Assembly: GCF_030525845.1 (NCBI RefSeq) | Contig: NZ_JAUNDY010000006.1 | Location: 1 to 64,000, forward strand | Direction of reading: 5' to 3' | Source of the DNA: Moraxella sp. | GTDB taxonomy: Bacteria; Pseudomonadota; Gammaproteobacteria; Pseudomonadales; Moraxellaceae | Length of the DNA: 64,000 nucleotides | Part shown: piece by piece, positions 1-64,000 of the stretch | Layout: every line of letters begins with the position of its first letter | Numbering within the stretch: position 1 is the stretch's first letter | Program-made: the position numbers and the translations under genes | The notes under the pieces: model-generated | Databases searched by the model: none | What the model was told of the DNA's origin: nothing | The model's input: only the letters and a program-made list of their open reading frames with translations

Positions 1-225
1 GGTCATGTGCACATCAAGAAAAACACACTTATGGCAACGCTCATCAGTAGCATAATATTCACCCTAGAACATTTACAATACGACTGAGTTGGCATGGCAT
101 TGATATTTGGCATGGCATTGTTATTTTGTTTTGTGCGTATCAAATATGGACTTATCACAGCCACATTGATGCACATCATTAATAATGGTGTAGCAATGGC
201 ATTTTATTTGGCAACCAATCCATAG
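1..225 (+). pseudogene. CPBP (Abi) family intramembrane metalloprotease, C-terminal part with in-frame stop
   Basis: Frame 1 from the window edge reads as the C-terminal part of a CPBP-type membrane protease. Two family signatures are visible: an FxxxH motif (FTLEH) and, about 45 residues on, an HxxxN motif (HIINN), each within hydrophobic stretches. Between them an in-frame TGA at 85-87 interrupts the frame just after LQYD; a TGG tryptophan codon one base away would restore it. The frame then runs to TAG at 223-225. The N-terminal part (EExxxR motif) lies outside the window. A nonsense-mutated gene is the simplest reading; sequencing error is possible. Confidence 0.6.
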
Positions 226-440
226 TTTTTAATAAAGTGATAACTCCATCTGCATAAATATATTTTTGAAGTAGCATTGATATCATCTAAATTTATACGC
301 TCCAATCCATACAAATAACCCAAAAATCATCAGGTAAATAGCTCTGACTGATTGGCTCATGACACAATGGATATTGCCAATCGTATTAATAATCATAGCA
401 ACTTAGCAATAATAAAGAACAAATTAATGATAAAATATAC

Positions 441-667
441 TCATTTAACCCCAAAATACCCCATCAACCCCTGTTCAATACTCTCAAACTTTGACAAATG
501 ACCTCCAAGCCATTTCTTAATGGTTGCACAAGTTTACTCGCTCAGGCATAGCCTTCGCCTTGCACTTCGAGCAAATGCCCCCAGACATTTGCTTATCCTC
601 ACTCAGGGTTTAACTCAGGTGAATAAGGTGGTGATGGTAAGATGATAGGGTTTAAGGTTAAATTAGC
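441..667 (-). pseudogene. IS630-type transposase relic
   Basis: On the minus strand a decayed frame contains the hallmark PPYSPELNPE segment of IS630-type DDE transposases (the catalytic Glu region). After several stops it ends in a plausible transposase tail (KKWLGGHLSKFESIEQG, ending with TGA at 443-441). The middle, around 535-600, is scrambled and has three stop codons. No full-length transposase or clear terminal inverted repeats were found, so this is a remnant. The rest of 226-948 shows no gene: it is AT-rich and has no long frame on either strand. Confidence 0.5.
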
Positions 668-948
668 ATAGAATAATAAAGATATTTCATAGGTGGCGAT
701 TTTTTGTATTATAATAAAGATTTGAATACTGGGGTGTATGAATTTTTGTATTTGCCATTAAAAATAAGAAGAAAAAAACAGATTTATCCATTTTTAATAC
801 AAAAGCAAATAAGTTATTTCTAACACGTTTTTGACCGCATAAAGAACGCCGTCAAGGTTTGGTACAACCCAATCATTTAAAATTCACACCTTGCCACCAC
901 GCCCCAATCAGAGTATAATTGCCCATTTACTTATTTTGTAGTCCACGC

Positions 949-1389
949 ATGATAACGCACAACCTTCTGCATTTTTTAAACAGTCTTTCTGATTTGTCCA
1001 TTTTATATGTGTTGGCAAGTTTGGTGATTGCAGTTTTGACGTGGGTGGAGTCAGCTTGGATTCGCCACAACGGTGGCAAGTTGCCTGAAAGTCCAACCTT
1101 TGCTATCGTCAGCATTTTGACATCGTCATGGTTCATCATCTCGGGCGTGGCGTTGTACTTTTTGGAATTTAAAGGGAGTCTCATCAGCGTGCCTGTGGTC
1201 TATGGTGTGTATTCGCTGTTGAGCTGGTTTCAGGGCATGCGTCTTATGGGCGATGATTTGCCAGACGACCCCAAAGACATCGTCCTACCTGCCAAATACC
1301 TGACCTATACGCAGTCGTTCGCCCTTGTGTTTGGGCTGTTTTGTGTGGCGATGTTGGCACGTCCCTACACCGATTTGTCTTTTTTGTAA
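949..1389 (+). CDS. Hypothetical four-helix membrane protein
   Basis: A 146-residue protein with about four hydrophobic helices (roughly residues 15-35, 52-75, 82-100, 122-140) and short charged loops, including a DDLPDDPKD cytoplasmic-looking loop. I do not recognise a named family. The frame extends upstream to a TTG at 919, but the ATG at 949 begins a natural hydrophobic N-terminus and is preferred. The gene is followed by the long leader of the cold-shock gene. The function is unknown; it is probably an inner-membrane protein. Confidence 0.65.
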   Translation: MITHNLLHFLNSLSDLSILYVLASLVIAVLTWVESAWIRHNGGKLPESPTFAIVSILTSSWFIISGVALYFLEFKGSLISVPVVYGVYSLLSWFQGMRLMGDDLPDDPKDIVLPAKYLTYTQSFALVFGLFCVAMLARPYTDLSFL

Positions 1390-1632
1390 TTTTTACAAAA
1401 TAAATTCCTTTTTTGTCAAAAGTTTGTTATACTTGTTTGACAGTATTTATGGCTTTGCAGTCAGTTTTTGCAAAACTCGTTAGTTGCGTTATCACCATTT
1501 GGTGCGTTAGAACAATCTTTGAACATGGTTTATTGTATTGGAAATGGACGCTTGTCATGCTTTTTGCACGTTTTGACAACATAAATATGTTACGGCATTT
1601 TGCCATTTTTCAATTCACACAGGAAATCTCCC
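1390..1632 (+). promoter_or_regulatory. Long 5' leader of cold-shock gene
   Basis: A TATACT hexamer at 1428-1433, with a weak TTCCTT 17 bases upstream, is a likely -10/-35 pair. It would give an untranslated leader of about 190 nt before the csp ATG. Long structured leaders are typical of cspA-type genes, where they act in cold-dependent translation. Frames crossing the leader look non-coding. The promoter call is inference. Confidence 0.45.
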
Positions 1633-1845
1633 ATGTCAAACAAAGTTACTGGTACCGTTAAGTGGTTCAACGACTCTAAAGGTTTTGGTTTTATCGCTCA
1701 AGACGCTGGCGGTCAAGACGTTTTTGCTCATTATAGTGCCATTACAGGTACTGGCTTTAAAACGCTAAAAGAGGGTCAAAAAGTTGCCTTCATTCTAAGT
1801 GAAGGCAAAAAAGGCCCACAAGCCGAAGAGATTGAAAGCATCTAA
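1633..1845 (+). CDS. Cold-shock protein, CspA family
   Basis: A 70-residue single cold-shock domain. RNP1 (KGFGFI) and RNP2 (DVFAHY) nucleic-acid-binding motifs are both intact, and the N-terminus GTVKWFND is diagnostic. Such proteins act as RNA chaperones and melt secondary structure at low temperature. The ATG at 1633 is preferred over an upstream ATG in frame because the family starts exactly here and AGGAAA lies 7-12 bases before it. The gene has a long leader and its own hairpin terminator, so it is probably monocistronic. Confidence 0.95.
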
Positions 1846-1864
1846 TTTCAATAACTTGATGTGT

Positions 1865-1891
1865 AAAGCACTCATTTTGGGTGCTTTTTTA
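1865..1891 (+). terminator. Intrinsic terminator after csp
   Basis: Stem AAAGCAC/GTGCTTT with an 8-9 base loop followed by a T-run, 20 bases after the csp stop codon. Confidence 0.85.
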
Positions 1892-2017
1892 TTTATTAAA
1901 CAATAATATCTGATTGATGGCAGATTAAGTTTGAAAGATGATAGGGATATTTAGCTATTGTTAAGTAGATGGTCCAATGATGAGTAAATCTCACTCAATG
2001 GCTTGAAATTTGATAAA

Positions 2018-2056
2018 TAAAATCAAGGACTTATTCTACGTAAGTCCTTGATTTTA
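2018..2056 (-). terminator. Original tRNA terminator, now separated from its gene
   Basis: A perfect 13-bp stem (2021-2033 with 2041-2053), AT-rich after the stem on the minus strand, lies just downstream of the tRNA 3' remnant at 2064-2109. It resembles the hairpin at 8884-8925 that follows the intact tRNA. It is therefore read as the ancestral chromosomal terminator displaced by the inserted element. Confidence 0.6.
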
Positions 2057-2063
2057 TTTTAAG

Positions 2064-2109
2064 TGGTAGGCCCAGCAGGACTTGAACCTGCGACCAAAGG
2101 ATTATGAGT
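2064..2109. repeat. attL: tRNA 3'-half direct repeat
   Basis: 46 bp identical to 8933-8978, covering the tRNA from the anticodon loop to the CCA end in minus orientation. Identity stops at 2110. This copy lacks the tRNA 5' half, so it is the displaced chromosomal 3' end created by integration. Confidence 0.9.
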
Positions 2110-2239
2110 ACGCCACAAATCATATCATTTAGGTTACGCCACTATCATTTATTTATTATTTATGTAAATAAAATCAATAACTTAATTACATATTGGCAAA
2201 AATAGTATCACTTAGCTTATGGCAATTTACATCATATTT

Positions 2240-2259
2240 GGTTATTATATGGTTATTAT
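2240..2259 (+). repeat. Left arm-type repeats (putative integrase sites)
   Basis: Two copies of GGTTATTAT start at 2240 and 2251, an 11-bp step, about 130 bp inside attL and just before the integrase start. The same word with the same 11-bp step occurs near the other end at 8836 and 8847. Phased arm-type sites for a tyrosine recombinase are the likely role. Their position also suggests that the integrase controls its own gene. Confidence 0.5.
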
Positions 2260-2273
2260 TTTTGGAGCAGCCT

Positions 2274-3509
2274 ATGAAAACCAAACTTACCACCGCCAAA
2301 ATTGACAAGCTAGAACCAACCGAAAAACAATACCTTGTTTGGGACGAAAAATACACAGGGCTTGGCGTGCTTGTGTCGCCAAAGGGTGCAAAATCATTTG
2401 TCTATCAGGGACGTGTGGGTGGCAAACAAAAACGTATCACGCTTGGCAAATACCCCCTAATGAGCTATCAAGATGCCATAGACAAAGCAAGCGAGATTAG
2501 CAAGCAGATGACCGCAGGTATTGACCCAAGCCGTCAAAAAGCCGAGCAACTTGCCAAAAACGCTGAATTTGAACAAATCAAAACCAAAAACAGCATTACC
2601 TTTGGGCAAGCCTTTACCGATTATTTTAACACAAAAAAGGGCGATTGGTCAGAAAACTACATAAAAGACCACATCAATAGTGCTAAGCCCTATATGTCAG
2701 ATAAACCCTACAAAGACGGCTGTTTAGCGTATATTTGGCACACGCCCTTATCTGAGCTTACGCCCGACCTGGTAGAACGATGGATAAGACACGAGAACCA
2801 GACCCGCAAAACACGTATGGCAATCGCCTACCGCATTTACCGTGCATTTGTAAATTGGGCGAACGAGCGAGAAACTTATAAAGACATTATCCCTACCAAA
2901 TCCGCCACCGCCAAAATCGTCTCAAATGCGGTAGCGAAGACAGGTAGGCACAAACACAGCCTACAACGCTCACAATTGCCCCTATGGTTTAAAACGCTTG
3001 AACAAATCCACCCTACACACGCCACCGTGTTAATTTGTATGTTATTAAATGGCTCACGCCCCAACGAAATGCTATCACTAAAATGGGAAAATGTGGATTT
3101 TGACTGGAAAACAATAACCATTATTGATAAAGTAGACCAATGGGAACGCACAATTCCACTGACGCCCTACACCGAATATCTTATCAAGCAAATGCCCAAA
3201 CATAGCGATTATATTTTTGCTACTGATAAAAATGATGGCCATACCGAGCTTGGCAAAACTTACCGTACCGCCATTTTGGACGCAGGACTACCCCGCCTGC
3301 CCCCAAAAGCAATGAGAAAGTCTTTTAGCAATCTATCCGAGTGGGTGGGCGTACCGCACGGCGTGGTTAAGCAGATAATGGGACACCGACCATCTGCTAC
3401 AGATGAAAAACACTACAAAGACCGCCCCATTGACCTTTTAAGACATTGGCACATCATTATTGAGCAGTTTATTTTGAGCGAAGCGGGCGTGGACATGTCG
3501 GTAGTTTAA
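2274..3509 (+). CDS. Tyrosine recombinase/integrase, P4-like
   Basis: A 411-residue site-specific recombinase that integrates and excises the element at the tRNA gene. It has an N-terminal arm-binding domain of the DUF4102 type (about residues 5-85: LTTAKIDKLEP, GLGVLVSPKG, ITLGKYP), a core-binding domain, and a C-terminal catalytic domain. Visible catalytic residues are Arg262 (GSRPNEM), Arg348, His371 (IMGHR) and the nucleophile Tyr381 (HYKDRP). The box II His of HxxR is replaced by Lys345 (KAMR). The start at ATG 2274 follows GGAGC; an upstream TTG at 2193 would add 27 residues across the putative arm sites and is disfavoured. The gene lies 164 bp from attL, as usual for this family. Confidence 0.93.
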   Translation: MKTKLTTAKIDKLEPTEKQYLVWDEKYTGLGVLVSPKGAKSFVYQGRVGGKQKRITLGKYPLMSYQDAIDKASEISKQMTAGIDPSRQKAEQLAKNAEFEQIKTKNSITFGQAFTDYFNTKKGDWSENYIKDHINSAKPYMSDKPYKDGCLAYIWHTPLSELTPDLVERWIRHENQTRKTRMAIAYRIYRAFVNWANERETYKDIIPTKSATAKIVSNAVAKTGRHKHSLQRSQLPLWFKTLEQIHPTHATVLICMLLNGSRPNEMLSLKWENVDFDWKTITIIDKVDQWERTIPLTPYTEYLIKQMPKHSDYIFATDKNDGHTELGKTYRTAILDAGLPRLPPKAMRKSFSNLSEWVGVPHGVVKQIMGHRPSATDEKHYKDRPIDLLRHWHIIIEQFILSEAGVDMSVV

Positions 3510-3618
3510 ACACAATCTAGATAATTAACCAAGACAGGCAGGATAAATGTGGGAAATGGTGGGAACAACTGGGGCAAGTTAGGATAGGATTTGAAGTGAT
3601 ATTGCATAATGTGCAATG

Positions 3619-3672
3619 AAAAAGGCTTTGATGATTTTGAGTGTCAAACTTGAATTTATCAAAGCCTTTTTG
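3619..3672. terminator. Bidirectional terminator between integrase and HTH relic
   Basis: A perfect 14-bp stem AAAAAGGCTTTGAT/ATCAAAGCCTTTTT with a 25-base loop. Its T/A flanks allow termination from either side, of the integrase on plus and of the small HTH gene on minus. Confidence 0.75.
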
Positions 3673-3685
3673 TTTTTGATGGGAT

Positions 3686-3882
3686 TTAGGCGGACTGGGC
3701 AAAAAGGTCAGGCTGGGAGCGGTCTTGGTATTGTTTTCGCATACGGGCTAGGATTTCGTAAATGTAAGGTAAAGACAGATTAAACTTCTGTACCAGCTCA
3801 AAATGATTGTTGCCGTTGAACGCTTCCCAATATCTCTGTAATTTTTACCATCAAAATAGTCTTTTAATTCTTTAAATGTCAT
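3686..3882 (-). pseudogene. Small HTH gene, Mor-like, single-base frameshift
   Basis: The minus strand encodes MTFKELKDYFDGK from ATG 3882. The frame then breaks, and a second frame continues with QRYWEAFNGNNHFELVQKF and on to QPDLFAQSA before TAA at 3688-3686. Adding one A to the A5 run near 3850 joins both parts into a 65-residue protein. The second part matches the C-terminal helix-turn-helix of Mor/Mu C-type phage activators (WEAFNGNNHFEL followed by LPYIYEILARMRKQ). The gene diverges from the repressor and shares the operator at 3905-3920, so it may once have been the activator opposed by the repressor. A sequencing error in the A-run would make it intact. Confidence 0.55.
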
Positions 3883-3904
3883 GTTCGTTTTTCAATTCGT
3901 AAAA

Positions 3905-3920
3905 GTTCGTATATTAGAAC
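3905..3920. promoter_or_regulatory. Repressor operator, site 1
   Basis: GTTCGTATATTAGAAC, whose reverse complement GTTCTAATATACGAAC matches three other sites in the element (15/16 with the one at 7826). It lies between the divergent small HTH gene and the repressor, so it could control both. Confidence 0.6.
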
Positions 3921-3950
3921 ATATTGTTTGGGAATTTGTCAAGGTCTTGT

Positions 3951-3966
3951 GTTTTAATATACAAAC
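3951..3966. promoter_or_regulatory. Repressor operator, site 2
   Basis: GTTTTAATATACAAAC, 14/16 identical to GTTCTAATATACGAAC, placed 15 bases before the repressor start. This suggests autoregulation by the repressor. Confidence 0.55.
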
Positions 3967-3980
3967 AAATGGGAGTTAAT

Positions 3981-4652
3981 ATGCAAACAATCGCTGATAG
4001 AATCAGACAACAAATGACTGAGCATGATATATCACAAGCTGATATACATAGAGCTACAGGTGCAGGCAAGGCGACGATATCAAGTTGGCTTGATGGCAAA
4101 ACAGAGCCGTCCAGTAAATATATTGCAAGTCTTGCTGACGCATTAAAGTGCAATATGGAATGGCTTGTCGTGGGCAAGAACAACACCCATGCTATTGACA
4201 AAACCAAGCAAGCTATTGGAAATATCAGACCAGCTATGACAAAGTCACGAAAAGAAGTACGTTACGCTCCTTTACTTGCTCGTGTGCCAGCAGGCGAGTT
4301 TAAAAACACAGGCGATTTGACCCATGATACTTATATCTCTTATGACCAAGAAAGAGCCAGTGATGATTGCTACTGGCTTGAGGTATATGGTGACAGCATG
4401 GAACCTGATTTTAATAAAGGTGATTTGATATTAGTAGACGCAGGCAGACAGGCAAGGGCAGGCGATTATGTGGTGGCAAATTTAGATGATGGCGACTCGA
4501 CGTTTAAACGCTATAAGGCTTGTCATGATGATAATGATGGCGACTATGTACAGCTTATTGCCCTAAATAGTTTTTACACCCCAATTGATAGCCGAAAAGT
4601 GCAATTTCATGTGGCAGGCGTGGTGATTGAACATCGCCGAACATTAAAGTGA
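3981..4652 (+). CDS. XRE-family repressor with S24 (LexA/CI-like) autoprotease domain
   Basis: A 223-residue phage-type repressor. The N-terminal HTH (about residues 8-62: DISQADIHRATGAGKATIS then SWLDGK) binds DNA. The C-terminal S24 peptidase domain carries the catalytic Ser139 in GDSMEP and Lys176 in STFKRYK. A likely self-cleavage site is Ala104-Gly105 (VPAGEF). Cleavage on RecA activation after DNA damage would lift repression. The start at ATG 3981 follows GGGAG; an in-frame ATG at 3969 lacks that spacing. Two matching operators lie upstream and two more before the small-gene operon at 7906, pointing to that operon and the divergent HTH gene as targets. Confidence 0.9.
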   Translation: MQTIADRIRQQMTEHDISQADIHRATGAGKATISSWLDGKTEPSSKYIASLADALKCNMEWLVVGKNNTHAIDKTKQAIGNIRPAMTKSRKEVRYAPLLARVPAGEFKNTGDLTHDTYISYDQERASDDCYWLEVYGDSMEPDFNKGDLILVDAGRQARAGDYVVANLDDGDSTFKRYKACHDDNDGDYVQLIALNSFYTPIDSRKVQFHVAGVVIEHRRTLK

Positions 4653-4721
4653 CTTAATTTAGGTAATAGCTTAAAAAAGATAAATGACGAAAACTAATGG
4701 TTTGATTTTTATGGAGTAACA

Positions 4722-6695
4722 ATGAATAAAGAGCCCGCTTATACTTTTACCGTTGATTTGGCAGCAGTTGAGCATCTAGGACTGAATTTATATAGCAATA
4801 CTGCAGCTGCACTGACAGAACTTATTGCAAACGCTTGGGATGCAGATGCCACTGAAGTCAGAATCACAATTAATGATGATCAAACCCAGATAACCATTGC
4901 AGATGATGGGCATGGCATGTCTGTAGATGACCTAAACAATAAGTTTCTAAAAGTAGCATATAAAAGACGTACTGAACAAGCAAAAAGCCCAAATGGGCGA
5001 CCTGTAATGGGAAGAAAAGGAATTGGTAAGCTTGCCTTATTTTCAATAGCTAAACATATTGTCATTACATCCAAACAAGAAGGGCAAGATAGTCATGCTC
5101 TATCCATTGATATTAATAAATTAAAAGAGTGTATCGCATCTAGCACGCCTTATCACCCATCGGAAGAAATGGCAGGTGATAATGCAGGACTAACTCATGG
5201 CACCACTTTTGTCTTGACCGAATTGTTAAGTAGCCGTGTCAATCAATCTATCTCAGCAATGAAGAAACGTATTGCAAGACGCTTCTCGGTTATTGGAGGG
5301 CAGGATAAATTTGATGTTTATGTTAATGATGAAAAAATCAGTCACTTAGACCGAGATGATTATCGCAATTTGCAGTTTGTTTGGCGGCTACCCAATAGCA
5401 AACAACATACATTCTTGGAGGAAACCCAGAAATTTGACTTTCCAACAAATCAACATACCTATGAAAATAAAAATTACTCATTTTCTGGGTGGATTGGTAC
5501 AGCATATAAACCTAAAGACTTAGATAGTAGTGACATGGGTAATATTAATGGTATATCCATTTTATCTCGCGGACGCATCTTTCAAGAAAACATTTTAGAT
5601 AAAATCTCTGAGAATCGTTTAATTAAAAGCTACATCACCGGTGTTGTTCAGGCTGATTTTTTGGACGATGACGATGACGATGATTTGGCAACCAGTGACC
5701 GTCAGCGTGTCCGCGAGGATGACCCACGTTATATGGCATTGGTAGAATTTATTAAGTCTCTCATCAATCAGATGTTTAGTATATGGAGCAAAGAGAGAAA
5801 AAAATATGATGTTCAAGAATCAGTTAAACGCTATCCCCTTCTAAATGATTGGATTCAAGAATTGCCAGAGGCTCATAGAAAGCAAGCTGAGGAATTATTA
5901 TCAACAGTTTCTCATCTCAGTATTAATAGCGATAAAGAGGATGACAGAAAAGAGCTGTTTAGAAGCACGGTATTGGCATTTGAACGCTTAAAACTAGAAG
6001 GTAGCGTGCATGAGTTTAATACTGCCATCAACTCAAGTCCTGCTGAACTGATTAAGATATTCAGTAGTTATGATTCTTATGAAATTTCTCTTTATCATAA
6101 TGTGGTAAAATCAAGACTCAATACCATTAATTTGATTCAAGATAAAATTAAAGAAAATGACTACGAGAACAGCATCCGTGATTTTATTCATGAACATCTA
6201 TGGCTAATTGATCCGACTTGGGAGAGGGTTTCCACAACAGCATATAAAGAAACAAGTGTACATCGAATGTTTAAAGAACATCCAGATATCAAAGACTTGC
6301 TATCAGAGGATGAAAGACGTGGGAGGCTAGATTTGACTTATAGAACTCTGGGTGGTGAACATATCATCATTGAGCTAAAAAGACCCAAGTTGAGCTACAA
6401 ACTGGAAATATTCAAACTCTTGGAGCAGGGTTCGAAATATCGAGACGCACTATTTAAATGCTTAAATCAAACGGATCCTAATTTTACTGATAAAGATAGA
6501 ATATCTGTGATATTTTTGATTGGTGAAAGATTTGATCGTAGTCAAAAGGAGGTTGAAGACATATTTAATGGGATTAAAGGCAGGGTATCCACTTATGATG
6601 AAATGCTCACAAAAGCCAAGGCTGCCTATGCTGACTTTTTAGAATCAACCAAAGAGCTTGATAAAATCAAGAATCTAATTGAATCTTTAAGCTAA
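4722..6695 (+). CDS. GHKL (MORC/MutL-like) ATPase fused to PD-(D/E)XK nuclease
   Basis: A 657-residue two-part protein. The N-terminal GHKL ATPase has the N-box ELIANAWDAD (Glu33, Asn37, Asp40), the G1 motif DDGHGM (61-66) and the G2 motif GRKGIGKLA (97-105). These are followed by an S5-like transducer region (to about 335) containing FLD plus six further Asp and then LATSDRQR, a MORC/MutL-type signature. A helical linker (340-480) leads to a C-terminal domain with FIHEHLWLID (488-497), Asp537 (GRLDLTY) and ExK at 551-553 (IELKRP). This resembles DUF4263/Shedu-type nuclease cores. ATP-dependent DNA clamp or cleavage activity is inferred. It starts at 4722 after GGAG, 69 bp behind the repressor, and its 3' end overlaps the convergent methyltransferase by 29 bp. 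Prokaryotic GHKL-nuclease fusions beside DNA methyltransferases have been described as restriction-modification components (Iyer, Abhiman and Aravind 2008). Confidence 0.82.
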   Translation: MNKEPAYTFTVDLAAVEHLGLNLYSNTAAALTELIANAWDADATEVRITINDDQTQITIADDGHGMSVDDLNNKFLKVAYKRRTEQAKSPNGRPVMGRKGIGKLALFSIAKHIVITSKQEGQDSHALSIDINKLKECIASSTPYHPSEEMAGDNAGLTHGTTFVLTELLSSRVNQSISAMKKRIARRFSVIGGQDKFDVYVNDEKISHLDRDDYRNLQFVWRLPNSKQHTFLEETQKFDFPTNQHTYENKNYSFSGWIGTAYKPKDLDSSDMGNINGISILSRGRIFQENILDKISENRLIKSYITGVVQADFLDDDDDDDLATSDRQRVREDDPRYMALVEFIKSLINQMFSIWSKERKKYDVQESVKRYPLLNDWIQELPEAHRKQAEELLSTVSHLSINSDKEDDRKELFRSTVLAFERLKLEGSVHEFNTAINSSPAELIKIFSSYDSYEISLYHNVVKSRLNTINLIQDKIKENDYENSIRDFIHEHLWLIDPTWERVSTTAYKETSVHRMFKEHPDIKDLLSEDERRGRLDLTYRTLGGEHIIIELKRPKLSYKLEIFKLLEQGSKYRDALFKCLNQTDPNFTDKDRISVIFLIGERFDRSQKEVEDIFNGIKGRVSTYDEMLTKAKAAYADFLESTKELDKIKNLIESLS

Positions 6696-7683
6696 GCCCT
6701 ACAACTTCACCTAGTCGAACAGGCACGGCATTTCCTATCATTTTAGATATGGACGTCTTATTGATATTCTCAGCAAACTTATAATCATCAGGAAAGGTTT
6801 GGAATATGGCTGCCTCCCTTAAAGAAATCGCTCTATCCTGCTCAGGATGTCCAAAACGACCATTGCCATACCCTGTGCACAAGGTTGTCATGGTTGGTGC
6901 AGGCTGATCCCAAGACATACGACCATAAACATTCCCATATGTCTTTCCAGATGTTTTTTTATGACAATCAGCAATCAGCTCCTCAGGCCAGTCTCGCCAA
7001 GTACCACCCTGCCTAGATGCCTTAATTCTTTGCATATTTAAATCACTAAGTTTAGCACTAAAATGCAAAGGATCAGTAATACAAGTCTCGCCAGCTTCTA
7101 TGGCTGATAGATGCGAAATAGCATCTTTCACTGTTACGGGGATTTGATGAGTGGGTGGGATAAGACTGACTTCACCGATACGACTTGCCAATAAGACATG
7201 ACGCTTGCGACGCTGTGGTATGCCATATTTGACACACTCTACTGTTTGAGCTGATACCATATAACCTAATGATTTCAATCCAGAAACGAAATCATGATAA
7301 ACTTGATGTTTGATGACACTGGGGACATTTTCCATAGTTACCAATTCAGGTAAGACATCCCTAATTAATCGAGAAAAATGGTGTAATAAGGGGTATTTTT
7401 CATCCACCGTAGTATCACGACCATTGTTATAAGTTGAAAAAGGCTGGCATGGCGCACATCCAGCTAATAAGCGAACAGCACCCCGTGAATACCAACTATT
7501 TATCTCGTCAGCTGTTACATCTTTAACATCTTTATGAACGAAGGTTGCATTGTTATTGTACTCATAGCCAAAGCGACAAGCGGACTCTATGTCATAACCT
7601 GCCTTTACCTTTATACCTGATTTTAATAGTCCTGCTGTCAGGCCACCAACACCACAGAACAAATCTACTGCCTCTATTTGCAT
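6667..7683 (-). CDS. C5-cytosine DNA methyltransferase
   Basis: A 338-residue enzyme that methylates cytosine at C5 in a specific DNA site using S-adenosylmethionine. All key motifs are present: motif I DLFCGVGGLTAG (7-18), motif IV GCAPCQPFS with nucleophile Cys79, motif VI ENVP (118-121), motif VIII QRRKRHVLLAS (157-167) and motif X GNAVPVRLGE near the C-terminus. The target-recognition region lies between motifs VIII and IX (about 175-260); the recognised site cannot be read from sequence. It is convergent with the ATPase-nuclease and their ends overlap by 29 bp, suggesting that the pair moves as a unit. The likely role is protecting host DNA from the partner nuclease. No Vsr-type endonuclease accompanies it. 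Confidence 0.93.
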   Translation of the reverse strand: MQIEAVDLFCGVGGLTAGLLKSGIKVKAGYDIESACRFGYEYNNNATFVHKDVKDVTADEINSWYSRGAVRLLAGCAPCQPFSTYNNGRDTTVDEKYPLLHHFSRLIRDVLPELVTMENVPSVIKHQVYHDFVSGLKSLGYMVSAQTVECVKYGIPQRRKRHVLLASRIGEVSLIPPTHQIPVTVKDAISHLSAIEAGETCITDPLHFSAKLSDLNMQRIKASRQGGTWRDWPEELIADCHKKTSGKTYGNVYGRMSWDQPAPTMTTLCTGYGNGRFGHPEQDRAISLREAAIFQTFPDDYKFAENINKTSISKMIGNAVPVRLGEVVGLSLKIQLDS

Positions 7684-7775
7684 ATCATCACTTCAAAAAA
7701 TCAATAGGTATATATAATACTACTTTTTACCTAAAAAAACCGAGTTTTTTAACTGTGCAAACAAAATGTTTGAAG

Positions 7776-7801
7776 AGCCGTCCGCAAGGGCGGTTTTTTA
7801 T
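7776..7801 (+). terminator. Orphan intrinsic terminator
   Basis: GCCGTCC-GCAA-GGGCGGT hairpin followed by six T on the plus strand. No plus-strand gene lies directly upstream, since 6667-7683 is the opposite-strand methyltransferase. It may end a short transcript from a TATAAT-like box at 7709-7714, or block read-through into the operon at 7906. Confidence 0.6.
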
Positions 7802-7825
7802 TGGGAAAATATTTTATCATAAAAA

Positions 7826-7841
7826 ATTCTAATATACGAAC
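7826..7841. promoter_or_regulatory. Repressor operator, site 3
   Basis: ATTCTAATATACGAAC, identical in 15 of 16 positions to the reverse complement of site 1 at 3905-3920. It lies 65 bp before the small-gene operon. Confidence 0.6.
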
Positions 7842-7860
7842 AATTATACTTGATTTTTTT

Positions 7861-7876
7861 GTTTGAATATGCGAAC
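7861..7876. promoter_or_regulatory. Repressor operator, site 4
   Basis: GTTTGAATATGCGAAC, 13/16 identical to GTTCTAATATACGAAC, 35 bp (centre to centre) after site 3 and 30 bases before the start at 7906. Confidence 0.5.
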
Positions 7877-7905
7877 ATATACGCAAACCCAAACAGGAAA
7901 CCCTT

Positions 7906-8094
7906 ATGACTCAATCTCACCAAGTCACTAAAGTTGATTTTTTCTTAAAAATCTTTGTTGTCATCACGCTTGCTCTGCTCCCCGTGGCGTGTACTAAGGG
8001 TTTAGAGCGTCAAGCTCGCGCTGATTATCAAAAATGCCTATCATGGCAAGCAGATGGCTACGACATCCGCTGTGATAATAGCAAATGGCAATAA
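7906..8094 (+). CDS. Small putative lipoprotein, first gene of the repressible operon
   Basis: A 62-residue protein with a hydrophobic segment (residues 12-28) ending in LLPVAC, a lipobox-like sequence with Cys29. The remaining part is short, polar and has two more Cys. I do not recognise a family. AGGAAA before the ATG at 7906 serves as ribosome site. Being first behind two operators, it probably belongs to the induced programme of the element; a role at the membrane is possible but unproven. Confidence 0.5.
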   Translation: MTQSHQVTKVDFFLKIFVVITLALLPVACTKGLERQARADYQKCLSWQADGYDIRCDNSKWQ

Positions 8095-8119
8095 ACCCTA
8101 TATTCGCAAGGAGAAACCC

Positions 8120-8344
8120 ATGCTTATGCCTCAAACTGTTAAAGAGTACCGCCAAGCCCAAAACGCCAAAGAGTTAAGCGATTGTCGCCGTCTGACAACA
8201 AAACTACTTTCCACCAATCCGCAGGGTCTCACTCTGCCAGTTATACAGACAACCGTTGGTATGTCCGCCAAAACTGCCAAGCGTATACTGGCAGGCGTGG
8301 CAGACGAAAAAGACGGCAAGTTTTATCTCAACAAAAGACACTGA
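8120..8344 (+). CDS. Small hypothetical protein with winged-helix-like C-terminus
   Basis: A 74-residue basic protein. The segment LPVIQTTVGMSAKTAKRILA followed by a short KDGKFYL strand looks like a helix-turn-helix plus wing, so DNA binding is possible. The ATG at 8120 follows AAGGAG at ideal spacing, which decides the start; an earlier frame start at 8054 overlaps the previous gene. It lies 25 bp behind the 62-residue gene and likely shares its transcript. No named family was recognised. Confidence 0.55.
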   Translation: MLMPQTVKEYRQAQNAKELSDCRRLTTKLLSTNPQGLTLPVIQTTVGMSAKTAKRILAGVADEKDGKFYLNKRH

Positions 8345-8376
8345 CAACCCATTTTTCAAACCCCTTAGGAGCAAAC

Positions 8377-8505
8377 ATGAATACTTATTTTTTTAACCGT
8401 GATGATGGCTCAGCAGTCAAAGCCAATAGCTCGGGCAGAATGACCGCCCATGAGTTCTACCCCGCCAAAATCACACAGGCATACTGGGGCGTATCCCACC
8501 ATTGA
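8377..8505 (+). CDS. Very small hypothetical protein
   Basis: A 42-residue frame from ATG 8377, preceded by AGGAGCAAAC, a strong ribosome site. The product (MNTYFFNRDDGSAVKANSSG...) matches nothing I know. It overlaps the next frame (start 8450) by 56 bases in a different phase. This could mean translational coupling, or that a frameshift has split one gene into two. Confidence 0.4.
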   Translation: MNTYFFNRDDGSAVKANSSGRMTAHEFYPAKITQAYWGVSHH

Positions 8506-8791
8506 AACAGACATCAATATCAGCGACCTAAAAAAGTCAAACAAGCGTGGGCATGAATTATTAAGATATGCTTATGATGTATTGCAGTATGACGGCATTA
8601 AGCTACTACACACCGCCATACACGCTGGTGTATCACACGTTAATCACATCATGGCAAGCAGTATGCTAGGTTACAAGCCTGCCACTTTGAGAAATTGGCA
8701 CAGCCAAAGCAATGGACCTATCCAAACACGCATGATTAACGGTAAGCCCTTTTGGGCGGTTAAAGACATCAGGCAATTGTTAGGCGAGTAA
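8450..8791 (+). CDS. Excisionase/AlpA-like HTH protein
   Basis: A 113-residue protein. Its C-terminal half (about 72-113) reads LGYKPATLRNWHSQ, then GKPFWAVKDIRQLL, the pattern of HTH_17/MerR-like excisionases and AlpA regulators: a helix pair, a wing, then a helix with a W..KDI..LL ending. Such proteins direct excision or activate integrase genes in satellites and prophages. It is the last gene before the terminator and attR. The start at 8450 overlaps the 42-residue frame; the ATG at 8549 would also keep the HTH. The role is inferred from motif and position. Confidence 0.55.
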   Translation: MSSTPPKSHRHTGAYPTIETDINISDLKKSNKRGHELLRYAYDVLQYDGIKLLHTAIHAGVSHVNHIMASSMLGYKPATLRNWHSQSNGPIQTRMINGKPFWAVKDIRQLLGE

Positions 8792-8796
8792 AAAAA

Positions 8797-8825
8797 TTAG
8801 CCCAAGTTTATGCTTGGGCTTTTTA
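8797..8825 (+). terminator. Terminator of the element's right operon
   Basis: AGCCCAAG-TTTATG-CTTGGGCT hairpin followed by a T-run, 6 bases after the HTH gene stop codon. Confidence 0.9.
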
Positions 8826-8835
8826 TTTGAACGTT

Positions 8836-8870
8836 GGTTATTATTTGGTTATTATTTTATTTTTGGTTAT
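8836..8870 (+). repeat. Right arm-type repeats (putative integrase sites)
   Basis: GGTTATTAT at 8836 and 8847 (11-bp step) and a shorter GGTTATTTTT at 8865, about 65-100 bp inside attR. They match the pair at 2240/2251 in word and spacing. Confidence 0.5.
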
Positions 8871-8883
8871 TTTTAAACACAAA

Positions 8884-8925
8884 AAAATCAAGGTTCTAAT
8901 CTCTTAAAGCCTTGATTTTACTTAT
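8884..8925 (-). terminator. tRNA terminator supplied by the element
   Basis: Stem AAATCAAGG/CCTTGATTT around a 16-base loop, with a T-run on the minus strand, just downstream of the tRNA. It resembles in stem sequence the displaced hairpin at 2018-2056, so the element carries a replacement terminator. Confidence 0.7.
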
Positions 8926-8932
8926 TTTAATT

Positions 8933-8978
8933 TGGTAGGCCCAGCAGGACTTGAACCTGCGACCAAAGGATTATGAGT
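8933..8978. repeat. attR: tRNA 3'-half direct repeat
   Basis: 46 bp identical to 2064-2109. This copy forms the anticodon-to-CCA half of the intact tRNA, so integration rebuilt a functional tRNA gene. Confidence 0.9.
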
Positions 8979-9009
8979 CCTCTGCTCTAACCAACTGAGC
9001 TATGAGCCC
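8933..9009 (-). tRNA. tRNA with CAT anticodon (Met elongator, or Ile2)
   Basis: A 77-nt cloverleaf including encoded CCA: acceptor GGGCTCA pairs with TGGGCCT, the D-arm is GCTC/GAGC, the anticodon loop is CTCATAA and the T-arm contains GGTTCAAGTCC. The anticodon CAT fits elongator Met; a lysidine-modified Ile2 tRNA reads the same at DNA level and is not excluded (C4-G69 is present). The 3' half was supplied by the integrated element. Confidence 0.93.
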
Positions 9010-9051
9010 TTAAAAATACTTAATAAACACAACAACTTACTAAGCAGTCTC

Positions 9052-9080
9052 ATTGTACAATATCTGCAAAACTATTGCAA
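9052..9080 (-). promoter_or_regulatory. tRNA(CAT) promoter
   Basis: Minus-strand TTGCAA (9080-9075), a 17-base spacer and TACAAT (9057-9052), about 43 bases before the tRNA 5' end. Confidence 0.55.
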
Positions 9081-9275
9081 ATCTTTTTTGATGAGCATGT
9101 AACAAACTATTTTAAGATCTTGCAATACATTGCTAGCCGCCACAATAGGTCGCTATTATACACCATGACAAACAAAAATCAAAGAAGCAAACTCACAAAA
9201 TTTCATTGGGCTATTTCTTGAAACCCGTCATTTTTTTGTAGCGAATGGTGGATTTTTCATATTTCTGACTGTGAA

Positions 9276-9310
9276 CAAAAAGATCCAAACCATACGATTT
9301 GGATCTTTTA
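9276..9310 (-). terminator. tRNA-Gly terminator
   Basis: AAAAGATCCAAA/TTTGGATCTTTT stem with a T-run on the minus strand, immediately after the tRNA-Gly 3' end. Confidence 0.85.
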
Positions 9311-9315
9311 AAATT

Positions 9316-9391
9316 TGGAGCGGGAAACGAGATTCGAACTCGCGACCCCAACCTTGGCAAGGTTGTGCTCTACCAACTGAGCTATTCCCGC
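9316..9391 (-). tRNA. tRNA-Gly (GCC)
   Basis: A 76-nt tRNA with CCA end: acceptor GCGGGAA/TTCCCGC, D-arm GCTC/GAGC, anticodon loop TTGCCAA (GCC) and T-arm GAGTTCGAATCTC. It has its own promoter and terminator. Confidence 0.97.
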
Positions 9392-9430
9392 TAACTAGCA
9401 GAATTAGGTTATTTCTGCTTATGGGTGCTT

Positions 9431-9458
9431 ATTATACAAGATTATCGGCATATGTCAA
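9431..9458 (-). promoter_or_regulatory. tRNA-Gly promoter
   Basis: TTGACA (9458-9453), a 16-base spacer and TATAAT (9436-9431) on the minus strand, both perfect consensus, about 40 bases before the tRNA. The rest of 9459-9799 shows no gene, only the promoter of the following lipoprotein gene (TATAAT at 9762-9767). Confidence 0.85.
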
Positions 9459-9799
9459 GCGTTTTTTAAAAAAATATATGATGACTGGCGCAAAAATTAT
9501 AGACTCCGTATACTTTTTGATGCTCCACTTAATGGCGCAAAAAAAGAAATGTGCTAGATTTTAAATTGACCTGCATTTTATAAAAAAGCTGATGTATAGC
9601 ACATGAAATGGCTTAGATAAATTAACTTCTTGTAGACATGCATGATGAGATACATCAAGTGGATCTCTATCAAAGCAGACAATAGCAATAAGAGCATATT
9701 ACCGCCAAACATCGGACAAACTTTGATGGTTAACATCGGCTTAACCATACAATTTTGTGGTATAATAAACGATCAACTTTATTATTAGACGAGGTTTTT

Positions 9800-10183
9800 A
9801 TGAGAAAATTACTGCTAGGTGCATTGGCAAGCACCATGATTTTGACAGGTTGTGCTACAACCGCTACAGATAGCACAACAGCTGTTGGTACCGCCACAAA
9901 TGTAGGCATGAATATCTTTAAGACAGCCGTAGACACCCAATGTCGTAGCGAATTAAACAATAACAACCTATACAAAACTGCATCGCTCATCATGACAGAT
10001 GCCCAAAAAACCTCCCTAGAAAACAAGGTGTGTGGCTGTGTCAGCGAAAAAGCACCACAAAGCATTACATTGGTGGAATTGGGGCAGGTAGCAATCGATC
10101 CAAGCTCACGCACTCAGATTGTTGGTGGCGCAGTAACCAAAACTCTAAATGCGTGCGTAAGTGAAGCTGTGGGCAAAATCTAA
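9800..10183 (+). CDS. Small lipoprotein with Cys-rich soluble part
   Basis: A 127-residue protein with a signal peptide and lipobox ILTGC (Cys18 by the start at 9800), followed by a Thr/Ala/Gly linker. The mature part has paired cysteines (TQCRSEL, KVCGCVSEK, NACVSEA), so disulfides in the periplasm are likely. The ATG at 9800 follows GAGG; an upstream frame extension lacks a signal-peptide start. The family is not recognised. It converges on rpiA, with a shared hairpin terminator between them. Confidence 0.75.
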   Translation: MRKLLLGALASTMILTGCATTATDSTTAVGTATNVGMNIFKTAVDTQCRSELNNNNLYKTASLIMTDAQKTSLENKVCGCVSEKAPQSITLVELGQVAIDPSSRTQIVGGAVTKTLNACVSEAVGKI

Positions 10184-10198
10184 GGGATTTTGTGATAC

Positions 10199-10230
10199 CA
10201 AACACCATTGGCAACAATGGTGTTTTTGTT
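10199..10230. terminator. Bidirectional terminator, lipoprotein gene / rpiA
   Basis: A perfect 10-bp stem AACACCATTG/CAATGGTGTT with a GCAA loop and T-run on plus, in the gap between convergent genes. Confidence 0.85.
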
Positions 10231-10233
10231 TGT

Positions 10234-10896
10234 TCAAAACTTGACCGTGCTAACACCATCACTACCAGCATTGAGCATGATGGTGGCAGATTGATTAGCA
10301 AAAATGCCATTGCATACCACGCCCACGATATTATTAAGAGTGCTTTCAAGATCATGAGGATTTGTGACGTCTAAATCATATGTATCCAAAATCACATTAC
10401 CATAATCTGTAACAAAACCCTCACGATACACAGGTTCCCCACCAAGCTTAACAAGTTCACGTGCAACATAAGAACGTGCTTGAGGCAGTACCTCTATCGC
10501 CACAGGGAATTTACCAAGCTTGGAGACAACTTTTGAGTCATCAACCATACAAATAAACTGCTTGGAGGCAGCCGCAACGATTTTTTCACGTGTCAAAGCA
10601 CCACCACCACCCTTAATCATATTGCCGCCACCATCAATCTCATCAGCGCCATCAATATACAAATCAAGCGTACCAACATTATTTAAATCAAAAATTTCAA
10701 TGCCTAAAGCACGAAGTCTATCCTCGCTCGCCTTTGAACTAGATACCGCTCCTTTTAGGCGGACTTGCGGCAACAATTCAATTAGACAGTTTACTGTACT
10801 GCCTGTACCCACGCCCAAGATGATGCCATCTTCGATATAAGCGAGAGCAGCTTTGGCAGCGGCTTGTTTTTGGAGAAGTTTGGGGTCGGTAGTCAT
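10234..10896 (-). CDS. rpiA: Ribose-5-phosphate isomerase A
   Basis: A 220-residue enzyme interconverting ribose-5-phosphate and ribulose-5-phosphate in the non-oxidative pentose phosphate pathway. It has the family motifs [10 protein letters not shown] (about 28-37), YIDGADEID with catalytic Asp (81-89), [12 protein letters not shown] (94-105) and [10 protein letters not shown]. The length is that of E. coli RpiA (219). It starts at ATG 10896, followed by the expected [11 protein letters not shown]. It is a single gene with its own promoter region to the right. Confidence 0.97.
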
Positions 10897-11275
10897 GATG
10901 TTCTCACAAATATAAAATGTTGGTGCTAATTTTACGTTAAATTAACAAAAAAATAAACCTTTGTAAATTGATGAGTTTGCAATACGATGCAGAAATTTGC
11001 ATTTGAGAAATTACATGAGAATACGAGCATTGTTTTGACAATGATGACACAGGGTAAATCTAGGTGCAGGCACCCAGTAACCACCATCCATACCCAGAGT
11101 TTATGCCCATCAAAGGCAATATGTCATCTTTGAAAAAAAATCATCATTTGCCTGTTTTTTTATAAAATCATGAAACAAACCACAAGATTTGCTCAACTTA
11201 AATTAAACAACAAAGAAATGACAACGACTCATGACGATTGTTTTACATTCTTTGGATTGTGGCAGGTAAAAAGGT
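10897..11275. other. Intergenic gap between rpiA and ilvC terminator
   Basis: About 380 bases holding the rpiA promoter region. A minus-strand frame of about 50 codons crosses 10930-11090 but lacks a ribosome site and has poor codon quality, so it is not called. No RNA gene or repeat is recognised. Confidence 0.5.
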
Positions 11276-11312
11276 AAAAAAACAACCGCCCAATCGGGGA
11301 CGGCTGTTTTTC
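11276..11312 (-). terminator. ilvC terminator
   Basis: Minus-strand hairpin AACAGCCGTCC/GGGCGGTTGTT followed by a T-run, 11-47 bases after the ilvC stop. Confidence 0.9.
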
Positions 11313-11322
11313 AAAAAGAAAA

Positions 11323-12767
<1,445 letters not shown>

Positions 12768-12781
<14 letters not shown>

Positions 12782-13010
12782 ATTTTGCCTTAATTGCCAT
12801 TTCTACCGCTTGGTCTTCTAGGGGGATTAATGCAGGATTGGCAAATTCGGCAAGCCCGCCTGCGTAATCGGATTTTTTAATTGGTTTTGACGCAAATTGA
12901 TGTAAGGGCGTTAAATGCACCTGTTCGCCTCGCACAACAAGCTGTACTTTTTGCTCATTTTGAATATAAGTCTGCACCGCAAGTGGTAGACTTGCCAATT
13001 CTACAATCAT
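12768..13010 (-). CDS. Antitoxin of the PIN module (AbrB/MazE-like)
   Basis: An 80-residue protein. The N-terminal half (IVELASLPLAVQTYI, then VQLVVRGEQVHLTPL) has the beta-rich look of an AbrB/MazE swapped-hairpin DNA-binding domain, and the acidic C-terminal tail could wrap the toxin. The ATG at 13010 with GAG upstream is preferred over a TTG at 13016. It directly precedes and overlaps the PIN gene. Typically such antitoxins also repress their own promoter. The family assignment is moderate. Confidence 0.65.
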
Positions 13011-13042
13011 TTGCAATCTCTTTATATAATATCAACAAGTTA

Positions 13043-13174
13043 CTAATGAAAACCACTTAACAATCGGTCAAAAATTGCTTGTGGTTCGGTATTATTTTTT
13101 TGACAAAATTCCAATAACCAATACGCATCTTGCCCTGCTACTTTAAAATCTAGGCTGATAGTTTGGGTTATCAT
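13043..13174 (-). CDS. 43-residue small protein upstream of the antitoxin
   Basis: ATG at 13174 with AAGGGG seven bases upstream, a strong ribosome site, opens a 43-codon frame (MITQTISLDFKVAGQDAYWL... ending LLSGFH) to TAG at 13045-13043. It lies 32 bases before the antitoxin start on the same strand. The sequence looks like an amphipathic helix pair with two adjacent polar Q/E-rich turns. I do not recognise it. It may be a third member of the toxin-antitoxin operon or a remnant antitoxin. Confidence 0.45.
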   Translation of the reverse strand: MITQTISLDFKVAGQDAYWLLEFCQKNNTEPQAIFDRLLSGFH

Positions 13175-13236
13175 TTTTTACCCCTTAAATGAGCCAAGTT
13201 TAACAACTAATAAAAACCAAAACTTCTCTTATTGTA

Positions 13237-13770
13237 TTACACTTCACACCAATGAAAAATTTCTTTGATTCTTTCACTTGGGTTTAGTGCATTTGCCGAA
13301 CGGTCAAGTAATGACCCAGTACCACTACCATCATAATCATCCGCATAATAAGCAAATAACAAAATACCATTCTCTTTACGATTGCCAAATATGCCGTCTT
13401 TATCGCATTCTTTTAAAGTATTAATAACACAAATCTCAAACTCGTGGCGGATTTGATTATAAATCTCATAATCGTCCACACCCATTGTCATACTGCTAAC
13501 CGCTTGATGAAGTCCTACACCATCAAGCGGTGAATCATAAAGTTCACAACGCCCAGACCATACCGCATCCAATATGCTTTGATTGTCATTGCAATTAGCA
13601 AAATCCTCTTTGGTAATGGCAAAATTCGCCACTGCATAATAATCATCAACAAATTGAACATAAAAAGCCAACAGCGTTTTGCCATCATTTTTTATTTGCT
13701 CATTGATAGCCATAAAATCTTGACAAATGCTCTGCTTGGTCAAAGTCGGAATGGGCGAATTTTTAAACAT
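13237..13770 (-). CDS. DUF4303-like hypothetical protein
   Basis: A 177-residue soluble protein with an N-terminal pattern of beta strands and acidic patches (LLAFYVQFVDDYYAVANFAI) like that of DUF4303 proteins, which often occur in immunity or accessory clusters. AGGA precedes the ATG at 13770. The gene is AT-rich and lies between ilvH (15 bp away, same strand) and the small TA-associated gene, so it belongs to the inserted accessory block. It has no signal peptide or membrane segment. Family call tentative. Confidence 0.5.
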   Translation of the reverse strand: MFKNSPIPTLTKQSICQDFMAINEQIKNDGKTLLAFYVQFVDDYYAVANFAITKEDFANCNDNQSILDAVWSGRCELYDSPLDGVGLHQAVSSMTMGVDDYEIYNQIRHEFEICVINTLKECDKDGIFGNRKENGILLFAYYADDYDGSGTGSLLDRSANALNPSERIKEIFHWCEV

Positions 13771-13785
13771 TGCGATTTTCCTAAC

Positions 13786-14298
13786 TTACAAAGAAAGCGT
13801 CCGCTCGCCCCTTGCAATGCCAATCACGCCAGAGCGTACCACTTCTAGGATTTTATCTCGTCCGATGACTTCAATAAAGCCGTCAAGCTTACCTGCGTCC
13901 CCTGTGATAAGAATGGTATAGAGGTTGGGACTAACATCCACGATTTGAGCACGGAAAATATCGGCAATGCGATAGACCTCCTCACGATACGCTCCTGTGG
14001 CTCGCACCTTGATGAGCATGAGTTCACGCTCGATTTGGTTGCCGTTTGAGACCTCAGATAGGTTTTGGACTTTGACCACGTCGATAAGTTTATGGAGCTG
14101 TTTGGTGATTTGTTCAATCTTATCAGCGGTGGTAATCGTGGTCAAGGTCAAGCGAGACAATGTTGGGTCTTCGGTTGCTGCCACATTGAGCGTGTCAATG
14201 TTATAACCACGCTGAGAGAACAGTCCCACCACACGAGACAGCGAACCCGCTTCGTTTTCCATAAGAACAGAAATCAGATGTTTTTGTACTTGTGCCAT
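13786..14298 (-). CDS. ilvH: Acetolactate synthase III small (regulatory) subunit
   Basis: A 170-residue regulatory subunit of acetohydroxyacid synthase. An N-terminal ACT domain (residues 1-80: HLISVLMENEAGSLSRVVGLF, then RGYNIDTLNV) mediates valine feedback inhibition, and a C-terminal ACT-like domain contacts the catalytic subunit. Length is standard (E. coli IlvH 163). The ATG at 14298 overlaps the ilvI stop (TAATG), so the two are translationally coupled. An upstream GTG/ATG extension is rejected for that reason. Confidence 0.97.
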   Translation of the reverse strand: MAQVQKHLISVLMENEAGSLSRVVGLFSQRGYNIDTLNVAATEDPTLSRLTLTTITTADKIEQITKQLHKLIDVVKVQNLSEVSNGNQIERELMLIKVRATGAYREEVYRIADIFRAQIVDVSPNLYTILITGDAGKLDGFIEVIGRDKILEVVRSGVIGIARGERTLSL

Positions 14299-16076
14299 TA
14301 GGTACGCTCCCCTTTTGATAACCACATATCACGCATGGACTGCCCCGCCACTTGCATCGGATAGACATGCTCCGCCTTGTCCACATAGACATCAATGAAT
14401 ACCAAACCGTCCATTTCTAGGGCTTCTTTGAGTTCTTGCTCCATGGTGGCAGGATTGGTGATTTTGACGCCTTTATGCCCATAACTTTCTGCCAATTTGA
14501 CAAAATCAGGCAACGATTTCATATAACTTTGAGCATGACGACCTTCGTACAGCATGTCCTGCCATTGTTTGACCATGCCAAGCTGGGCGTTGTTTAAATT
14601 CAAAATCTTCACAGGCAAATTATATTGCAAACAAGTGGACAGTTCTTGGATATTCATCTGAATAGACCCCTCGCCTGTGATACACACCACCGTCCGCTCA
14701 GGGTAAGCCAGTTTTGCTGCCATCGCATAAGGCAGACCCACACCCATCGTACCTAGACCGCCAGAGTTTAGCCATTGGCGAGGTTCATCATATTTGTAAT
14801 ACAACGCCGCAAACATTTGGTGCTGACCGACATCAGAGGTGATAATCGCCTTGCCGTCCGTGAGCTTATAAAGCGTCTCCACCACTCGTTGTGGCATAAT
14901 GGCGTGAATCTCTGCATCCGTGTCATTGCCATAACGCAAGCCATGACGTTTACGCCATTCATTGATTTGTGCCCACCAGTCATTTAGGGCGTGTTCGTCT
15001 AGGCGTTTATCGCTTGATTTGATGATGTTTACCATTTCGGTCAAAACAGGTTTGACATCACCCACAATCGGAATGTGAGCGGTAATGGTTTTTGAAATGC
15101 TGGTTGGGTCAATGTCAATGTGGATAATGGTCGCATTGGGGCAGAATTTTTTGACGTTGTTGGTAACACGGTCGTCAAATCTTGCTCCCACCGCTAGGAT
15201 AACATCGGCATGGTGCATGGTCATGTTAGCCTCATAAGTGCCGTGCATACCAAGCATGCCCACAAACTGCTCGCTTGTCGCAGGGTACGCCCCAAGCCCC
15301 ATGAGTGTGTTGGTTACGGGTAATTTTAATAAATTGGCAAGCTCACGCAGTTCATCGGACGCACCGCCTTGCACCACGCCACCGCCTGAGTAAAGTACGG
15401 GACGTTTGGCGGATAGAAGCACTTCAACCGCTTTTTTGATTTGACCGCCATGTCCACGAGAAGTGGGCTGATAGGAACGAATGCTGACTTCGCTTGGCAT
15501 AAAATAGTCAAATTTGTCAGCAGGATTGGTCATGTCCTTAGGAATGTCAATCACCACAGGGCCGGGTCTGCCAGAGCTTGCGATATAAAAGGCTTTTTTG
15601 ACAATGGTAGGAATGTCTTTGGGGTCTCTGACCACAAAGCTATGCTTGACGATGGGGCGAGAGATACCCACCATGTCGCACTCTTGGAAAGCATCATCGC
15701 CAATCAGCGTGCTGGGTACTTGTCCTGCCAGTACCACCATCGGAATACTATCCATAAAGGCAGTGGCAATGGCGGTTACGGTGTTGGTTACGCCTGGTCC
15801 TGAGGTTGCCAGCACCACGCCTGTACGCCCTGTTACACGGCTATAAGCATCCGCCATGTGTCCTGCGGCTTGTTCGTGGCGGACGAGGACGTGTTCGATT
15901 TTATCTTGTTTAAATAGAGCGTCATAAATGTGTAGCACCGCTCCGCCAGGGTAGCCAAAAATATGGGTAACACCCTCATCAACAAGGGCTTGCACCAAAA
16001 GCTCACCACCACTCATGGCGACCGTCTCGCCACGTGCTAAGCGTTCTTGGTTATTGTGGAATGTTTCGTACGTCAT
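14298..16076 (-). CDS. ilvI: Acetolactate synthase large (catalytic) subunit
   Basis: A 592-residue ThDP- and FAD-dependent enzyme condensing pyruvate with pyruvate or 2-ketobutyrate, the first common step of branched-chain amino acid synthesis. Visible features are the catalytic Glu region [18 protein letters not shown] (about 60-80), ATSGPGVTN, and the ThDP-Mg motif GEGSIQMN..(28).. NNAQLGMV (about 470-505). AAGGAT precedes the ATG. A 37-codon frame ending in TGA overlaps the start (ATGA). It forms an operon with ilvH. Confidence 0.97.
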
Positions 16077-16186
16077 GGTGAATCCTTTTTATCCTTAGGG
16101 ACAAATGACCAAAAAGACGTGGCTAATACAAAAGTCAATGACAAAAGCGATGAAGTGAACAAATGTACGCAAAGAATGCCAATCAT
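16073..16186 (-). CDS. Possible 37-codon leader ORF coupled to ilvI
   Basis: From ATG 16186 a frame rich in Leu, Val, Ile, Ser and Thr ([20 protein letters not shown]...) runs to a TGA that overlaps the ilvI ATG. Composition and the overlap fit a leader peptide or translational coupler for ilvI, but no clear Shine-Dalgarno precedes it and no terminator-type attenuator was seen. Treat as a candidate. Confidence 0.3.
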
Positions 16187-16324
16187 GGCTAAAGAAAGGA
16201 AAATTTTCTCGTCTTGCGAACCGATAAGTCCAAAGCAATGTTAAACAAAATATCCAACAAACGGTAATTTATCAGTTTTTGATTAACAAACGCAACTTTT
16301 GATAAATAGCTACGCCGACTTGTT

Positions 16325-16370
16325 ATAACTAATTTTTATAAGCAATACAAATAATAACGAAATTAGTTAT
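16325..16370. promoter_or_regulatory. 11-bp inverted repeat in the ilvI upstream region
   Basis: ATAACTAATTT (16325-16335) and AAATTAGTTAT (16360-16370) are a perfect inverted repeat with a 24-base gap, in a very AT-rich stretch about 250 bases before ilvI and 220 before the divergent gene at 16590. There is no T-run, so an operator (for example for an Lrp-type regulator) fits better than a terminator. The rest of 16187-16589 holds promoters only. Confidence 0.4.
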
Positions 16371-16589
16371 TAAAAAAATAATTCCGCTTATATTACCCTA
16401 AAATTTCCCATTTGCCAATATTTTTTTGAAAAATCGTGTATTTTTTTTAAAATTCTAAAAAAACAATTCAAAAAGCGACAAATACCGCATTTATTTACCT
16501 AATCGGTCTTGATTTTATCGTCATTTTGTTGCAATATTATCGGAAAATTTTTCTTATGATTTTGCAATCCGAACTTTAAGGATTTATCC

Positions 16590-17051
16590 ATGAAATTTCA
16601 GACACTAACCGCCCTTGTGATTGCCACCGCTGCCATGACAGCTCATGCTGCTAGCACTACTGTTTACAAAAGCGTTGGCAAACATGGCGAGGTGCGTTAC
16701 AGCCAAATGCAACCCAAAGATACCAGCAATTTTCAAGTGCTAGAAATGCGTAGCGATGGTCGCACTACCGACTTAGGGCAAATGGGTGCACCAGCAGCTG
16801 AACAAGCTCCAACGCCTAGCCCTGAAGCACAAGAAAACGCCAACCTCAAAAAAGAAAATGAAGCCCTTAAACAACAAGAGCTTGCTAGTCGTTGCCAGTC
16901 TCTACGTAGCAACCTTGCCAATCTTTCTATCGGCGGTCGCATCTTTGAGACCAACGCACAAGGCGAAAAAGTCTATCTTAATGACCAAGAAATTAGTTCA
17001 CGTCGCCAACGTCATGAGCAAATGATTTCTCAGTATTGTAGCGGTGTATAA
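16590..17051 (+). CDS. Periplasmic DUF4124-like protein
   Basis: A 153-residue secreted protein. Signal peptide residues 1-20 end in AHA, then the segment VYKSVGKHGEVRYSQMQP is the DUF4124 signature. A Pro/Ala linker (about 70-90) is followed by a coiled-coil-like stretch (NLKKENEALKQQEL) and a Cys-containing helical tail (two Cys). The function of this family is unknown. The gene is divergent from ilvI and has its own terminator. Confidence 0.8.
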   Translation: MKFQTLTALVIATAAMTAHAASTTVYKSVGKHGEVRYSQMQPKDTSNFQVLEMRSDGRTTDLGQMGAPAAEQAPTPSPEAQENANLKKENEALKQQELASRCQSLRSNLANLSIGGRIFETNAQGEKVYLNDQEISSRRQRHEQMISQYCSGV

Positions 17052-17067
17052 CCCACCCTTCAAGCAC

Positions 17068-17096
17068 AGCCTAGCACCACGTGTTAGGCTTTTTTA
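17068..17096 (+). terminator. Terminator after the DUF4124 gene
   Basis: AGCCTAGCAC-CAC-GTGTTAGGCT hairpin with six T. Confidence 0.9.
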
Positions 17097-17129
17097 GTTA
17101 AAGTCAATACCTACACATCAAACACTCAC

Positions 17130-17178
17130 AAAAAAACCACACAAACTTAGTGTCATCAGCCTAAGCTTGTGTGGTTTT
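17130..17178 (-). terminator. purL terminator
   Basis: A 17-bp stem (17134-17150 with 17161-17177, one mismatch) and a T-run on the minus strand, 9 bases after the purL stop. Confidence 0.9.
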
Positions 17179-17186
17179 GATTTAAT

Positions 17187-20100
17187 TTATCGTAAAAACG
17201 CTCTGGCGTTGCGGAATAGTCTCATCCACGCACCATCCTTGTCCCACTCTTTGGGTTTCCAAGAATGGTTAATGGCTCGTAGCGTACGCTCTGGGTGTGG
17301 CATCATCAGCGTAACACGACCGTCATTACTGCAAATACCTGTAATACCCTGCGGCGAGCCATTGGGGTTTAGTGGATAATGCTCCGTAGGCACTCCTTGC
17401 GAATCCACATAACGTAGGGCGATTTGACCACTATTTTCTAGCTCAAAAATTGCTTTATCGCTGAGGTTGGCAAAGCCCTCGCCATGTGCGACCGCAATCG
17501 GCAAAATACTATCTTGCATGCCTTTTAGAAGGACAGATTTGGTGCGTTCTACACGAACATTGACGGTGCGAGCTTCAAATCTTGCCGAAACGTTGGTACT
17601 AAAACGTGGAAAATGCTCTGCTCCCACCATCAAGTCTTTGAGCTGACTCATCATTTGACAGCCGTTACACACACCAAGTGCAAAAGTCTCAGGGCGATGG
17701 AAGAAGCGAGCAAACATCATTGATAACTCATCATGATGTAAAATGCTGTTCGCCCAGCCTGAACCTGCCCCTAACACATCGCCATAACTAAATCCACCAC
17801 AAGCGACAAGTCCATCCATATCACGCAGATTGACACGCCCACTCATCAGGTCGCTCATGTGTACATCAATGGCATCAAAGCCTGCCTTTTTAAAGCCTGC
17901 CGCCATTTCAAGATGTCCGTTTACGCCTTGTTCACGCAGTATTGCTACCTTAGGTTGAGTGGTACGGCTATTGACATAAGGAGCTTCTACTGCTTGATTT
18001 AGGTCGTAATTTGCCTGTGCGATAAGTCCATGATGATGAATATCATCAATTAAGGCAAATTCTTGGTCGGCACATACTGGGTTGTCACGCAAGCGAGCAA
18101 TGGCATGGCTGACCTTTGTCCATGTCATTTGTAAATCGCTACGCATAAATTCAAAATCATCATTTGGTGTTTGAATGCTCAAAATATCTTGATCTGCCCC
18201 GCCTGCTGGGGTTTCAAACACTTGACCAATCTCACTTAGCATGTCAGACACGCCCATTCGCTCTGCCAAATCTGTAAATTCTAGCACATACTCTGGCAAA
18301 ACTTGCACCACTGCACCAAGCTCTTCGGCGAATAACTGACCCACTAGATTTTCATCATCTAACGATAAGTTAATCGCCACACGAGCGGTAAATTGCATTT
18401 CAGCAACGGTTGCAATCAAGCCACCATCAGAGATGTCATGATAGGCACTAATTAGCCCTTGATTGTTTGCAGTTTGTACGAATTCAAAGAAGCGTTTTAG
18501 GTCATCGGCACTATCCACATCAGGACATTCATTACCTAGCTGACTTAGTGTCTGAGCCAAGATAGAACCACCAAGACGGAACTTACCTTTTGATAAATCA
18601 AGGCGATATAGGCGACTATCGGTGTTGATGAGTTCAGGAGTAAGGGTCTTATTAATGTCTTGCACAGGAGCAAATCCTGTGATGATAAGACTCATGGGCG
18701 ACACCACCGCCTTATCGCCATTATCTTGCCAACCTGCACGCATTGAAAGACTGTCTTTACCCACAGGAATGGCAATCCCAAGTGCAGGGCAAAGCTCCTC
18801 GCCCACCGCCATCACGCCATCATATAAGGCAACATCTTCTACATCGCTGCCACACGCCGCCATCCAGTTGGCAGAGAGTGTGATGTCAGAGATCTTAGCG
18901 ATGTTGGCACTTGCCAGATTGGTTACTGCCTCGCCCACCGCCAATCGTGCTGAGGCTTTTGGGCTAATAAGTGCCACAGGTGAACGCTCACCCATCGCCA
19001 TCGCCTCGCCAGTATCGGCATTCAACCCTGTCATGGTTACCGCACAATCTGCCACAGGCACTTGATAACGCCCCACATATTGCTCACGCACTACCATACC
19101 TGTGATGGAACGGTCGCCAATGCTGATGAGGAAAGATTTGCTTGCCACCGTTGGGTGTCGTAGCACATCTTTAACCGCCGATGAAATATCCACATCGCTC
19201 AAATCCAACGCGGTCAGCTGGCTGTTTTTGCGGATAACAGACCGCTTCATTCTGGGTGTTCCGCCCAGTAGAACCTGCATGGGAATATCCACAGGCTGTT
19301 CGGGCAATAGCTCGTCATTGACTTTTAATTGACGCACGTCTGTTGCCACGCCAAGTACCGCATAGGGGCAACGCTCACGTTGGCAAATTTCATCAAACAC
19401 CGCTTCGTCTTTTGGATTAATGGCAAGCACATAACGCTCTTGGGCTTCGTTTGACCAAATTGCCATCGGCGACATGCCTTGCTCCAATGATGGCACTTTA
19501 CGCAGTTCAAGCACCGCCCCAAGCTCATGGTCATTGACAAGCTCTGGCATGGCATTTGATAGCCCACCTGCCCCCACATCGTGAATGGAGACGATGGGGT
19601 TATGCTCTGCCCCCATCGCCCAGCAAGTATCAATCACTTCTTGGCAACGGCGTTCCATCTCGGCGTTATCACGCTGTACGCTAGCAAAATCAAGACCCTC
19701 ATCAAGACTGCCACTGTCCACCGAGCTTGCCGCACCTCCCCCAAGCCCAATTTGCATGGCAGGTCCACCCAGTACAATCAGCAAATCGCCTTGACGAATG
19801 GGGTTTTTCTCAACCAAATCTCGCTTGATATTACCATAACCCCCTGCAATCATAATCGGCTTATGATAGCCACGCATTTGCGAGCCATCTTTGGCAATGC
19901 TGGTATCAAGCTGAAAACTTCTAAAATACCCTGTCAAATTTGGTCGTCCAAATTCATTGCTAAACGCCGCACTGCCAAGCGGTGCATGCGTCATGATTTC
20001 AAGGGCTGATGCCATACGCTCAGGCTTGCCATAAGTTAGGCTATCCTCTTCCCATTTTTCAGGCATGTTGGGTAGATGCAGATGCGAGACGCTAAACCCT

Positions 20101-21107
20101 GCCAAACCAGCTTTTGGCTTACCGCCACGCCCTGTCGCCCCCTCATCACGAATCTCCCCGCCTGAACCTGTTGCTGCCCCTGCAAATGGAGCGATGGCGG
20201 TGGGGTGATTGTGTGTTTCTACTTTCATCAAGATATCAACAGGCTCTTCATGAAAATCATATTCATGCAATGCTTCTGCATTCTTATTCACATAAAAACG
20301 CTGTGCCGTAAAGCCCTCCATGACCGCTGCGTTATCCTTATAGGCAGATAAAATACCCTCAGGCGAGGTCTCATAGGTGTTTTTAATCATTTTAAATAAT
20401 GACTTGTCTTGCACCTTACCATCAATCATCCACTCGGAATTAAAAATCTTATGACGACAATGCTCGCTGTTAGCTTGAGCGAACATCATCAGCTCTACAT
20501 CGGTGGGATTTCTCGCCAAAATATTAAAATGCTTAACCAGATAATCCATGTCCTCGCTAGAGAGTGCAAAGCCAAACTCTTTATTGGCACGCACCAATGC
20601 TTCACGCCCCCGTCCCATCACATCGATGTGATTTAGGCTTTGTGGTTTTTCATCATGAAATAACGCCTTTACCGCTGATAAGTCATAACTTAAACTTTGG
20701 GTCATGCGGTCATGCAAAATCTGCTCTGCCGCCACTGGCAATTTAGACGGCAAATCCTGCTCGCCTGTCAGCGTAAACAGCACCACTCGCTCCACACGCT
20801 GTATGTCGATACCGCAGTTATTAAAAATATCAGTCGCTTTGGAAGCCCATGGACTAATCGTACCAAAACGAGGCGACACCACCACTTGACGCTCGCCCAC
20901 ACTGGGTTTATTTTCCTCAAACTGCTCGCCACCATTTAATAGACTAAGTGCCTTTTTATGGTCATCGGCATTTAGATAACTTGGAAAAACATAAATCTGC
21001 TGTGATTTAATGGCATGAATACCCAAATTGGTTTTGGTATTTAGTTCCCTAATTAGTGCCTCAGTCTGAAACTGGGTCAAAAATGGCTTTCCAGCGATGG
21101 TCATCAT
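17187..21107 (-). CDS. purL: Phosphoribosylformylglycinamidine synthase (FGAM synthetase)
   Basis: A 1306-residue single-chain FGAR amidotransferase, fourth step of purine synthesis: ATP-dependent conversion of FGAR to FGAM using glutamine. It has an N-terminal PurS-like domain, two AIRS-type synthase domains (FAQANSEHCRHKIFN; ETHNHPTAIAPFAGAATGSG; later HDISDGGLIAT) and a C-terminal class I glutamine amidotransferase with nucleophile Cys in LGVCNGCQM and the His-Glu pair in PHPERT. Length equals the gammaproteobacterial large form (about 1295). GGGGA before ATG 21107 supports that start; 21104 is an alternative. Single transcription unit. Confidence 0.97.
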   Translation of the reverse strand: MMTIAGKPFLTQFQTEALIRELNTKTNLGIHAIKSQQIYVFPSYLNADDHKKALSLLNGGEQFEENKPSVGERQVVVSPRFGTISPWASKATDIFNNCGIDIQRVERVVLFTLTGEQDLPSKLPVAAEQILHDRMTQSLSYDLSAVKALFHDEKPQSLNHIDVMGRGREALVRANKEFGFALSSEDMDYLVKHFNILARNPTDVELMMFAQANSEHCRHKIFNSEWMIDGKVQDKSLFKMIKNTYETSPEGILSAYKDNAAVMEGFTAQRFYVNKNAEALHEYDFHEEPVDILMKVETHNHPTAIAPFAGAATGSGGEIRDEGATGRGGKPKAGLAGFSVSHLHLPNMPEKWEEDSLTYGKPERMASALEIMTHAPLGSAAFSNEFGRPNLTGYFRSFQLDTSIAKDGSQMRGYHKPIMIAGGYGNIKRDLVEKNPIRQGDLLIVLGGPAMQIGLGGGAASSVDSGSLDEGLDFASVQRDNAEMERRCQEVIDTCWAMGAEHNPIVSIHDVGAGGLSNAMPELVNDHELGAVLELRKVPSLEQGMSPMAIWSNEAQERYVLAINPKDEAVFDEICQRERCPYAVLGVATDVRQLKVNDELLPEQPVDIPMQVLLGGTPRMKRSVIRKNSQLTALDLSDVDISSAVKDVLRHPTVASKSFLISIGDRSITGMVVREQYVGRYQVPVADCAVTMTGLNADTGEAMAMGERSPVALISPKASARLAVGEAVTNLASANIAKISDITLSANWMAACGSDVEDVALYDGVMAVGEELCPALGIAIPVGKDSLSMRAGWQDNGDKAVVSPMSLIITGFAPVQDINKTLTPELINTDSRLYRLDLSKGKFRLGGSILAQTLSQLGNECPDVDSADDLKRFFEFVQTANNQGLISAYHDISDGGLIATVAEMQFTARVAINLSLDDENLVGQLFAEELGAVVQVLPEYVLEFTDLAERMGVSDMLSEIGQVFETPAGGADQDILSIQTPNDDFEFMRSDLQMTWTKVSHAIARLRDNPVCADQEFALIDDIHHHGLIAQANYDLNQAVEAPYVNSRTTQPKVAILREQGVNGHLEMAAGFKKAGFDAIDVHMSDLMSGRVNLRDMDGLVACGGFSYGDVLGAGSGWANSILHHDELSMMFARFFHRPETFALGVCNGCQMMSQLKDLMVGAEHFPRFSTNVSARFEARTVNVRVERTKSVLLKGMQDSILPIAVAHGEGFANLSDKAIFELENSGQIALRYVDSQGVPTEHYPLNPNGSPQGITGICSNDGRVTLMMPHPERTLRAINHSWKPKEWDKDGAWMRLFRNARAFLR

Positions 21108-21404
21108 GATAAAATTCCCCAAAGTTTGGTTGGATTACAAACAATCAATAATCTTACCATTTTAACAGATTTTGGGTAAATTTGCGAAAAATCGCTGTGC
21201 CATTTTGTCAAAATTTACCAAAAAATCCATTTTTGATGGCACAGAGATGATGAATAACAAACATCAAAGATTATGTTAAATAAATTACCAACCATAAGCC
21301 AAACTTAAATACCATAAAATACACCCAACCTAAAAATCCATCAAAATTTTGGCTTTTTGTGTAAAAAATGCTAGAATAAAGAAATTTTATCCATATGATG
21401 CGTT

Positions 21405-22013
21405 ATGACCACCAAAAACCCCAGTTCATCTGCCCCCTGGTATAAAAACTACATGCTGACTGTGTTTGTCATTGGCTTGCCACTTGCGGTGGTGGTTGCG
21501 TGTGTGTTTTTTGTGATATACGCCATCAAAGTCAAGGATTCAACCGTGCGTGATGACTGGTACATGGACGGCAAAAGCCTCTATCAAGATGCCTCAAAAG
21601 ATCAGCTTGCTCATGATTTGGGGTTGTCAGGCGTGATGAGATTTGATGGCTCACCCCAAGATTATCAAATCAGTTTTGAGCTAAAATCTGCCCTACCCAT
21701 CATTTATCCTGCCACGCTGACTGCAAATATATCGCACGCCACCGACAAAAACAAAGACAGGGATTTGACCCTAACACACACCACAGACAATCTCTACACA
21801 GGCACAGTTTCCCTTGATGGCTTGCCTGCAAAATACTATTTTAACATCATCGGCGATGACCCCGATAAAGGCACATGGCGACTGACCCAAAACCAAAAAA
21901 TGCCCGCCAAAAACGTCATTTTTCTACCCCTAAAAGCCTTTGATGATACCAACCAAACCCTGCCTGACCAACGCCATAAGCGAAGCCAGCCAAACCTTAG
22001 TCAGTCCCAATAA
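21405..22013 (+). CDS. FixH-family membrane-anchored protein
   Basis: A 202-residue protein with one N-terminal membrane helix (about 17-43) preceded by PWYKNYMLTVFVIGLPL, and a beta-rich periplasmic part (DDWYMDGKSLYQD onward). The WYK..M and DDWY..GK features are typical of FixH proteins. These are linked to assembly of cbb3-type cytochrome oxidase, but no ccoNOQP or ccoGHIS genes lie in this window, so the role is by family only. The Ser/Gln-rich tail is nonconserved. It converges on the CNNM gene. Confidence 0.75.
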   Translation: MTTKNPSSSAPWYKNYMLTVFVIGLPLAVVVACVFFVIYAIKVKDSTVRDDWYMDGKSLYQDASKDQLAHDLGLSGVMRFDGSPQDYQISFELKSALPIIYPATLTANISHATDKNKDRDLTLTHTTDNLYTGTVSLDGLPAKYYFNIIGDDPDKGTWRLTQNQKMPAKNVIFLPLKAFDDTNQTLPDQRHKRSQPNLSQSQ

Positions 22014-22032
22014 ATAAATTGGGACTAAGCTG

Positions 22033-23235
22033 TTACTGATTTTCGTTAGGGTTTGGCACTTCATTGACATTCTCATCATCAGCCACTTTTGTGCCAAGCC
22101 TATTCATGCGTCTGTCCATCAGCTGACGAGCCAGTGCCTGCATGTCATCAACACGGTCAATCTCATCAACGATTTCAAGCCCCAAAAGTGTCTCTAACAC
22201 ATCTTCTAGGCTGACAATTCCCTTAACCTCGCCAAACTCCCCCACCACAAGGGCGATGTGAAACCGCTCTTTTAGCATCAAATCCAGCACATCAAACAGC
22301 TTCATTTTAGCAAATACAAACGTAATTTCACGCTTAAATGCCTTGATAGGCATATGGATTTCACGATTAGCTTTGGCGATGAGCAAATCTGTTTTTAGCA
22401 CAAATCCTGTGGCATTATCCAAATCCTCATCAAAAATTGGAAAGCGTGAAAATGGCAGTTTGGCGTGCGTGGCAAACACATCGCCCACCGTCATATTTTC
22501 ATCAAACGCCACCATGACAGAACGTGGCGTTACGATACTCTCCACATGAATCATGCTAAGAGCCAGTGAATTTTTAATGATGCGTGTTTCGAGCTCACTC
22601 ATCTGTCCCAAGCTCTCTCCTTGATTGGCAAGAGCGATGAACTCACTACGGTTGAAGTCTGATTCGTGATTACCCTTTGTCATCAGACGAGAAATGCGTT
22701 CGGCGAACCACACCATCGGAAACAGCAAAATGTTAATACCCTTGACGTAATATGCCACAGGCACGCTAAACTTTCGCCAATAGGTCGTACCAAGTGTCTT
22801 AGGAATGATTTCTGTGCCAATTAAAATAACCACCGTCATTACCGCCGAAAACACCCCAAACCAAGCGCTGCCAAACACCACTGTCGCCTGAGCTCCTGCC
22901 CCCAACGAACCTAAGGTGTGAGCGACTGTATTTAGGGTTAGGATAGATGAGATGGATTTTTCAATGTTATGAACCTTAATATCCTCTAAAAGCTCGGCGG
23001 TTTTGGGGTTGTCTTCCTTGATACTCTCAATGTAACTGGGGGTCATGGTCAGTAGCGTCGCCTCAGAAATCGAACAAATAAACGACGCCACCAGCGACAG
23101 CGACACATAAAAAATCAGCAAAGCCACATTGGTGCTACTCGCCTGCCCGCCCTCACCCACAGAAGCAAAAACAACAACTGGCAACAACAAAAATAATAAC
23201 AAATAAAATCGAGGCTTAGACCAAGAAGTAGACAT
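22033..23235 (-). CDS. CNNM/CorB-type transporter with CBS pair
   Basis: A 400-residue inner-membrane protein. It has an N-terminal hydrophobic segment, then a CNNM (DUF21) transmembrane domain (about 40-190, including ISEATLLTMTPSYIE and GTEIIPKTLG), followed by two CBS domains (about 215-345: IVTPRSVMVAFDENMTV; GEFGEVKGIVSLEDVLETLLG). The acidic tail (DEIDRVDD) is usual. Members are implicated in Mg2+/Co2+ efflux, and older annotations call them hemolysin-like. Monocistronic; divergent from yajC. Confidence 0.85.
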   Translation of the reverse strand: MSTSWSKPRFYLLLFLLLPVVVFASVGEGGQASSTNVALLIFYVSLSLVASFICSISEATLLTMTPSYIESIKEDNPKTAELLEDIKVHNIEKSISSILTLNTVAHTLGSLGAGAQATVVFGSAWFGVFSAVMTVVILIGTEIIPKTLGTTYWRKFSVPVAYYVKGINILLFPMVWFAERISRLMTKGNHESDFNRSEFIALANQGESLGQMSELETRIIKNSLALSMIHVESIVTPRSVMVAFDENMTVGDVFATHAKLPFSRFPIFDEDLDNATGFVLKTDLLIAKANREIHMPIKAFKREITFVFAKMKLFDVLDLMLKERFHIALVVGEFGEVKGIVSLEDVLETLLGLEIVDEIDRVDDMQALARQLMDRRMNRLGTKVADDENVNEVPNPNENQ

Positions 23236-23488
23236 ATAGGATATAAAAATTTGAAAAACCCAAATATTAAGCCAAAACCATCATAACTGCAAGTGTTTTT
23301 ACTTCAAAAGTACAATCCTGTCAGAGTAATTTATCCAAATTGATTAAATTTAGCCATAACGTGAGGGGGTTTGTATGTGTTTTGGGCGTGTGGAACGTTT
23401 ATATTCACCATTAAAAATAATCAAAATATTTCCAAATTATTGCTAATCCGTCAATAATGTTATAAATGTTCGGCACGCCCTGATAAAA

Positions 23489-23520
23489 TTGACAAAAATA
23501 TCTTGGTTTTGTGGTATGAT
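23489..23520 (+). promoter_or_regulatory. yajC-secDF promoter
   Basis: TTGACA at 23489-23494 and an extended -10 TGGTATGAT ending at 23520. The 20-base spacer is long, so the extended -10 probably carries the function. The rest of the gap 23236-23488 shows no gene. Confidence 0.5.
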
Positions 23521-23555
23521 ATGCGTTATTTTTCATTTTAGAAATTGGAGAGGTT

Positions 23556-23873
23556 ATGCTACTTTCTGCACTTGCAACATCTGCCCCCGCCCAACCTAAT
23601 GCTTTTTTGCAGATTTTGCCAATGGTGGCGATTTTTGCCATTTTTTATTTTTTAATCATTCGTCCCCAATCAAAACGTGCCAAAGAACACCGTACAATGG
23701 TCGATAACCTCACTGCGGACAATGAAGTGGTATTTGCTGGCGGTCTTGTTGGTCGCATCAAAAAAATCGAAGGCGACTACGCTGTCATCGCCCTTGACAA
23801 AAACACCGATGTCAAGATTCAGCGTGCCTCTGTCATCAGCGTACTGCCCAAAGGCACCATCGATAACATCTAA
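23556..23873 (+). CDS. yajC: Preprotein translocase subunit YajC
   Basis: A 105-residue small membrane protein associated with SecDF-YidC. One transmembrane helix (about 20-38: LPMVAIFAIFYFLIIRPQ) ends in the signature IRPQ.KRAKEH, followed by a beta-rich SH3-like cytoplasmic tail (VVFAGGLVGRIKKIEGDYAV). GGAGAGG before the ATG is a strong ribosome site. It is first in the yajC-secD-secF operon, the standard order. Confidence 0.96.
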   Translation: MLLSALATSAPAQPNAFLQILPMVAIFAIFYFLIIRPQSKRAKEHRTMVDNLTADNEVVFAGGLVGRIKKIEGDYAVIALDKNTDVKIQRASVISVLPKGTIDNI

Positions 23874-23931
23874 TCCACCAATGGATTAAATTAAGCGTCC
23901 TCAACCATCATCAACCCTAAAAGAAGTCCTT

Positions 23932-25806
23932 ATGCATTACCCTGCTTGGAAATACATACTAATCGCTGTGGTGCTTGTCATTGCTGGCATTTACGCCCTG
24001 CCAAATCTCTATCCTGACGAACCTGCCGTTCAAATCACAGGAGCAAGTGCAGGCACACAACTTAGCTCTGACGTGCTGACCAAGTCGCAAGCCTTGCTTG
24101 AACAATCAGGTCTATCCCATCACGGCGGTAGCTTTGAAAATAACACCGCCCTTATCCGCTTAAACACCGCCGAAGACCAGCTAAAAGCCCAAGAAACATT
24201 ACGCAAAAACTTAGGCGATAATTATGTGGTGGCACTCAACCTCGCCCAAACCACCCCCCAATGGCTCAAAAATCTTGGTGCCAAACCCATGAAATTGGGT
24301 CTGGACTTGCGTGGGGGCGTGCGTTTTGTACTAGAAGTGGACATGAATAAGGCACTCGAACAGCGTCTTGCCACCGCCTCGCAGGACATCAGACGACATC
24401 TTAGGGTTGCTAAGATTGCCGTTAAAAGCCTAAGAACCACCAAAAACGGCATGGTGCTCACCTTTAATACCAACAGCGAACGTGATGAAGCCCAAAAAGT
24501 CCTGCAAAGCTCGGTTGCTGATTTTACATTTAGACCTTTGGCTGGCACAGATGGGGCAATCCTCGAAATAGCGTACAGCGACCATGCCCTTGCTCAAATC
24601 AACGAGTACGCCGTTGGTCAAAACCTAACCACCCTACGAAACCGTATTAATGAGCTTGGCGTAGCAGAAGCACTGGTACAATCACAAGGCTCAAACCGTA
24701 TCGTAGTTGAGCTGCCAGGTGTGCAAGACACCGCAGAGGCAAAGCGTGTACTTGGACGTACTGCCAACTTAGAATTTCGTATGGTTAGTGCAGAAAATGA
24801 ACATTATGCAGGCGGTGTCGCCCCTGCTGGCACAGAAGCCTTTCCATTTGAGACGCTTGATGGTCCACCCATCTTGCTTGACCGTCAAGCCATTGTTACA
24901 GGCGATAAAGTCCAAAACGCCCAAGCAGGTGTTGATGAGAATGGTCGTCCTCAAGTCGCCATCACACTAGACACCGCAGGCGGTCGCCTCATGCAGAATG
25001 CCACACGTACCAGCGTCGGCAAACAAATGGCAGTGCTATTTATCGAAAACAAACAACGCATTGGCTATGAAACCAATCCTGATACTGGCGAGAGCAAAGA
25101 AGTTCGTCAGCCATACAGCGAAATTCGTGTCATCAACCGTGCTACCATTCAAGCGGTGCTTGGCTCATCTTTTGTCATCACAGGACTAGACAGTCCAGCC
25201 GAAGCAGGAGAGCTTGCACTATTATTACGCTCTGGGGCGTTAGCAGCACCCATGTACTTTGCAGAAGAGCGTACCATCGGTCCATCGCTCGGTCAAGACA
25301 ACATCGACAAGGGTCTTTTTGCCTCTCAAATTGGCTATTTGCTTGTCTTTGTATGGATGATTATATTCTATCGTGCATGCGGCGTCATCGCCAATATTGC
25401 CCTTGCCCTGAACATCGTCATGCTAACTGCCGTCATGTCTATCATCGGCTCAGCACTAACCCTGCCAGGTATTGCAGGGGTTGTCCTGACAATGGGTATG
25501 GCGGTCGATGCCAACGTACTGATTTTTGAGCGAATCCGTGAAGAACTGGCCTCTGGCGCCAGAACAAAATCTGCCATCTTGGCAGGCTTTGACCGTGCGT
25601 TTAGCTCAATTTTTGACGGCAACATTACCACACTACTTGTGGCATTTATCTTGTTTGCAGTTGGAAGTGGTCCTGTTAAGGGTTTTGCGGTAACACTTGC
25701 TATTGGTATCATTACCTCACTATTTACCGCTATCATTGTTACTCGTGCCTTACTACAAATATGGTACGGCTATCGCAAAAATCTTACCAAAATTAGCATT
25801 GGTTAG
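23932..25806 (+). CDS. secD: Protein translocase subunit SecD
   Basis: A 624-residue RND-type membrane protein that uses the proton gradient to pull exported proteins through SecYEG. The N-terminal helix (8-25) precedes the periplasmic P1 domain with LGLDLRGGVRFVLEVD (about 121-136), then five C-terminal transmembrane helices (about 455-610) with GIAGVVLTMGMAVDANVLIFERIREE, which carries the key Asp of the proton path. Length matches E. coli SecD (615). It lies 58 bp behind yajC and 9 bp before secF. Confidence 0.97.
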   Translation: MHYPAWKYILIAVVLVIAGIYALPNLYPDEPAVQITGASAGTQLSSDVLTKSQALLEQSGLSHHGGSFENNTALIRLNTAEDQLKAQETLRKNLGDNYVVALNLAQTTPQWLKNLGAKPMKLGLDLRGGVRFVLEVDMNKALEQRLATASQDIRRHLRVAKIAVKSLRTTKNGMVLTFNTNSERDEAQKVLQSSVADFTFRPLAGTDGAILEIAYSDHALAQINEYAVGQNLTTLRNRINELGVAEALVQSQGSNRIVVELPGVQDTAEAKRVLGRTANLEFRMVSAENEHYAGGVAPAGTEAFPFETLDGPPILLDRQAIVTGDKVQNAQAGVDENGRPQVAITLDTAGGRLMQNATRTSVGKQMAVLFIENKQRIGYETNPDTGESKEVRQPYSEIRVINRATIQAVLGSSFVITGLDSPAEAGELALLLRSGALAAPMYFAEERTIGPSLGQDNIDKGLFASQIGYLLVFVWMIIFYRACGVIANIALALNIVMLTAVMSIIGSALTLPGIAGVVLTMGMAVDANVLIFERIREELASGARTKSAILAGFDRAFSSIFDGNITTLLVAFILFAVGSGPVKGFAVTLAIGIITSLFTAIIVTRALLQIWYGYRKNLTKISIG

Positions 25807-25815
25807 GAGTAAAAG

Positions 25816-26943
25816 ATGACAGACAATCATGACAATCTTAACAACGCCACAGGTGAGACTCGCCGCCGCCGTGCACCACGCCGTGACGGCAAGGGCAGCA
25901 ATGCTCAGGCAAATGCCAGCCTAGCCAACCAAGCCATCATTCAAAGCGATGAATTCGCCGAAAAAGAAGGCGGAGTTAAGCTCATCGCCAATCGGCAAAT
26001 CATACCCTTTATGAAGCTTGAAATCCCTATGGTGGTCATCTCCCTACTGCTTGTGGTGGCTAGTATTTTTGCCATTGCCACTAAGGGATTAAACTTAGGG
26101 CTAGATTTTACAGGTGGTATCTCTGCCGATGTCAAATACGAACAACCTGCCGAACAAGCTCAGGTTGCCGCCGCACTCTCAGAAAAAGGTTTTAATGATG
26201 CGGTGGTGCAGTACTTAGGTACTCGACAAGAATTGCTGGTTCGCCTACCCCCCCAAGAAAACAAAGACCCTGAGGGATTGAGTACCGCCCTTAGCGAAGC
26301 TCTAAACCTCCCCTCAAACCCAGCCACCGTTGATAACATCAACATCATCGGCAGTCAAGTAGGTGGCGAGGTCTACACCAACTCCATGATGGCGTTAGGG
26401 TTGGCACTATTGCTAATGATGATTTATATCTCCATTCGCTTTCAGTTTAAATTGGCAGTTGGTGCGGTGCTGGCACTCTTTCATGACGTGATTGTGGTAT
26501 GTGGATTATTTGCCATATTTGGCTGGCCATTTGATTTGACGGTATTGGCTTCGGTGCTAGCACTCATTGGTTATTCAGTCAATGACACCATCGTCGTCTA
26601 TGACCGCATTCGTGAGAATTTTCGCCGTGTTCGTGGGCTTACGCCTCGTCAGGTGGTTGATTTATCCCTAACCGAAACCCTACGTCGCACCTTTATGACC
26701 ACAGGTACTATTTTTGTGGTGGTTATCGCCCTCTTGTTCTTGGGTGGCGATGGTCTTTACTGGTTTGCACTTGCTCAGTTTATCGGCACCATTGCAGGTA
26801 CGTATTCCTCAGTCTATATCGCAAGCTCAATCCCCTTACGCATGGGGCTGTCTCGTGAAGATTTTGTGGTTAGAGTTAAGCCAGAATTTGAAGAAGAAGT
26901 GGTTATATTTGCCGACCCCAAACTTCAAAACAGCCAAGATTAA
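25816..26943 (+). CDS. secF: Protein translocase subunit SecF
   Basis: A 375-residue partner of SecD. The first helix (about 70-95) is followed by a small periplasmic domain beginning LGLDFTGGISADVKY and by five helices, with LASVLALIGYSVNDTIVVYDRIREN (about 250-274) as the conserved core. The N-terminal 65 residues are polar and Arg/Ala-rich (ETRRRRAPRRDGKG), longer than in E. coli SecF (323 in total). The start has AGGAG upstream, so this extension appears real. Last gene of the operon. Confidence 0.97.
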   Translation: MTDNHDNLNNATGETRRRRAPRRDGKGSNAQANASLANQAIIQSDEFAEKEGGVKLIANRQIIPFMKLEIPMVVISLLLVVASIFAIATKGLNLGLDFTGGISADVKYEQPAEQAQVAAALSEKGFNDAVVQYLGTRQELLVRLPPQENKDPEGLSTALSEALNLPSNPATVDNINIIGSQVGGEVYTNSMMALGLALLLMMIYISIRFQFKLAVGAVLALFHDVIVVCGLFAIFGWPFDLTVLASVLALIGYSVNDTIVVYDRIRENFRRVRGLTPRQVVDLSLTETLRRTFMTTGTIFVVVIALLFLGGDGLYWFALAQFIGTIAGTYSSVYIASSIPLRMGLSREDFVVRVKPEFEEEVVIFADPKLQNSQD

Positions 26944-26948
26944 TTTGA

Positions 26949-26977
26949 TAAAACCGTCCGACTGGGCGGTTTTTTAT
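26949..26977 (+). terminator. secF operon terminator
   Basis: AACCGTCC-GACT-GGGCGGTT followed by six T, six bases after the secF stop. Confidence 0.93.
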
Positions 26978-27536
26978 ACTTTAAAATCACAATATCGCAC
27001 CCCCCAACATAAAAACTTTTTCACTCCCATATAAACCCCACCACAATAAACCAACCACACACTCTGCAATAAATGGGACAATTCAAAACAATGTGGGATA
27101 AGTTAAGATAGACCAAACTGCAAGAGCGTTACACTGGGTGCAACAAGTTGGCGGAGTTTAAATTTGTGGTTTTATGGGGAAAGACAGGTAAAAATGCCTG
27201 TCTTTTTTGTCGTCCTATTTTAGCACATAAGCTCACGATGGCGGGTTGATTTTTTGGGTAGATAGCTTTGGGTTATGTGCCAGATGTCAGGGCGGATAAG
27301 GCGACTTCTATTAGCCGTCTATCGCCTTATCAGGCACATTGAAGGTAAACTTGCCAAGATTGTGGAGTTTTTAAGATAAATCAAAACCTGAAAACAAAAT
27401 ACCCCAAGCTGTGAAGTTTGGGGTATTTTTATGGGTTGATTTATTAGAATGAAATCAAATTACACATGGTGCAATAAACTCAAAAGGATATTTATTGCAA
27501 AAGTCGGCAAGATTTTTCGCGACGGGCATCACCCAT
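26978..27536. other. Gene-poor stretch with orphan terminators
   Basis: No convincing gene. Two good plus-strand hairpin terminators stand without upstream genes: 27180-27208 (AGACAGG.../...CCTGTCT plus T6) and 27396-27430 (AATACCCCAA/TTGGGGTATT plus T5). Short frames around 27120-27370 contain Cys pairs (TGCN, CLFC) and an Arg-rich tail but are broken by stops. Probably decayed gene remains. Confidence 0.45.
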
Positions 27537-27568
27537 AAAAAACAGCCCAAGCGATGTGCTTAGGCTGC
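27537..27568 (-). terminator. Terminator of the FadL-like porin gene
   Basis: CAGCCTAAGC/GCTTGGGCTG hairpin with a T-run on the minus strand. Confidence 0.88.
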
Positions 27569-27589
27569 CCAACTCATGTTTGTGTTACT

Positions 27590-29005
27590 TTATTTCTTTT
27601 GGTAAGCTAACTTGACACCCACAGCATAACCGTCATTATCCTCAAAACGTGCCACGCTACCATCTGTACCCACCTGTGTTGGGATTTGGGCAACGGCATC
27701 GCCAAACTTAAAGTATTTAGCACCGAGCGACACAGACCATTCGGGTGTGATGTTATATTTACCACCCAAGCCAACGCTATAATAACCCTTAATTGGACCT
27801 AATGTACTAACAGGATTGCCTGCACCGCTGTCATAGCCCACAGAACCCTGTACGGCAAGTTTGTCATTTAGTTTTTTGCCCAAACCAACTTCTGCTGACC
27901 ACTGGTCGTCAGAATAACGCACGATAGGCAGACCATTTGGAAAGCTAGCAGGATTGCTGGCTTTGATGGTGTTGCTGTACTGTGGTGGCGTAATGTTAAA
28001 ATCAGACCATGGCACATAGCGTACTTTGGCGGTTAATAACGTGGTTGGGTTTATCCCTGTTTGAAAATCTAGATTCCATGACTCAGGCAAAGTTACGCTA
28101 AATGGCTGAGTGATGGCTGTATCACGGTCTCGAAGAGCCAACGCTGGCACAACCTCCGCAATAGAGCGTTCATGGTCAATCTCTGAACGATAGGTTAAGG
28201 CTGCTTTTAGGGCAATCTCAGGTTTGTGGTAGGCGACACCCGCCACCCAGCCGTAACTGGTGTCAGCACCGATTCTGGCGTCATAACCAGTCATCGCACC
28301 ATATGCTGTACCACGCAAATGTACCTCGCCTGTCAGACGTTGGATTTGTGGACCGCCATAAATTTGAAAGTTTTTATTTTGACCAAGTTTGGCACCCATG
28401 AGCAACGTGGCGTTTTGGGTACGAATCTCAACGTTGGTGCCTTGACCGTGCGTGCTTTCAGCAGAGGTAGCAATATCATTTAACTTGCCAGCAACATATT
28501 GCATGGTGGGATTACCTGATGCGTTTAGCTGTTGAGCCGTACCTTTGGCGACTTCCACACTTGTGATGGTGGGTACCATCGCACCAATTTGAGCCTTTTG
28601 TGCGTCGCTAAGCAAGGGGCTACTACCCAATACAGTCGCAGCGGTATTTACCATCATGGCGGTTGTTTTATCCTTGTCGCTCACAAAGTTGTTGTTGCCA
28701 CGATATTCAATTGCTGCACCCCATGGTTCATCGTACAGCACACCAACACTAAATGTGTCATTAATGTCCGCTTTAATACCAAAACGTGCAGAATCATAGG
28801 CTTCTGCCATGTTGCTAATTGCATTGCCACTGGTGTCCTGCCCAGAAACACTCGCCTCAATGTAGGTGTACACCACCTCGCCATATGTGCCATCTTGCAA
28901 AAACGCTGTAACATCCTGTCCTGAGCGGTCAAGACCCGCCGCATTTGCTGTACCCACTACACCAATCGATGCTATTGCTAATGCTAAGTGTCTATAATTA
29001 AACAT
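27590..29005 (-). CDS. FadL/OmpE-type outer-membrane long-chain fatty-acid porin
   Basis: A 471-residue outer-membrane beta-barrel. The signal peptide (1-22) ends TANA before AGLDRSGQDVTAFLQDG, the FadL-type mature N-terminus. Repeated amphipathic strands follow, and the protein ends in LAYQKK with an alternating aromatic pattern. NITPEWSVSLGAKYFKFGDA is typical of the last strands of FadL proteins. The family moves hydrophobic compounds through the outer membrane; Moraxella catarrhalis OMP E belongs here. GGAG before ATG 29005 fixes the start; an upstream frame to 29050 adds a non-signal segment. Monocistronic with its own terminator. Confidence 0.88.
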   Translation of the reverse strand: MFNYRHLALAIASIGVVGTANAAGLDRSGQDVTAFLQDGTYGEVVYTYIEASVSGQDTSGNAISNMAEAYDSARFGIKADINDTFSVGVLYDEPWGAAIEYRGNNNFVSDKDKTTAMMVNTAATVLGSSPLLSDAQKAQIGAMVPTITSVEVAKGTAQQLNASGNPTMQYVAGKLNDIATSAESTHGQGTNVEIRTQNATLLMGAKLGQNKNFQIYGGPQIQRLTGEVHLRGTAYGAMTGYDARIGADTSYGWVAGVAYHKPEIALKAALTYRSEIDHERSIAEVVPALALRDRDTAITQPFSVTLPESWNLDFQTGINPTTLLTAKVRYVPWSDFNITPPQYSNTIKASNPASFPNGLPIVRYSDDQWSAEVGLGKKLNDKLAVQGSVGYDSGAGNPVSTLGPIKGYYSVGLGGKYNITPEWSVSLGAKYFKFGDAVAQIPTQVGTDGSVARFEDNDGYAVGVKLAYQKK

Positions 29006-29276
29006 AAAAAACTCCAATTTAAAAACAACTCTTCCGTATGTCTTGTACATACTGCCTAGAAAATCATCGCTAAAACCTTGTCATGCCATCAAATCCACAC
29101 AAAAACAAGTGTTTTAACAACTGTTTCGTTATCACATAATAAAACAAAATTCAGCATAAAACAATAGCAAAAAACGTACATTCTGTGAATAAATTGTCAT
29201 TTTTTAAAATTTTTTCACGAATTTTTAGCAAAATATTAATAATTAATAATCATTTTAAATTAAAAACGCAACCTCC

Positions 29277-30188
29277 ATGATAAAAAACTTCACAAAAAAC
29301 ACTATCGTAATTTTTCACTTTGTTATAAAATATCGCAAAAAAATCCTTCTAAACTTCATGAAAGCCCCAACCTACAAAAAAAATCTCCCCCTAAAAGAAA
29401 AAATCCACATCATCATCGAAGGCACGGACACCCCCGAAGGGAAGTTTTTTGATGTTGTTTTACTGATCGGTATCATACTAAGCGTGATTGTGGTCATGCT
29501 AGATAGCGTGCTATATCTTAGACTTCAATATGGTCGGTTATTTTTTTATGCCGAATGGCTATTTACCGTTCTGTTTACCACCGAATATTTGCTCAGACTG
29601 TACTCAGCCCCCAGTCGCAAGCAATATGCATTTAGTTTTTTTGGCGTGATAGACTTGCTGGCTTTACTACCTAGTTATTTAAGTTTATTTTTTATGGGAA
29701 CACAGTATTTACTGGTGGTGCGGATTTTGCGGATTTTGCGGATTTTTAGGGTTTTTCGCCTCAAATCCTACATGCAACAGGCTGGGTTTTTGGCGGCGGC
29801 ATTTCGTACCAGCCAGCATAAAATCATCGTTTTTTTCTTGTCATTGCTACTACTGGTTACAATTTTTGGCTCGGTCATGTACGTGGTGGAGGGTCCTGAA
29901 AATGGCTATACCAGCATCCCCAAATCTATCTATTGGGCGGTTGTAACCTTGACAACCGTAGGCTATGGCGACATCTCTCCCAAGACCCCCATCGGTCAGG
30001 CGATTGCAAGCATGGTGATGATCATGGGTTATTCTATCATTGCTGTGCCGACAGGAATTTTTACCGCTGAACTATCACGCACCATGAGACCTCAATTACA
30101 CCCCATTACCTGCCCAAAATGCGGAAAATTTGGTCATGCCTCAAATGCTAAATTTTGCGACCGTTGTGGACATGATTTGCACTTATAA
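29277..30188 (+). CDS. Voltage-gated potassium channel with C-terminal zinc ribbon
   Basis: A 303-residue ion channel. Six helices are visible (S1 about 60-80, S5 about 180-200, S6 about 240-262). S4 carries regular Arg residues (RILRILRIFRVFRLK), and the pore has the K+ selectivity filter TVGYGD. The cytoplasmic end has two CxxC knuckles (CPKCG, CDRCG) forming a zinc ribbon. ATG 29277 lacks a clear ribosome site; ATG 29358 (MKAPTYKK) is an alternative start that removes a basic AT-rich leader. Divergent from the porin gene. Confidence 0.88.
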   Translation: MIKNFTKNTIVIFHFVIKYRKKILLNFMKAPTYKKNLPLKEKIHIIIEGTDTPEGKFFDVVLLIGIILSVIVVMLDSVLYLRLQYGRLFFYAEWLFTVLFTTEYLLRLYSAPSRKQYAFSFFGVIDLLALLPSYLSLFFMGTQYLLVVRILRILRIFRVFRLKSYMQQAGFLAAAFRTSQHKIIVFFLSLLLLVTIFGSVMYVVEGPENGYTSIPKSIYWAVVTLTTVGYGDISPKTPIGQAIASMVMIMGYSIIAVPTGIFTAELSRTMRPQLHPITCPKCGKFGHASNAKFCDRCGHDLHL

Positions 30189-30216
30189 ACAAAAAGGGCG
30201 AACCTCTCTCGCCCTC
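30188..30216 (-). terminator. rluB terminator
   Basis: GGGCGA-GAGAGGT-TCGCCC hairpin followed by five T on the minus strand, between the convergent channel and rluB genes. Confidence 0.7.
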
Positions 30217-30239
30217 ATAACAAATCCCACAAAATCAGC

Positions 30240-31238
30240 CTACACCTTATAAAACTTCGCCTGAGCAAAGGAGGGTTTTTTAGGATCTTTTTTGTCAAAT
30301 TTTGCTTGTTTGCTCGGCTTTTTGCCATCTTTACCGAAGCGATCATGACGTTTTTGGCGAACCTCACGAGCTGGCAGGGGCTTTTTGTGAATGCGAGCTT
30401 GCTTTTCTTTGGTGGCAGTATTTAGACCAGTCCCCTGACGAGAACACAAACCCACCAAGCCCACCAAACCATCAATGGCTTTGGCATCAAGTTCAATAAA
30501 CCGCCCTGTTTTTAGCTCTTTTGGTAGTGTCATGCTACCGTATCGCACACGAATCAAGCGAGAGACTTTTAATTCTTGTGATTCAAACATGCGGCGAACT
30601 TCACGCTTACGCCCCTCTTTGATGGTAACATAATACCATTTATTGACACCTGTACCACCGCCCTCTCTGATGTCATCAAATTTTGCTGTGCCATCTTCTA
30701 GCTCTACGCCAGAGGTTAGATTACGAGCAATCTCTGGAGTTACCTCGCCAAGCACTCGCACGGCATATTCACGCACAATCTCACTTGATGGGTGCATGAG
30801 CCTGTGAGCAAGCTCACCATCATTAGTAAATAACAAAAGCCCTGATGAATTAATATCAAGTCTACCCACCATAATCCATCTGTCGCCTGTCAGCTTTGGC
30901 AAACGGTCAAACACCGTAGGACGACCCTCAGGGTCAGACGCCGAACAAATCTCGCCCTCAGGCTTATAATACGCCAACACTCGGCGACGCTTGGCTCGCT
31001 CAGCATGGATACGCACCAAGCGACCGTCCACACGAATCTCGTCGGCGGGACTTGCTCTATCGCCCAAAGTGGCGATTTTACCATTAATAGAAATACGCCC
31101 TACTTTAATAACTTCTTCTAGCTGACGGCGAGAGCCTAAACCTGCACCTGCTAAGAGTTTTTGGAGTTTTTCTCCTGTCGGCTTACCACTGATTAATTCG
31201 GCGTCTTGATGATTAAGAGGAGTCTGAGAGTTGGTCAT
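30240..31238 (-). CDS. rluB: 23S rRNA pseudouridine synthase B
   Basis: A 332-residue RNA modification enzyme expected to make pseudouridine 2605 in 23S rRNA. It has an N-terminal S4 RNA-binding domain (about 22-68: EKLQKLLAGAGLGSRRQLEEVI) and an RsuA/RluB-type catalytic domain with the nucleophile Asp in GRLDINSSGLLLFTNDG. GRKREVRRMFE is also typical. The C-terminal 65 residues are a low-complexity Lys/Pro-rich tail (KKPSKQAKFDKKDPKK), common in RluB. Assignment to RluB rather than RluE/F rests on length and tail. Confidence 0.9.
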   Translation of the reverse strand: MTNSQTPLNHQDAELISGKPTGEKLQKLLAGAGLGSRRQLEEVIKVGRISINGKIATLGDRASPADEIRVDGRLVRIHAERAKRRRVLAYYKPEGEICSASDPEGRPTVFDRLPKLTGDRWIMVGRLDINSSGLLLFTNDGELAHRLMHPSSEIVREYAVRVLGEVTPEIARNLTSGVELEDGTAKFDDIREGGGTGVNKWYYVTIKEGRKREVRRMFESQELKVSRLIRVRYGSMTLPKELKTGRFIELDAKAIDGLVGLVGLCSRQGTGLNTATKEKQARIHKKPLPAREVRQKRHDRFGKDGKKPSKQAKFDKKDPKKPSFAQAKFYKV

Positions 31239-31342
31239 GGGTTTGTCCTGTATGGGGAATGTAACATTTCACAATGTTGGTTGGATTTGTGATTTTAACT
31301 GTTTTTTTAAAATTTAGCAAGAAATGTTCACTCATTAAATGA

Positions 31343-31380
31343 GAATAAAAATAAGAGTGCCGATAAACACCCTTATTATT
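31343..31380 (-). terminator. htpG terminator
   Basis: AATAAGGGTG/CACTCTTATT stem with one bulge and a T-run on the minus strand, 10 bases after the htpG stop. Confidence 0.8.
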
Positions 31381-31390
31381 TAACCATCAA

Positions 31391-33325
31391 TCACTTTAAA
31401 AGCAATTTATTGATGCGTTTTAAGTAGCCTGCTGGGTCGGTGGGTTGTCCGCCGTCTGCAATCAATGCTTGGTCAAAAATCACTTCTGCCAAATCATCAA
31501 AATCGCCAGTGCTTTCTAAACGGTTGATGAGTGGGTGAGTGGGGTTGATTTCTAGGATTGGCTTGACATCAGGCACAGGTTGCCCCATGGCTTTTAGCAT
31601 TTGAGCCATTTGTGGGGTCAGCTCACCGTCGCCCACCACAAGACAAGCAGGCGAGTCCACCAGACGGCTTGTTACTCGCACGTCTTTGGCCTTATTGCCC
31701 AATACGCCTTTGAGACGCTCAACCACAGGTTTGAGCTGTTCTTCTTGTTTTTTGACTTCTTCTTTTTCGGCTTCATCGGTCAAATCCCCCAAATCCACCG
31801 CCCCTTTGGCGATGTTTTGCAAGGGCGTACCGTCAAATGAAGTCAAGAAATTCATCGCCCATTCGTCCACTTTGGAGGTCATGAGAATGACTTCAATGCC
31901 TTTTTTGTTAAATAGTTCAAGCTGTGGCGAGTTTTTGGCAGACACAAGGTTATCAGCAGTTAGATAATAAATCGCTTTTTGACCCTCTTTCATGCGTGCT
32001 TTATAGTCGGCAAAACCAGTTACCACGCTGTCGTTGGTACTTGTGGCATAGCGGAGCAGTTTGGCGATACGTTCTTGGTTGGCTCCGTCTTCACCCAAAC
32101 CTTCTTTGATAACATCGCCAAATTCACGATAAAAGTCAGCAAATTTCGCTTGTTTACTTTCGTCCTCAGAATTTGCCAAACTTGCAAGCAAAGTCAAGAC
32201 ACGGCGAGCATTGCCCTCACGAATGGATTTGACATCACGGCTTTCTTGTAAGATTTCACGGCTGACATTAAGTGGCAAATCAGCACTGTCAATCACACCC
32301 TTGACAAAACGTAGGTACATGGGGAGCAGTTGCTCAGCATCGTCCATGATAAAGACACGTTTGACGTAAAGTTTTAGCCCACGTTGATGTTCACGAGCAT
32401 AGAGGTCAAAGGGGGCTTTTTTGGGAATGTACAAAAGCTGAGTGTACTGCACACGTCCCTCTACTCGGTTGTGCGTCCAAGTGAGTGGCTCATCAAAATC
32501 ATAGCTGACCGTTTTGTAAAACTCGCTATACTCCTCATCGCCAATCTCACTTGGGCTACGAGTCCAAAGGGCGGACGCTTTGTTGATGGTTTCCCACTCA
32601 TCGGTCAAAATCATCTCGCCGTTTGGTACTGGAGCGTTTTCGTCCTGGTCTGCGTCCTCTTGCCAAACTTCTTTACGCATTTGGATGGGTAGGCTGATGT
32701 GGTCGGAGTATTTTGAAACCAATGATTTGATTTTGTAGCGGTCAAGGTAACCATACTCGCCCTCTTCACGCTCGACAAATTCGTCTTTTAGATGGAGTGT
32801 GATGGTCGTACCACGAGTTGCCTTGTCGATATTTTCGGTGGTAAATGAGCCTGTACCGTCCGACACCCAGCGTACGCCATTACTTGCTGGCTCGCCTGCT
32901 TTACGGCTATCGACGCTGATTTTGTCCGCCACAATAAAGCCTGAATAAAAGCCTACGCCAAACTGTCCAATCAGATGACCGTCCTTTTTGTCAGCGTCCG
33001 ACAGTTTGTCCAAAAAGGCTTTTGTGCCTGATTTGGCAATCGTACCTAGATTGTCAATCACGTCCGCCTCATTCATGCCAATGCCATTGTCAGAAATGGT
33101 CAAGGTTTTGGCATCTTTATCAATCTCAATACGAATGGCAAGCGAGCCGTCATTTTCGTACAGACTGTCGTCCGATGTCGCCAAAAAGCGTAATTTATCA
33201 CACGCATCAGAGGCATTGGAAACCAGCTCACGGATAAAAATATCTGGGTTTGAGTACAAAGAATGGGTAACAAGGTGGAGAAGTTGATTAACTTCAGTTT
33301 CAAAGGTATGATTTTTTACGGTCAT
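31391..33325 (-). CDS. htpG: Chaperone protein HtpG (bacterial Hsp90)
   Basis: A 644-residue ATP-dependent chaperone. The N-terminal GHKL ATPase domain has [20 protein letters not shown] and GQFGVGFYS (about residues 30-125), and the middle domain includes the catalytic-loop segment [10 protein letters not shown]. The C-terminal dimerisation domain is complete (ending RINKLLLK). Length fits the family (E. coli 624). AGGA precedes ATG 33325; an upstream in-frame extension to 33457 is not conserved. A heat-shock-type promoter lies upstream. A damaged copy of its first ~80 bases lies at 34336-34417. Confidence 0.97.
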
Positions 33326-33375
33326 AAAAAATATCCTGTCAAGGGCGTGCCAAATCTTGGTTTTTGTTGCAAAAA

Positions 33376-33401
33376 ATGAGAAAAATCGCACGTTTTTCAA
33401 G
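33376..33401 (-). promoter_or_regulatory. Sigma-32-like promoter of htpG
   Basis: CTTGAAA (33401-33395), 13 bases, then TCTCAT (33381-33376) on the minus strand, close to the heat-shock consensus CTTGAA-N13/14-CCCCAT. It lies about 50 bases before the htpG start codon. Confidence 0.5.
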
Positions 33402-33413
33402 GAAAAGCCCGCA

Positions 33414-33433
33414 GTTGATATAATCATATCAAC
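33414..33433. promoter_or_regulatory. 20-bp palindrome upstream of the htpG promoter
   Basis: GTTGATAT-AATC-ATATCAAC, a perfect 8-4-8 inverted repeat without a T-run, 12 bases upstream of the heat-shock -35 element. An operator is likely; the regulator is unknown. The rest of the gap to 33593 shows no gene. Confidence 0.45.
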
Positions 33434-33593
33434 AAGGGATTTGACGCAGAAAAACAAGATTTAGCCATTTTTTGCACAAAAATACACGCAAAATCTTAAA
33501 ACTGGACGCACCACAACCAATGTAATCAAGGTTTGGCACGCCCTCATTAACAGGATAAAAATAGGGATAAGGGCGAATTTTTCAAGGGTAAAA

Positions 33594-34133
33594 TCATTGG
33601 ACTTTTCTTGGTATGTCTTCTTTTTCTGCCCTTTCACGTGTTTGCTCTTTCAAATTAAGCAAGTCGCATTTTGGCACGGACTCAAACATTGCTCTTAGCA
33701 GCTTATCGTTAGCAAACAAAGTTTTGCCAATATCACCGCCATCGTTATATTTGGCAAATACAGTCATATACTGTGCGTAGTCCGCCTTGTCATACTCATC
33801 AAGGTTTATAAAACGGATAAAATCGCCATTGCCTGCACGCAACTCCTTAAACATCTCTTGACCGAGCGGTGTGTCGAAAAAATTGTCCATGAGTTGTCGT
33901 TCGTGTTCGGTCAAAAACCCATCAATGTGCTTGACTGCCAACTCATCCAAAATGGGTTTGAGTATGTCGCTCACGCATTGCTGTTTTTTGACATCCACGC
34001 CATTAAAGCTTTCCACCACAGATTCTGCCATTGCCCCGTTAAACATGAGTTTGGTAAAATCAGCGGTCGCCCCTGTATAAGCAAATGCTTGTGTGGACAA
34101 AAACAGGCACGCACCCAGTAGATATTTTTTCAT
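33594..34133 (-). CDS. Secreted hypothetical protein, DUF2059-like
   Basis: A 179-residue protein with a signal peptide (1-18, ending AFA) and a helical, mainly polar mature part with two Cys. The pattern of helices around HIDGFLTEHERQLMDNFFDTPLGQEMFKEL (positions about 70-98) resembles DUF2059, in which residues near a TPLGQ turn are conserved. Function unknown, presumably periplasmic. It lies between htpG and the htpG/clpB scar on the same strand. Confidence 0.65.
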   Translation of the reverse strand: MKKYLLGACLFLSTQAFAYTGATADFTKLMFNGAMAESVVESFNGVDVKKQQCVSDILKPILDELAVKHIDGFLTEHERQLMDNFFDTPLGQEMFKELRAGNGDFIRFINLDEYDKADYAQYMTVFAKYNDGGDIGKTLFANDKLLRAMFESVPKCDLLNLKEQTRERAEKEDIPRKVQ

Positions 34134-34195
34134 GATAACTCCGACATGGAAAAATGTTTAAACCATCATAGCACAATCATGGGGGCGGTGCAATG

Positions 34196-34228
34196 TAAAA
34201 CACCCCGAAACTCATTTGGGGTGTTTTT
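34196..34228. terminator. Terminator following the clpB tail fragment
   Basis: AAAACACCCC/GGGGTGTTTT hairpin with T-runs usable in both directions. It follows the clpB fragment stop on the minus strand. Confidence 0.85.
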
Positions 34229-34242
34229 GATAGGACATCAAT

Positions 34243-34405
34243 TCAATTTCAATTTCTCAAAACCAAGTCGCCCATTATCCACCACAACAGAAATGGTATC
34301 GCCTGCTACAAATTCGCCTGCAATGAGCTTTTGGGCAAAGAATGGGTAACAAGGTGTAGAAGTTGATTAACTTCGGTTTCAAAGGTATGATTTTTTTACG
34401 GTCAT
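34243..34405 (-). pseudogene. htpG 5' end fused to clpB 3' end (recombination scar)
   Basis: On the minus strand the first ~70 bases (from ATG 34405) are a near-copy of the htpG start. An extra A in the A-run shifts the frame and stops it after eight codons. From about 34345 down to TGA 34245-34243 the sequence instead encodes FAQKLIAGEFVAGD and on to FEKLKLN, recognisably the C-terminus of the disaggregase ClpB. The joint falls in CCATTCTTTG, which htpG contains and a clpB Pro-Phe-Phe-Ala segment would also encode. An untranslatable chimera left by recombination; intact clpB lies elsewhere. Confidence 0.75.
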
Positions 34406-34470
34406 AAAAATATCCTGCTAATGAAAATTAACAGGATAAAAATAGGGATAAGGGCGAATTTTTTAAGGGC
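34336..34470. repeat. Partial copy of the htpG 5' region
   Basis: 34336-34417 matches 33257-33337 and 34428-34470 matches 33549-33591, with only a few differences. The roughly 210 bases between these blocks upstream of htpG (including its heat-shock promoter and palindrome) are missing from the copy. Confidence 0.85.
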
Positions 34471-34497
34471 TTGCAAAATACCCAAGCATGTTACACC

Positions 34498-34571
34498 TTG
34501 CCAAAACTCCCCCTCTTTGCTATAATCACGGCATTAAACTGTAAAGCTCTTGTCATACGCAAGGGCTTTTT
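34498..34571 (+). promoter_or_regulatory. Strong promoter followed by an attenuator-like hairpin
   Basis: TTGCCA (34498-34503), a 17-base spacer and TATAAT (34521-34526). The predicted start near 34533 is followed at once by AAAGCTCTTG-TCATACG-CAAGGGCTTTTTT (34543-34571), an intrinsic-terminator shape, 18 bases before the next gene. It may limit transcription of the gene at 34590 or end a very short RNA. Confidence 0.6.
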
Positions 34572-34589
34572 TAGATACAGAGTCAAATC

Positions 34590-35321
34590 ATGAACAGCCA
34601 AACCCCCATCTTTAACAATGACAATTTACTAGAAAATGTCTTTTTAAGCATTCAAAGCACCCTAAGTAGCGTCAAGCACAGCTACACGACCACCGCAGGG
34701 GATTTGGTTGATGAAATTTTAATCACAGGCAGTCAAGCCCAAATCAATGACGCTTTAAATCAATTTGTCGTCAAAAATGTCGGCATGATATTAGAGCTTA
34801 GACTTGACCTACTAGACGATTTTTTGCGACTGTATTGCACGGCTGATTTGCTTGGCATGCATTTATCGGTTGCCAGCAATTTCAAACTTACCGAAATTCG
34901 CCTTGACCGCCACGTCCAAAGAGTTGTTTTTGAGCAAATTTCTGATACGGATATTTTGACTTTGCACAGCAAATCATGGTGGAAAACCCCCTCAATTAAG
35001 TTTGCCGTGAACGCCTACCGCACCCTACTCAAAAAAGACCCACTGCCATTTTTGCTTAGTCTATCCCCAAAACTCAAAGGCAGACCATTCATTGAATACA
35101 AAGGCGACATCATCTACCTTGAAATCGGCAGATGGCTACCAGCTGACATCAAAAAATACCTAAAAAAGGTGCAAATCAATCACGCCACCATTGAACATGA
35201 ACAGCTTATCCTAAAAGCCCAACCGAATTTTTCAGAAATTCTTAGTTTTGGCGACCCTAATGCTGACATTATTACCGAAAAAGACAACCCCAATTACCCT
35301 AATAATAAAAAATCAGCCTAA
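34590..35321 (+). CDS. Conserved hypothetical cytoplasmic protein
   Basis: A 243-residue soluble protein without signal peptide or membrane helices. It is rich in Leu and Asp in the first half (LELRLDLLDDFLRLYC) and has a basic central region (FKLTEIRLDRHVQRVV). I do not recognise a family. The start at 34590 sits 18 bases behind the attenuator-like hairpin, with only a weak ribosome site. The promoter is near-consensus, so substantial but conditional expression is likely. Confidence 0.6.
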   Translation: MNSQTPIFNNDNLLENVFLSIQSTLSSVKHSYTTTAGDLVDEILITGSQAQINDALNQFVVKNVGMILELRLDLLDDFLRLYCTADLLGMHLSVASNFKLTEIRLDRHVQRVVFEQISDTDILTLHSKSWWKTPSIKFAVNAYRTLLKKDPLPFLLSLSPKLKGRPFIEYKGDIIYLEIGRWLPADIKKYLKKVQINHATIEHEQLILKAQPNFSEILSFGDPNADIITEKDNPNYPNNKKSA

Positions 35322-35408
35322 TTTATAACTCAAACCCCAGAAACTACCGCCAAGTAACATGACGGCAAGTACACCCATACACACCATAAGGTTTAAGTTG
35401 TCTGAGGC

Positions 35409-35639
35409 TTAGTTTACAATACCTGATTCTTGGAGACAATGACTGCGATTAAAGTTATCATACTGATATTTGGAGAAATGGGGAGAATCTTGTGATGTCA
35501 AGGCAGGTATGTGTCTAGTGCAATTTGGGTCGTAGTTGGGGTAAGCCTCAGGTTTTTGGCTTTGCTCCTCGTTAAATTCCTGCATATTCATACATGCCGT
35601 CAAAGACAACGCCATTATGGCTAATGCTATGATTTTCAT
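35409..35639 (-). CDS. Small lipoprotein
   Basis: A 76-residue protein with a signal peptide and lipobox LTAC (Cys16). The mature part is short, polar and has two Cys (PNCTRHI, SHCLQES) that could form a disulfide. AGAGGT before ATG 35639 is a good ribosome site. Function unknown. It sits just downstream of the CoA-transferase gene, on the same strand. Confidence 0.65.
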   Translation of the reverse strand: MKIIALAIMALSLTACMNMQEFNEEQSQKPEAYPNYDPNCTRHIPALTSQDSPHFSKYQYDNFNRSHCLQESGIVN

Positions 35640-35699
35640 AAGACCTCTCCAAAGAAACTACTCCCCAAAGGTTTGAGGAGCAGTGTTGTTACATACTGA

Positions 35700-37226
35700 T
35701 TATTTGATACGCATGTCGCCAGTTTCAATGAAACGCTGGTGCCATGATAGGGCTTCAAGCAAGATGTGTGGAGTATGAATACCACCTGCTTTTTCACTCG
35801 TTGCCAACGCACGGTCATAGTAATCACGAAGCATATCACGATAATCAGGGTGTGAGCAGTTTTCGATGATTAACTTCGCACGTTGTTTTGGAGATTTACC
35901 ACGTAAATCAGCCATACCTTGTTCGGTAACGATGAACATCACATCGTGCTCGGTGTGGTCGTGGTGTGACACCATTGGTACGATGGACGAGATTTTGCCG
36001 TCTTTGGCGGTAGATGGGCTGACATAGAATGAGAAAAAGCCATTGCGGGTAAAGTCGCCAGAACCACCAATACCATTCATCATCTTGGTACCCATGACAT
36101 GAGTTGAGTTCACATTACCATAAATGTCCGCTTCAATCATCGCATTCATACCGATGATACCCAGACGGCGAATGATTTCTGGGTTATTACTGATTTCCAT
36201 TGGGCGTAGGATTAGCTTATCACGCAAAAACTCAATGTTGTCATTAAAGCGTTGTAGTGCATCTGGGCTAAATGACAAGGCGGTTGCTGATGCGTGCTTC
36301 ATCTTGCCTGCTAGGATAAGGTCAAGCATACCATCTTGGAGTACTTCGGTATAACCTGTCAAATCTTCAAATGGAGCGTCAAGCAATCCTGCCATGACTG
36401 CGTTAGCAACGTTACCCACGCCTGATTGTAGTGGAAGTAGGCTCTTAGGCAAGCGACCTGCTTTGACTTCATGGTCAAGAAAATCAATGATTTGGCTGGC
36501 GATACGCATTGAAGTTTCGTCAGGGTCAGCAAACTTCGAGTTACGGTCGCCACCGTTGGTTAGGACAATCGCAAGGATTTTGTCTTCTGGGCATTCCATA
36601 TAAGGTGAACCGATACGATCAAACGCACCGACAAGTGGGATTGGCTTACGAAATGGCGGCAAACCCACTTCGCCATAGACATCGTGCATGCCTTCTAAAC
36701 CAGCATTTTGGGCAGAGTTTACCTCAACGATGACTTTATCAGCGTTTTTAATCGCTTCTACGCCATGACCAATACCCATTGCAAAAATCAGTTTGCCATC
36801 TTCGGTAATACCAGCCGTTTCAACAATGGCAATATCAAATTTGCCATAGAAACCTTGACGCATTTGTTGTTCAACATGCGATAGGTGCATGTCTTGGTAG
36901 GCAGTATTGCCTGCGTTGATGTTGTTACGAAGCGTTGGGTCAGATTGGAAAGGTGAACGGAAATGCACCGCATTCGCCTCAGCAAGCACGCCGTCACACT
37001 CAGGGGCAGTAGACGCACCTGTTACCATACCAATGCTAAAAGTCTCGCCACGAGCGTGAGCGTCTTTTGCTTTATTAGCGATGGCAGTTGGCAAGGCTTT
37101 TGGGTAGCCTGCCCCTGTAAAACCCGTAATGGCAAGGTTCATACCATCTTTGACAAATTCGGCTGCTTGCTCGGCAGTCATGACTTTTTCACGCAAAGAA
37201 GCGCTACGGATACGGTCGATTGACAT
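35700..37226 (-). CDS. Acetyl-CoA hydrolase/transferase family (succinyl-CoA:acetate CoA-transferase-like)
   Basis: A 508-residue class I CoA-transferase. Features: MNLAITGFTGAGYPKALP (N-terminal CoA-binding loop, about 28-46), FDIAIVETAGITEDG, the GIGGSGDFTRNGFFS segment (CoA pocket), and IVTEQGMADLRGKSPKQRA with the AcetylCoA_hyd_C signature. The length fits AarC/Cat1-type enzymes, which move CoA from succinyl-CoA to acetate and can complete a variant TCA cycle; the exact substrate is inference. AAGGAA precedes ATG 37226; the frame upstream to 37259 is rejected. Confidence 0.87.
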   Translation of the reverse strand: MSIDRIRSASLREKVMTAEQAAEFVKDGMNLAITGFTGAGYPKALPTAIANKAKDAHARGETFSIGMVTGASTAPECDGVLAEANAVHFRSPFQSDPTLRNNINAGNTAYQDMHLSHVEQQMRQGFYGKFDIAIVETAGITEDGKLIFAMGIGHGVEAIKNADKVIVEVNSAQNAGLEGMHDVYGEVGLPPFRKPIPLVGAFDRIGSPYMECPEDKILAIVLTNGGDRNSKFADPDETSMRIASQIIDFLDHEVKAGRLPKSLLPLQSGVGNVANAVMAGLLDAPFEDLTGYTEVLQDGMLDLILAGKMKHASATALSFSPDALQRFNDNIEFLRDKLILRPMEISNNPEIIRRLGIIGMNAMIEADIYGNVNSTHVMGTKMMNGIGGSGDFTRNGFFSFYVSPSTAKDGKISSIVPMVSHHDHTEHDVMFIVTEQGMADLRGKSPKQRAKLIIENCSHPDYRDMLRDYYDRALATSEKAGGIHTPHILLEALSWHQRFIETGDMRIK

Positions 37227-37368
37227 AATAAATTCCTTTATGAAATTGTGGAACACCAAATAAATCCCTTACCAAACAGGTAAAGTTACCTAGATTTTAA
37301 CATCTGTTAAGGATAAAATAAATAGTTTGTTACAAATATTTCACGTAATTTTTATGCATAAATTCCGA

Positions 37369-37397
37369 ATAAAAAAACCGCCCAAAAGGACGGTTTT
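37369..37397 (-). terminator. tRNA-Ser terminator
   Basis: AAAACCGTCC-TTTT-GGGCGGTTTT hairpin with a T-run on the minus strand. Confidence 0.88.
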
Positions 37398-37402
37398 ATG
37401 TA

Positions 37403-37493
37403 TGGCGGAAGCTGAGAGATTCGAACTCTCGGTGGGCTACAAACCCACGCCGGTTTTCAAGACCGGTGCATTCAACCGCTCTGCCAAGCTTCC
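37403..37493 (-). tRNA. tRNA-Ser (TGA)
   Basis: A 91-nt class II tRNA with CCA end: acceptor GGAAGCT, long variable arm (GTGGGTTTGTAGCCCAC), anticodon loop CTTGAAA (TGA) and T-arm GAGAGTTCGAATCTCTC. Confidence 0.97.
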
Positions 37494-37602
37494 AATGAGT
37501 GCGTATTATACGCAAAATTTTAAAGAATGCAAGCGATTTTTTAAAAAAATTTTAAAATTTATCCCAACTCATTATCAATACTGAAATTTTAGACCCAAAA
37601 CA

Positions 37603-38328
37603 TCATTCATGGTCCAATTCTGAAAAAATCTTCGGCTGTCGTCTGGGCGTGCTAATTTCTTCTAGGCTGATTTCCTGCATGGTGCGACAATTGGTTTGTG
37701 GACGAAAAATATCGCGCATTAGCGCCGCCGCCTCATACACAGCTCGCCGTGAGTGCATGAGATTTGCATCAATATCACGCCACGATAACGAAATGGCAAG
37801 CGGTGCTGGCTGTGGCACGGTATCAATCCCCATTTTTGCAAATTGTCGTCTGGCACGTGCCATATGATAACGATCAGTAACAAGATACACATTGGTGGTC
37901 AGTTCGTGATGAGCGAGTAGTTTGGCGGTAAATACTGCGTTCTCACACGTATTCATACTGGCGTTATCACTAATGACCACAGAATTAGGCAAGGCAGATT
38001 TGATATAATCCAACAGCCATGGAGACTCTGCACCGCTGGTAATAATAGGAGTGCCATCATATCGCATGATAGCGGTATCAGCCCTGCTTTGAGAATAATG
38101 ATTTAGGACAATTTTGCCCTCTTTTTTGGTAAGACCGCCACCGAGTATCACGGTCGCTGTGGGTTTTTTTGTGTGATTGTCAAGTGTGATTTTGCTAAAT
38201 ATATCGAACAAGAACACGCCCACGTTGGCAAAGATGGGGGTTGTTACCGAAATCAGGCTCAACAATACCACCACCATTGTCCATTTGACCGTCTTATAAA
38301 TCGCTCGCCAAATACCCACCCAAAACAC
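37603..38328 (-). CDS. YdcF/ElyC family (DUF218) envelope protein
   Basis: A 241-residue protein with an N-terminal membrane helix (about 14-38) and a DUF218 domain: VILGGGLTKKEGKI (about 60-73), TSGAE, NTCENAVFTAKLL and LVTDRYHMARARRQF. Family members such as ElyC and SanA affect envelope or peptidoglycan precursor integrity; the biochemical activity is unsettled. The GTG start at 38328 directly abuts the murB stop (TAGGTG), so the gene is the third member of the ptp-murB-ydcF operon. Confidence 0.85.
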   Translation of the reverse strand: MFWVGIWRAIYKTVKWTMVVVLLSLISVTTPIFANVGVFLFDIFSKITLDNHTKKPTATVILGGGLTKKEGKIVLNHYSQSRADTAIMRYDGTPIITSGAESPWLLDYIKSALPNSVVISDNASMNTCENAVFTAKLLAHHELTTNVYLVTDRYHMARARRQFAKMGIDTVPQPAPLAISLSWRDIDANLMHSRRAVYEAAALMRDIFRPQTNCRTMQEISLEEISTPRRQPKIFSELDHE

Positions 38329-39381
38329 CTACACAACCCACACAGGCTCACGCACCAGCACCACCCCAAAGATTTCTTGCACTGTCTTGACGATAAAATC
38401 TTGGGAGATTTGAATATCTTGCGAAGTGGCGACATGCGGAGCGTGATTAGTCAGCACCAAAGCCTGCTTGGTGTGTGTCAAGATAGGAAAAACCCCCTTG
38501 CCTTTTAGACCTGCCCTATCAATGAGCCACCCTGCTGGAATTTTGATAAACTCATCATCAATAGGATAGCTTGGCAAATCAGCAAATTGCTCTTTTAATT
38601 TAATAAAATCCGCCATAGCAATGATGGGATTTTGAAAAAACGAACCGCAATTTGGAAGTATACTAGGGTCTGGCAATTTGCTTTGGCGAATTTGCACCAC
38701 CGCATCAAACACATCAACAGGGTGGGGGGTAGCACGCCCATTTTGCTCGGCAAATGCTTGGGAGACACTCGCCAAATCCCCATAATCGGTCAATACACGC
38801 TCGCCATCTTTGTGCAAACCAAACACCACATGAGTGATAAGATAGCGATTAGGATTTACTTTAAAAAAACTATGGCGATAACCAAAATCACACTCTACCC
38901 TATCAAACACCACCTGCGTACCAGTAGTCAAATCCACCGCCGACACTTGCACGATAAAATCAGAGACCTGCACACCATAAGCACCGATATTTTGGATTGG
39001 AGATGCCCCCACCAAACCTGGTATCAGGGCAAGATTTTCAAGACCATACCAACCACGTTTTAGGCAAAACTGCACAAACTCATGCCAATTTTCTCCGCAT
39101 GCTACCTGCACACGAACGCTTGTATCATCTTCATTGACAATATCAATGCCTCTCAAGCGAGGCAATAGCACTAACGCATTTAGCGTGCTCGGTAAAATTA
39201 CATTACTGCCACCTGATAGCACAAACATCGGCAAATCATGCGTTTTGGCAAATTGCATGGCAAAACAAACATCATCATAAAACGTATCAGCCTCGCCCAA
39301 CACCAAAGCCTGTGTCGCCACACACGATAACGCCATCGTGTTATGCCTAGATAAGTCATAATTTGTCAAAATATCGGTCAT
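38329..39381 (-). CDS. murB: UDP-N-acetylenolpyruvoylglucosamine reductase
   Basis: A 350-residue FAD/NADPH enzyme making UDP-N-acetylmuramate for peptidoglycan. It has FAD-binding LSGGSNVIL (about 53-61) and IPGLVGASPIQNIGAYG (about 120-136), catalytic Ser in LPNCGSFFQNP and the C-terminal IPAGWLIDRAG. It is type I, with the YGLENLALIPG region intact. The start is in ATGATG behind AGGAGG: ATG 39381 has the better spacing, while ATG 39384 overlaps the upstream phosphatase stop. Tight coupling within the operon either way. Confidence 0.95.
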   Translation of the reverse strand: MTDILTNYDLSRHNTMALSCVATQALVLGEADTFYDDVCFAMQFAKTHDLPMFVLSGGSNVILPSTLNALVLLPRLRGIDIVNEDDTSVRVQVACGENWHEFVQFCLKRGWYGLENLALIPGLVGASPIQNIGAYGVQVSDFIVQVSAVDLTTGTQVVFDRVECDFGYRHSFFKVNPNRYLITHVVFGLHKDGERVLTDYGDLASVSQAFAEQNGRATPHPVDVFDAVVQIRQSKLPDPSILPNCGSFFQNPIIAMADFIKLKEQFADLPSYPIDDEFIKIPAGWLIDRAGLKGKGVFPILTHTKQALVLTNHAPHVATSQDIQISQDFIVKTVQEIFGVVLVREPVWVV

Positions 39382-39842
39382 CATAACCCTCCTTGCCAGC
39401 GAGAAATCCAACCATTGCCAGCCCGTATGATGTGAGCAAACATCTGCTCAAAGTCCTGCTTATCTCCATAATAAGGATCGGCCACCGCCTTATCATCAAA
39501 CAAACGCACATGGGCGGTCGCATCGGTTGGCATGATTTTTTGAAGAGCTTTTAAATTGTCATTATCCATCGCAAAAATCATCTCAAACTCATAAAAATCA
39601 CTGATTGACACCTGTCTTGCCCGAAGGTTTGATAACTCATAACCCAAGCTACGACCAACTTCAATGGCTCGACCATCTGGTGCTTCGCCCACATGATAAC
39701 CTGCCACGCCTGCCGAATCTAGCACCACATTTAGCCCCACCTCCTCACACTGTTTTTGCATGACACTCTGAGCAGATGGACTACGGCAAATATTACCAAG
39801 ACAAACAAACAAGATGGATTTTGGGGGATATGATAATGACAT
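39381..39842 (-). CDS. Low-molecular-weight protein tyrosine phosphatase
   Basis: A 153-residue phosphatase with the P-loop CLGNICRSPSAQ (CX5R, about 13-24) near the N-terminus and the general acid Asp in DPYYGD near the C-terminus. Bacterial LMW-PTPs often act with BY-kinases on exopolysaccharide export, but no such genes lie nearby. It heads the ptp-murB-ydcF unit. The start at ATG 39842 (MSLSYPPKSILFVCLG) is preferred over an upstream extension to 39905 that is not conserved, though its ribosome site is weak. Confidence 0.9.
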   Translation of the reverse strand: MSLSYPPKSILFVCLGNICRSPSAQSVMQKQCEEVGLNVVLDSAGVAGYHVGEAPDGRAIEVGRSLGYELSNLRARQVSISDFYEFEMIFAMDNDNLKALQKIMPTDATAHVRLFDDKAVADPYYGDKQDFEQMFAHIIRAGNGWISRWQGGL

Positions 39843-40085
39843 GATACTTGACAAATACAAAAGATGTTCTATTGTAACATAACTTTGAGGTGTTTTATCA
39901 AACAAACCAATATTTTACACAAAAGTATTATTATTAATGAATGAAGTCCTGATAATATTTAGCAATATTATTTACCAAGTGATTAACAACGCACGTACAA
40001 ATACCAACACAAATCATATTTTAAACAAACTTATTTTAGCTATAATAAGAAAATCAAGTTATTCGTTGCTGTTTTAGGAGTCTTT

Positions 40086-40259
40086 ATGAAAAGCAAACTT
40101 ATCTTAACTGCCGTTGGTGCAAGCCTGTTACTTAGTGCCTGTGCCACAAACCCTCATCAGACCAACAGTACAGCCTACAACAACACCATCAGCGGTGCTG
40201 CTATTGGTGCTGCCATCGGAGCTCTAAGCCAGACTGATGATGGCGACCGCTTTTCATGA
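40086..40259 (+). pseudogene. Truncated glycine-zipper (YiaD-like) lipoprotein
   Basis: ATG 40086 with AGGAG upstream opens a 57-codon frame. It has a signal peptide and lipobox LLSAC, then [17 protein letters not shown], the glycine-zipper start of YiaD/OmpA-type lipoproteins, and stops after 15 more residues where about 150 would follow. Its last 59 bases overlap the end of lolD antisense, and the stop lies inside lolD. Probably a deletion removed the rest of the gene and fused its remains to the lolD 3' end. Confidence 0.6.
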
Positions 40260-40908
40260 CCAGCATTCTATCAGCACGAGAAGCCAGTGTCTTATCATGC
40301 GTTACCATCAGTAGTGCCATGCCAAGCGTCTCTTGCAGTTCAGATAACAGCTCAAACACCGCCACCGCATTTTCGTCATCGAGATTGCCTGTGGGTTCAT
40401 CTGCCAGCACCAAAGATGGGCGTGTTACCAACGCTCTGGCAATCGCCACTCGCTGACGCTCCCCCCCTGACAGCTCACTTGGACGATGATGGATACGATG
40501 CGACAAGCCCACCCTGTCAAGTAACTCATTTGCCCTATCACGAGCCTCGCTAATACTGACACTCGACCTCATCAAAAGTGGCATGGCGACATTTTCGGTA
40601 GCACTAAACTCAGCAAGCAGATGATGAAACTGATAAATAAACCCCAAATGCTCATTTCGAAGCTGTCCCCTTTGGGTTTCATTAAGATGATTTAGGCAAA
40701 TCCCATGAAGCCATACTTCGCCTTCGGTAGGCGTGTCTAGCCCACCCAGTAAATGCAGTAGCGTACTTTTGCCTGAACCACTACTACCCACAATAGCAAC
40801 ACGCTCGCCTCGATGGATACTCAGGTCTAGCCCCATCAGGACGGGCGTTTTTATTTTACCCTCATCATAAATTTTACTGATGTTTGTAGCTTGCAAAATA
40901 ACTGTCAT
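40201..40908 (-). CDS. lolD: Lipoprotein-releasing system ATP-binding protein LolD
   Basis: A 235-residue ABC ATPase that powers release of outer-membrane lipoproteins from the inner membrane. Walker [19 protein letters not shown] (about 36-53), LolD motif-type Q-loop FIYQFHHLL, signature [15 protein letters not shown] and Walker [13 protein letters not shown] are intact. The C-terminal 13 residues after MKSGR ([13 protein letters not shown]) are encoded by antisense of the truncated lipoprotein gene and replace the usual tail. AGAGGG precedes ATG 40908. It is 16 bp behind the permease gene. Confidence 0.95.
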
Positions 40909-40924
40909 AGTCCCTCTTGGATAA

Positions 40925-42163
40925 TCATTCGTATCGTAATGTTTGGGCAGGTTGAATTCTTGATGCTTTTAATGATGGATAAATCGTCATTACAAAGGAT
41001 AATAAAAATGACGCTGAGGCAATCAATAAAATATCGCCAATTTGGATTTGGGTGGGTAAATAATTGACAAAATAAGCATCAAATAAATGAAGCCCAAAAA
41101 AGTCATTGATAAACCCTAAAAGTCTGCTGACTGTCAAAGAAAAAGCCACCCCCAATATCGTCCCTGCCACCGTGCCTACCACGCCAATAATCATGCCTTG
41201 CACCATAAATACCTGCATGATGAGTTTGGGACTTGCCCCAAAAGTCTTTAAAATGGCGATGTCAGATTTTTTATCGGTTACAAGCATGACAAGGCTAGAT
41301 ACAATATTGAAGGCTGCAATAACCACAATCAAAAACAACAACAATCCAATCATTGCCTTTTCCATCTGAATGGCAGAAAACAGATTGCCGTGCGTACTCG
41401 TCCAGTCATCGGCGTACAGTTGGTCAGGATATAGGCTTTTGGCTTTGGTGGCGGCTTGCGGTGCTTTGAAAATATTATTGACTTTTAGGCGAATGCCCAC
41501 AGCTCCCTCAGGCAGTCTAAGCAAAGTTCCAGCGTCCCTCATGGCAACATAGGCCATCGCCCCATCAATCTCAGAGCTGATGTGAAACGTCCCAACCAAC
41601 GTAAATCGCTTAAATCTAGGCACAACGCCCGCCACCGAAGGCGATGCCTCAGGCAGTACCAACGTTACTTTATCACCCAAACGAAGTCCTAACGACCACG
41701 CCAAGCTCTCGCCCAGCACAATCCCAAACTCGCCTGCTTGTAGTGCATGAATATCCCCTGATGTCATGTGCTGACCGATGATGGAGACTTTGGTCTCGTA
41801 TTTAGGTTCGATGCCTGTTACCATAATGCCAGCCACCTGCCCCTCTGTGGTTAACATGCCTTGCAAACTGATAAATGGGGCAGTTGCCACGACATTTGGG
41901 TCGTTATCCTCAATCTCTTTGGCAAGCGACTGCCAGTTAGGGATAATCTCGCCAGAGACCACGTTTGCCTGAGGTACCATGCCTAAGATACGGGTTTTTA
42001 ATTCTCGATCAAAACCATTCATGACTGACAGCACCGTAATTAGCACTGCCACGCCAAGCGTCAACCCAATCATTGAGATGAGCGAAATGAACGAAATAAA
42101 GCCATTTTTGCGTTCGGCTTTGGTATACCTCAATCCAATAAATAAAGCAATGGGACGAAACAT
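40925..42163 (-). CDS. Lipoprotein-releasing system permease (LolC/LolE, LolF-type)
   Basis: A 412-residue inner-membrane permease with four helices (about 22-48, 265-290, 315-345, 378-400) and a large periplasmic MacB-like domain between the first two. The start [27 protein letters not shown] and the motif [12 protein letters not shown] are diagnostic of LolC/E. Only one permease gene accompanies lolD, so it is likely a homodimeric LolF as in related genera. It hands lipoproteins to LolA (gene at 43342). Operon with lolD. Confidence 0.93.
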
Positions 42164-42344
42164 AAATGAATAATGCCTTACAAAATTTAGCGTGATAGTT
42201 TACACTATTTTGGCGACTTTTTGGGAATTTTATAAAGATACATTAAGCAAACATGCCTTTAAACCATCAAGTGTTTTGGGTCTGCTCTTGATTTTTTTTA
42301 AATCCCCCTCATAAAGGAAAAACCCCCATTGACTTGGAATAACC

Positions 42345-43295
42345 ATGAATATGCACTATAATTACAAACATGAAGTCCCACCCCAAAAAATAGATTTGCC
42401 TTGCGACAAAAACGCAGGGCATGGCGACCATTGGGCTATTTTAACAGACGACATCAGCACTGATGTACCAAATTGGCTACATGCCATGCTAGGTACCGCC
42501 ACCTTATCTGCTGGTCTAAACCCCAAGCAAACCGACCCAAAAACCCTGCTTTTATCAGAAGACACGCCCTGCCACATCAAACAAATTCTCGCCATGAAAG
42601 ACGGTAAGCCAACTGCATTCATCAATGCCTATCCTGCAGTGTCTAGTCCCTATGGTATGCATTGCCAAATCGAACGTGTCATTCGCTGTGCCGATACCTT
42701 AGATGCCATTTTACGCCTAAAAACCAAAGACGGCACGGTCATCTACGCCTTTGACCAACTCTACGCCATCAACCGCCATGACTATACCACGCCTACCGAA
42801 TACTATGTCAATTTTAGTGCATGGGCTCATCATCTAGAACCTAGTAATAAAGACGAAACTTTGCTGGTCAAAAACCCCAAAGCCATTCGCTATCATCTTG
42901 CCTTTAATGACATCGTCGCTAACAATAACGGTGTTATTCCTGACGACATCGACAACCAAATCAAAGCATGGATACCCAAAGATACAGATGATTTAACCAC
43001 ACCGCTTGAAATTAATTTTGGGGAGAGTTGTATTTATTTGTTTGGCGACACATTTGGTCAAGAAGACGAAGCATGGTGTCAAGGACAAGTCTTAGGCATC
43101 AGCCACAGTGATTTTTTTGGTAAACCCATCACGCTGTTTGACGTGGTAATTTTGCGTGAGCATGATGCCGAAGCTTTTGTGGTGCGTATCGCCACCCCCA
43201 CAAACGAAGATAACCAAAAAATCCAAGTTCATGACTATATCCAAGCCAACATTTGGCTACAAGCCTCCATCTACGCCGACAACCAAAAATCATAG
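42345..43295 (+). CDS. Conserved hypothetical protein
   Basis: A 316-residue cytoplasmic protein, Asp- and His-rich, with no signal peptide or membrane helix and no recognised motif. Blocks such as GDHWAILTDDISTDVPNWLH and AINRHDYTTPTEYYVNFSAW are well formed and codon use matches the neighbours, so it is a real gene. It may be restricted to Moraxellaceae. It lies divergent from lolF and convergent with lolA, sharing a terminator. No function assigned. Confidence 0.7.
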   Translation: MNMHYNYKHEVPPQKIDLPCDKNAGHGDHWAILTDDISTDVPNWLHAMLGTATLSAGLNPKQTDPKTLLLSEDTPCHIKQILAMKDGKPTAFINAYPAVSSPYGMHCQIERVIRCADTLDAILRLKTKDGTVIYAFDQLYAINRHDYTTPTEYYVNFSAWAHHLEPSNKDETLLVKNPKAIRYHLAFNDIVANNNGVIPDDIDNQIKAWIPKDTDDLTTPLEINFGESCIYLFGDTFGQEDEAWCQGQVLGISHSDFFGKPITLFDVVILREHDAEAFVVRIATPTNEDNQKIQVHDYIQANIWLQASIYADNQKS

Positions 43296-43301
43296 CCCAA
43301 C

Positions 43302-43331
43302 AAAAAAGACATCTTATTTGATGTCTTTTTT
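43302..43331. terminator. Bidirectional terminator (hypothetical gene / lolA)
   Basis: AAAAAAGACATC/GATGTCTTTTTT perfect stem with T-runs on both strands. Confidence 0.9.
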
Positions 43332-43341
43332 ATCAGCCTCA

Positions 43342-43956
43342 TTACTGAGAAATCACGTCCACGCCTGCTGGCGGTGTAAAACTAAACTGACTGGCAGGGA
43401 TTTTCTTATTTAGGCTAATGTTGGTAAATTTAATGGTCGTGGTTTGCCCAATATTATCATTTAGCACCATCATCACAGGCTTGCCGCCATTAAAACTGAT
43501 GGATAAATTCTTAAAATTTGCCGAGCTAGATTTTGGTTTTAATACATAATAATTCTTTTTAACATTTGGCTGGCTAATGTCAAAATTACGAGAAATACGA
43601 GCAGGGTCGCCAGACAGTAGCAAGGCTGGGGTATCGCCCACTTGATTGTCCACCGATTGCTTAACCACTTGCTGTAAATCCTTATCATATATCCACATCG
43701 TGCTACCGTTAGCAACAATTAATTGCTCTGATGGCGACTTGGTGTCCCAGCGAAATTTATTGCCACGCTCCACCGCCATGCTACCGCTAAAATTTTGGCT
43801 TTTACCGTTTGACTTGGTGGTCTGGCTAAAATTAGCCGTCATCGACTGAGTGTTTTTTAGTAGGTTATTTAGGTTGGTGGTCGCACTGTTATTTGCAAAA
43901 ACAGTCATCGGCAAAGCGGTTAATGCCAAAGCAGTTAGGGTAATTGACGTTTTCAT
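43342..43956 (-). CDS. lolA: Outer-membrane lipoprotein carrier protein LolA
   Basis: A 204-residue periplasmic chaperone that carries lipoproteins from the Lol transporter to the outer membrane. The signal peptide (1-21) ends VFA. The mature half-open beta-barrel shows SMTANFSQTTKSNGKSQ, GNKFRWDTKSPSEQLIVANG (about 62-81) and the IWYDKDLQQV-like segment MWIYDKDLQQVVKQ. GGAG before ATG 43956 fixes the start (an ATG two codons upstream is an alternative). The lolD-lolF operon lies 1.2 kb away on the same strand. Confidence 0.94.
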   Translation of the reverse strand: MKTSITLTALALTALPMTVFANNSATTNLNNLLKNTQSMTANFSQTTKSNGKSQNFSGSMAVERGNKFRWDTKSPSEQLIVANGSTMWIYDKDLQQVVKQSVDNQVGDTPALLLSGDPARISRNFDISQPNVKKNYYVLKPKSSSANFKNLSISFNGGKPVMMVLNDNIGQTTTIKFTNISLNKKIPASQFSFTPPAGVDVISQ

Positions 43957-44226
43957 TATCACTCCAAAAATAAAACCAAATTAGTGAGCATATTTTGCCA
44001 TGTTTTTATGTTTCAATCTAGCCAACTTTTGCAAAAAATCAAGGCAAATGTTGCAGGGCTATGGCTAATTTTGGGGTACGTTGACACTTTATAACACAAA
44101 TCATGCTTTGGCAATGATTGATAATAAAAATCAACATTTGACATATACACCCCATGGTTGATGATGAACATTGAAATTATTACAAAATACTGCTATCATA
44201 GAAAGAAATAGTTCTGAGAATTATCC

Positions 44227-44490
44227 ATGTACATCAATCATACGCTACGCCCTATTCATCTACGTCTTACCAACGAAATAGTTGAGCACCTCGAAAAAGT
44301 CAAGGGCGAGCACGGTTTTGAGAGCATTCAGCCACTCATTCGTTTGTACATTCGACAAGGACTTGATAGAGATAACTCCGACTACTCTCTAAGTCATGAT
44401 GTCGAATTCATCAACGAACTCAAAGAACAAGGCATCAGCGAGCATGTCATCGAAAAAGCCCTAGCAAACGTCTGCAAAAAAGTCGAATAA
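44227..44490 (+). CDS. Small hypothetical protein, possibly RHH-like
   Basis: An 87-residue acidic/helical protein: LRPIHLRLTNEIVEHLEKVK followed by helices (SIQPLIRLYIRQGLDRD, FINELKEQGISEHVIEKAL). The first part has a strand-then-helix pattern that could be a ribbon-helix-helix, but this is weak. It has a single-gene layout with a terminator directly after. The function is unknown. Confidence 0.55.
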   Translation: MYINHTLRPIHLRLTNEIVEHLEKVKGEHGFESIQPLIRLYIRQGLDRDNSDYSLSHDVEFINELKEQGISEHVIEKALANVCKKVE

Positions 44491-44492
44491 TC

Positions 44493-44537
44493 AAAAAACA
44501 AGTCGGTTTTGGTTGCTGATGGGCTTGTTTTTTTTTT
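44493..44537 (+). terminator. Terminator after the 87-residue gene
   Basis: AAAACAAG/CTTGTTTT stem around a large loop, then a run of more than ten T. Confidence 0.75.
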
Positions 44538-44610
44538 TAAGTTTTATGATACAATATTGCTTTGTGGTATACATTAAAGTAACATCGTTTAGCTTACAAG
44601 GAGCAATCCC

Positions 44611-44916
44611 ATGAAAATCAAGCCTCTATTGACCGCCGTCGCTGTCATTGCCATCGGATTTGGCACGGCAAATGTACACGCTCGCAGTAATGTTGGTCCT
44701 GCATACAATGGCATTAGCGGATATGTCTGCACTCACGAGGGTGGCAATGTCATGCTACGAGCAGGTGCAGGTTAAAACCACAAAGTCTTGGTACGCATGC
44801 CAAGCGGTAGCGATGTCAGAGTTTTAGAAGAGCGTAATGTCGGTGGCTGGCTATGGTACAAAGTCAGATTTGCTGGTACAACTGGTTGGGCTCGTGCAGA
44901 CTATATCTGTGGCTGA
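44611..44916 (+). pseudogene. Secreted SH3-domain protein with premature stop
   Basis: ATG 44611 (AAGGAG upstream) opens a frame with a signal peptide (ending VHA) and the start of a bacterial SH3 domain (YVCTHEGGNVMLRAGAG). It hits TAA at 44773-44775, where CAA would read Gln, and continues in the same frame with NHKVLVRMPSGSDVRVLEE, then GWLWYKVRFAGTTGWARADYICG to TGA 44916. Apart from that codon the 101-residue protein is intact, including the C-terminal WA..YI typical of SH3_3 domains. A recent nonsense mutation is likely. Confidence 0.75.
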
Positions 44917-45056
44917 TCCCCATCTACAAGGCGAGTGATACAGGCGTATTGCTCGCTTTTGTTTATTTTAAAACGCTCAGAAACTGAACCATCACTTACA
45001 CCCAGACTATGCAATCTTTAAAATAAACTTGCAAAGTCTCATCTAGGTAAACACAC

Positions 45057-45929
45057 ATGCAAGATTTAGGTACATTCATGAAAAAACGCACAAGAGATTT
45101 GGCGATTGGGGCGACACTGGTTGGTGTCGGCATGGTTGGTGCAATGGCTTTTTTGGTAGATAAAAGTCAACAAAAAGAAGTGGTTATCCAAAGTGGCACA
45201 GGACAAATCACAAGTGCCAATGGCGGTAGAACCATTAGCATTAACGAAAACTCTGCACCCTCTCAGAATGGCAGAACCTACGCCCAGACACAGCTAGAAC
45301 CAAACCAATCACACCAGCCCCCACTGCACGCAGGTCCTGCCTACCAGCAGGGTAGTTTTACCCATCATTCTACCCCACAACACACTCCAAGCTCACAAGG
45401 CTTATGTGCCCCAGAGGCACTCGCTGTCGGCATTAAGCATTTTAGATATGCCGATGCCAACCCCAGCGACCTTGTGGCAAGTGGCTATGGCAACGATCCA
45501 AAATTTAAAATCCACAAAGCCGCTAAGCCGGCACTCCAAGAGATGATTGCCGCTGCCAAAAAGGACGGAGTTACGCTTACCCCCGGTTCGATTTTACGCA
45601 CTTCATCTCGCCAAGCCCAAATCGTCGCCAACAAAAAGAAACAAGGGCAAAGTGCCGAGCAGATTTATTATACCTCATCACACCCTGGTTATTCTGAACA
45701 CCACACGGGGTTGGCGGTGGATTTTTCGCCCATCAATGACAGCTTCGCCAAAACCGCAGGCTATCGCTGGCTGAAAAACAACGCCCACAAATACGGCTTT
45801 TATCAGACTTTTACCGCTGATTATTCGGCATATAGCGGTGTTTCCGAAGAGTCGTGGCACTGGCGTTTTGAGGGTAAAAATGGCGAATTTGCCCATCTCT
45901 TTGAAGCAAGCAAAAATCGTCTTTGCTGA
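45057..45929 (+). CDS. D-alanyl-D-alanine carboxypeptidase, VanY (M15B) family
   Basis: A 290-residue murein hydrolase trimming the terminal D-Ala. It has an N-terminal membrane anchor (about 14-33), a low-complexity Ser/Gln/His-rich linker (60-115), then the M15B peptidase domain with zinc ligands His and Asp in SEHHTGLAVDFSP and the catalytic Glu/His in EESWHWRFEG. RTSSRQAQIVANKKK corresponds to the substrate-binding R.Y..Q region. Start ATG 45057; ATG 45078 (MKKRTRDL) is equally plausible. Adjacent to but convergent with dacB. Confidence 0.87.
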   Translation: MQDLGTFMKKRTRDLAIGATLVGVGMVGAMAFLVDKSQQKEVVIQSGTGQITSANGGRTISINENSAPSQNGRTYAQTQLEPNQSHQPPLHAGPAYQQGSFTHHSTPQHTPSSQGLCAPEALAVGIKHFRYADANPSDLVASGYGNDPKFKIHKAAKPALQEMIAAAKKDGVTLTPGSILRTSSRQAQIVANKKKQGQSAEQIYYTSSHPGYSEHHTGLAVDFSPINDSFAKTAGYRWLKNNAHKYGFYQTFTADYSAYSGVSEESWHWRFEGKNGEFAHLFEASKNRLC

Positions 45930-45994
45930 TACCCCAAATCACTTTACAAAAAAGCGTACTCACTATGGGCACGCTTTTAAATTATCTCACACAC

Positions 45995-47494
45995 TTAGGG
46001 CTGTGCCACCGTCCACTCAATCACTTCATCAAGTAATGCATGGGCTTTTGTGTTATTGCCCGCACCATCGGCATTGATAATGGCAACTGTTGCATACATC
46101 TGCCCTGATTGCCCCACGACATAGCCTGCAATCCCTGCCACGTTACTTAGTCTACCTGTTTTAATAAAGGCACGTCCAATGGCAGGACTGTCTGGGTGGC
46201 GTTTGGCAAAACTTGCCATTGTCCCTGTCTGACCCACGATAGGCAAGGACGCTTTAAACACTTCAAAAGTCGGCTGACGATGAGTAAATTCTAACAGCTC
46301 TCCCAACGCTTGCACGCTGATAGCACAGTCTCGACACAATCCTGAGGCACGACTCATCGTGGGAGCTGGCGAGCTTAGACGCTTATGCCACCATGCATTT
46401 ATCATGGCAAAACTTCTAGGATAATCGCTCGTCGCCTGCCCTGTGGCGAGCGGCAGAGATAACGCCACTTGCTCTGTCATGACGTTGTTGGAGTATTGAT
46501 TAATTTGATAAATCTGCTCGGATAATGGTCTAGAATCAAACGACAAAACAGGCAGTTTATGATGATACGACCAGTCGTGTGGCAACTGACGCTTTACCAA
46601 TCCTGTAAAGTCCTTATCCACAGACAGCCAAGCACCCTTGACTGCCTTTTTGATAAATTCATCTGCATTGGCAAAAGTTAGCCACTCGCTAACTTGACCA
46701 CAGCCTATGCCCACTTGACCTGTGATAGCAAGTGTATCGTCCGACAGGGCGTATTTGGGTCTGATGCCACAGGAATTTGTAATGCCATCGACGGACTTTG
46801 GTAGCGTAAAATCTGCCAGTTTTGGCAGTACTGATACTGCTACCGCATTGCCATTGGGCTGAAAAATTGCATTATCCACCGTTGGTGTCGCCTCGCTATA
46901 AGGCATCCACTTCCCCGATGGGGTCATCTTCACTTCCAACGTACCAAAATTAACCAAAAATGCATTGGGCTGGGCGTTATAGGCACGAAGCCCTTGCCCA
47001 TCAAAGGCGTTCACATCTTGGGATACCCCCAAAAACGCCGAATTATCCACAATAATATCGCCCCTGATGTGATGTATGCCTCGCTCTCGTAGCTGTGCAA
47101 GCATGGCACCAAGACGCTCATGCGTCATTGAGGGGTCGCCACTACCCTTGATAATGAGATTGCCATATAGCACACCCCCTGCAACCACACCATCAACATA
47201 CAGACGAGTTCGCCAGCGGTACTGCTCGCCCAGCACGTCCAAAGCAATGGCGGTCGTTACCAGTTTTTGGGTGGAAGCAGGGGTGCGAGGCGTACTCGCC
47301 AAATGACTAATAACTGGCGTATCGCTACCAAGAGGCTTTACCCAAATGCTAACATCACGCACATCAAGCCCTGCTTGGACGATTTTGTCAGCAATAGAAG
47401 ATGGAATCATATTTTGGGTGCTGTTATCAGCAAAAGCAAATGTGCCATAGGTGCATAACAGCACCAAACCCAGCGAAAAAAACAAAGATTTCAT
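45995..47494 (-). CDS. dacB: D-alanyl-D-alanine carboxypeptidase/endopeptidase, PBP4 type
   Basis: A 499-residue periplasmic S13 peptidase acting on peptidoglycan cross-links. The signal peptide (1-22) is followed by the S13 motifs: SxxK in TPASTQKLVT (about 72-81), SxN in YSNNVM (about 340-345) and KTG in IKTGRLSNVAG (about 447-457). The extra domain between the first two motifs (about 95-300) is characteristic of DacB. Length matches the family (E. coli 477). Single gene; it points toward the VanY-type gene, so two murein enzymes converge here. Confidence 0.93.
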   Translation of the reverse strand: MKSLFFSLGLVLLCTYGTFAFADNSTQNMIPSSIADKIVQAGLDVRDVSIWVKPLGSDTPVISHLASTPRTPASTQKLVTTAIALDVLGEQYRWRTRLYVDGVVAGGVLYGNLIIKGSGDPSMTHERLGAMLAQLRERGIHHIRGDIIVDNSAFLGVSQDVNAFDGQGLRAYNAQPNAFLVNFGTLEVKMTPSGKWMPYSEATPTVDNAIFQPNGNAVAVSVLPKLADFTLPKSVDGITNSCGIRPKYALSDDTLAITGQVGIGCGQVSEWLTFANADEFIKKAVKGAWLSVDKDFTGLVKRQLPHDWSYHHKLPVLSFDSRPLSEQIYQINQYSNNVMTEQVALSLPLATGQATSDYPRSFAMINAWWHKRLSSPAPTMSRASGLCRDCAISVQALGELLEFTHRQPTFEVFKASLPIVGQTGTMASFAKRHPDSPAIGRAFIKTGRLSNVAGIAGYVVGQSGQMYATVAIINADGAGNNTKAHALLDEVIEWTVAQP

Positions 47495-47634
47495 AAAATA
47501 AATACAGCACGCTTCATTGCCAGTAAAACCAGCATTGTATGATGCGCGCTTTTAACATGATTAAAATTAAACCAATTAAAGTCTTTAAATGCCAACAAAA
47601 TCACACCGCCAAGATTTTTGGCGTTTCGTGTTTA

Positions 47635-47922
47635 TCAAGCAAAGAATTTATCCAAACCCTCTTGGATACCACTGCTAATAACACCTTTAAATGGTTTTGC
47701 CAAAAAGTTTAAATCCGCCTCAAAAACCACTTTTTTGCTGTCCAATATCGCACGCCCATTCACGCCTGATTTTGTAATACTGACAGTATCAGTATCCACG
47801 CCCTCTTGATAGGTTGCTTCAAAATCAAATTCTCGTTTAGCTTCTTCTAGCCATTTTTTGGCTTGGGTGCGTGCCGTCATAAAATCAAATTGATGGCTTT
47901 TTTCAATGCGTAAGTCTGGCAT
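47635..47922 (-). CDS. Polyhydroxyalkanoic acid system family protein
   Basis: A 95-residue protein of the PHA_gran_rgn type: MPDLRIEKSHQF, then ARTQAKKWLEEAKREFDFEATYQ, then FKGVISSGIQEGLDKFF. Despite the name, members are widespread in bacteria without PHA genes and their function is uncertain. AGAGAA precedes the ATG. It stands between dacB and dcd on the same strand. Confidence 0.8.
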   Translation of the reverse strand: MPDLRIEKSHQFDFMTARTQAKKWLEEAKREFDFEATYQEGVDTDTVSITKSGVNGRAILDSKKVVFEADLNFLAKPFKGVISSGIQEGLDKFFA

Positions 47923-47975
47923 AATTTTCTCTTAATGTTGCTGGATTTGAGGATTTATCGGGTTATTTGACAAAA

Positions 47976-48545
47976 TCAAGTTTTTGGCAGGGTAACACCT
48001 GTTTGACCTTGATATTTACCACCTCTATCTTTGTAGGAAGTTTCACACACCTCATCGCTTTGGAAAAAGAGCATTTGTGCCACACCCTCGCCTGCATAAA
48101 TACGAGCAGGTAGATTGGTGGTATTACTAAATTCCAAGGTAACATGACCTTCCCATTCAGGCTCCAATGGGGTTACATTGACAATAATCCCACAACGAGC
48201 ATAGGTGGATTTACCCAGACAAATTGTCAGCACATCACGAGGGATTTTAAAATACTCTACCGTACGAGCCAGTGCAAAGGAGTTGGGAGGAATGATACAC
48301 TCATCGCCCACGATATCAATAAAACTTTTCTCATCAAAGTTTTTGGGGTCTACAATGGCAGAATGCACGTTGGTAAAAACCTTAAATTCATTGGCACAGC
48401 GAACATCATAGCCATAGCTTGATGTGCCGAAACTGACGATTTTTTCGCCCTGTGCATTTTGGCGGACTTGATTTGGTTCAAATGGTGCAATCATGTCATG
48501 CTCGATTGCCATTTGGCGAATCCAGCGGTCTGATTTAATGGACAT
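47976..48545 (-). CDS. dcd: dCTP deaminase
   Basis: A 189-residue enzyme deaminating dCTP to dUTP, feeding thymidylate synthesis. Motifs: [13 protein letters not shown] start, [16 protein letters not shown] (about 39-54), [44 protein letters not shown] (with catalytic Arg and Glu) and the Tyr-rich C-terminal lid [15 protein letters not shown]. The length matches the monofunctional type. AGAGGT precedes the ATG at 48545. Confidence 0.96.
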
Positions 48546-48573
48546 AAATAACCTCTAAAATGGGTTGATAAAA

Positions 48574-48882
48574 TCAATCATGAAAATATTCATTGGCTTT
48601 AATTAAAAAAACAAATAACGCCGAATAACAAAAAATACTAATCAATGATAATAGCATAAAATTCAGTGCATTTCTCTCCATCTGTGCAAGAACATCGATC
48701 AACTCAAACGCAGATGAATTCCCCCAAAATAGCCAATTAATTAAAACCTGCAATAAAAATCCAATAGCGACGACTTTCTGAATAATACCCTCAATATTTT
48801 CATGATTTTTGTAAATAAAAAACATGCCAATCAGAAAAATAATTGCGTAGACCACAAAAGATACCAAATAAACCAACATCAT
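48574..48882 (-). CDS. Hypothetical three-helix membrane protein
   Basis: A 102-residue very hydrophobic protein with three predicted helices (about 3-24, 33-52, 70-96). GGGAGG before the ATG pair at 48882/48879 is a strong ribosome site. It is AT-rich compared with dcd and tgt around it. No family recognised. Confidence 0.6.
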   Translation of the reverse strand: MMLVYLVSFVVYAIIFLIGMFFIYKNHENIEGIIQKVVAIGFLLQVLINWLFWGNSSAFELIDVLAQMERNALNFMLLSLISIFCYSALFVFLIKANEYFHD

Positions 48883-49105
48883 AACCTCCCAAATACGTCA
48901 TGATTAGATGAGATTTTGTATTTAGAGACAACAAATACAGATTTGGAGACATTCTAGCATATTTTATCGTAGGTCGCACATGAATTTTTATTATTCTCTT
49001 TAATGATTTTTTAATTAAATTTTACTAAATACTCTATTAATTTTGGTGGTAAATTTAATAACCACATCATAAAATGAAAGTTTTTCATGAATACATGTTA
49101 TTTAT

Positions 49106-50242
<1,137 letters not shown>

Positions 50243-50560
50243 TTAGTTAGTGTCAAAATTTGCAGATTATAGCAGAATTATTCTAAAACCGCAAAATTAC
50301 CCCAATTTTGACAATCGCCAAAATGCCTTAGTATAAAATACTCCCTGCCAAATCAGGCTTTATGATGATAAACCCATGCACAGACAACCAACCATCAATC
50401 AAATCTATAACACCCAAAAAAATGGCACACACCAACCCTCTGTACGCCCTCACACCTGCCAAAATATTCGCCAGCTCAAATTTTAAATAAAAACCATTTG
50501 CCAAACCCCCAAAAAGCAGGTAAGATAACGCAATCTGACATTTTTATTTTAAGGAATATC

Positions 50561-50911
50561 ATGACTGACATCGCCCCAGAATTTCGCATCACACTATCAG
50601 GTCAAATCACACCCCAAGATGTTGATGAGCTTGCCAAGATGGGTGTAAAAACCATCGTCAATAACAGACCAGATGGCGAAGAAGCGGGTCAACCGACATC
50701 AGCCGAGATAGAACAAGCGTGCCAAGCCCACAACATCGCCTACAAACACATCGCTTTTGCTGGTGGCATGATGGATATGAATCACGTACAAGATTTTGCC
50801 GATTTTTTTAATAGTACTGAGCGTCCACTTCATCTATTTTGTCGTACAGGCAACCGCTCAAACACCCTACTGACCGCCGCCAAAGAGCATGATTTACTTG
50901 ACGAAGATTAA
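50561..50911 (+). CDS. TIGR01244/DUF442-type phosphatase-like sulfur transferase
   Basis: A 116-residue protein with a DUF442 fold related to dual-specificity phosphatases: FRITLSGQITPQDVDELAKMGVKTIVNNRPDGEE, and the CX5R loop CRTGNRS near residue 93. In other bacteria the domain is fused to the beta-lactamase-like sulfide/persulfide enzymes (Blh). AAGGAA before ATG 50561 sets the start; the frame upstream to 50498 is rejected. It lies 9 bp before hslR, probably one operon. Confidence 0.85.
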   Translation: MTDIAPEFRITLSGQITPQDVDELAKMGVKTIVNNRPDGEEAGQPTSAEIEQACQAHNIAYKHIAFAGGMMDMNHVQDFADFFNSTERPLHLFCRTGNRSNTLLTAAKEHDLLDED

Positions 50912-50920
50912 GACAGCATC

Positions 50921-51328
50921 ATGACCGATAAAAATTCTCCGCCATCAAAGGTTCGTGCTGATAAGTGGCTATGGGCTGCACGATTTTTTCGCACACGCAC
51001 ACTCGCCAAAGAAGCCATCGAAGGTGGCAAGGTTCACATGCAAGGGCAAAAAATCAAAACCAGCAAAGAATTGCAAGTTGGCGATGTTCTTACCATTCGT
51101 CAAGGTCATGCCAGTGTCGCTGAACAAAAAACCATCGCCATTACAGCGCTATCAGACACTCGTGGCAATGCCACCATCGCCCAAACGCTGTATCAGGAAA
51201 CCGAAGAGAGCATTGCCACACGTGAATTTTTTGCCGAACAACGCAAACTACAAAACCTAGCACGCCCTAGCACCAAACCTGATAAAAAACAACGTCGTGA
51301 TATTAAGAAATTTAAAGAGCAGTGGTAA
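50921..51328 (+). CDS. hslR: Heat-shock protein 15, ribosome-associated S4-domain protein
   Basis: A 135-residue RNA-binding protein. Its S4 domain (VRADKWLWAARFFRTRTLAKEAIEGGKVHMQGQ, residues about 10-43) and the Lys/Arg-rich tail (TKPDKKQRRDIKKFKEQW) match Hsp15, which binds free 50S subunits carrying nascent chains and helps recycle them. Length equals E. coli HslR (133). It follows the DUF442 gene. Confidence 0.93.
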   Translation: MTDKNSPPSKVRADKWLWAARFFRTRTLAKEAIEGGKVHMQGQKIKTSKELQVGDVLTIRQGHASVAEQKTIAITALSDTRGNATIAQTLYQETEESIATREFFAEQRKLQNLARPSTKPDKKQRRDIKKFKEQW

Positions 51329-51401
51329 ATAACAGCCCTGCTTTTTTATTGTAGAGTTGTTATAAAGACATACCAAATCGGCAGATTTTAGACAAAAAAA
51401 T

Positions 51402-51507
51402 GACTTCATCAGCACATCTCCGGCACACTTTGGGATTACTACCGTTGCTACCTTCCGGTCCTAGCGGGGTTCATAAATCAAAGTTGCGAAGCTACCGATG
51501 AAGCCGA
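51402..51507 (-). ncRNA. ffs: 4.5S (small SRP) RNA
   Basis: The minus strand contains the domain IV hallmark GGACCGGAAGGTAGCAACGG with the GGAA tetraloop, flanked by long pairing arms (GGCTTCATC ... GATGAAGTC), and ends in seven T (complement of 51394-51400). It pairs with Ffh in membrane targeting. Confidence 0.93.
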
Positions 51508-51629
51508 TTTTTATTATACTAAAAAAAACTTATTTTGCAAGCACTTTTTTTAAAATTTTATCATTTTTTAACAATACGGGCAGACCAATCGTGTTAAAAT
51601 GCCCTCCACTCATCATTTTTGGAGTTTTT

Positions 51630-52328
51630 ATGAAAAAATCAAACATGATTGCCCTACCCTTAATAACAGGCTTAGGACTAGTTGCACCCATTACGCACGC
51701 CCAAAACTACAATCAAGTCAGCTTTGAAGTTGAAGTCGCCAAAACCGTTAGCAATGACGAGTTGACTGCCACACTTACCAAGAGTGCCGAACACACCGAC
51801 TCTAAGGTTTTGGCAAACACCCTAAACACCACCACCAACAAGGCCCTCGCTCTCGCCCAAAAATACCCCTATGTTAAAGCAACCACTTCTCACCATCACA
51901 CCTACCCACGCTATGACAACAAAGGCAAAATCAACGGCTTTACAGGGTCATCTTCCATCAAGATTGCCAGCCAAAATTTTGGAGAGGCTAGCGAACTCAT
52001 CGCCCAACTTCAAGAATTTATGCAACTAGAAAACCTAAATTTTGGCGTTTCAGAATCCACCCAAAAAGCATTGGAAAACGAACTAAAACTCCAAACCATT
52101 AGCGAATTCTCAAATGAAGCCCAAACCATCACTCGTGCGTTTGGCGCAAGCGACTATAAAATCGTTACAGTAGATTTAAGCAATCATCGTGGACACATCA
52201 CCGTCTCTCCCATGATGGGTCGTGCAATGGATAGTAGCATTGAACTGAAAGTTGCCCCACAGCACTACGAAAGCGGAGAAAGCCAGATTACCTATGGTGC
52301 CAGAGGCGTTATTGAACTGCTTAAATAA
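51630..52328 (+). CDS. SIMPL (DUF541) domain periplasmic protein
   Basis: A 232-residue secreted protein. The signal peptide (about 1-24) ends THA, and the mature part shows the SIMPL pattern: QVSFEVEVAKTVSNDELTA at the start, the conserved HHTYPRYDNKGKINGFTGSSSIKI in the middle and VELKVAP-like strands at the end. Function of the family is poorly known (related to BP26 and outer-membrane stress proteins). GGAG before ATG 51630 sets the start; the frame upstream crosses the 4.5S RNA gene and is rejected. Confidence 0.85.
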   Translation: MKKSNMIALPLITGLGLVAPITHAQNYNQVSFEVEVAKTVSNDELTATLTKSAEHTDSKVLANTLNTTTNKALALAQKYPYVKATTSHHHTYPRYDNKGKINGFTGSSSIKIASQNFGEASELIAQLQEFMQLENLNFGVSESTQKALENELKLQTISEFSNEAQTITRAFGASDYKIVTVDLSNHRGHITVSPMMGRAMDSSIELKVAPQHYESGESQITYGARGVIELLK

Positions 52329-52335
52329 CCCAAAC

Positions 52336-52362
52336 AAAAAAACCGCCAATAGGCGGTTTTTT
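52336..52362. terminator. Bidirectional terminator (SIMPL gene / suhB)
   Basis: AAAAACCGCC-AATA-GGCGGTTTTT with T-runs in both directions. Confidence 0.93.
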
Positions 52363-52374
52363 GTTGGACAAAAA

Positions 52375-53205
52375 TTAGCCCAATGCATTTTCCCAAGTGG
52401 GGACAACGGTTTGCATGAGCGGTTTGAGCATCTTAGGATTACATGCAAAAATCGAGCCAGTATGCATGGCGTTATTACCACCTTTATGGTCAACCACAAT
52501 GGCATGGGCTTCGGTAGCGATGAGTTCCCCTGCACACACGTCCCAAGGCTTGATACTCATTTCAAAATAACCGTCAAAACGTCCACACGCCACATAGCAT
52601 AGGTCTAGGGCGGCAGAACCTGTACGGCGAACTTGACCGCCATTTTCGCAAATGGCTTGGAGACTGGCAAAATGCTGACGGGCAAAGCTGGTACGCACGC
52701 CGTCAATCATACGCTCATAAGGGTGTCCTGTGGTAAAAAAACCACCTGCAATCGTGTTACGCTCTGAGACTGAGATACGGCGTTGGTTGAGGCTTGCTCC
52801 ACGTCCACGACTGGCAGAGAATAGCTCATCACGCACAGGATCATAGACCACGCCATGCTCGGTTACGCCTTTGTGCTGAATGCCAATGGAGACACAAAAA
52901 TGAGGAACGCCATGCACGAAATTTTGCGTGCCGTCTAGGGGGTCAATGACAAAGCACCATTCGGCATCTTTGCCTTTGCCTTCTTGGAGTCCAAACTCTT
53001 CGCCCAAAAAGGAATGCTTAGGATAGCTTTCTTTTAACAAAGAAATGGTCAACTCTTCGGCATAACGGTCAATTTTGGTTACCAAGCCGTCAAGCCCCTT
53101 AGACTCAACGCCCAAATCAATGCGATGACGGTTTTCATGAGCTTTTAAAATCTCATGACCGACTTTTTTTGCGACCTGAGACGCAATCACCACCATAGGT
53201 TCCAT
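52375..53205 (-). CDS. suhB: Inositol monophosphatase family protein
   Basis: A 276-residue Mg-dependent phosphatase. Motifs: metal ligands GEEFG (about 68-72), FVIDPLDGTQNFVHG (about 83-97) and WDVCAGELIATEA near the C-terminus. The SuhB assignment rests on length and the gammaproteobacterial pattern; SuhB also binds NusA in rRNA antitermination. AAGG precedes ATG 53205. Single gene with its own terminator. Confidence 0.92.
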   Translation of the reverse strand: MEPMVVIASQVAKKVGHEILKAHENRHRIDLGVESKGLDGLVTKIDRYAEELTISLLKESYPKHSFLGEEFGLQEGKGKDAEWCFVIDPLDGTQNFVHGVPHFCVSIGIQHKGVTEHGVVYDPVRDELFSASRGRGASLNQRRISVSERNTIAGGFFTTGHPYERMIDGVRTSFARQHFASLQAICENGGQVRRTGSAALDLCYVACGRFDGYFEMSIKPWDVCAGELIATEAHAIVVDHKGGNNAMHTGSIFACNPKMLKPLMQTVVPTWENALG

Positions 53206-53389
53206 AACACACCTTACAAACGTTTACTTAAAGAATGGTTTTGTATTCATCACACAAAATTACCATTATAAAGCAAAATGGAAAAAATTGCGACTTAAAT
53301 TTGTCATTTCTTTGGTTTTTATTAAATCAACTAATACTTCATTATGAAAATTGATTACATGCCTAATTTTTACTTAGGTTTGGTCAATT

Positions 53390-54241
53390 CTATCCCAAAT
53401 CACTCAAATTTGTACGACCTATTAACTTTGCAACCGCATTATAATCGTGAAAACGAGAATAAACACTTAATGTATTACTGTCTTTTAACCTAAATAACGC
53501 TTCGTGCCAATAAGCAATTAACGCTCTACGCACGCCATATAAACTTAAAAATTCTGACGCAACATTAAAATCGCCTTCAAAAATGGCACAGACCGAGCGT
53601 TCCATTGCTGATGAATAAGGTGTTTCATAAAAATCCCCATTGTGATTTTCTAAAAATACACCAACTTCTTCATAGTCCAAAATTAAATCGTCCAATAAAA
53701 TCATATGAGCGCTTGGGTTATTCTTTTTGGGCAAAGTGCTATATGCGACTTCATGCCGACCTATATTTAAAGTAAAATATCTACCGCCATTCGTTGCTGG
53801 GAACAAGGCAAACGACCAAGCCCCTTGATAATCCAACCAATGAAACAATCCAGCCCATTCAAATAAATCAAGCAAATAACTTTTAAAATCATTGTCTTGA
53901 AACATTCTGTCTATCTTAGGCTTTTTAATAATCAAATTTTCATCAATTTGATTGAGACTTTCTGAAACAGTTTGCCAAGCAATGTTAAATAATTCTTTTT
54001 GGTGCGGAATTTCTTTATTTAAAAAACTTCTAAATTGATAATGTAGATTATATTCTACCAATCGCCAATCATTCACTTGGCGAAAATCTTGCAAATGCCA
54101 AACGCCATATTGTTTATAAGGCTCACCACTATTGATTTCTTTAATGCGTTTCATTGGCGGATAATCAGAACCGCCAATTTTAATGCTCTTGCAATTATTT
54201 GATGTTAAAATATAAACATAACCAGATTTTTCATTATTCAT
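53390..54241 (-). CDS. GIY-YIG (T5orf172/MUG113-like) domain protein
   Basis: A 283-residue AT-rich accessory gene. The N-terminal 90 residues read GYVYILTSNNCKSIKIGGSD, then RIKEINSG and YNLHYQF, i.e. the YVYIL and KIG(G) strands and a Glu/His helix of T5orf172-type GIY-YIG domains. The C-terminal 190 residues (from about 95) have no recognised domain. It starts 12 bp after the dxs stop, same strand, suggesting recent insertion behind dxs. Nuclease activity is inferred only. No partner gene is evident. Confidence 0.65.
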   Translation of the reverse strand: MNNEKSGYVYILTSNNCKSIKIGGSDYPPMKRIKEINSGEPYKQYGVWHLQDFRQVNDWRLVEYNLHYQFRSFLNKEIPHQKELFNIAWQTVSESLNQIDENLIIKKPKIDRMFQDNDFKSYLLDLFEWAGLFHWLDYQGAWSFALFPATNGGRYFTLNIGRHEVAYSTLPKKNNPSAHMILLDDLILDYEEVGVFLENHNGDFYETPYSSAMERSVCAIFEGDFNVASEFLSLYGVRRALIAYWHEALFRLKDSNTLSVYSRFHDYNAVAKLIGRTNLSDLG

Positions 54242-54253
54242 GGCATTATCAAC

Positions 54254-56305
54254 CTACCCCAAAAATGATTCCAAACTTGCTAAAATCCCCTCTTTATCCA
54301 GCCCACATTCGGCTAACTGCTCGGCGTGCGAGCCGTGAGCAATAAATTCGTCCTTAATGCCAAGATTTTTAATCGGTACAGTTACGCCACGACTTGCCAA
54401 ATATTCATTCACCGCAGAGCCTGCTCCGCCCATGAGTTGATGTTCTTCTAGGGTGGCGATGTGGGTTGTCCCTTTGATAAGGCTATCAATCAACGCAGTA
54501 TCCAAAGGCTTGACCCACCGCATGTCGCAGACGATAACCGAAATATTATCCAATTTTTCAATCGCTTTTAAGCCGTCCACCAAACGAGTGCCAAAATTTA
54601 ACAAAACCAACTGTTTATTGCTGTTTACTTGTTTTTCAAAGACAATATTACCCTTGCCAATTTCTAGTTTTTCATCAGTTTTGACAATCTTACGCCCCAC
54701 GCCTGCCCCTCGTGGATAGCGAATGGCTGATGTGCCTTGATACTCATAACAAGCATTCAATAGATGATAGCACTCATGTTCATCTGATGGGGTGGCGATG
54801 ATGACATTTGGCACACAGCGTAAGTATGCCAAATCAAACACGCCTGCATGAGTCGCCCCGTCCTCGCCCACCAGTCCCGCTCGGTCGATGGCAAAAGTAA
54901 CATCTAAGTTTTGTAGGGCGACATCATGAACAAACTGGTCATAGCCCCGTTGTAAAAAAGTCGAATAAATCGCCACCACAGGTTTTAGCCCACCTGTTGC
55001 CATGCCCCCAGCCAGCGTTACGGCGTGCTGTTCGGCAATCGCCACATCAAAAAACTTGGCAGGATAACGCTTGGCAAACTCAACCATGCCAGAGCCTTCG
55101 CACATGGCAGGGGTGATGGCAACGAGCTTGGGGTCATCGCCTTTGTCCATGAGCCATTCCCCAAAAATGTCCGAGTATTTTTTGGCGGTCGGTATGTCGG
55201 CTTTTGGTGTGTCGGTTTTGGACAGTTTGCCAATGGCGTGGTATTTGATGGGGTCGTTTTCGGCAGGTAAAAAGCCCTTGCCTTTGACTGTATGCACATG
55301 AATCAGTACCGCCCCGCCCAAGTTTTTGGCTCGCTCAAACACTTGTAACAGCTTTGGCAAATCATGTCCGTCAAAAGGCCCGAGATAGGTAAAGCCAATC
55401 GCCTTAAACAAATTATCAGGGAAAATGTGGTCGTGTACTTTTTCGGCAATTTTATCTGATAGGGGCATGGGTGGGGCATTTTTACCCAAAAGATTACCGA
55501 TGTTTTGGACAAGGTTTGTACCAAGTTTGGCAGGGATTTTCTCCAAGGTTTCCTTAGCATCCGTTGCCATGTGTAGATAATGACGCACACGGCGGTCATC
55601 AGCACTGATTTCTCGCTTAACCATAAGAATGTTACCATATTTATCAATGTCAAACGCCAACCCCCGTTGCCACAGTTTTGCCAAATGACGACTAAACCCA
55701 CCAATCGCTTGCGAAATGGACATGTCATTGTCATTTAGCACCACCGTCAAATCGGCATTTTGTTGCACCGCGTCATTCATCGCTTCAAACGCCATGCCCC
55801 CTGTCATCGCCCCGTCTCCGATGACCGCCACGACCTTGCGATTTTCGCCCTTGATACGACTGGCAAGGCTCATGCCTAGCCCTGCCGAGATGGAAGTTGA
55901 GCTATGCCCCACGCCAAAGGTGTCGTACTCACTCTCGCTCCGCTCAGGAAAGGCAGTGAGTCCGCCCCGACTGCGAATGCTGGTGAGCTTATCTTTACGT
56001 CCTGTCAATGCCTTGTGAGCATATGCCTGATGACCCACGTCCCAGACAAGTTTATCATAAGGGGTGTTATAAATGGTGTGTAGTGCCACCGTCAGCTCCA
56101 CCACGCCTAAGTTTGCCCCAAAATGTCCGCCACTTTGCCCCACCGAATACAGCAAAAATTCACGCAACTCATCGGATAATTGGCACAGCTCATCATGGCT
56201 TAGTGCCTTTAAATCACAAGGCAAGTCCACACGGTCAAGCATGGGCGTGTGTGGGCGAGCGGTGGGCAATTGGGTAAAGGTTTTGGGGGTGTGGCTAGTT
56301 TTCAT
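54254..56305 (-). CDS. dxs: 1-deoxy-D-xylulose-5-phosphate synthase
   Basis: A 683-residue ThDP enzyme joining pyruvate and glyceraldehyde-3-phosphate, the first step of the MEP isoprenoid pathway (also for thiamine and pyridoxal). The ThDP/Mg motif is [16 protein letters not shown] then LNDNDMSIS (about 160-200); the catalytic Glu region is [15 protein letters not shown] (about 430-445), with [15 protein letters not shown] typical of DXS. It is longer than E. coli DXS (620) due to an insert around 225-290 ([20 protein letters not shown] onward). Good start at 56305. Confidence 0.97.
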
Positions 56306-56643
56306 CTTGGCTTGACTACTAATTAAAATATAAGGAATATGGCGATAAAAAGCGGTTTATGATAGCATTTTTTAGGGTTTTTTACCTAAGAATTATGGTA
56401 TTTTATCGGATTTTTTTATGCAAAAGAAGTCTTAGCGAGCGATTTCATCATTTTTTCATGAGTGATTTTGACTTGCAAAAATTAAATCATTGATAGAATT
56501 GATTGGAAAATTTAAAAATCGTCCTTATAATAAAACCCAAGAAAATCATTCGTAGCAAGCTTGTTAAGCATGGCATTTTGCACCGCCTGTCAACTTGGTT
56601 TGGGACAGATGAAACATTCGTTATTTTTCTTATTTAAATTTTT

Positions 56644-56658
56644 TGTTATAATATAACA
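56644..56658. promoter_or_regulatory. Zur-box-like palindrome upstream of ribA
   Basis: TGTTATAATATAACA, a perfect 15-bp palindrome identical to the core of the gammaproteobacterial Zur consensus, 39 bases before the ribA start and containing a TATAAT -10 hexamer. Overlap with the -10 would permit repression. A chance AT-rich palindrome remains possible. The rest of 56306-56643 holds only dxs and ribA upstream DNA. Confidence 0.5.
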
Positions 56659-56696
56659 TTATTCCAACTCAATTTTATTTTAATACTTTTAAAACA

Positions 56697-57290
56697 ATGA
56701 CTTATCAATTTATCAGCAAAGCCAACCTACCCACCGCTCATGGCGATTTTGTCATTCATGCCTTTGAAAACGAACACGGTCAGGAGCATGTGTTGCTCAC
56801 GCATGGCTTGCCTTGCGATGATGACAGCATTATTCCGCTCATTCGTATTCATTCGGAATGCTTGACGGGCGATGCGTTTGGCTCGTTAAAATGCGACTGC
56901 GGGCCTCAGCTAAATTCTGCCATGAAACAAATCATCGCTCACGGCTGTGGGGCGATTTTGTATCTACGCCAAGAGGGGCGTGGCATTGGATTGGTAAACA
57001 AAATCCGTGCTTATGCCTTGCAGGATTTGGGCTGTGATACTTTGGAGGCGAATTTAAAACTTGGCTTACCAGCAGATGCTCGCACCTATGAGATGTGTGA
57101 AGTGATGTTACAATCGGTGGGTATCAAAAAAGCCAAACTTTTGACCAATAACCCCAATAAAGTGAGTGGGTTAAAGGAATTGGGCATTGACATCGTAGAG
57201 CGAGTACCGCTCATCGTGGGGGTTAATCCGCATAATGAGGGTTATTTGGGGGTTAAGGGCGAGAAAATGGGGCATTTTATTGGGAAATAA
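56697..57290 (+). CDS. ribA: GTP cyclohydrolase II
   Basis: A 197-residue zinc enzyme opening GTP to the pyrimidine precursor, the first step of riboflavin synthesis. Zinc ligands are the three Cys in CLTGDAFGSLKCDCG (about 55-69). The catalytic Asp/Tyr/Arg region is ILYLRQEGRGIGLVNKIRAY, and the C-terminal NNPNKVSGLKELGI is conserved. Length equals E. coli RibA (196). It is a stand-alone form without RibB fusion. It has no clear Shine-Dalgarno. A Zur-like operator overlaps the promoter. Confidence 0.96.
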   Translation: MTYQFISKANLPTAHGDFVIHAFENEHGQEHVLLTHGLPCDDDSIIPLIRIHSECLTGDAFGSLKCDCGPQLNSAMKQIIAHGCGAILYLRQEGRGIGLVNKIRAYALQDLGCDTLEANLKLGLPADARTYEMCEVMLQSVGIKKAKLLTNNPNKVSGLKELGIDIVERVPLIVGVNPHNEGYLGVKGEKMGHFIGK

Positions 57291-57292
57291 GA

Positions 57293-58129
57293 CTATTTGA
57301 GCCAATATTTCACCCCACCATGCGATGAACATACACCTCGTCTGCCAAGACTTTTGGAACAAGTACCATCGTGACAAATGGCGGTACATTCGTGAGAATG
57401 TCCGTAATACTCGGACGGATAATGCTTATTGGTATTTGAATACTGTGTTTGGGGCGTTTGGATTTGACCGATTTGGACTTTGCTTAAATCAATGGGATTT
57501 TTTAAGATCAGCAACCGACCCCTTAAATCAAAAGGGCTATTTTTATCATCAGGATTTAATTTATCAAGCCAAAACAATGCTAATTCATTATTTTCGGCAA
57601 ATCCCCACAAACCATCATCATAAACTACCCCCACTTTATAAATAGAGCGTTTATCGCCCTGCTCTGCTGATTTGGTGTACCAATACATTGCATCTTGATA
57701 ACTTTGGGCGACACCTTGACCATTTTCAAAGTTTTGAGTAAGGCGATATTGTGATGTGCCATCGCCTTGCAATGAGGCCTGATAATACCAATAATTGGCA
57801 TTTTGCAAATTCACTTCTATGCCAATGCCTTTTTCATAAATATCTGCAATCATAAATTGCGAACCCACATCGCCCTGTATTGCTGATTGTTCATACCAAT
57901 AAGCAGAAGTATACAGATGCTTACCATTTTTATCAGAAAATATTAAATCCGCCCCACGAGCATATAAATCGGCCAATGTTTTTTGAGAATTTAAATCTTT
58001 TTGTACAGCTTTATCATAATGGTAACTTAACTTTTGGTTAAACTCTTGCATTTGTTTTTTATTGTGATTATCCACCCACAGATAACCACAAATCAATATC
58101 ATAAAAGCAAAGAAAATTACTTTATCCAT
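57293..58129 (-). CDS. Sel1-repeat protein with C-terminal DUF3761 domain
   Basis: A 278-residue membrane-anchored protein: an N-terminal helix (3-19), three to four Sel1-like repeats (about 45-185: AYWYEQSAIQGDVGSQFMIA, NYWYYQASLQGDGTSQYRL, MYWYTKSAEQGDKRSIYKV), then a Cys/His-rich ending (CTAICHDGTCSKSLGRRGVC followed by SSHGGVKYWLK) typical of DUF3761. Sel1 repeats mediate protein contacts, and DUF3761 is a small secreted domain of unknown role. AT-rich; it converges on ribA with a 2-bp gap. Just upstream is a fragment of another gene. Confidence 0.8.
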   Translation of the reverse strand: MDKVIFFAFMILICGYLWVDNHNKKQMQEFNQKLSYHYDKAVQKDLNSQKTLADLYARGADLIFSDKNGKHLYTSAYWYEQSAIQGDVGSQFMIADIYEKGIGIEVNLQNANYWYYQASLQGDGTSQYRLTQNFENGQGVAQSYQDAMYWYTKSAEQGDKRSIYKVGVVYDDGLWGFAENNELALFWLDKLNPDDKNSPFDLRGRLLILKNPIDLSKVQIGQIQTPQTQYSNTNKHYPSEYYGHSHECTAICHDGTCSKSLGRRGVCSSHGGVKYWLK

Positions 58130-58135
58130 GCCTTA

Positions 58136-58294
58136 TCAATCCACCACCTTAAATGACTGCGTACCAAATTCTGCACCCCCCACCCCGACTCGGATATGAT
58201 AAATGCCTTTTGGGGTATTAGCAGGAAATTGCCAACAACTGTTAATTTGATTGTTGGTGGCATAAATTTGCCTTTCAGGTTTGGTGTTGATTTA
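58136..58294 (-). pseudogene. C-terminal fragment of an unidentified beta-sandwich-like protein
   Basis: A minus-strand frame (INTKPERQIYATNNQINSCW, later ANTPKGIYHIRVGVGGAEFG, ending SFKVVD) ends in TGA 58138-58136, six bases before the Sel1 gene start. It reads like the last strands of an Ig-like or beta-sandwich domain, but an in-frame stop precedes it and there is no start codon. Probably the tail of a decayed gene formerly in operon with the Sel1 gene. Confidence 0.5.
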
Positions 58295-58391
58295 AAAAAA
58301 TGTCTTTTTGAAATCTTATAACCTTTACTTTATGCAATGATAGTTTTACAATAACAATACTTTCTTTTTATTTATCAATCAGGAGCAACCC

Positions 58392-58727
58392 ATGACCTGC
58401 ACCATTCATAAAGACCACGACCACGTTCATGGCGAAGGCTGTGGACATACTGCCATTCGTCATGGCGACCACATTGACTACTTGCATGATGGACATCTGC
58501 ACCACGTGCATGACGACCACGTAGATGAGCATATTTTGGAAGTTAGCGAACAAAACCCAGCCGAGTGCAACCACGCCCACACATGTGGCGACCACGTTCA
58601 TGGTGAAGGCTGTGGACATGAAGCCGTACCACATGGCGATCATACCTGCTATATCGTAGACGGACGCTTACACCATCAGCATGGCGACCATTGTGATGAT
58701 CATGGAGCGGTAGAAATCATCAAATAA
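58392..58727 (+). CDS. His-rich, internally duplicated metal-binding protein
   Basis: A 111-residue protein with about one quarter His and two similar halves: HDHVHGEGCGHTAIRHGDH (about 9-27) and CGDHVHGEGCGHEAVPHGDH (about 65-84), each followed by a D/H-rich LHH..H segment. Such composition binds Zn2+, Ni2+ or Cu+ and suggests storage or detoxification. It has no signal peptide, so it is cytoplasmic. AGGAG precedes the ATG. I see no clear metal-regulator box upstream. The C-terminus is short and acidic. Confidence 0.75.
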   Translation: MTCTIHKDHDHVHGEGCGHTAIRHGDHIDYLHDGHLHHVHDDHVDEHILEVSEQNPAECNHAHTCGDHVHGEGCGHEAVPHGDHTCYIVDGRLHHQHGDHCDDHGAVEIIK

Positions 58728-58737
58728 TCCCATCATC

Positions 58738-58771
58738 AAAAACCCCAAAAGCGTGAACTTTTGGGGTTTTT
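58738..58771. terminator. Bidirectional terminator (His-rich gene / secB)
   Basis: AAAACCCCAAAAG/CTTTTGGGGTTTT perfect stem with T-runs on both strands. Confidence 0.93.
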
Positions 58772-58787
58772 AGTGTCAAGCTGATAA

Positions 58788-59231
58788 TTAGGCATTGCCC
58801 TCTTCTGCTTGGGCTTGACTTTGGAGGAATGCTTGGTCGAAATTAACGGGAGCAAGCAACAGCTGTGGGAAGCTACCACGTGCGATGATGTCGCTGATGA
58901 CCTCACGAGCATAAGGAAATAGCACATTCGGGCAGTATGCATTTAGTAGGTGTGGCAAATCGCTCTCTGGGATATTGCGAAGCAGGAAAATGCCCGCTTG
59001 CTGCACTTCTGCGATGAATGCGGTACTACCTGCGTTTTTGGCGGTAACACTAACGGTCAATACCACTTCTTTATGGTCTTCATCCAAGTCAGAGCTGGTG
59101 GTGGTAAGACCGATGTCAAGCTCAGGTTGCCATTCTTTGGTAAATACCTCAGCACTTGGCACTTCTAATGAAATGTCTTTTACATAAATACGTTCAAGAC
59201 CTAGTTGTGGGGCGTTTTGTTCGTCAGCCAT
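58788..59231 (-). CDS. secB: Protein-export chaperone SecB
   Basis: A 147-residue tetrameric chaperone that keeps preproteins unfolded for SecA. It begins [25 protein letters not shown], and [33 protein letters not shown] (about 80-112) is the conserved core. An acidic tail is present. A strong AGAGGAGG ribosome site precedes ATG 59231. Order secB-grxC-rhodanese is inverted but equivalent to the enterobacterial yibN-grxC-secB cluster. Confidence 0.96.
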
Positions 59232-59280
59232 GATGACCTCCTCTAATAAGAATTACTAAATTAATATAAGTTAAAATAAA

Positions 59281-59541
59281 TCAAGCACCCAACATTTCGT
59301 CAAGTTTGCCTTCTTGGTTTAGTTTATTTAGGTTGTCAAAACCGCCAATAAACACATCGCCGATAAAAATCTTTGGTACAGTACGATAATGATTGGTCTT
59401 AATGGCGACCTCATTTAACTCATCATCACTCATCTTAGTAACGTCAAACTCTTGATAATTCACACCTTTTTGTCCAAGCAATCGCTTGGCATTGATGCAA
59501 TATGGGCAAGTTTGTTTGGTATAAATGGTTACAGCTTGCAT
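59281..59541 (-). CDS. grxC: Glutaredoxin 3
   Basis: An 86-residue thiol-disulfide oxidoreductase using glutathione. Active site CPYC (12-15), cis-Pro region TVPKIFIGD, and glutathione-binding GGFDNLNKL. The length and sequence match GrxC. It sits between the rhodanese gene and secB, all on one strand. Confidence 0.95.
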   Translation of the reverse strand: MQAVTIYTKQTCPYCINAKRLLGQKGVNYQEFDVTKMSDDELNEVAIKTNHYRTVPKIFIGDVFIGGFDNLNKLNQEGKLDEMLGA

Positions 59542-59621
59542 AATAACCTCTCATAATGTAGTTTGCAACGGCTAGATGATGGGGGCGACTTTTTAAATTT
59601 CAAGAAATTTATCACAATTTC

Positions 59622-60044
59622 TCATTTACTCTTACTTGTTTTGGGTGTGATTAGGGGCAAACCTTGCGCTTGGTAATTGCTAATACCTCCCTCCAATCGC
59701 ATGGCGTTTGGCTTGCCGATAAGCTGAACCGCCATACCCGCCTGCATGCCAATATCACAAATAAACACAATCGGTGTACTCATCGCTTGTAGCTCGGCTA
59801 GATGATTTTTTAATTCGGTAAAGGGGATATTACGTGAACCTGCGATATAGCCTGTGTTAAATTTGTTGGCAGGGCGAATATCAATGAGTGTGGCATTTTC
59901 GTTATTAACCAAAAGCCCTAAGGCTTGTGGAGCAATTTTTTTGCCACTGCGTTTACTCTCCAAGCTAAAATACATCACGGCCAGCACAAAGAGCAACCCA
60001 AACAAAAATGGGTGATTACCCATAAATTCAAACCAACGCTCCAT
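59622..60044 (-). CDS. Membrane-anchored rhodanese-like protein (YibN type)
   Basis: A 140-residue protein with an N-terminal membrane helix (about 8-27) and a rhodanese domain: ATLIDIRPANKFNTGYIAGSRNIPFTEL (about 50-77) and active-site Cys in VFICDIGMQAG. GGAG before ATG 60044 sets the start over an upstream ATG at 60062. It may transfer sulfur or persulfide. The position beside grxC and secB is conserved in gammaproteobacteria. Confidence 0.88.
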   Translation of the reverse strand: MERWFEFMGNHPFLFGLLFVLAVMYFSLESKRSGKKIAPQALGLLVNNENATLIDIRPANKFNTGYIAGSRNIPFTELKNHLAELQAMSTPIVFICDIGMQAGMAVQLIGKPNAMRLEGGISNYQAQGLPLITPKTSKSK

Positions 60045-60095
60045 ACAAACTCCAAAATACAAAAACGGCTATTATACCGCATTTTTTATGATAAA

Positions 60096-61139
60096 TTAAG
60101 ATTTTACCACGCCTGCCCCATTTTTGGCTTCTAAGACAAGCTCATTAAAGCTTATAACACGCCTTGATAATACTTGTCCATCTGCCACCGCCTGCCAAAA
60201 TGCACAACCTTTGGCGTTTTGGGCGTGATTACAATCTCGAAACTGACAGGTGCCAGACAGTTCATTTAGCTCATCAAACCCCCCCAAAATGTCATTTTCG
60301 GACAAATGCCAAATCCCATACTCTCGAATGCCTGGTGTATCAATGATACCGCCTAACGACAAATCACAAGGGTCGTACGCCAAAAGACGGCTGGTGGTGG
60401 TGGTGTGCTGACCAAGTTGAGATGCGGTCGAGATGACGTTGGTAGATTGGTTGGCGTGGGGCATGATTTGATTGATGAGGCTTGATTTACCAACACCTGA
60501 TTGTCCAGCAAAAATAACTAACTTACCATCAATGTGGCGATGTAGCTCATCTAACCCCAGCTTGCTACTGGTGGAGGTCGTGATGACTTCAAAACCGTAT
60601 TTTTTGCCAAGCATTTGATATTCATCAAGAATAACAAGAGCGTCTGGGTGTTGTACCAACAAATCTGCCTTATTTAACACCAGCAAAGGCTGTACGTTTG
60701 ATAATCGACAAATCAGTAAATAACGGTCAATCAATCCTGTGGCAGGTTTTGGTAGTGGTGCAAACACAATCACAAGCATGGCAACATTGCTAGCCACAGG
60801 CTTTACCTTGTGATAGCGGTCAGGGCGAGTGATGAGCGTCGTGCGTGGCAAAAGTTTCTCAATCCTGCCTGTACCTGCGATGGTATCCACGCTGATTTTT
60901 ACCTCATCGCCTGTGGTAAGCATAGGCAAATTGGTACGAGCATGACATCGCCATGTTTCCCCAAGCGACAGCGAATGCTCCACGCTTGACAAGGTAGTCA
61001 GCTGCACATCGAGCTGTTTACCAAAATGCGACACCACCACGCCTGTGGCAAGCGTGCCGTCATCAATGATGGCTTCTTGGTTTTTTTGGATTTGGCGAGT
61101 TTGGTTTTTGGTAAGTTTGCGTTTACGAATCAAAGACAT
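60096..61139 (-). CDS. rsgA: Ribosome small-subunit GTPase RsgA
   Basis: A 347-residue circularly permuted GTPase helping 30S maturation. An N-terminal OB fold (about 35-100) precedes a GTPase domain with order G4 NKAD, then G1 GQSGVGKSSLIN and G3 DTPG (IIDTPGIREYG), and a C-terminal zinc site CQFRDCNHAQNAKGC. The basic N-terminus (LIRKRKLTKNQTRQIQKNQ) is usual. Length matches E. coli RsgA (350). Confidence 0.95.
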   Translation of the reverse strand: MSLIRKRKLTKNQTRQIQKNQEAIIDDGTLATGVVVSHFGKQLDVQLTTLSSVEHSLSLGETWRCHARTNLPMLTTGDEVKISVDTIAGTGRIEKLLPRTTLITRPDRYHKVKPVASNVAMLVIVFAPLPKPATGLIDRYLLICRLSNVQPLLVLNKADLLVQHPDALVILDEYQMLGKKYGFEVITTSTSSKLGLDELHRHIDGKLVIFAGQSGVGKSSLINQIMPHANQSTNVISTASQLGQHTTTTSRLLAYDPCDLSLGGIIDTPGIREYGIWHLSENDILGGFDELNELSGTCQFRDCNHAQNAKGCAFWQAVADGQVLSRRVISFNELVLEAKNGAGVVKS

Positions 61140-61228
61140 ATTATTTATATCATAAATATCACAAAGTGATGAATGTTAGGGGCTATTGAGATGTTTTGGT
61201 ATTAAATAAATCATTTGAAACATGGCAA

Positions 61229-61858
61229 TCAACCCCACCATATCCGATAAGCATACCTAATGAGTCCAATGGCAATCACCCACATGACCGCACCGATGAA
61301 TGCATCTAGAATTTGCCATGTTTTTGGTTTGCTAAATAGCGGTATTAGAAGTCTTGCTCCATAGCCTAGCCCAAAAAACCAAAGCCCTGAGGCGAGCATA
61401 GCACCACCCAAGAACCAAAATTTCTGACCAAACGCCAACGGACTGGCGATACTCCCCACCAAGATGAGCGTATCTAAATAGACATGTGGGTTAAGCAAGG
61501 TTAGAGCCAGCGTAGTTGCGATAGCCTTCTTAAAGGTTTGTTTGCCCTGACCATCTTGTATGGATAGTGTCGCACCACCTCGATACGCCGAACCAAAAGA
61601 GCGAGCCCCATACCAAAATAAAAACACCGCTCCAATAACAGCAAGAGCAAGGGTAGCAATTTGACTTTGTTTGATTAAAGACCCCAAGCCAAGCACGCCA
61701 GCACTCATCAAGAGTGCATCACACACAAAACAAAGCAAGCATACCCAAAATACATGCTGTTTTAGAAGTCCTTGTTTTAGCACATGGGCGTTTTGAGCTC
61801 CAATGGCGACAATCAAACCAAACGACACCCAAAACCCTTGTACAAAATGAGCAATCAC
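61229..61858 (-). CDS. LysE/ArgO family amino-acid exporter
   Basis: A 209-residue inner-membrane exporter with six helices. The start [27 protein letters not shown] is the LysE/ArgO signature, with GAQNAHVL characteristic of ArgO-type proteins. Substrate (Arg/Lys) by family only. Its GTG start overlaps the prfB stop by 4 bases (GTGA), so it is co-translated with prfB. Confidence 0.85.
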
Positions 61859-62949
61859 AGCCCAGCCTTTAAACTTGCCATGATAAATTTATCCAAATCG
61901 CCATTTAGCACCGCCGTCGTGTTGGAAGTCTCAACCCCTGTGCGTAAGTCCTTAATGCGTGAATCATCAAGCACATAAGAGCGGATTTGCGACCCCCAAC
62001 CGATGTCGGATTTGCTGTCCTCCAACGCTTGCTGTTTTTCCATGCGTTTTTGCATTTCTAGTTCGTAGAGTTTAGCACGGAGCATTTTCATGGCGGTGTC
62101 TTTGTTGGCGTGCTGAGAGCGTTCGTTTTGACACGCCACGACCACGCCTGTGGGCTGGTGAGTGATACGCACGGCAGAGTCGGTGGTGTTCACGTGCTGA
62201 CCACCCGCCCCCGATGAACGGTAGGTATCAATCCGTAAATCGGCAGGGTTAATGTCAATCTCAACATTATCATCAATCTCAGGCGAAACAAACACCGCCG
62301 AAAATGAGGTATGGCGACCGTTGTTGCTGTCAAAAGGGGACTTACGCACCAAGCGATGAACCCCAATCTCCGTGCGTAACCAACCAAAGGCATAATCCCC
62401 CTTGACCGAAATGGTGGCAGATTTGATACCGGCGACACCACCCTCTGAGACTTCCAGCACTTCTGCTTTAAAGCCGTGATTATCGCACCAACGCAAATAC
62501 ATTCGCAAAAGCATTTCCGACCAGTCTTGGGCTTCTGTACCGCCTGAGCCTGCTTGAATGTCCAGATAGCAGTTGTTGGCATCCATTTCGCCACTAAACA
62601 TGCGTTTAAATTCCAAATCCTCCACGCTCTTTAAGGCGTCATCAAGCTCGGCTTGGACATCGGCAAGTAGGCTCTCATCGTCCGCCTCCACCGCAAGTTC
62701 CAGCATGGCGGTGGCATCATCGAGCTTGGCATTCAAGCCCTCCACCACACCCACGATACCGTCTAGGACGGATTTTTCTTTACTGATTTTGGTGGCAAGC
62801 TCAGGGTCATTCCAAAGCTCAGGATTTTCAAGCTCTAAGTTCACTTCTTCTAAGCGTTCTTTTTTGCTTTCGACATCAAGATATTGCCAAAGCTCTTTGC
62901 CACGAGTTTGTAAATCTTTGATTTGTTCTTGGTAGGGGGCGATTTCCAT
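61855..62949 (-). CDS. prfB: Peptide chain release factor 2 (no programmed frameshift)
   Basis: A 364-residue RF2 that releases peptides at UGA and UAA. It has the recognition tripeptide SPF (204-206) and catalytic GGQ (249-251) in [10 protein letters not shown]. In E. coli the gene is split by an in-frame UGA at codon 26 after CUU and read by +1 frameshift. Here the same place ([17 protein letters not shown], Leu24-Asp25) is continuous, CTT-GAT, with no extra T and no internal Shine-Dalgarno-like run. Regulation by UGA readthrough is therefore absent. Confidence 0.95.
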
Positions 62950-63135
62950 GAGATGACCTATACATTTAAAAATGAAAAATGATTATTATAGCAAATTTTT
63001 ACCACAAAATGTCAAAAGACAAACCAATGCCCAAAATTTAATGTTTGATTTATGAAAACTTTTTATTTATAATTGAGGATTTTTGATAAATAACATTGTT
63101 GTTTATTATTTTAATGATTTTTGAAGGAGTCTGGC

Positions 63136-64000
63136 GTGGAAATTACGTTGAACGGCTATTATACGCTAATTTTAGCAACAATTGTACTACTTATTGGTCG
63201 TTTGTTGGTTAAAAAAATCAAATTTTTAGAAGAATTTAACATTCCTGAACCTGTGGCAGGTGGACTGTTGGCGGCGGCGATTATTTATGCACTAAATCTC
63301 ACGCTCGGCTATACTTTTAATATCAAAACCGAACTTCAAACCGCTTGCATGCTGATGTTTTTCTCATCGATTGGTCTGTCAGCGGATTTTAGTCGCCTAA
63401 AAGAGGGTGGCATGCCACTGGTTATCCTGACTGTTATCGTAGGATTTTTTGTCATCATTCAAAATGGCGTGGGTGTGGCTCTCGCTTCCATGCTTGGACT
63501 TGACCCTATTTTGGGCTTAGTAGCAGGTTCTATCAGCTTGACAGGCGGTCATGGTACGGCAGGTGGCTGGGGTGCGACACTTGAAAATGATTATGGCATC
63601 GCAGGGGCAACCACGATGGGTATTGCGGCAGCGACTTATGGTCTGGTAGCGGGTGGTCTTATCGGTGGTCCTGTGGCAAAACGTTTGGTTAAAAGACTGG
63701 GTAGACAGCCTGAAAACAACCCAGCCAACACACAAACAACCAGCGATAACAACGATGCCAGCAAAACCATGTTTGAAAAGCATGACGGTGTCCGCCTTAT
63801 CACCGCAAACTCAGTGATTGAAACATTAGCAATGTTTGCTGTGTGTCTCGTGGCCGCCGACTACATGAGTGGTGTTGCCAAAGAGGTGCAGTGGCTTGCC
63901 GATTTGAAAGTGCCTACCTTTGTGTGGGCGTTGGGTACTGGCGTGATTTTGCGTAATGTGCTAACCAGCGTATTTAACTTTGAGATGTTTGACCGTGCCA
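63136..64000 (+). CDS. gltS: Sodium/glutamate symporter, GltS (partial at window edge)
   Basis: GTG 63136 with AAGGAG upstream opens a frame that runs past the window end (288 codons seen, about 400 expected). The sequence starts MEITLNGYYTLILATIVLLIGR and contains VKKIKFLEEFNIPEPVAGG and SISLTGGHGTAGGWG, the GltS pore-loop signature, with several hydrophobic helices. It imports glutamate with Na+. Faces away from prfB. Confidence 0.93.
   Translation, partial: MEITLNGYYTLILATIVLLIGRLLVKKIKFLEEFNIPEPVAGGLLAAAIIYALNLTLGYTFNIKTELQTACMLMFFSSIGLSADFSRLKEGGMPLVILTVIVGFFVIIQNGVGVALASMLGLDPILGLVAGSISLTGGHGTAGGWGATLENDYGIAGATTMGIAAATYGLVAGGLIGGPVAKRLVKRLGRQPENNPANTQTTSDNNDASKTMFEKHDGVRLITANSVIETLAMFAVCLVAADYMSGVAKEVQWLADLKVPTFVWALGTGVILRNVLTSVFNFEMFDRA

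Follow-up and report, generated by a model that had tools for sequence, protein, structure and literature searches.

Classical type II cutting needs no ATPase. The window analyzed here, the whole stretch of 64,000 nucleotides from Moraxella sp., encodes a restriction enzyme that retains an intact ATPase of the MORC type. The locus thus raises the question of whether a type II-like enzyme with GTCGAC as its predicted site needs ATP, and what for. The enzyme gene (below, R; 4722..6695, plus strand) is a complete ORF of 657 amino acids, and its product consists of a GHKL ATPase, an S5-like middle domain, a helical linker, and a Shedu-like PD-(D/E)XK nuclease, as assigned by family profiles, predicted models, and fold searches. 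Its neighbor (M; 6667..7683, minus strand) encodes a C5-cytosine DNA methyltransferase (PF00145, 6e-51; PADLOC MTase_II, 9.3e-84).

Family membership, fold, and predicted target

The R and M genes are convergent and their 3' ends overlap by 29 bp; the M ORF is complete as well, and the arrangement described in the initial annotation is confirmed. The NCBIfam model NF050001, "BbrUII/HgiDII family restriction enzyme", matches residues 7-656 of the 657 in R with 707.9 bits (cut-off 550), and PADLOC classifies R as a type II restriction enzyme (REase_II, PDLC03419, 2e-115). The adjacent C5 methyltransferase is also shared with the BbrUII/HgiDII systems. Two features set the window pair apart from its relatives in this family: it is convergent with an overlap, whereas in 43 of 80 relatives M lies upstream, in tandem or near, and it shares a tRNA-Met island with a CI/S24 repressor.

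The protein architecture has been described previously. The GHKL motifs named in the initial annotation are all present in R (Pfam HATPase_c_3, 4.7e-26), and together with the S5-type domain and a C-terminal restriction-endonuclease fold carrying the E-D-ExK residues (E482, D537, and E551-x-K553, with a fold match) they correspond to paraMORC3, which was tied to restriction-modification in 2008 (Iyer, Abhiman and Aravind, PMC2292703). That paper mentions helicase and methylase neighbors and stand-alone forms; in its available part, the names DISARM, a later coinage, and HgiDII (0 occurrences) are absent. The proposal that R is an unclassified substitute for a type II endonuclease is therefore not retained, because R belongs to a named family and has the paraMORC3 architecture. 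In summary, R and M form a real and intact type II-like restriction-modification system, but one of a known family, and hence its novelty is modest. The nuclease residues are conserved in all 133 aligned sequences. Conservation of the GHKL motifs across the R alignments is partly circular, since the loci were collected using GHKL patterns.

The full-length model of R is of fair quality only (pLDDT 76.4, pTM 0.53). Its N-terminal half resembles MORC3, Hsp90, and MutL in fold searches with the predicted structure, and Foldseek with the full model ranks Hsp90-type chains first. The structure prediction proposed earlier for the C-terminus returned a nuclease fold: the best match of modeled residues 450-657 is E. 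coli SduA, and by predicted structure R has the Shedu nuclease fold. A sequence search of the R nuclease profile against solved structures yielded nothing meaningful (best E 0.7), and therefore the fold assignment depends on the model searches. The Pfam family SduA_C (PF14082) matches 53 of 81 R-family members at E <= 0.1 (best 6.8e-7), and the window R scores 17.9 bits against SduA_C/DUF4263, under the Pfam cut-off of 27. These matches bear out the suggestion of a DUF4263/Shedu-type PD-(D/E)XK nuclease at the C-terminus. Judged by its predicted fold, R is Shedu-like, yet it stands outside the filed Shedu membership.

In the BbrUII and HgiDII systems, GTCGAC is the site on the restriction side. 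On the modification side, M.HgiDII and M.BbrUII are reported to target the same sequence (PMC5867850, PMC5005818). GTCGAC is thus the predicted target of M, a prediction that derives from family membership. In M, residues 170-260, covering the target region, have a median conservation of 0.53, compared with 0.52 for the whole protein (window vs. 111 relatives). Such even conservation suits a single shared target, without proving it. The window's genome (G000, 1.89 Mb) shows no particular depletion of GTCGAC: it contains 32 sites, other genomes of the genus contain 1-83, and genome G218 contains 10; in the 64-kb window, none is observed and 2.8 are expected. Site avoidance was considered as evidence for the target and dropped, as GTCGAC is scarce in all 22 genus genomes, with or without R.

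The element at tRNA-Met and its repressor

The pair resides in an element of about 6.9 kb. An exact 46-bp repeat (2064-2109 and 8933-8978) delimits 6,869 bp; the copy at 8933..8978 lies within an intact tRNA-Met gene (8933-9009, minus strand; ARAGORN), and the distal att copy at 2064..2109 is identical to it and repeats the 3' part of the tRNA. Besides R and M, the element encodes a tyrosine integrase with an arm-binding domain (2193..3509, plus strand; PF13356, 5.4e-17; PF00589, 3.1e-11; phrog_1 integrase, 1.5e-38), a CI-type repressor, two small phage-type ORFs of unknown function on the plus strand (7906..8094, phrog_17969, 3.8e-20; 8120..8344, phrog_15812, 1.4e-16), and a 113-aa ORF (8450..8791, plus strand) with no match in Pfam, PADLOC, or PHROGs. 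Among 21 loci compared, no empty integration site was found in relatives; the tRNA-Met side alone was matched and the left flank had no match. Beyond the element, at 11323-12411, the window contains a 362-aa ORF that by eye resembles ketol-acid reductoisomerase, and its start is overlapped by a 127-aa PIN-like ORF on the same strand (12398-12781).

The repressor (3981..4652, plus strand, with an alternative TTG start at 3924) has an S24 self-cleavage domain and an HTH domain (Peptidase_S24, 9.1e-23; HTH_3, 1e-7; phrog_4 transcriptional repressor, 3.6e-43). It contains an A-G site in RVPAGEF, a serine in GDSM, and a lysine in TFKRYK, which we take to be the S24 self-cleavage residues. The gene ends 69 bp upstream of R on the same strand. 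An operator-like 16-mer, GTTCGTATATTAGAAC, is located near the repressor's own start (3905..3920, plus strand), and a pattern scan detected three further sites on the minus strand, at 3951..3966 (2 mismatches), at 7826..7841 between M and the small-ORF group (1 mismatch), and at 7861..7876 (3 mismatches). Thus one pair of sites lies at the repressor start, and the other pair is located between M and the small ORFs. These four are the only sites in the window when up to 3 mismatches are allowed, and all fall within the element; 0.37 are expected, and four were reached in 0 of 100 shuffles. The 16-mer was picked by eye from this region; its first occurrence is thus built in, and the statistic bears on the other three only. 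Promoter and terminator scans showed no excess over shuffles (12 vs. 14.8 and 3 vs. 3.3, respectively).

From the position of the repressor we infer phage-type control of R. A different S24 repressor gene precedes R in G218, ending 34 bp before it, and a few other convergent loci have a short HTH gene there. Coupling of a repressor and R as a rule of the family was rejected: of 38 convergent loci, 5 have an S24 repressor immediately upstream of R (the window, G218, L135, L136, and L149), with Pfam applied to three of 36 loci (L135, L136, and L149), chosen by eye. Also in G218, genes for an HTH protein and an IrrE-type peptidase adjoin M (L116:9407-10220), perhaps relics of another phage control region.

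Partners of R and M in other genomes

The NF050001 cut-off is passed in 2 of 348 genomes of the family Moraxellaceae, the window's genome and G218. In public genomes, the best 80 of 553 loci with R relatives were retained. A C5 methyltransferase is found within 1.5 kb of the R homologue in 50 of these 80 (43 upstream, 7 convergent) and drmMI is beside it in 14 more, so co-occurrence with methyltransferases, on which the earlier reading depended, is observed. The 14 loci combine DrmMI with DrmA; the remainder comprise one distant C5 methyltransferase, four loci with DrmA and DrmB, two with DrmB only, and nine with neither a C5 methyltransferase nor a Drm gene at the thresholds used. Two loci scored as having a tandem methyltransferase also show weak Drm matches. 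On the uncultured Cenarchaeum chromosome OY282369.1 (L080, L091, L095, and L096) there are several R homologues, most of them with no nearby C5 methyltransferase.

Mobile elements show similar associations. Among viral contigs (best 80 of 92 R relatives, near-identical contigs counted singly), 29 R homologues are convergent with a C5 methyltransferase, 36 have one within 1.5 kb in another layout, 13 have none, and two are accompanied by Drm genes. One R relative with 63% identity (L117) is on a contig with tail genes. Of 50,697 phage records, a single one, Escherichia phage PhiR44_1 of E. coli C (PV340563), contains an R relative when the limit is set at E <= 1e-50; it is annotated there as ParaMORC3, with a Dcm gene convergent to it between gpQ and gpA. 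Plasmids contribute 9 records of 72,556.

In all 14 loci with DrmMI and DrmA among the best 80 (L032, L033, L035-L041, L044, L047, L051, L052, and L058), the R homologue is positioned between these two genes on the same strand and its nuclease residues are intact. Drm names were assigned by PADLOC for L051 and by phmmer with the L051 proteins for the other loci. On the R tree (92 rows), at least four changes between the DISARM and C5-methyltransferase contexts are required. In the window's class, 4 of 370 genomes encode a DrmMI relative, and within the fetched flank none of the four loci carries an R homologue, two of them being too short on the R side for firm absence. On this ground, the idea that DISARM regularly includes R was rejected, and R is considered an optional component. 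Another DISARM layout is seen in L043, L066, L069, and L086, where the R homologue adjoins DrmA and DrmB and DrmMI was undetected. The window pair itself differs from the DrmD-DrmMI-DrmA-DrmB system, as it lacks the combination of drmA, drmB, and a drm methyltransferase, and the L051 queries for DrmA, DrmB, DrmD, and DrmMI gave no matches at E <= 1e-10 among window ORFs of at least 60 aa. In the literature searched, we recognized no earlier report of an R homologue in DISARM; Iyer et al. (2008) do mention helicase operons. How DISARM degrades DNA has been called a mystery, DrmC being dispensable (PMC9142583), and where a DISARM operon encodes an R homologue, that homologue is a candidate for the nuclease.

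The methyltransferase has a second type of partner. M relatives are present in 28 plasmid records, some adjoining a "MAE_28990/MAE_18760 family HEPN-like nuclease" and a DUF262 protein, and a 68% identical M from a different genus of this family (L114) stands beside such a module (HEPN_MAE_28990, 2e-13). Window-clade methyltransferases are more often accompanied by DUF262 and a MAE_28990-type HEPN protein than by an R homologue (50 vs. 19 in the best 80 of 467 viral M relatives; L114:1468-3874, L225, L226, L227, and L229-L308); of the other viral relatives, four have DUF262 alone and seven have neither. None of the 80 has both an R homologue and a HEPN/DUF262 module beside one M. The HEPN genes are convergent with M in 50 of 50 cases, like R in the window, and overlap it in 28, whereas the restriction side of that system is unrelated to R. 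A HEPN-ParB-methylase operon was noted earlier (PMC3710099).

The M tree comprises 142 rows (178 before the removal of same-label near-copies), of which 94 have GHKL partners, 38 HEPN partners, and 10 others. On this tree, partners must have switched between GHKL and HEPN 14 times; well-supported branches alone require at least 10 changes for the HEPN label, with one identical-row set spanning several groups. The methyltransferases of the window and G218 (both GHKL) and of L229 (HEPN) form one clade with support 99, nested among 15 HEPN and 4 GHKL rows. Thus one methyltransferase clade serves both GHKL and HEPN modules. Because relatives of M and of the nuclease each also adjoin unrelated defense genes, it is likely that the two halves have been swapped between anti-phage systems.

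Proposed mode of action and alternative readings

Most probably, the two genes together make up a restriction-modification system of the BbrUII/HgiDII type. Its methyltransferase, M, is predicted to act on a cytosine within GTCGAC, and R is predicted to cut unmarked DNA. Methylation by M would mark the chromosome. A predicted dimer of R would close around DNA with its MORC/MutL-like ATPase and middle domain, and ATP binding or hydrolysis would shut the clamp and license the nuclease. The Shedu-like C-terminal domain is the predicted cutter, acting where the methyl mark is absent. Through the repressor, the element's control circuit may extend to R, in which case the pair would defend both the host and its own element. 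ATP-driven clamping by R can fairly be inferred by analogy with VcSduA (Shedu type I-D), in which a GHKL ATPase is likewise followed by a DUF4263-type PD-(D/E)XK domain and in which the ATPase and nuclease variants E27A and K557A lost anti-phage activity (PMC12137116). By motif alignment, these residues correspond to E33 and K553 of R.

Given this resemblance, R could be a stand-alone phage-sensing nuclease of the VcSduA kind, with M a neighbor that has no role in self-protection. SduA is the best fold match of the R nuclease, nine of the 80 loci lack a partner, and in the available part of the VcSduA description no methyltransferase gene is named (PMC12137116); R, in contrast, has M. A C5 methyltransferase accompanies 50 of 80 genomic and 65 of 80 viral R homologues, in both orientations, and the window R falls below the Shedu Pfam cut-off, which makes this reading highly improbable. 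It is also very unlikely that the pair is chiefly a selfish addiction module that stabilizes the 6.9-kb element, with phage defense secondary. The sparse gene content between the att repeats and the presence of relatives on P2-like phages, prophage-like contigs, and plasmids would agree with such a role, and nothing specific speaks against it, as most restriction-modification systems could both stabilize and defend; the rarity of R in the family, however, does not speak for strong maintenance.

The remaining alternative concerns what the ATPase does. R may work as a methylation-licensed ATP clamp: it would load onto DNA lacking the methyl mark and break it down with no cut at GTCGAC itself, which would place it closer to DISARM or type I enzymes. 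The intact ATPase is in line with this scheme, as are the repeated switches between DISARM and C5-methyltransferase contexts and the location between DrmMI and DrmA, where site-specific type II cutting is not the role that first suggests itself. NCBIfam and PADLOC, on the other hand, both class the family as type II restriction enzymes, its namesakes BbrUII and HgiDII are GTCGAC enzymes, and we regard the clamp scheme as unlikely. A broader proposal, which we advance only tentatively, treats M as a general self-marking module whose unrelated executioners, the MORC-ATPase/Shedu-nuclease or DUF262/HEPN, would alternate in the same convergent slot. The former would be lent to DISARM as an optional DNA cutter, its GHKL clamp being a sensor of missing methylation and not a site-specific endonuclease.

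Two observations raise the pair above routine annotation: partners are exchanged around a single methyltransferase clade, and the nuclease is lent to DISARM. The exchange suggests that modification and restriction modules combine freely. For the BbrUII/HgiDII-type enzyme, an answer on the need for ATP would bear also on the MORC and Shedu proteins, each of which shares one half with R.
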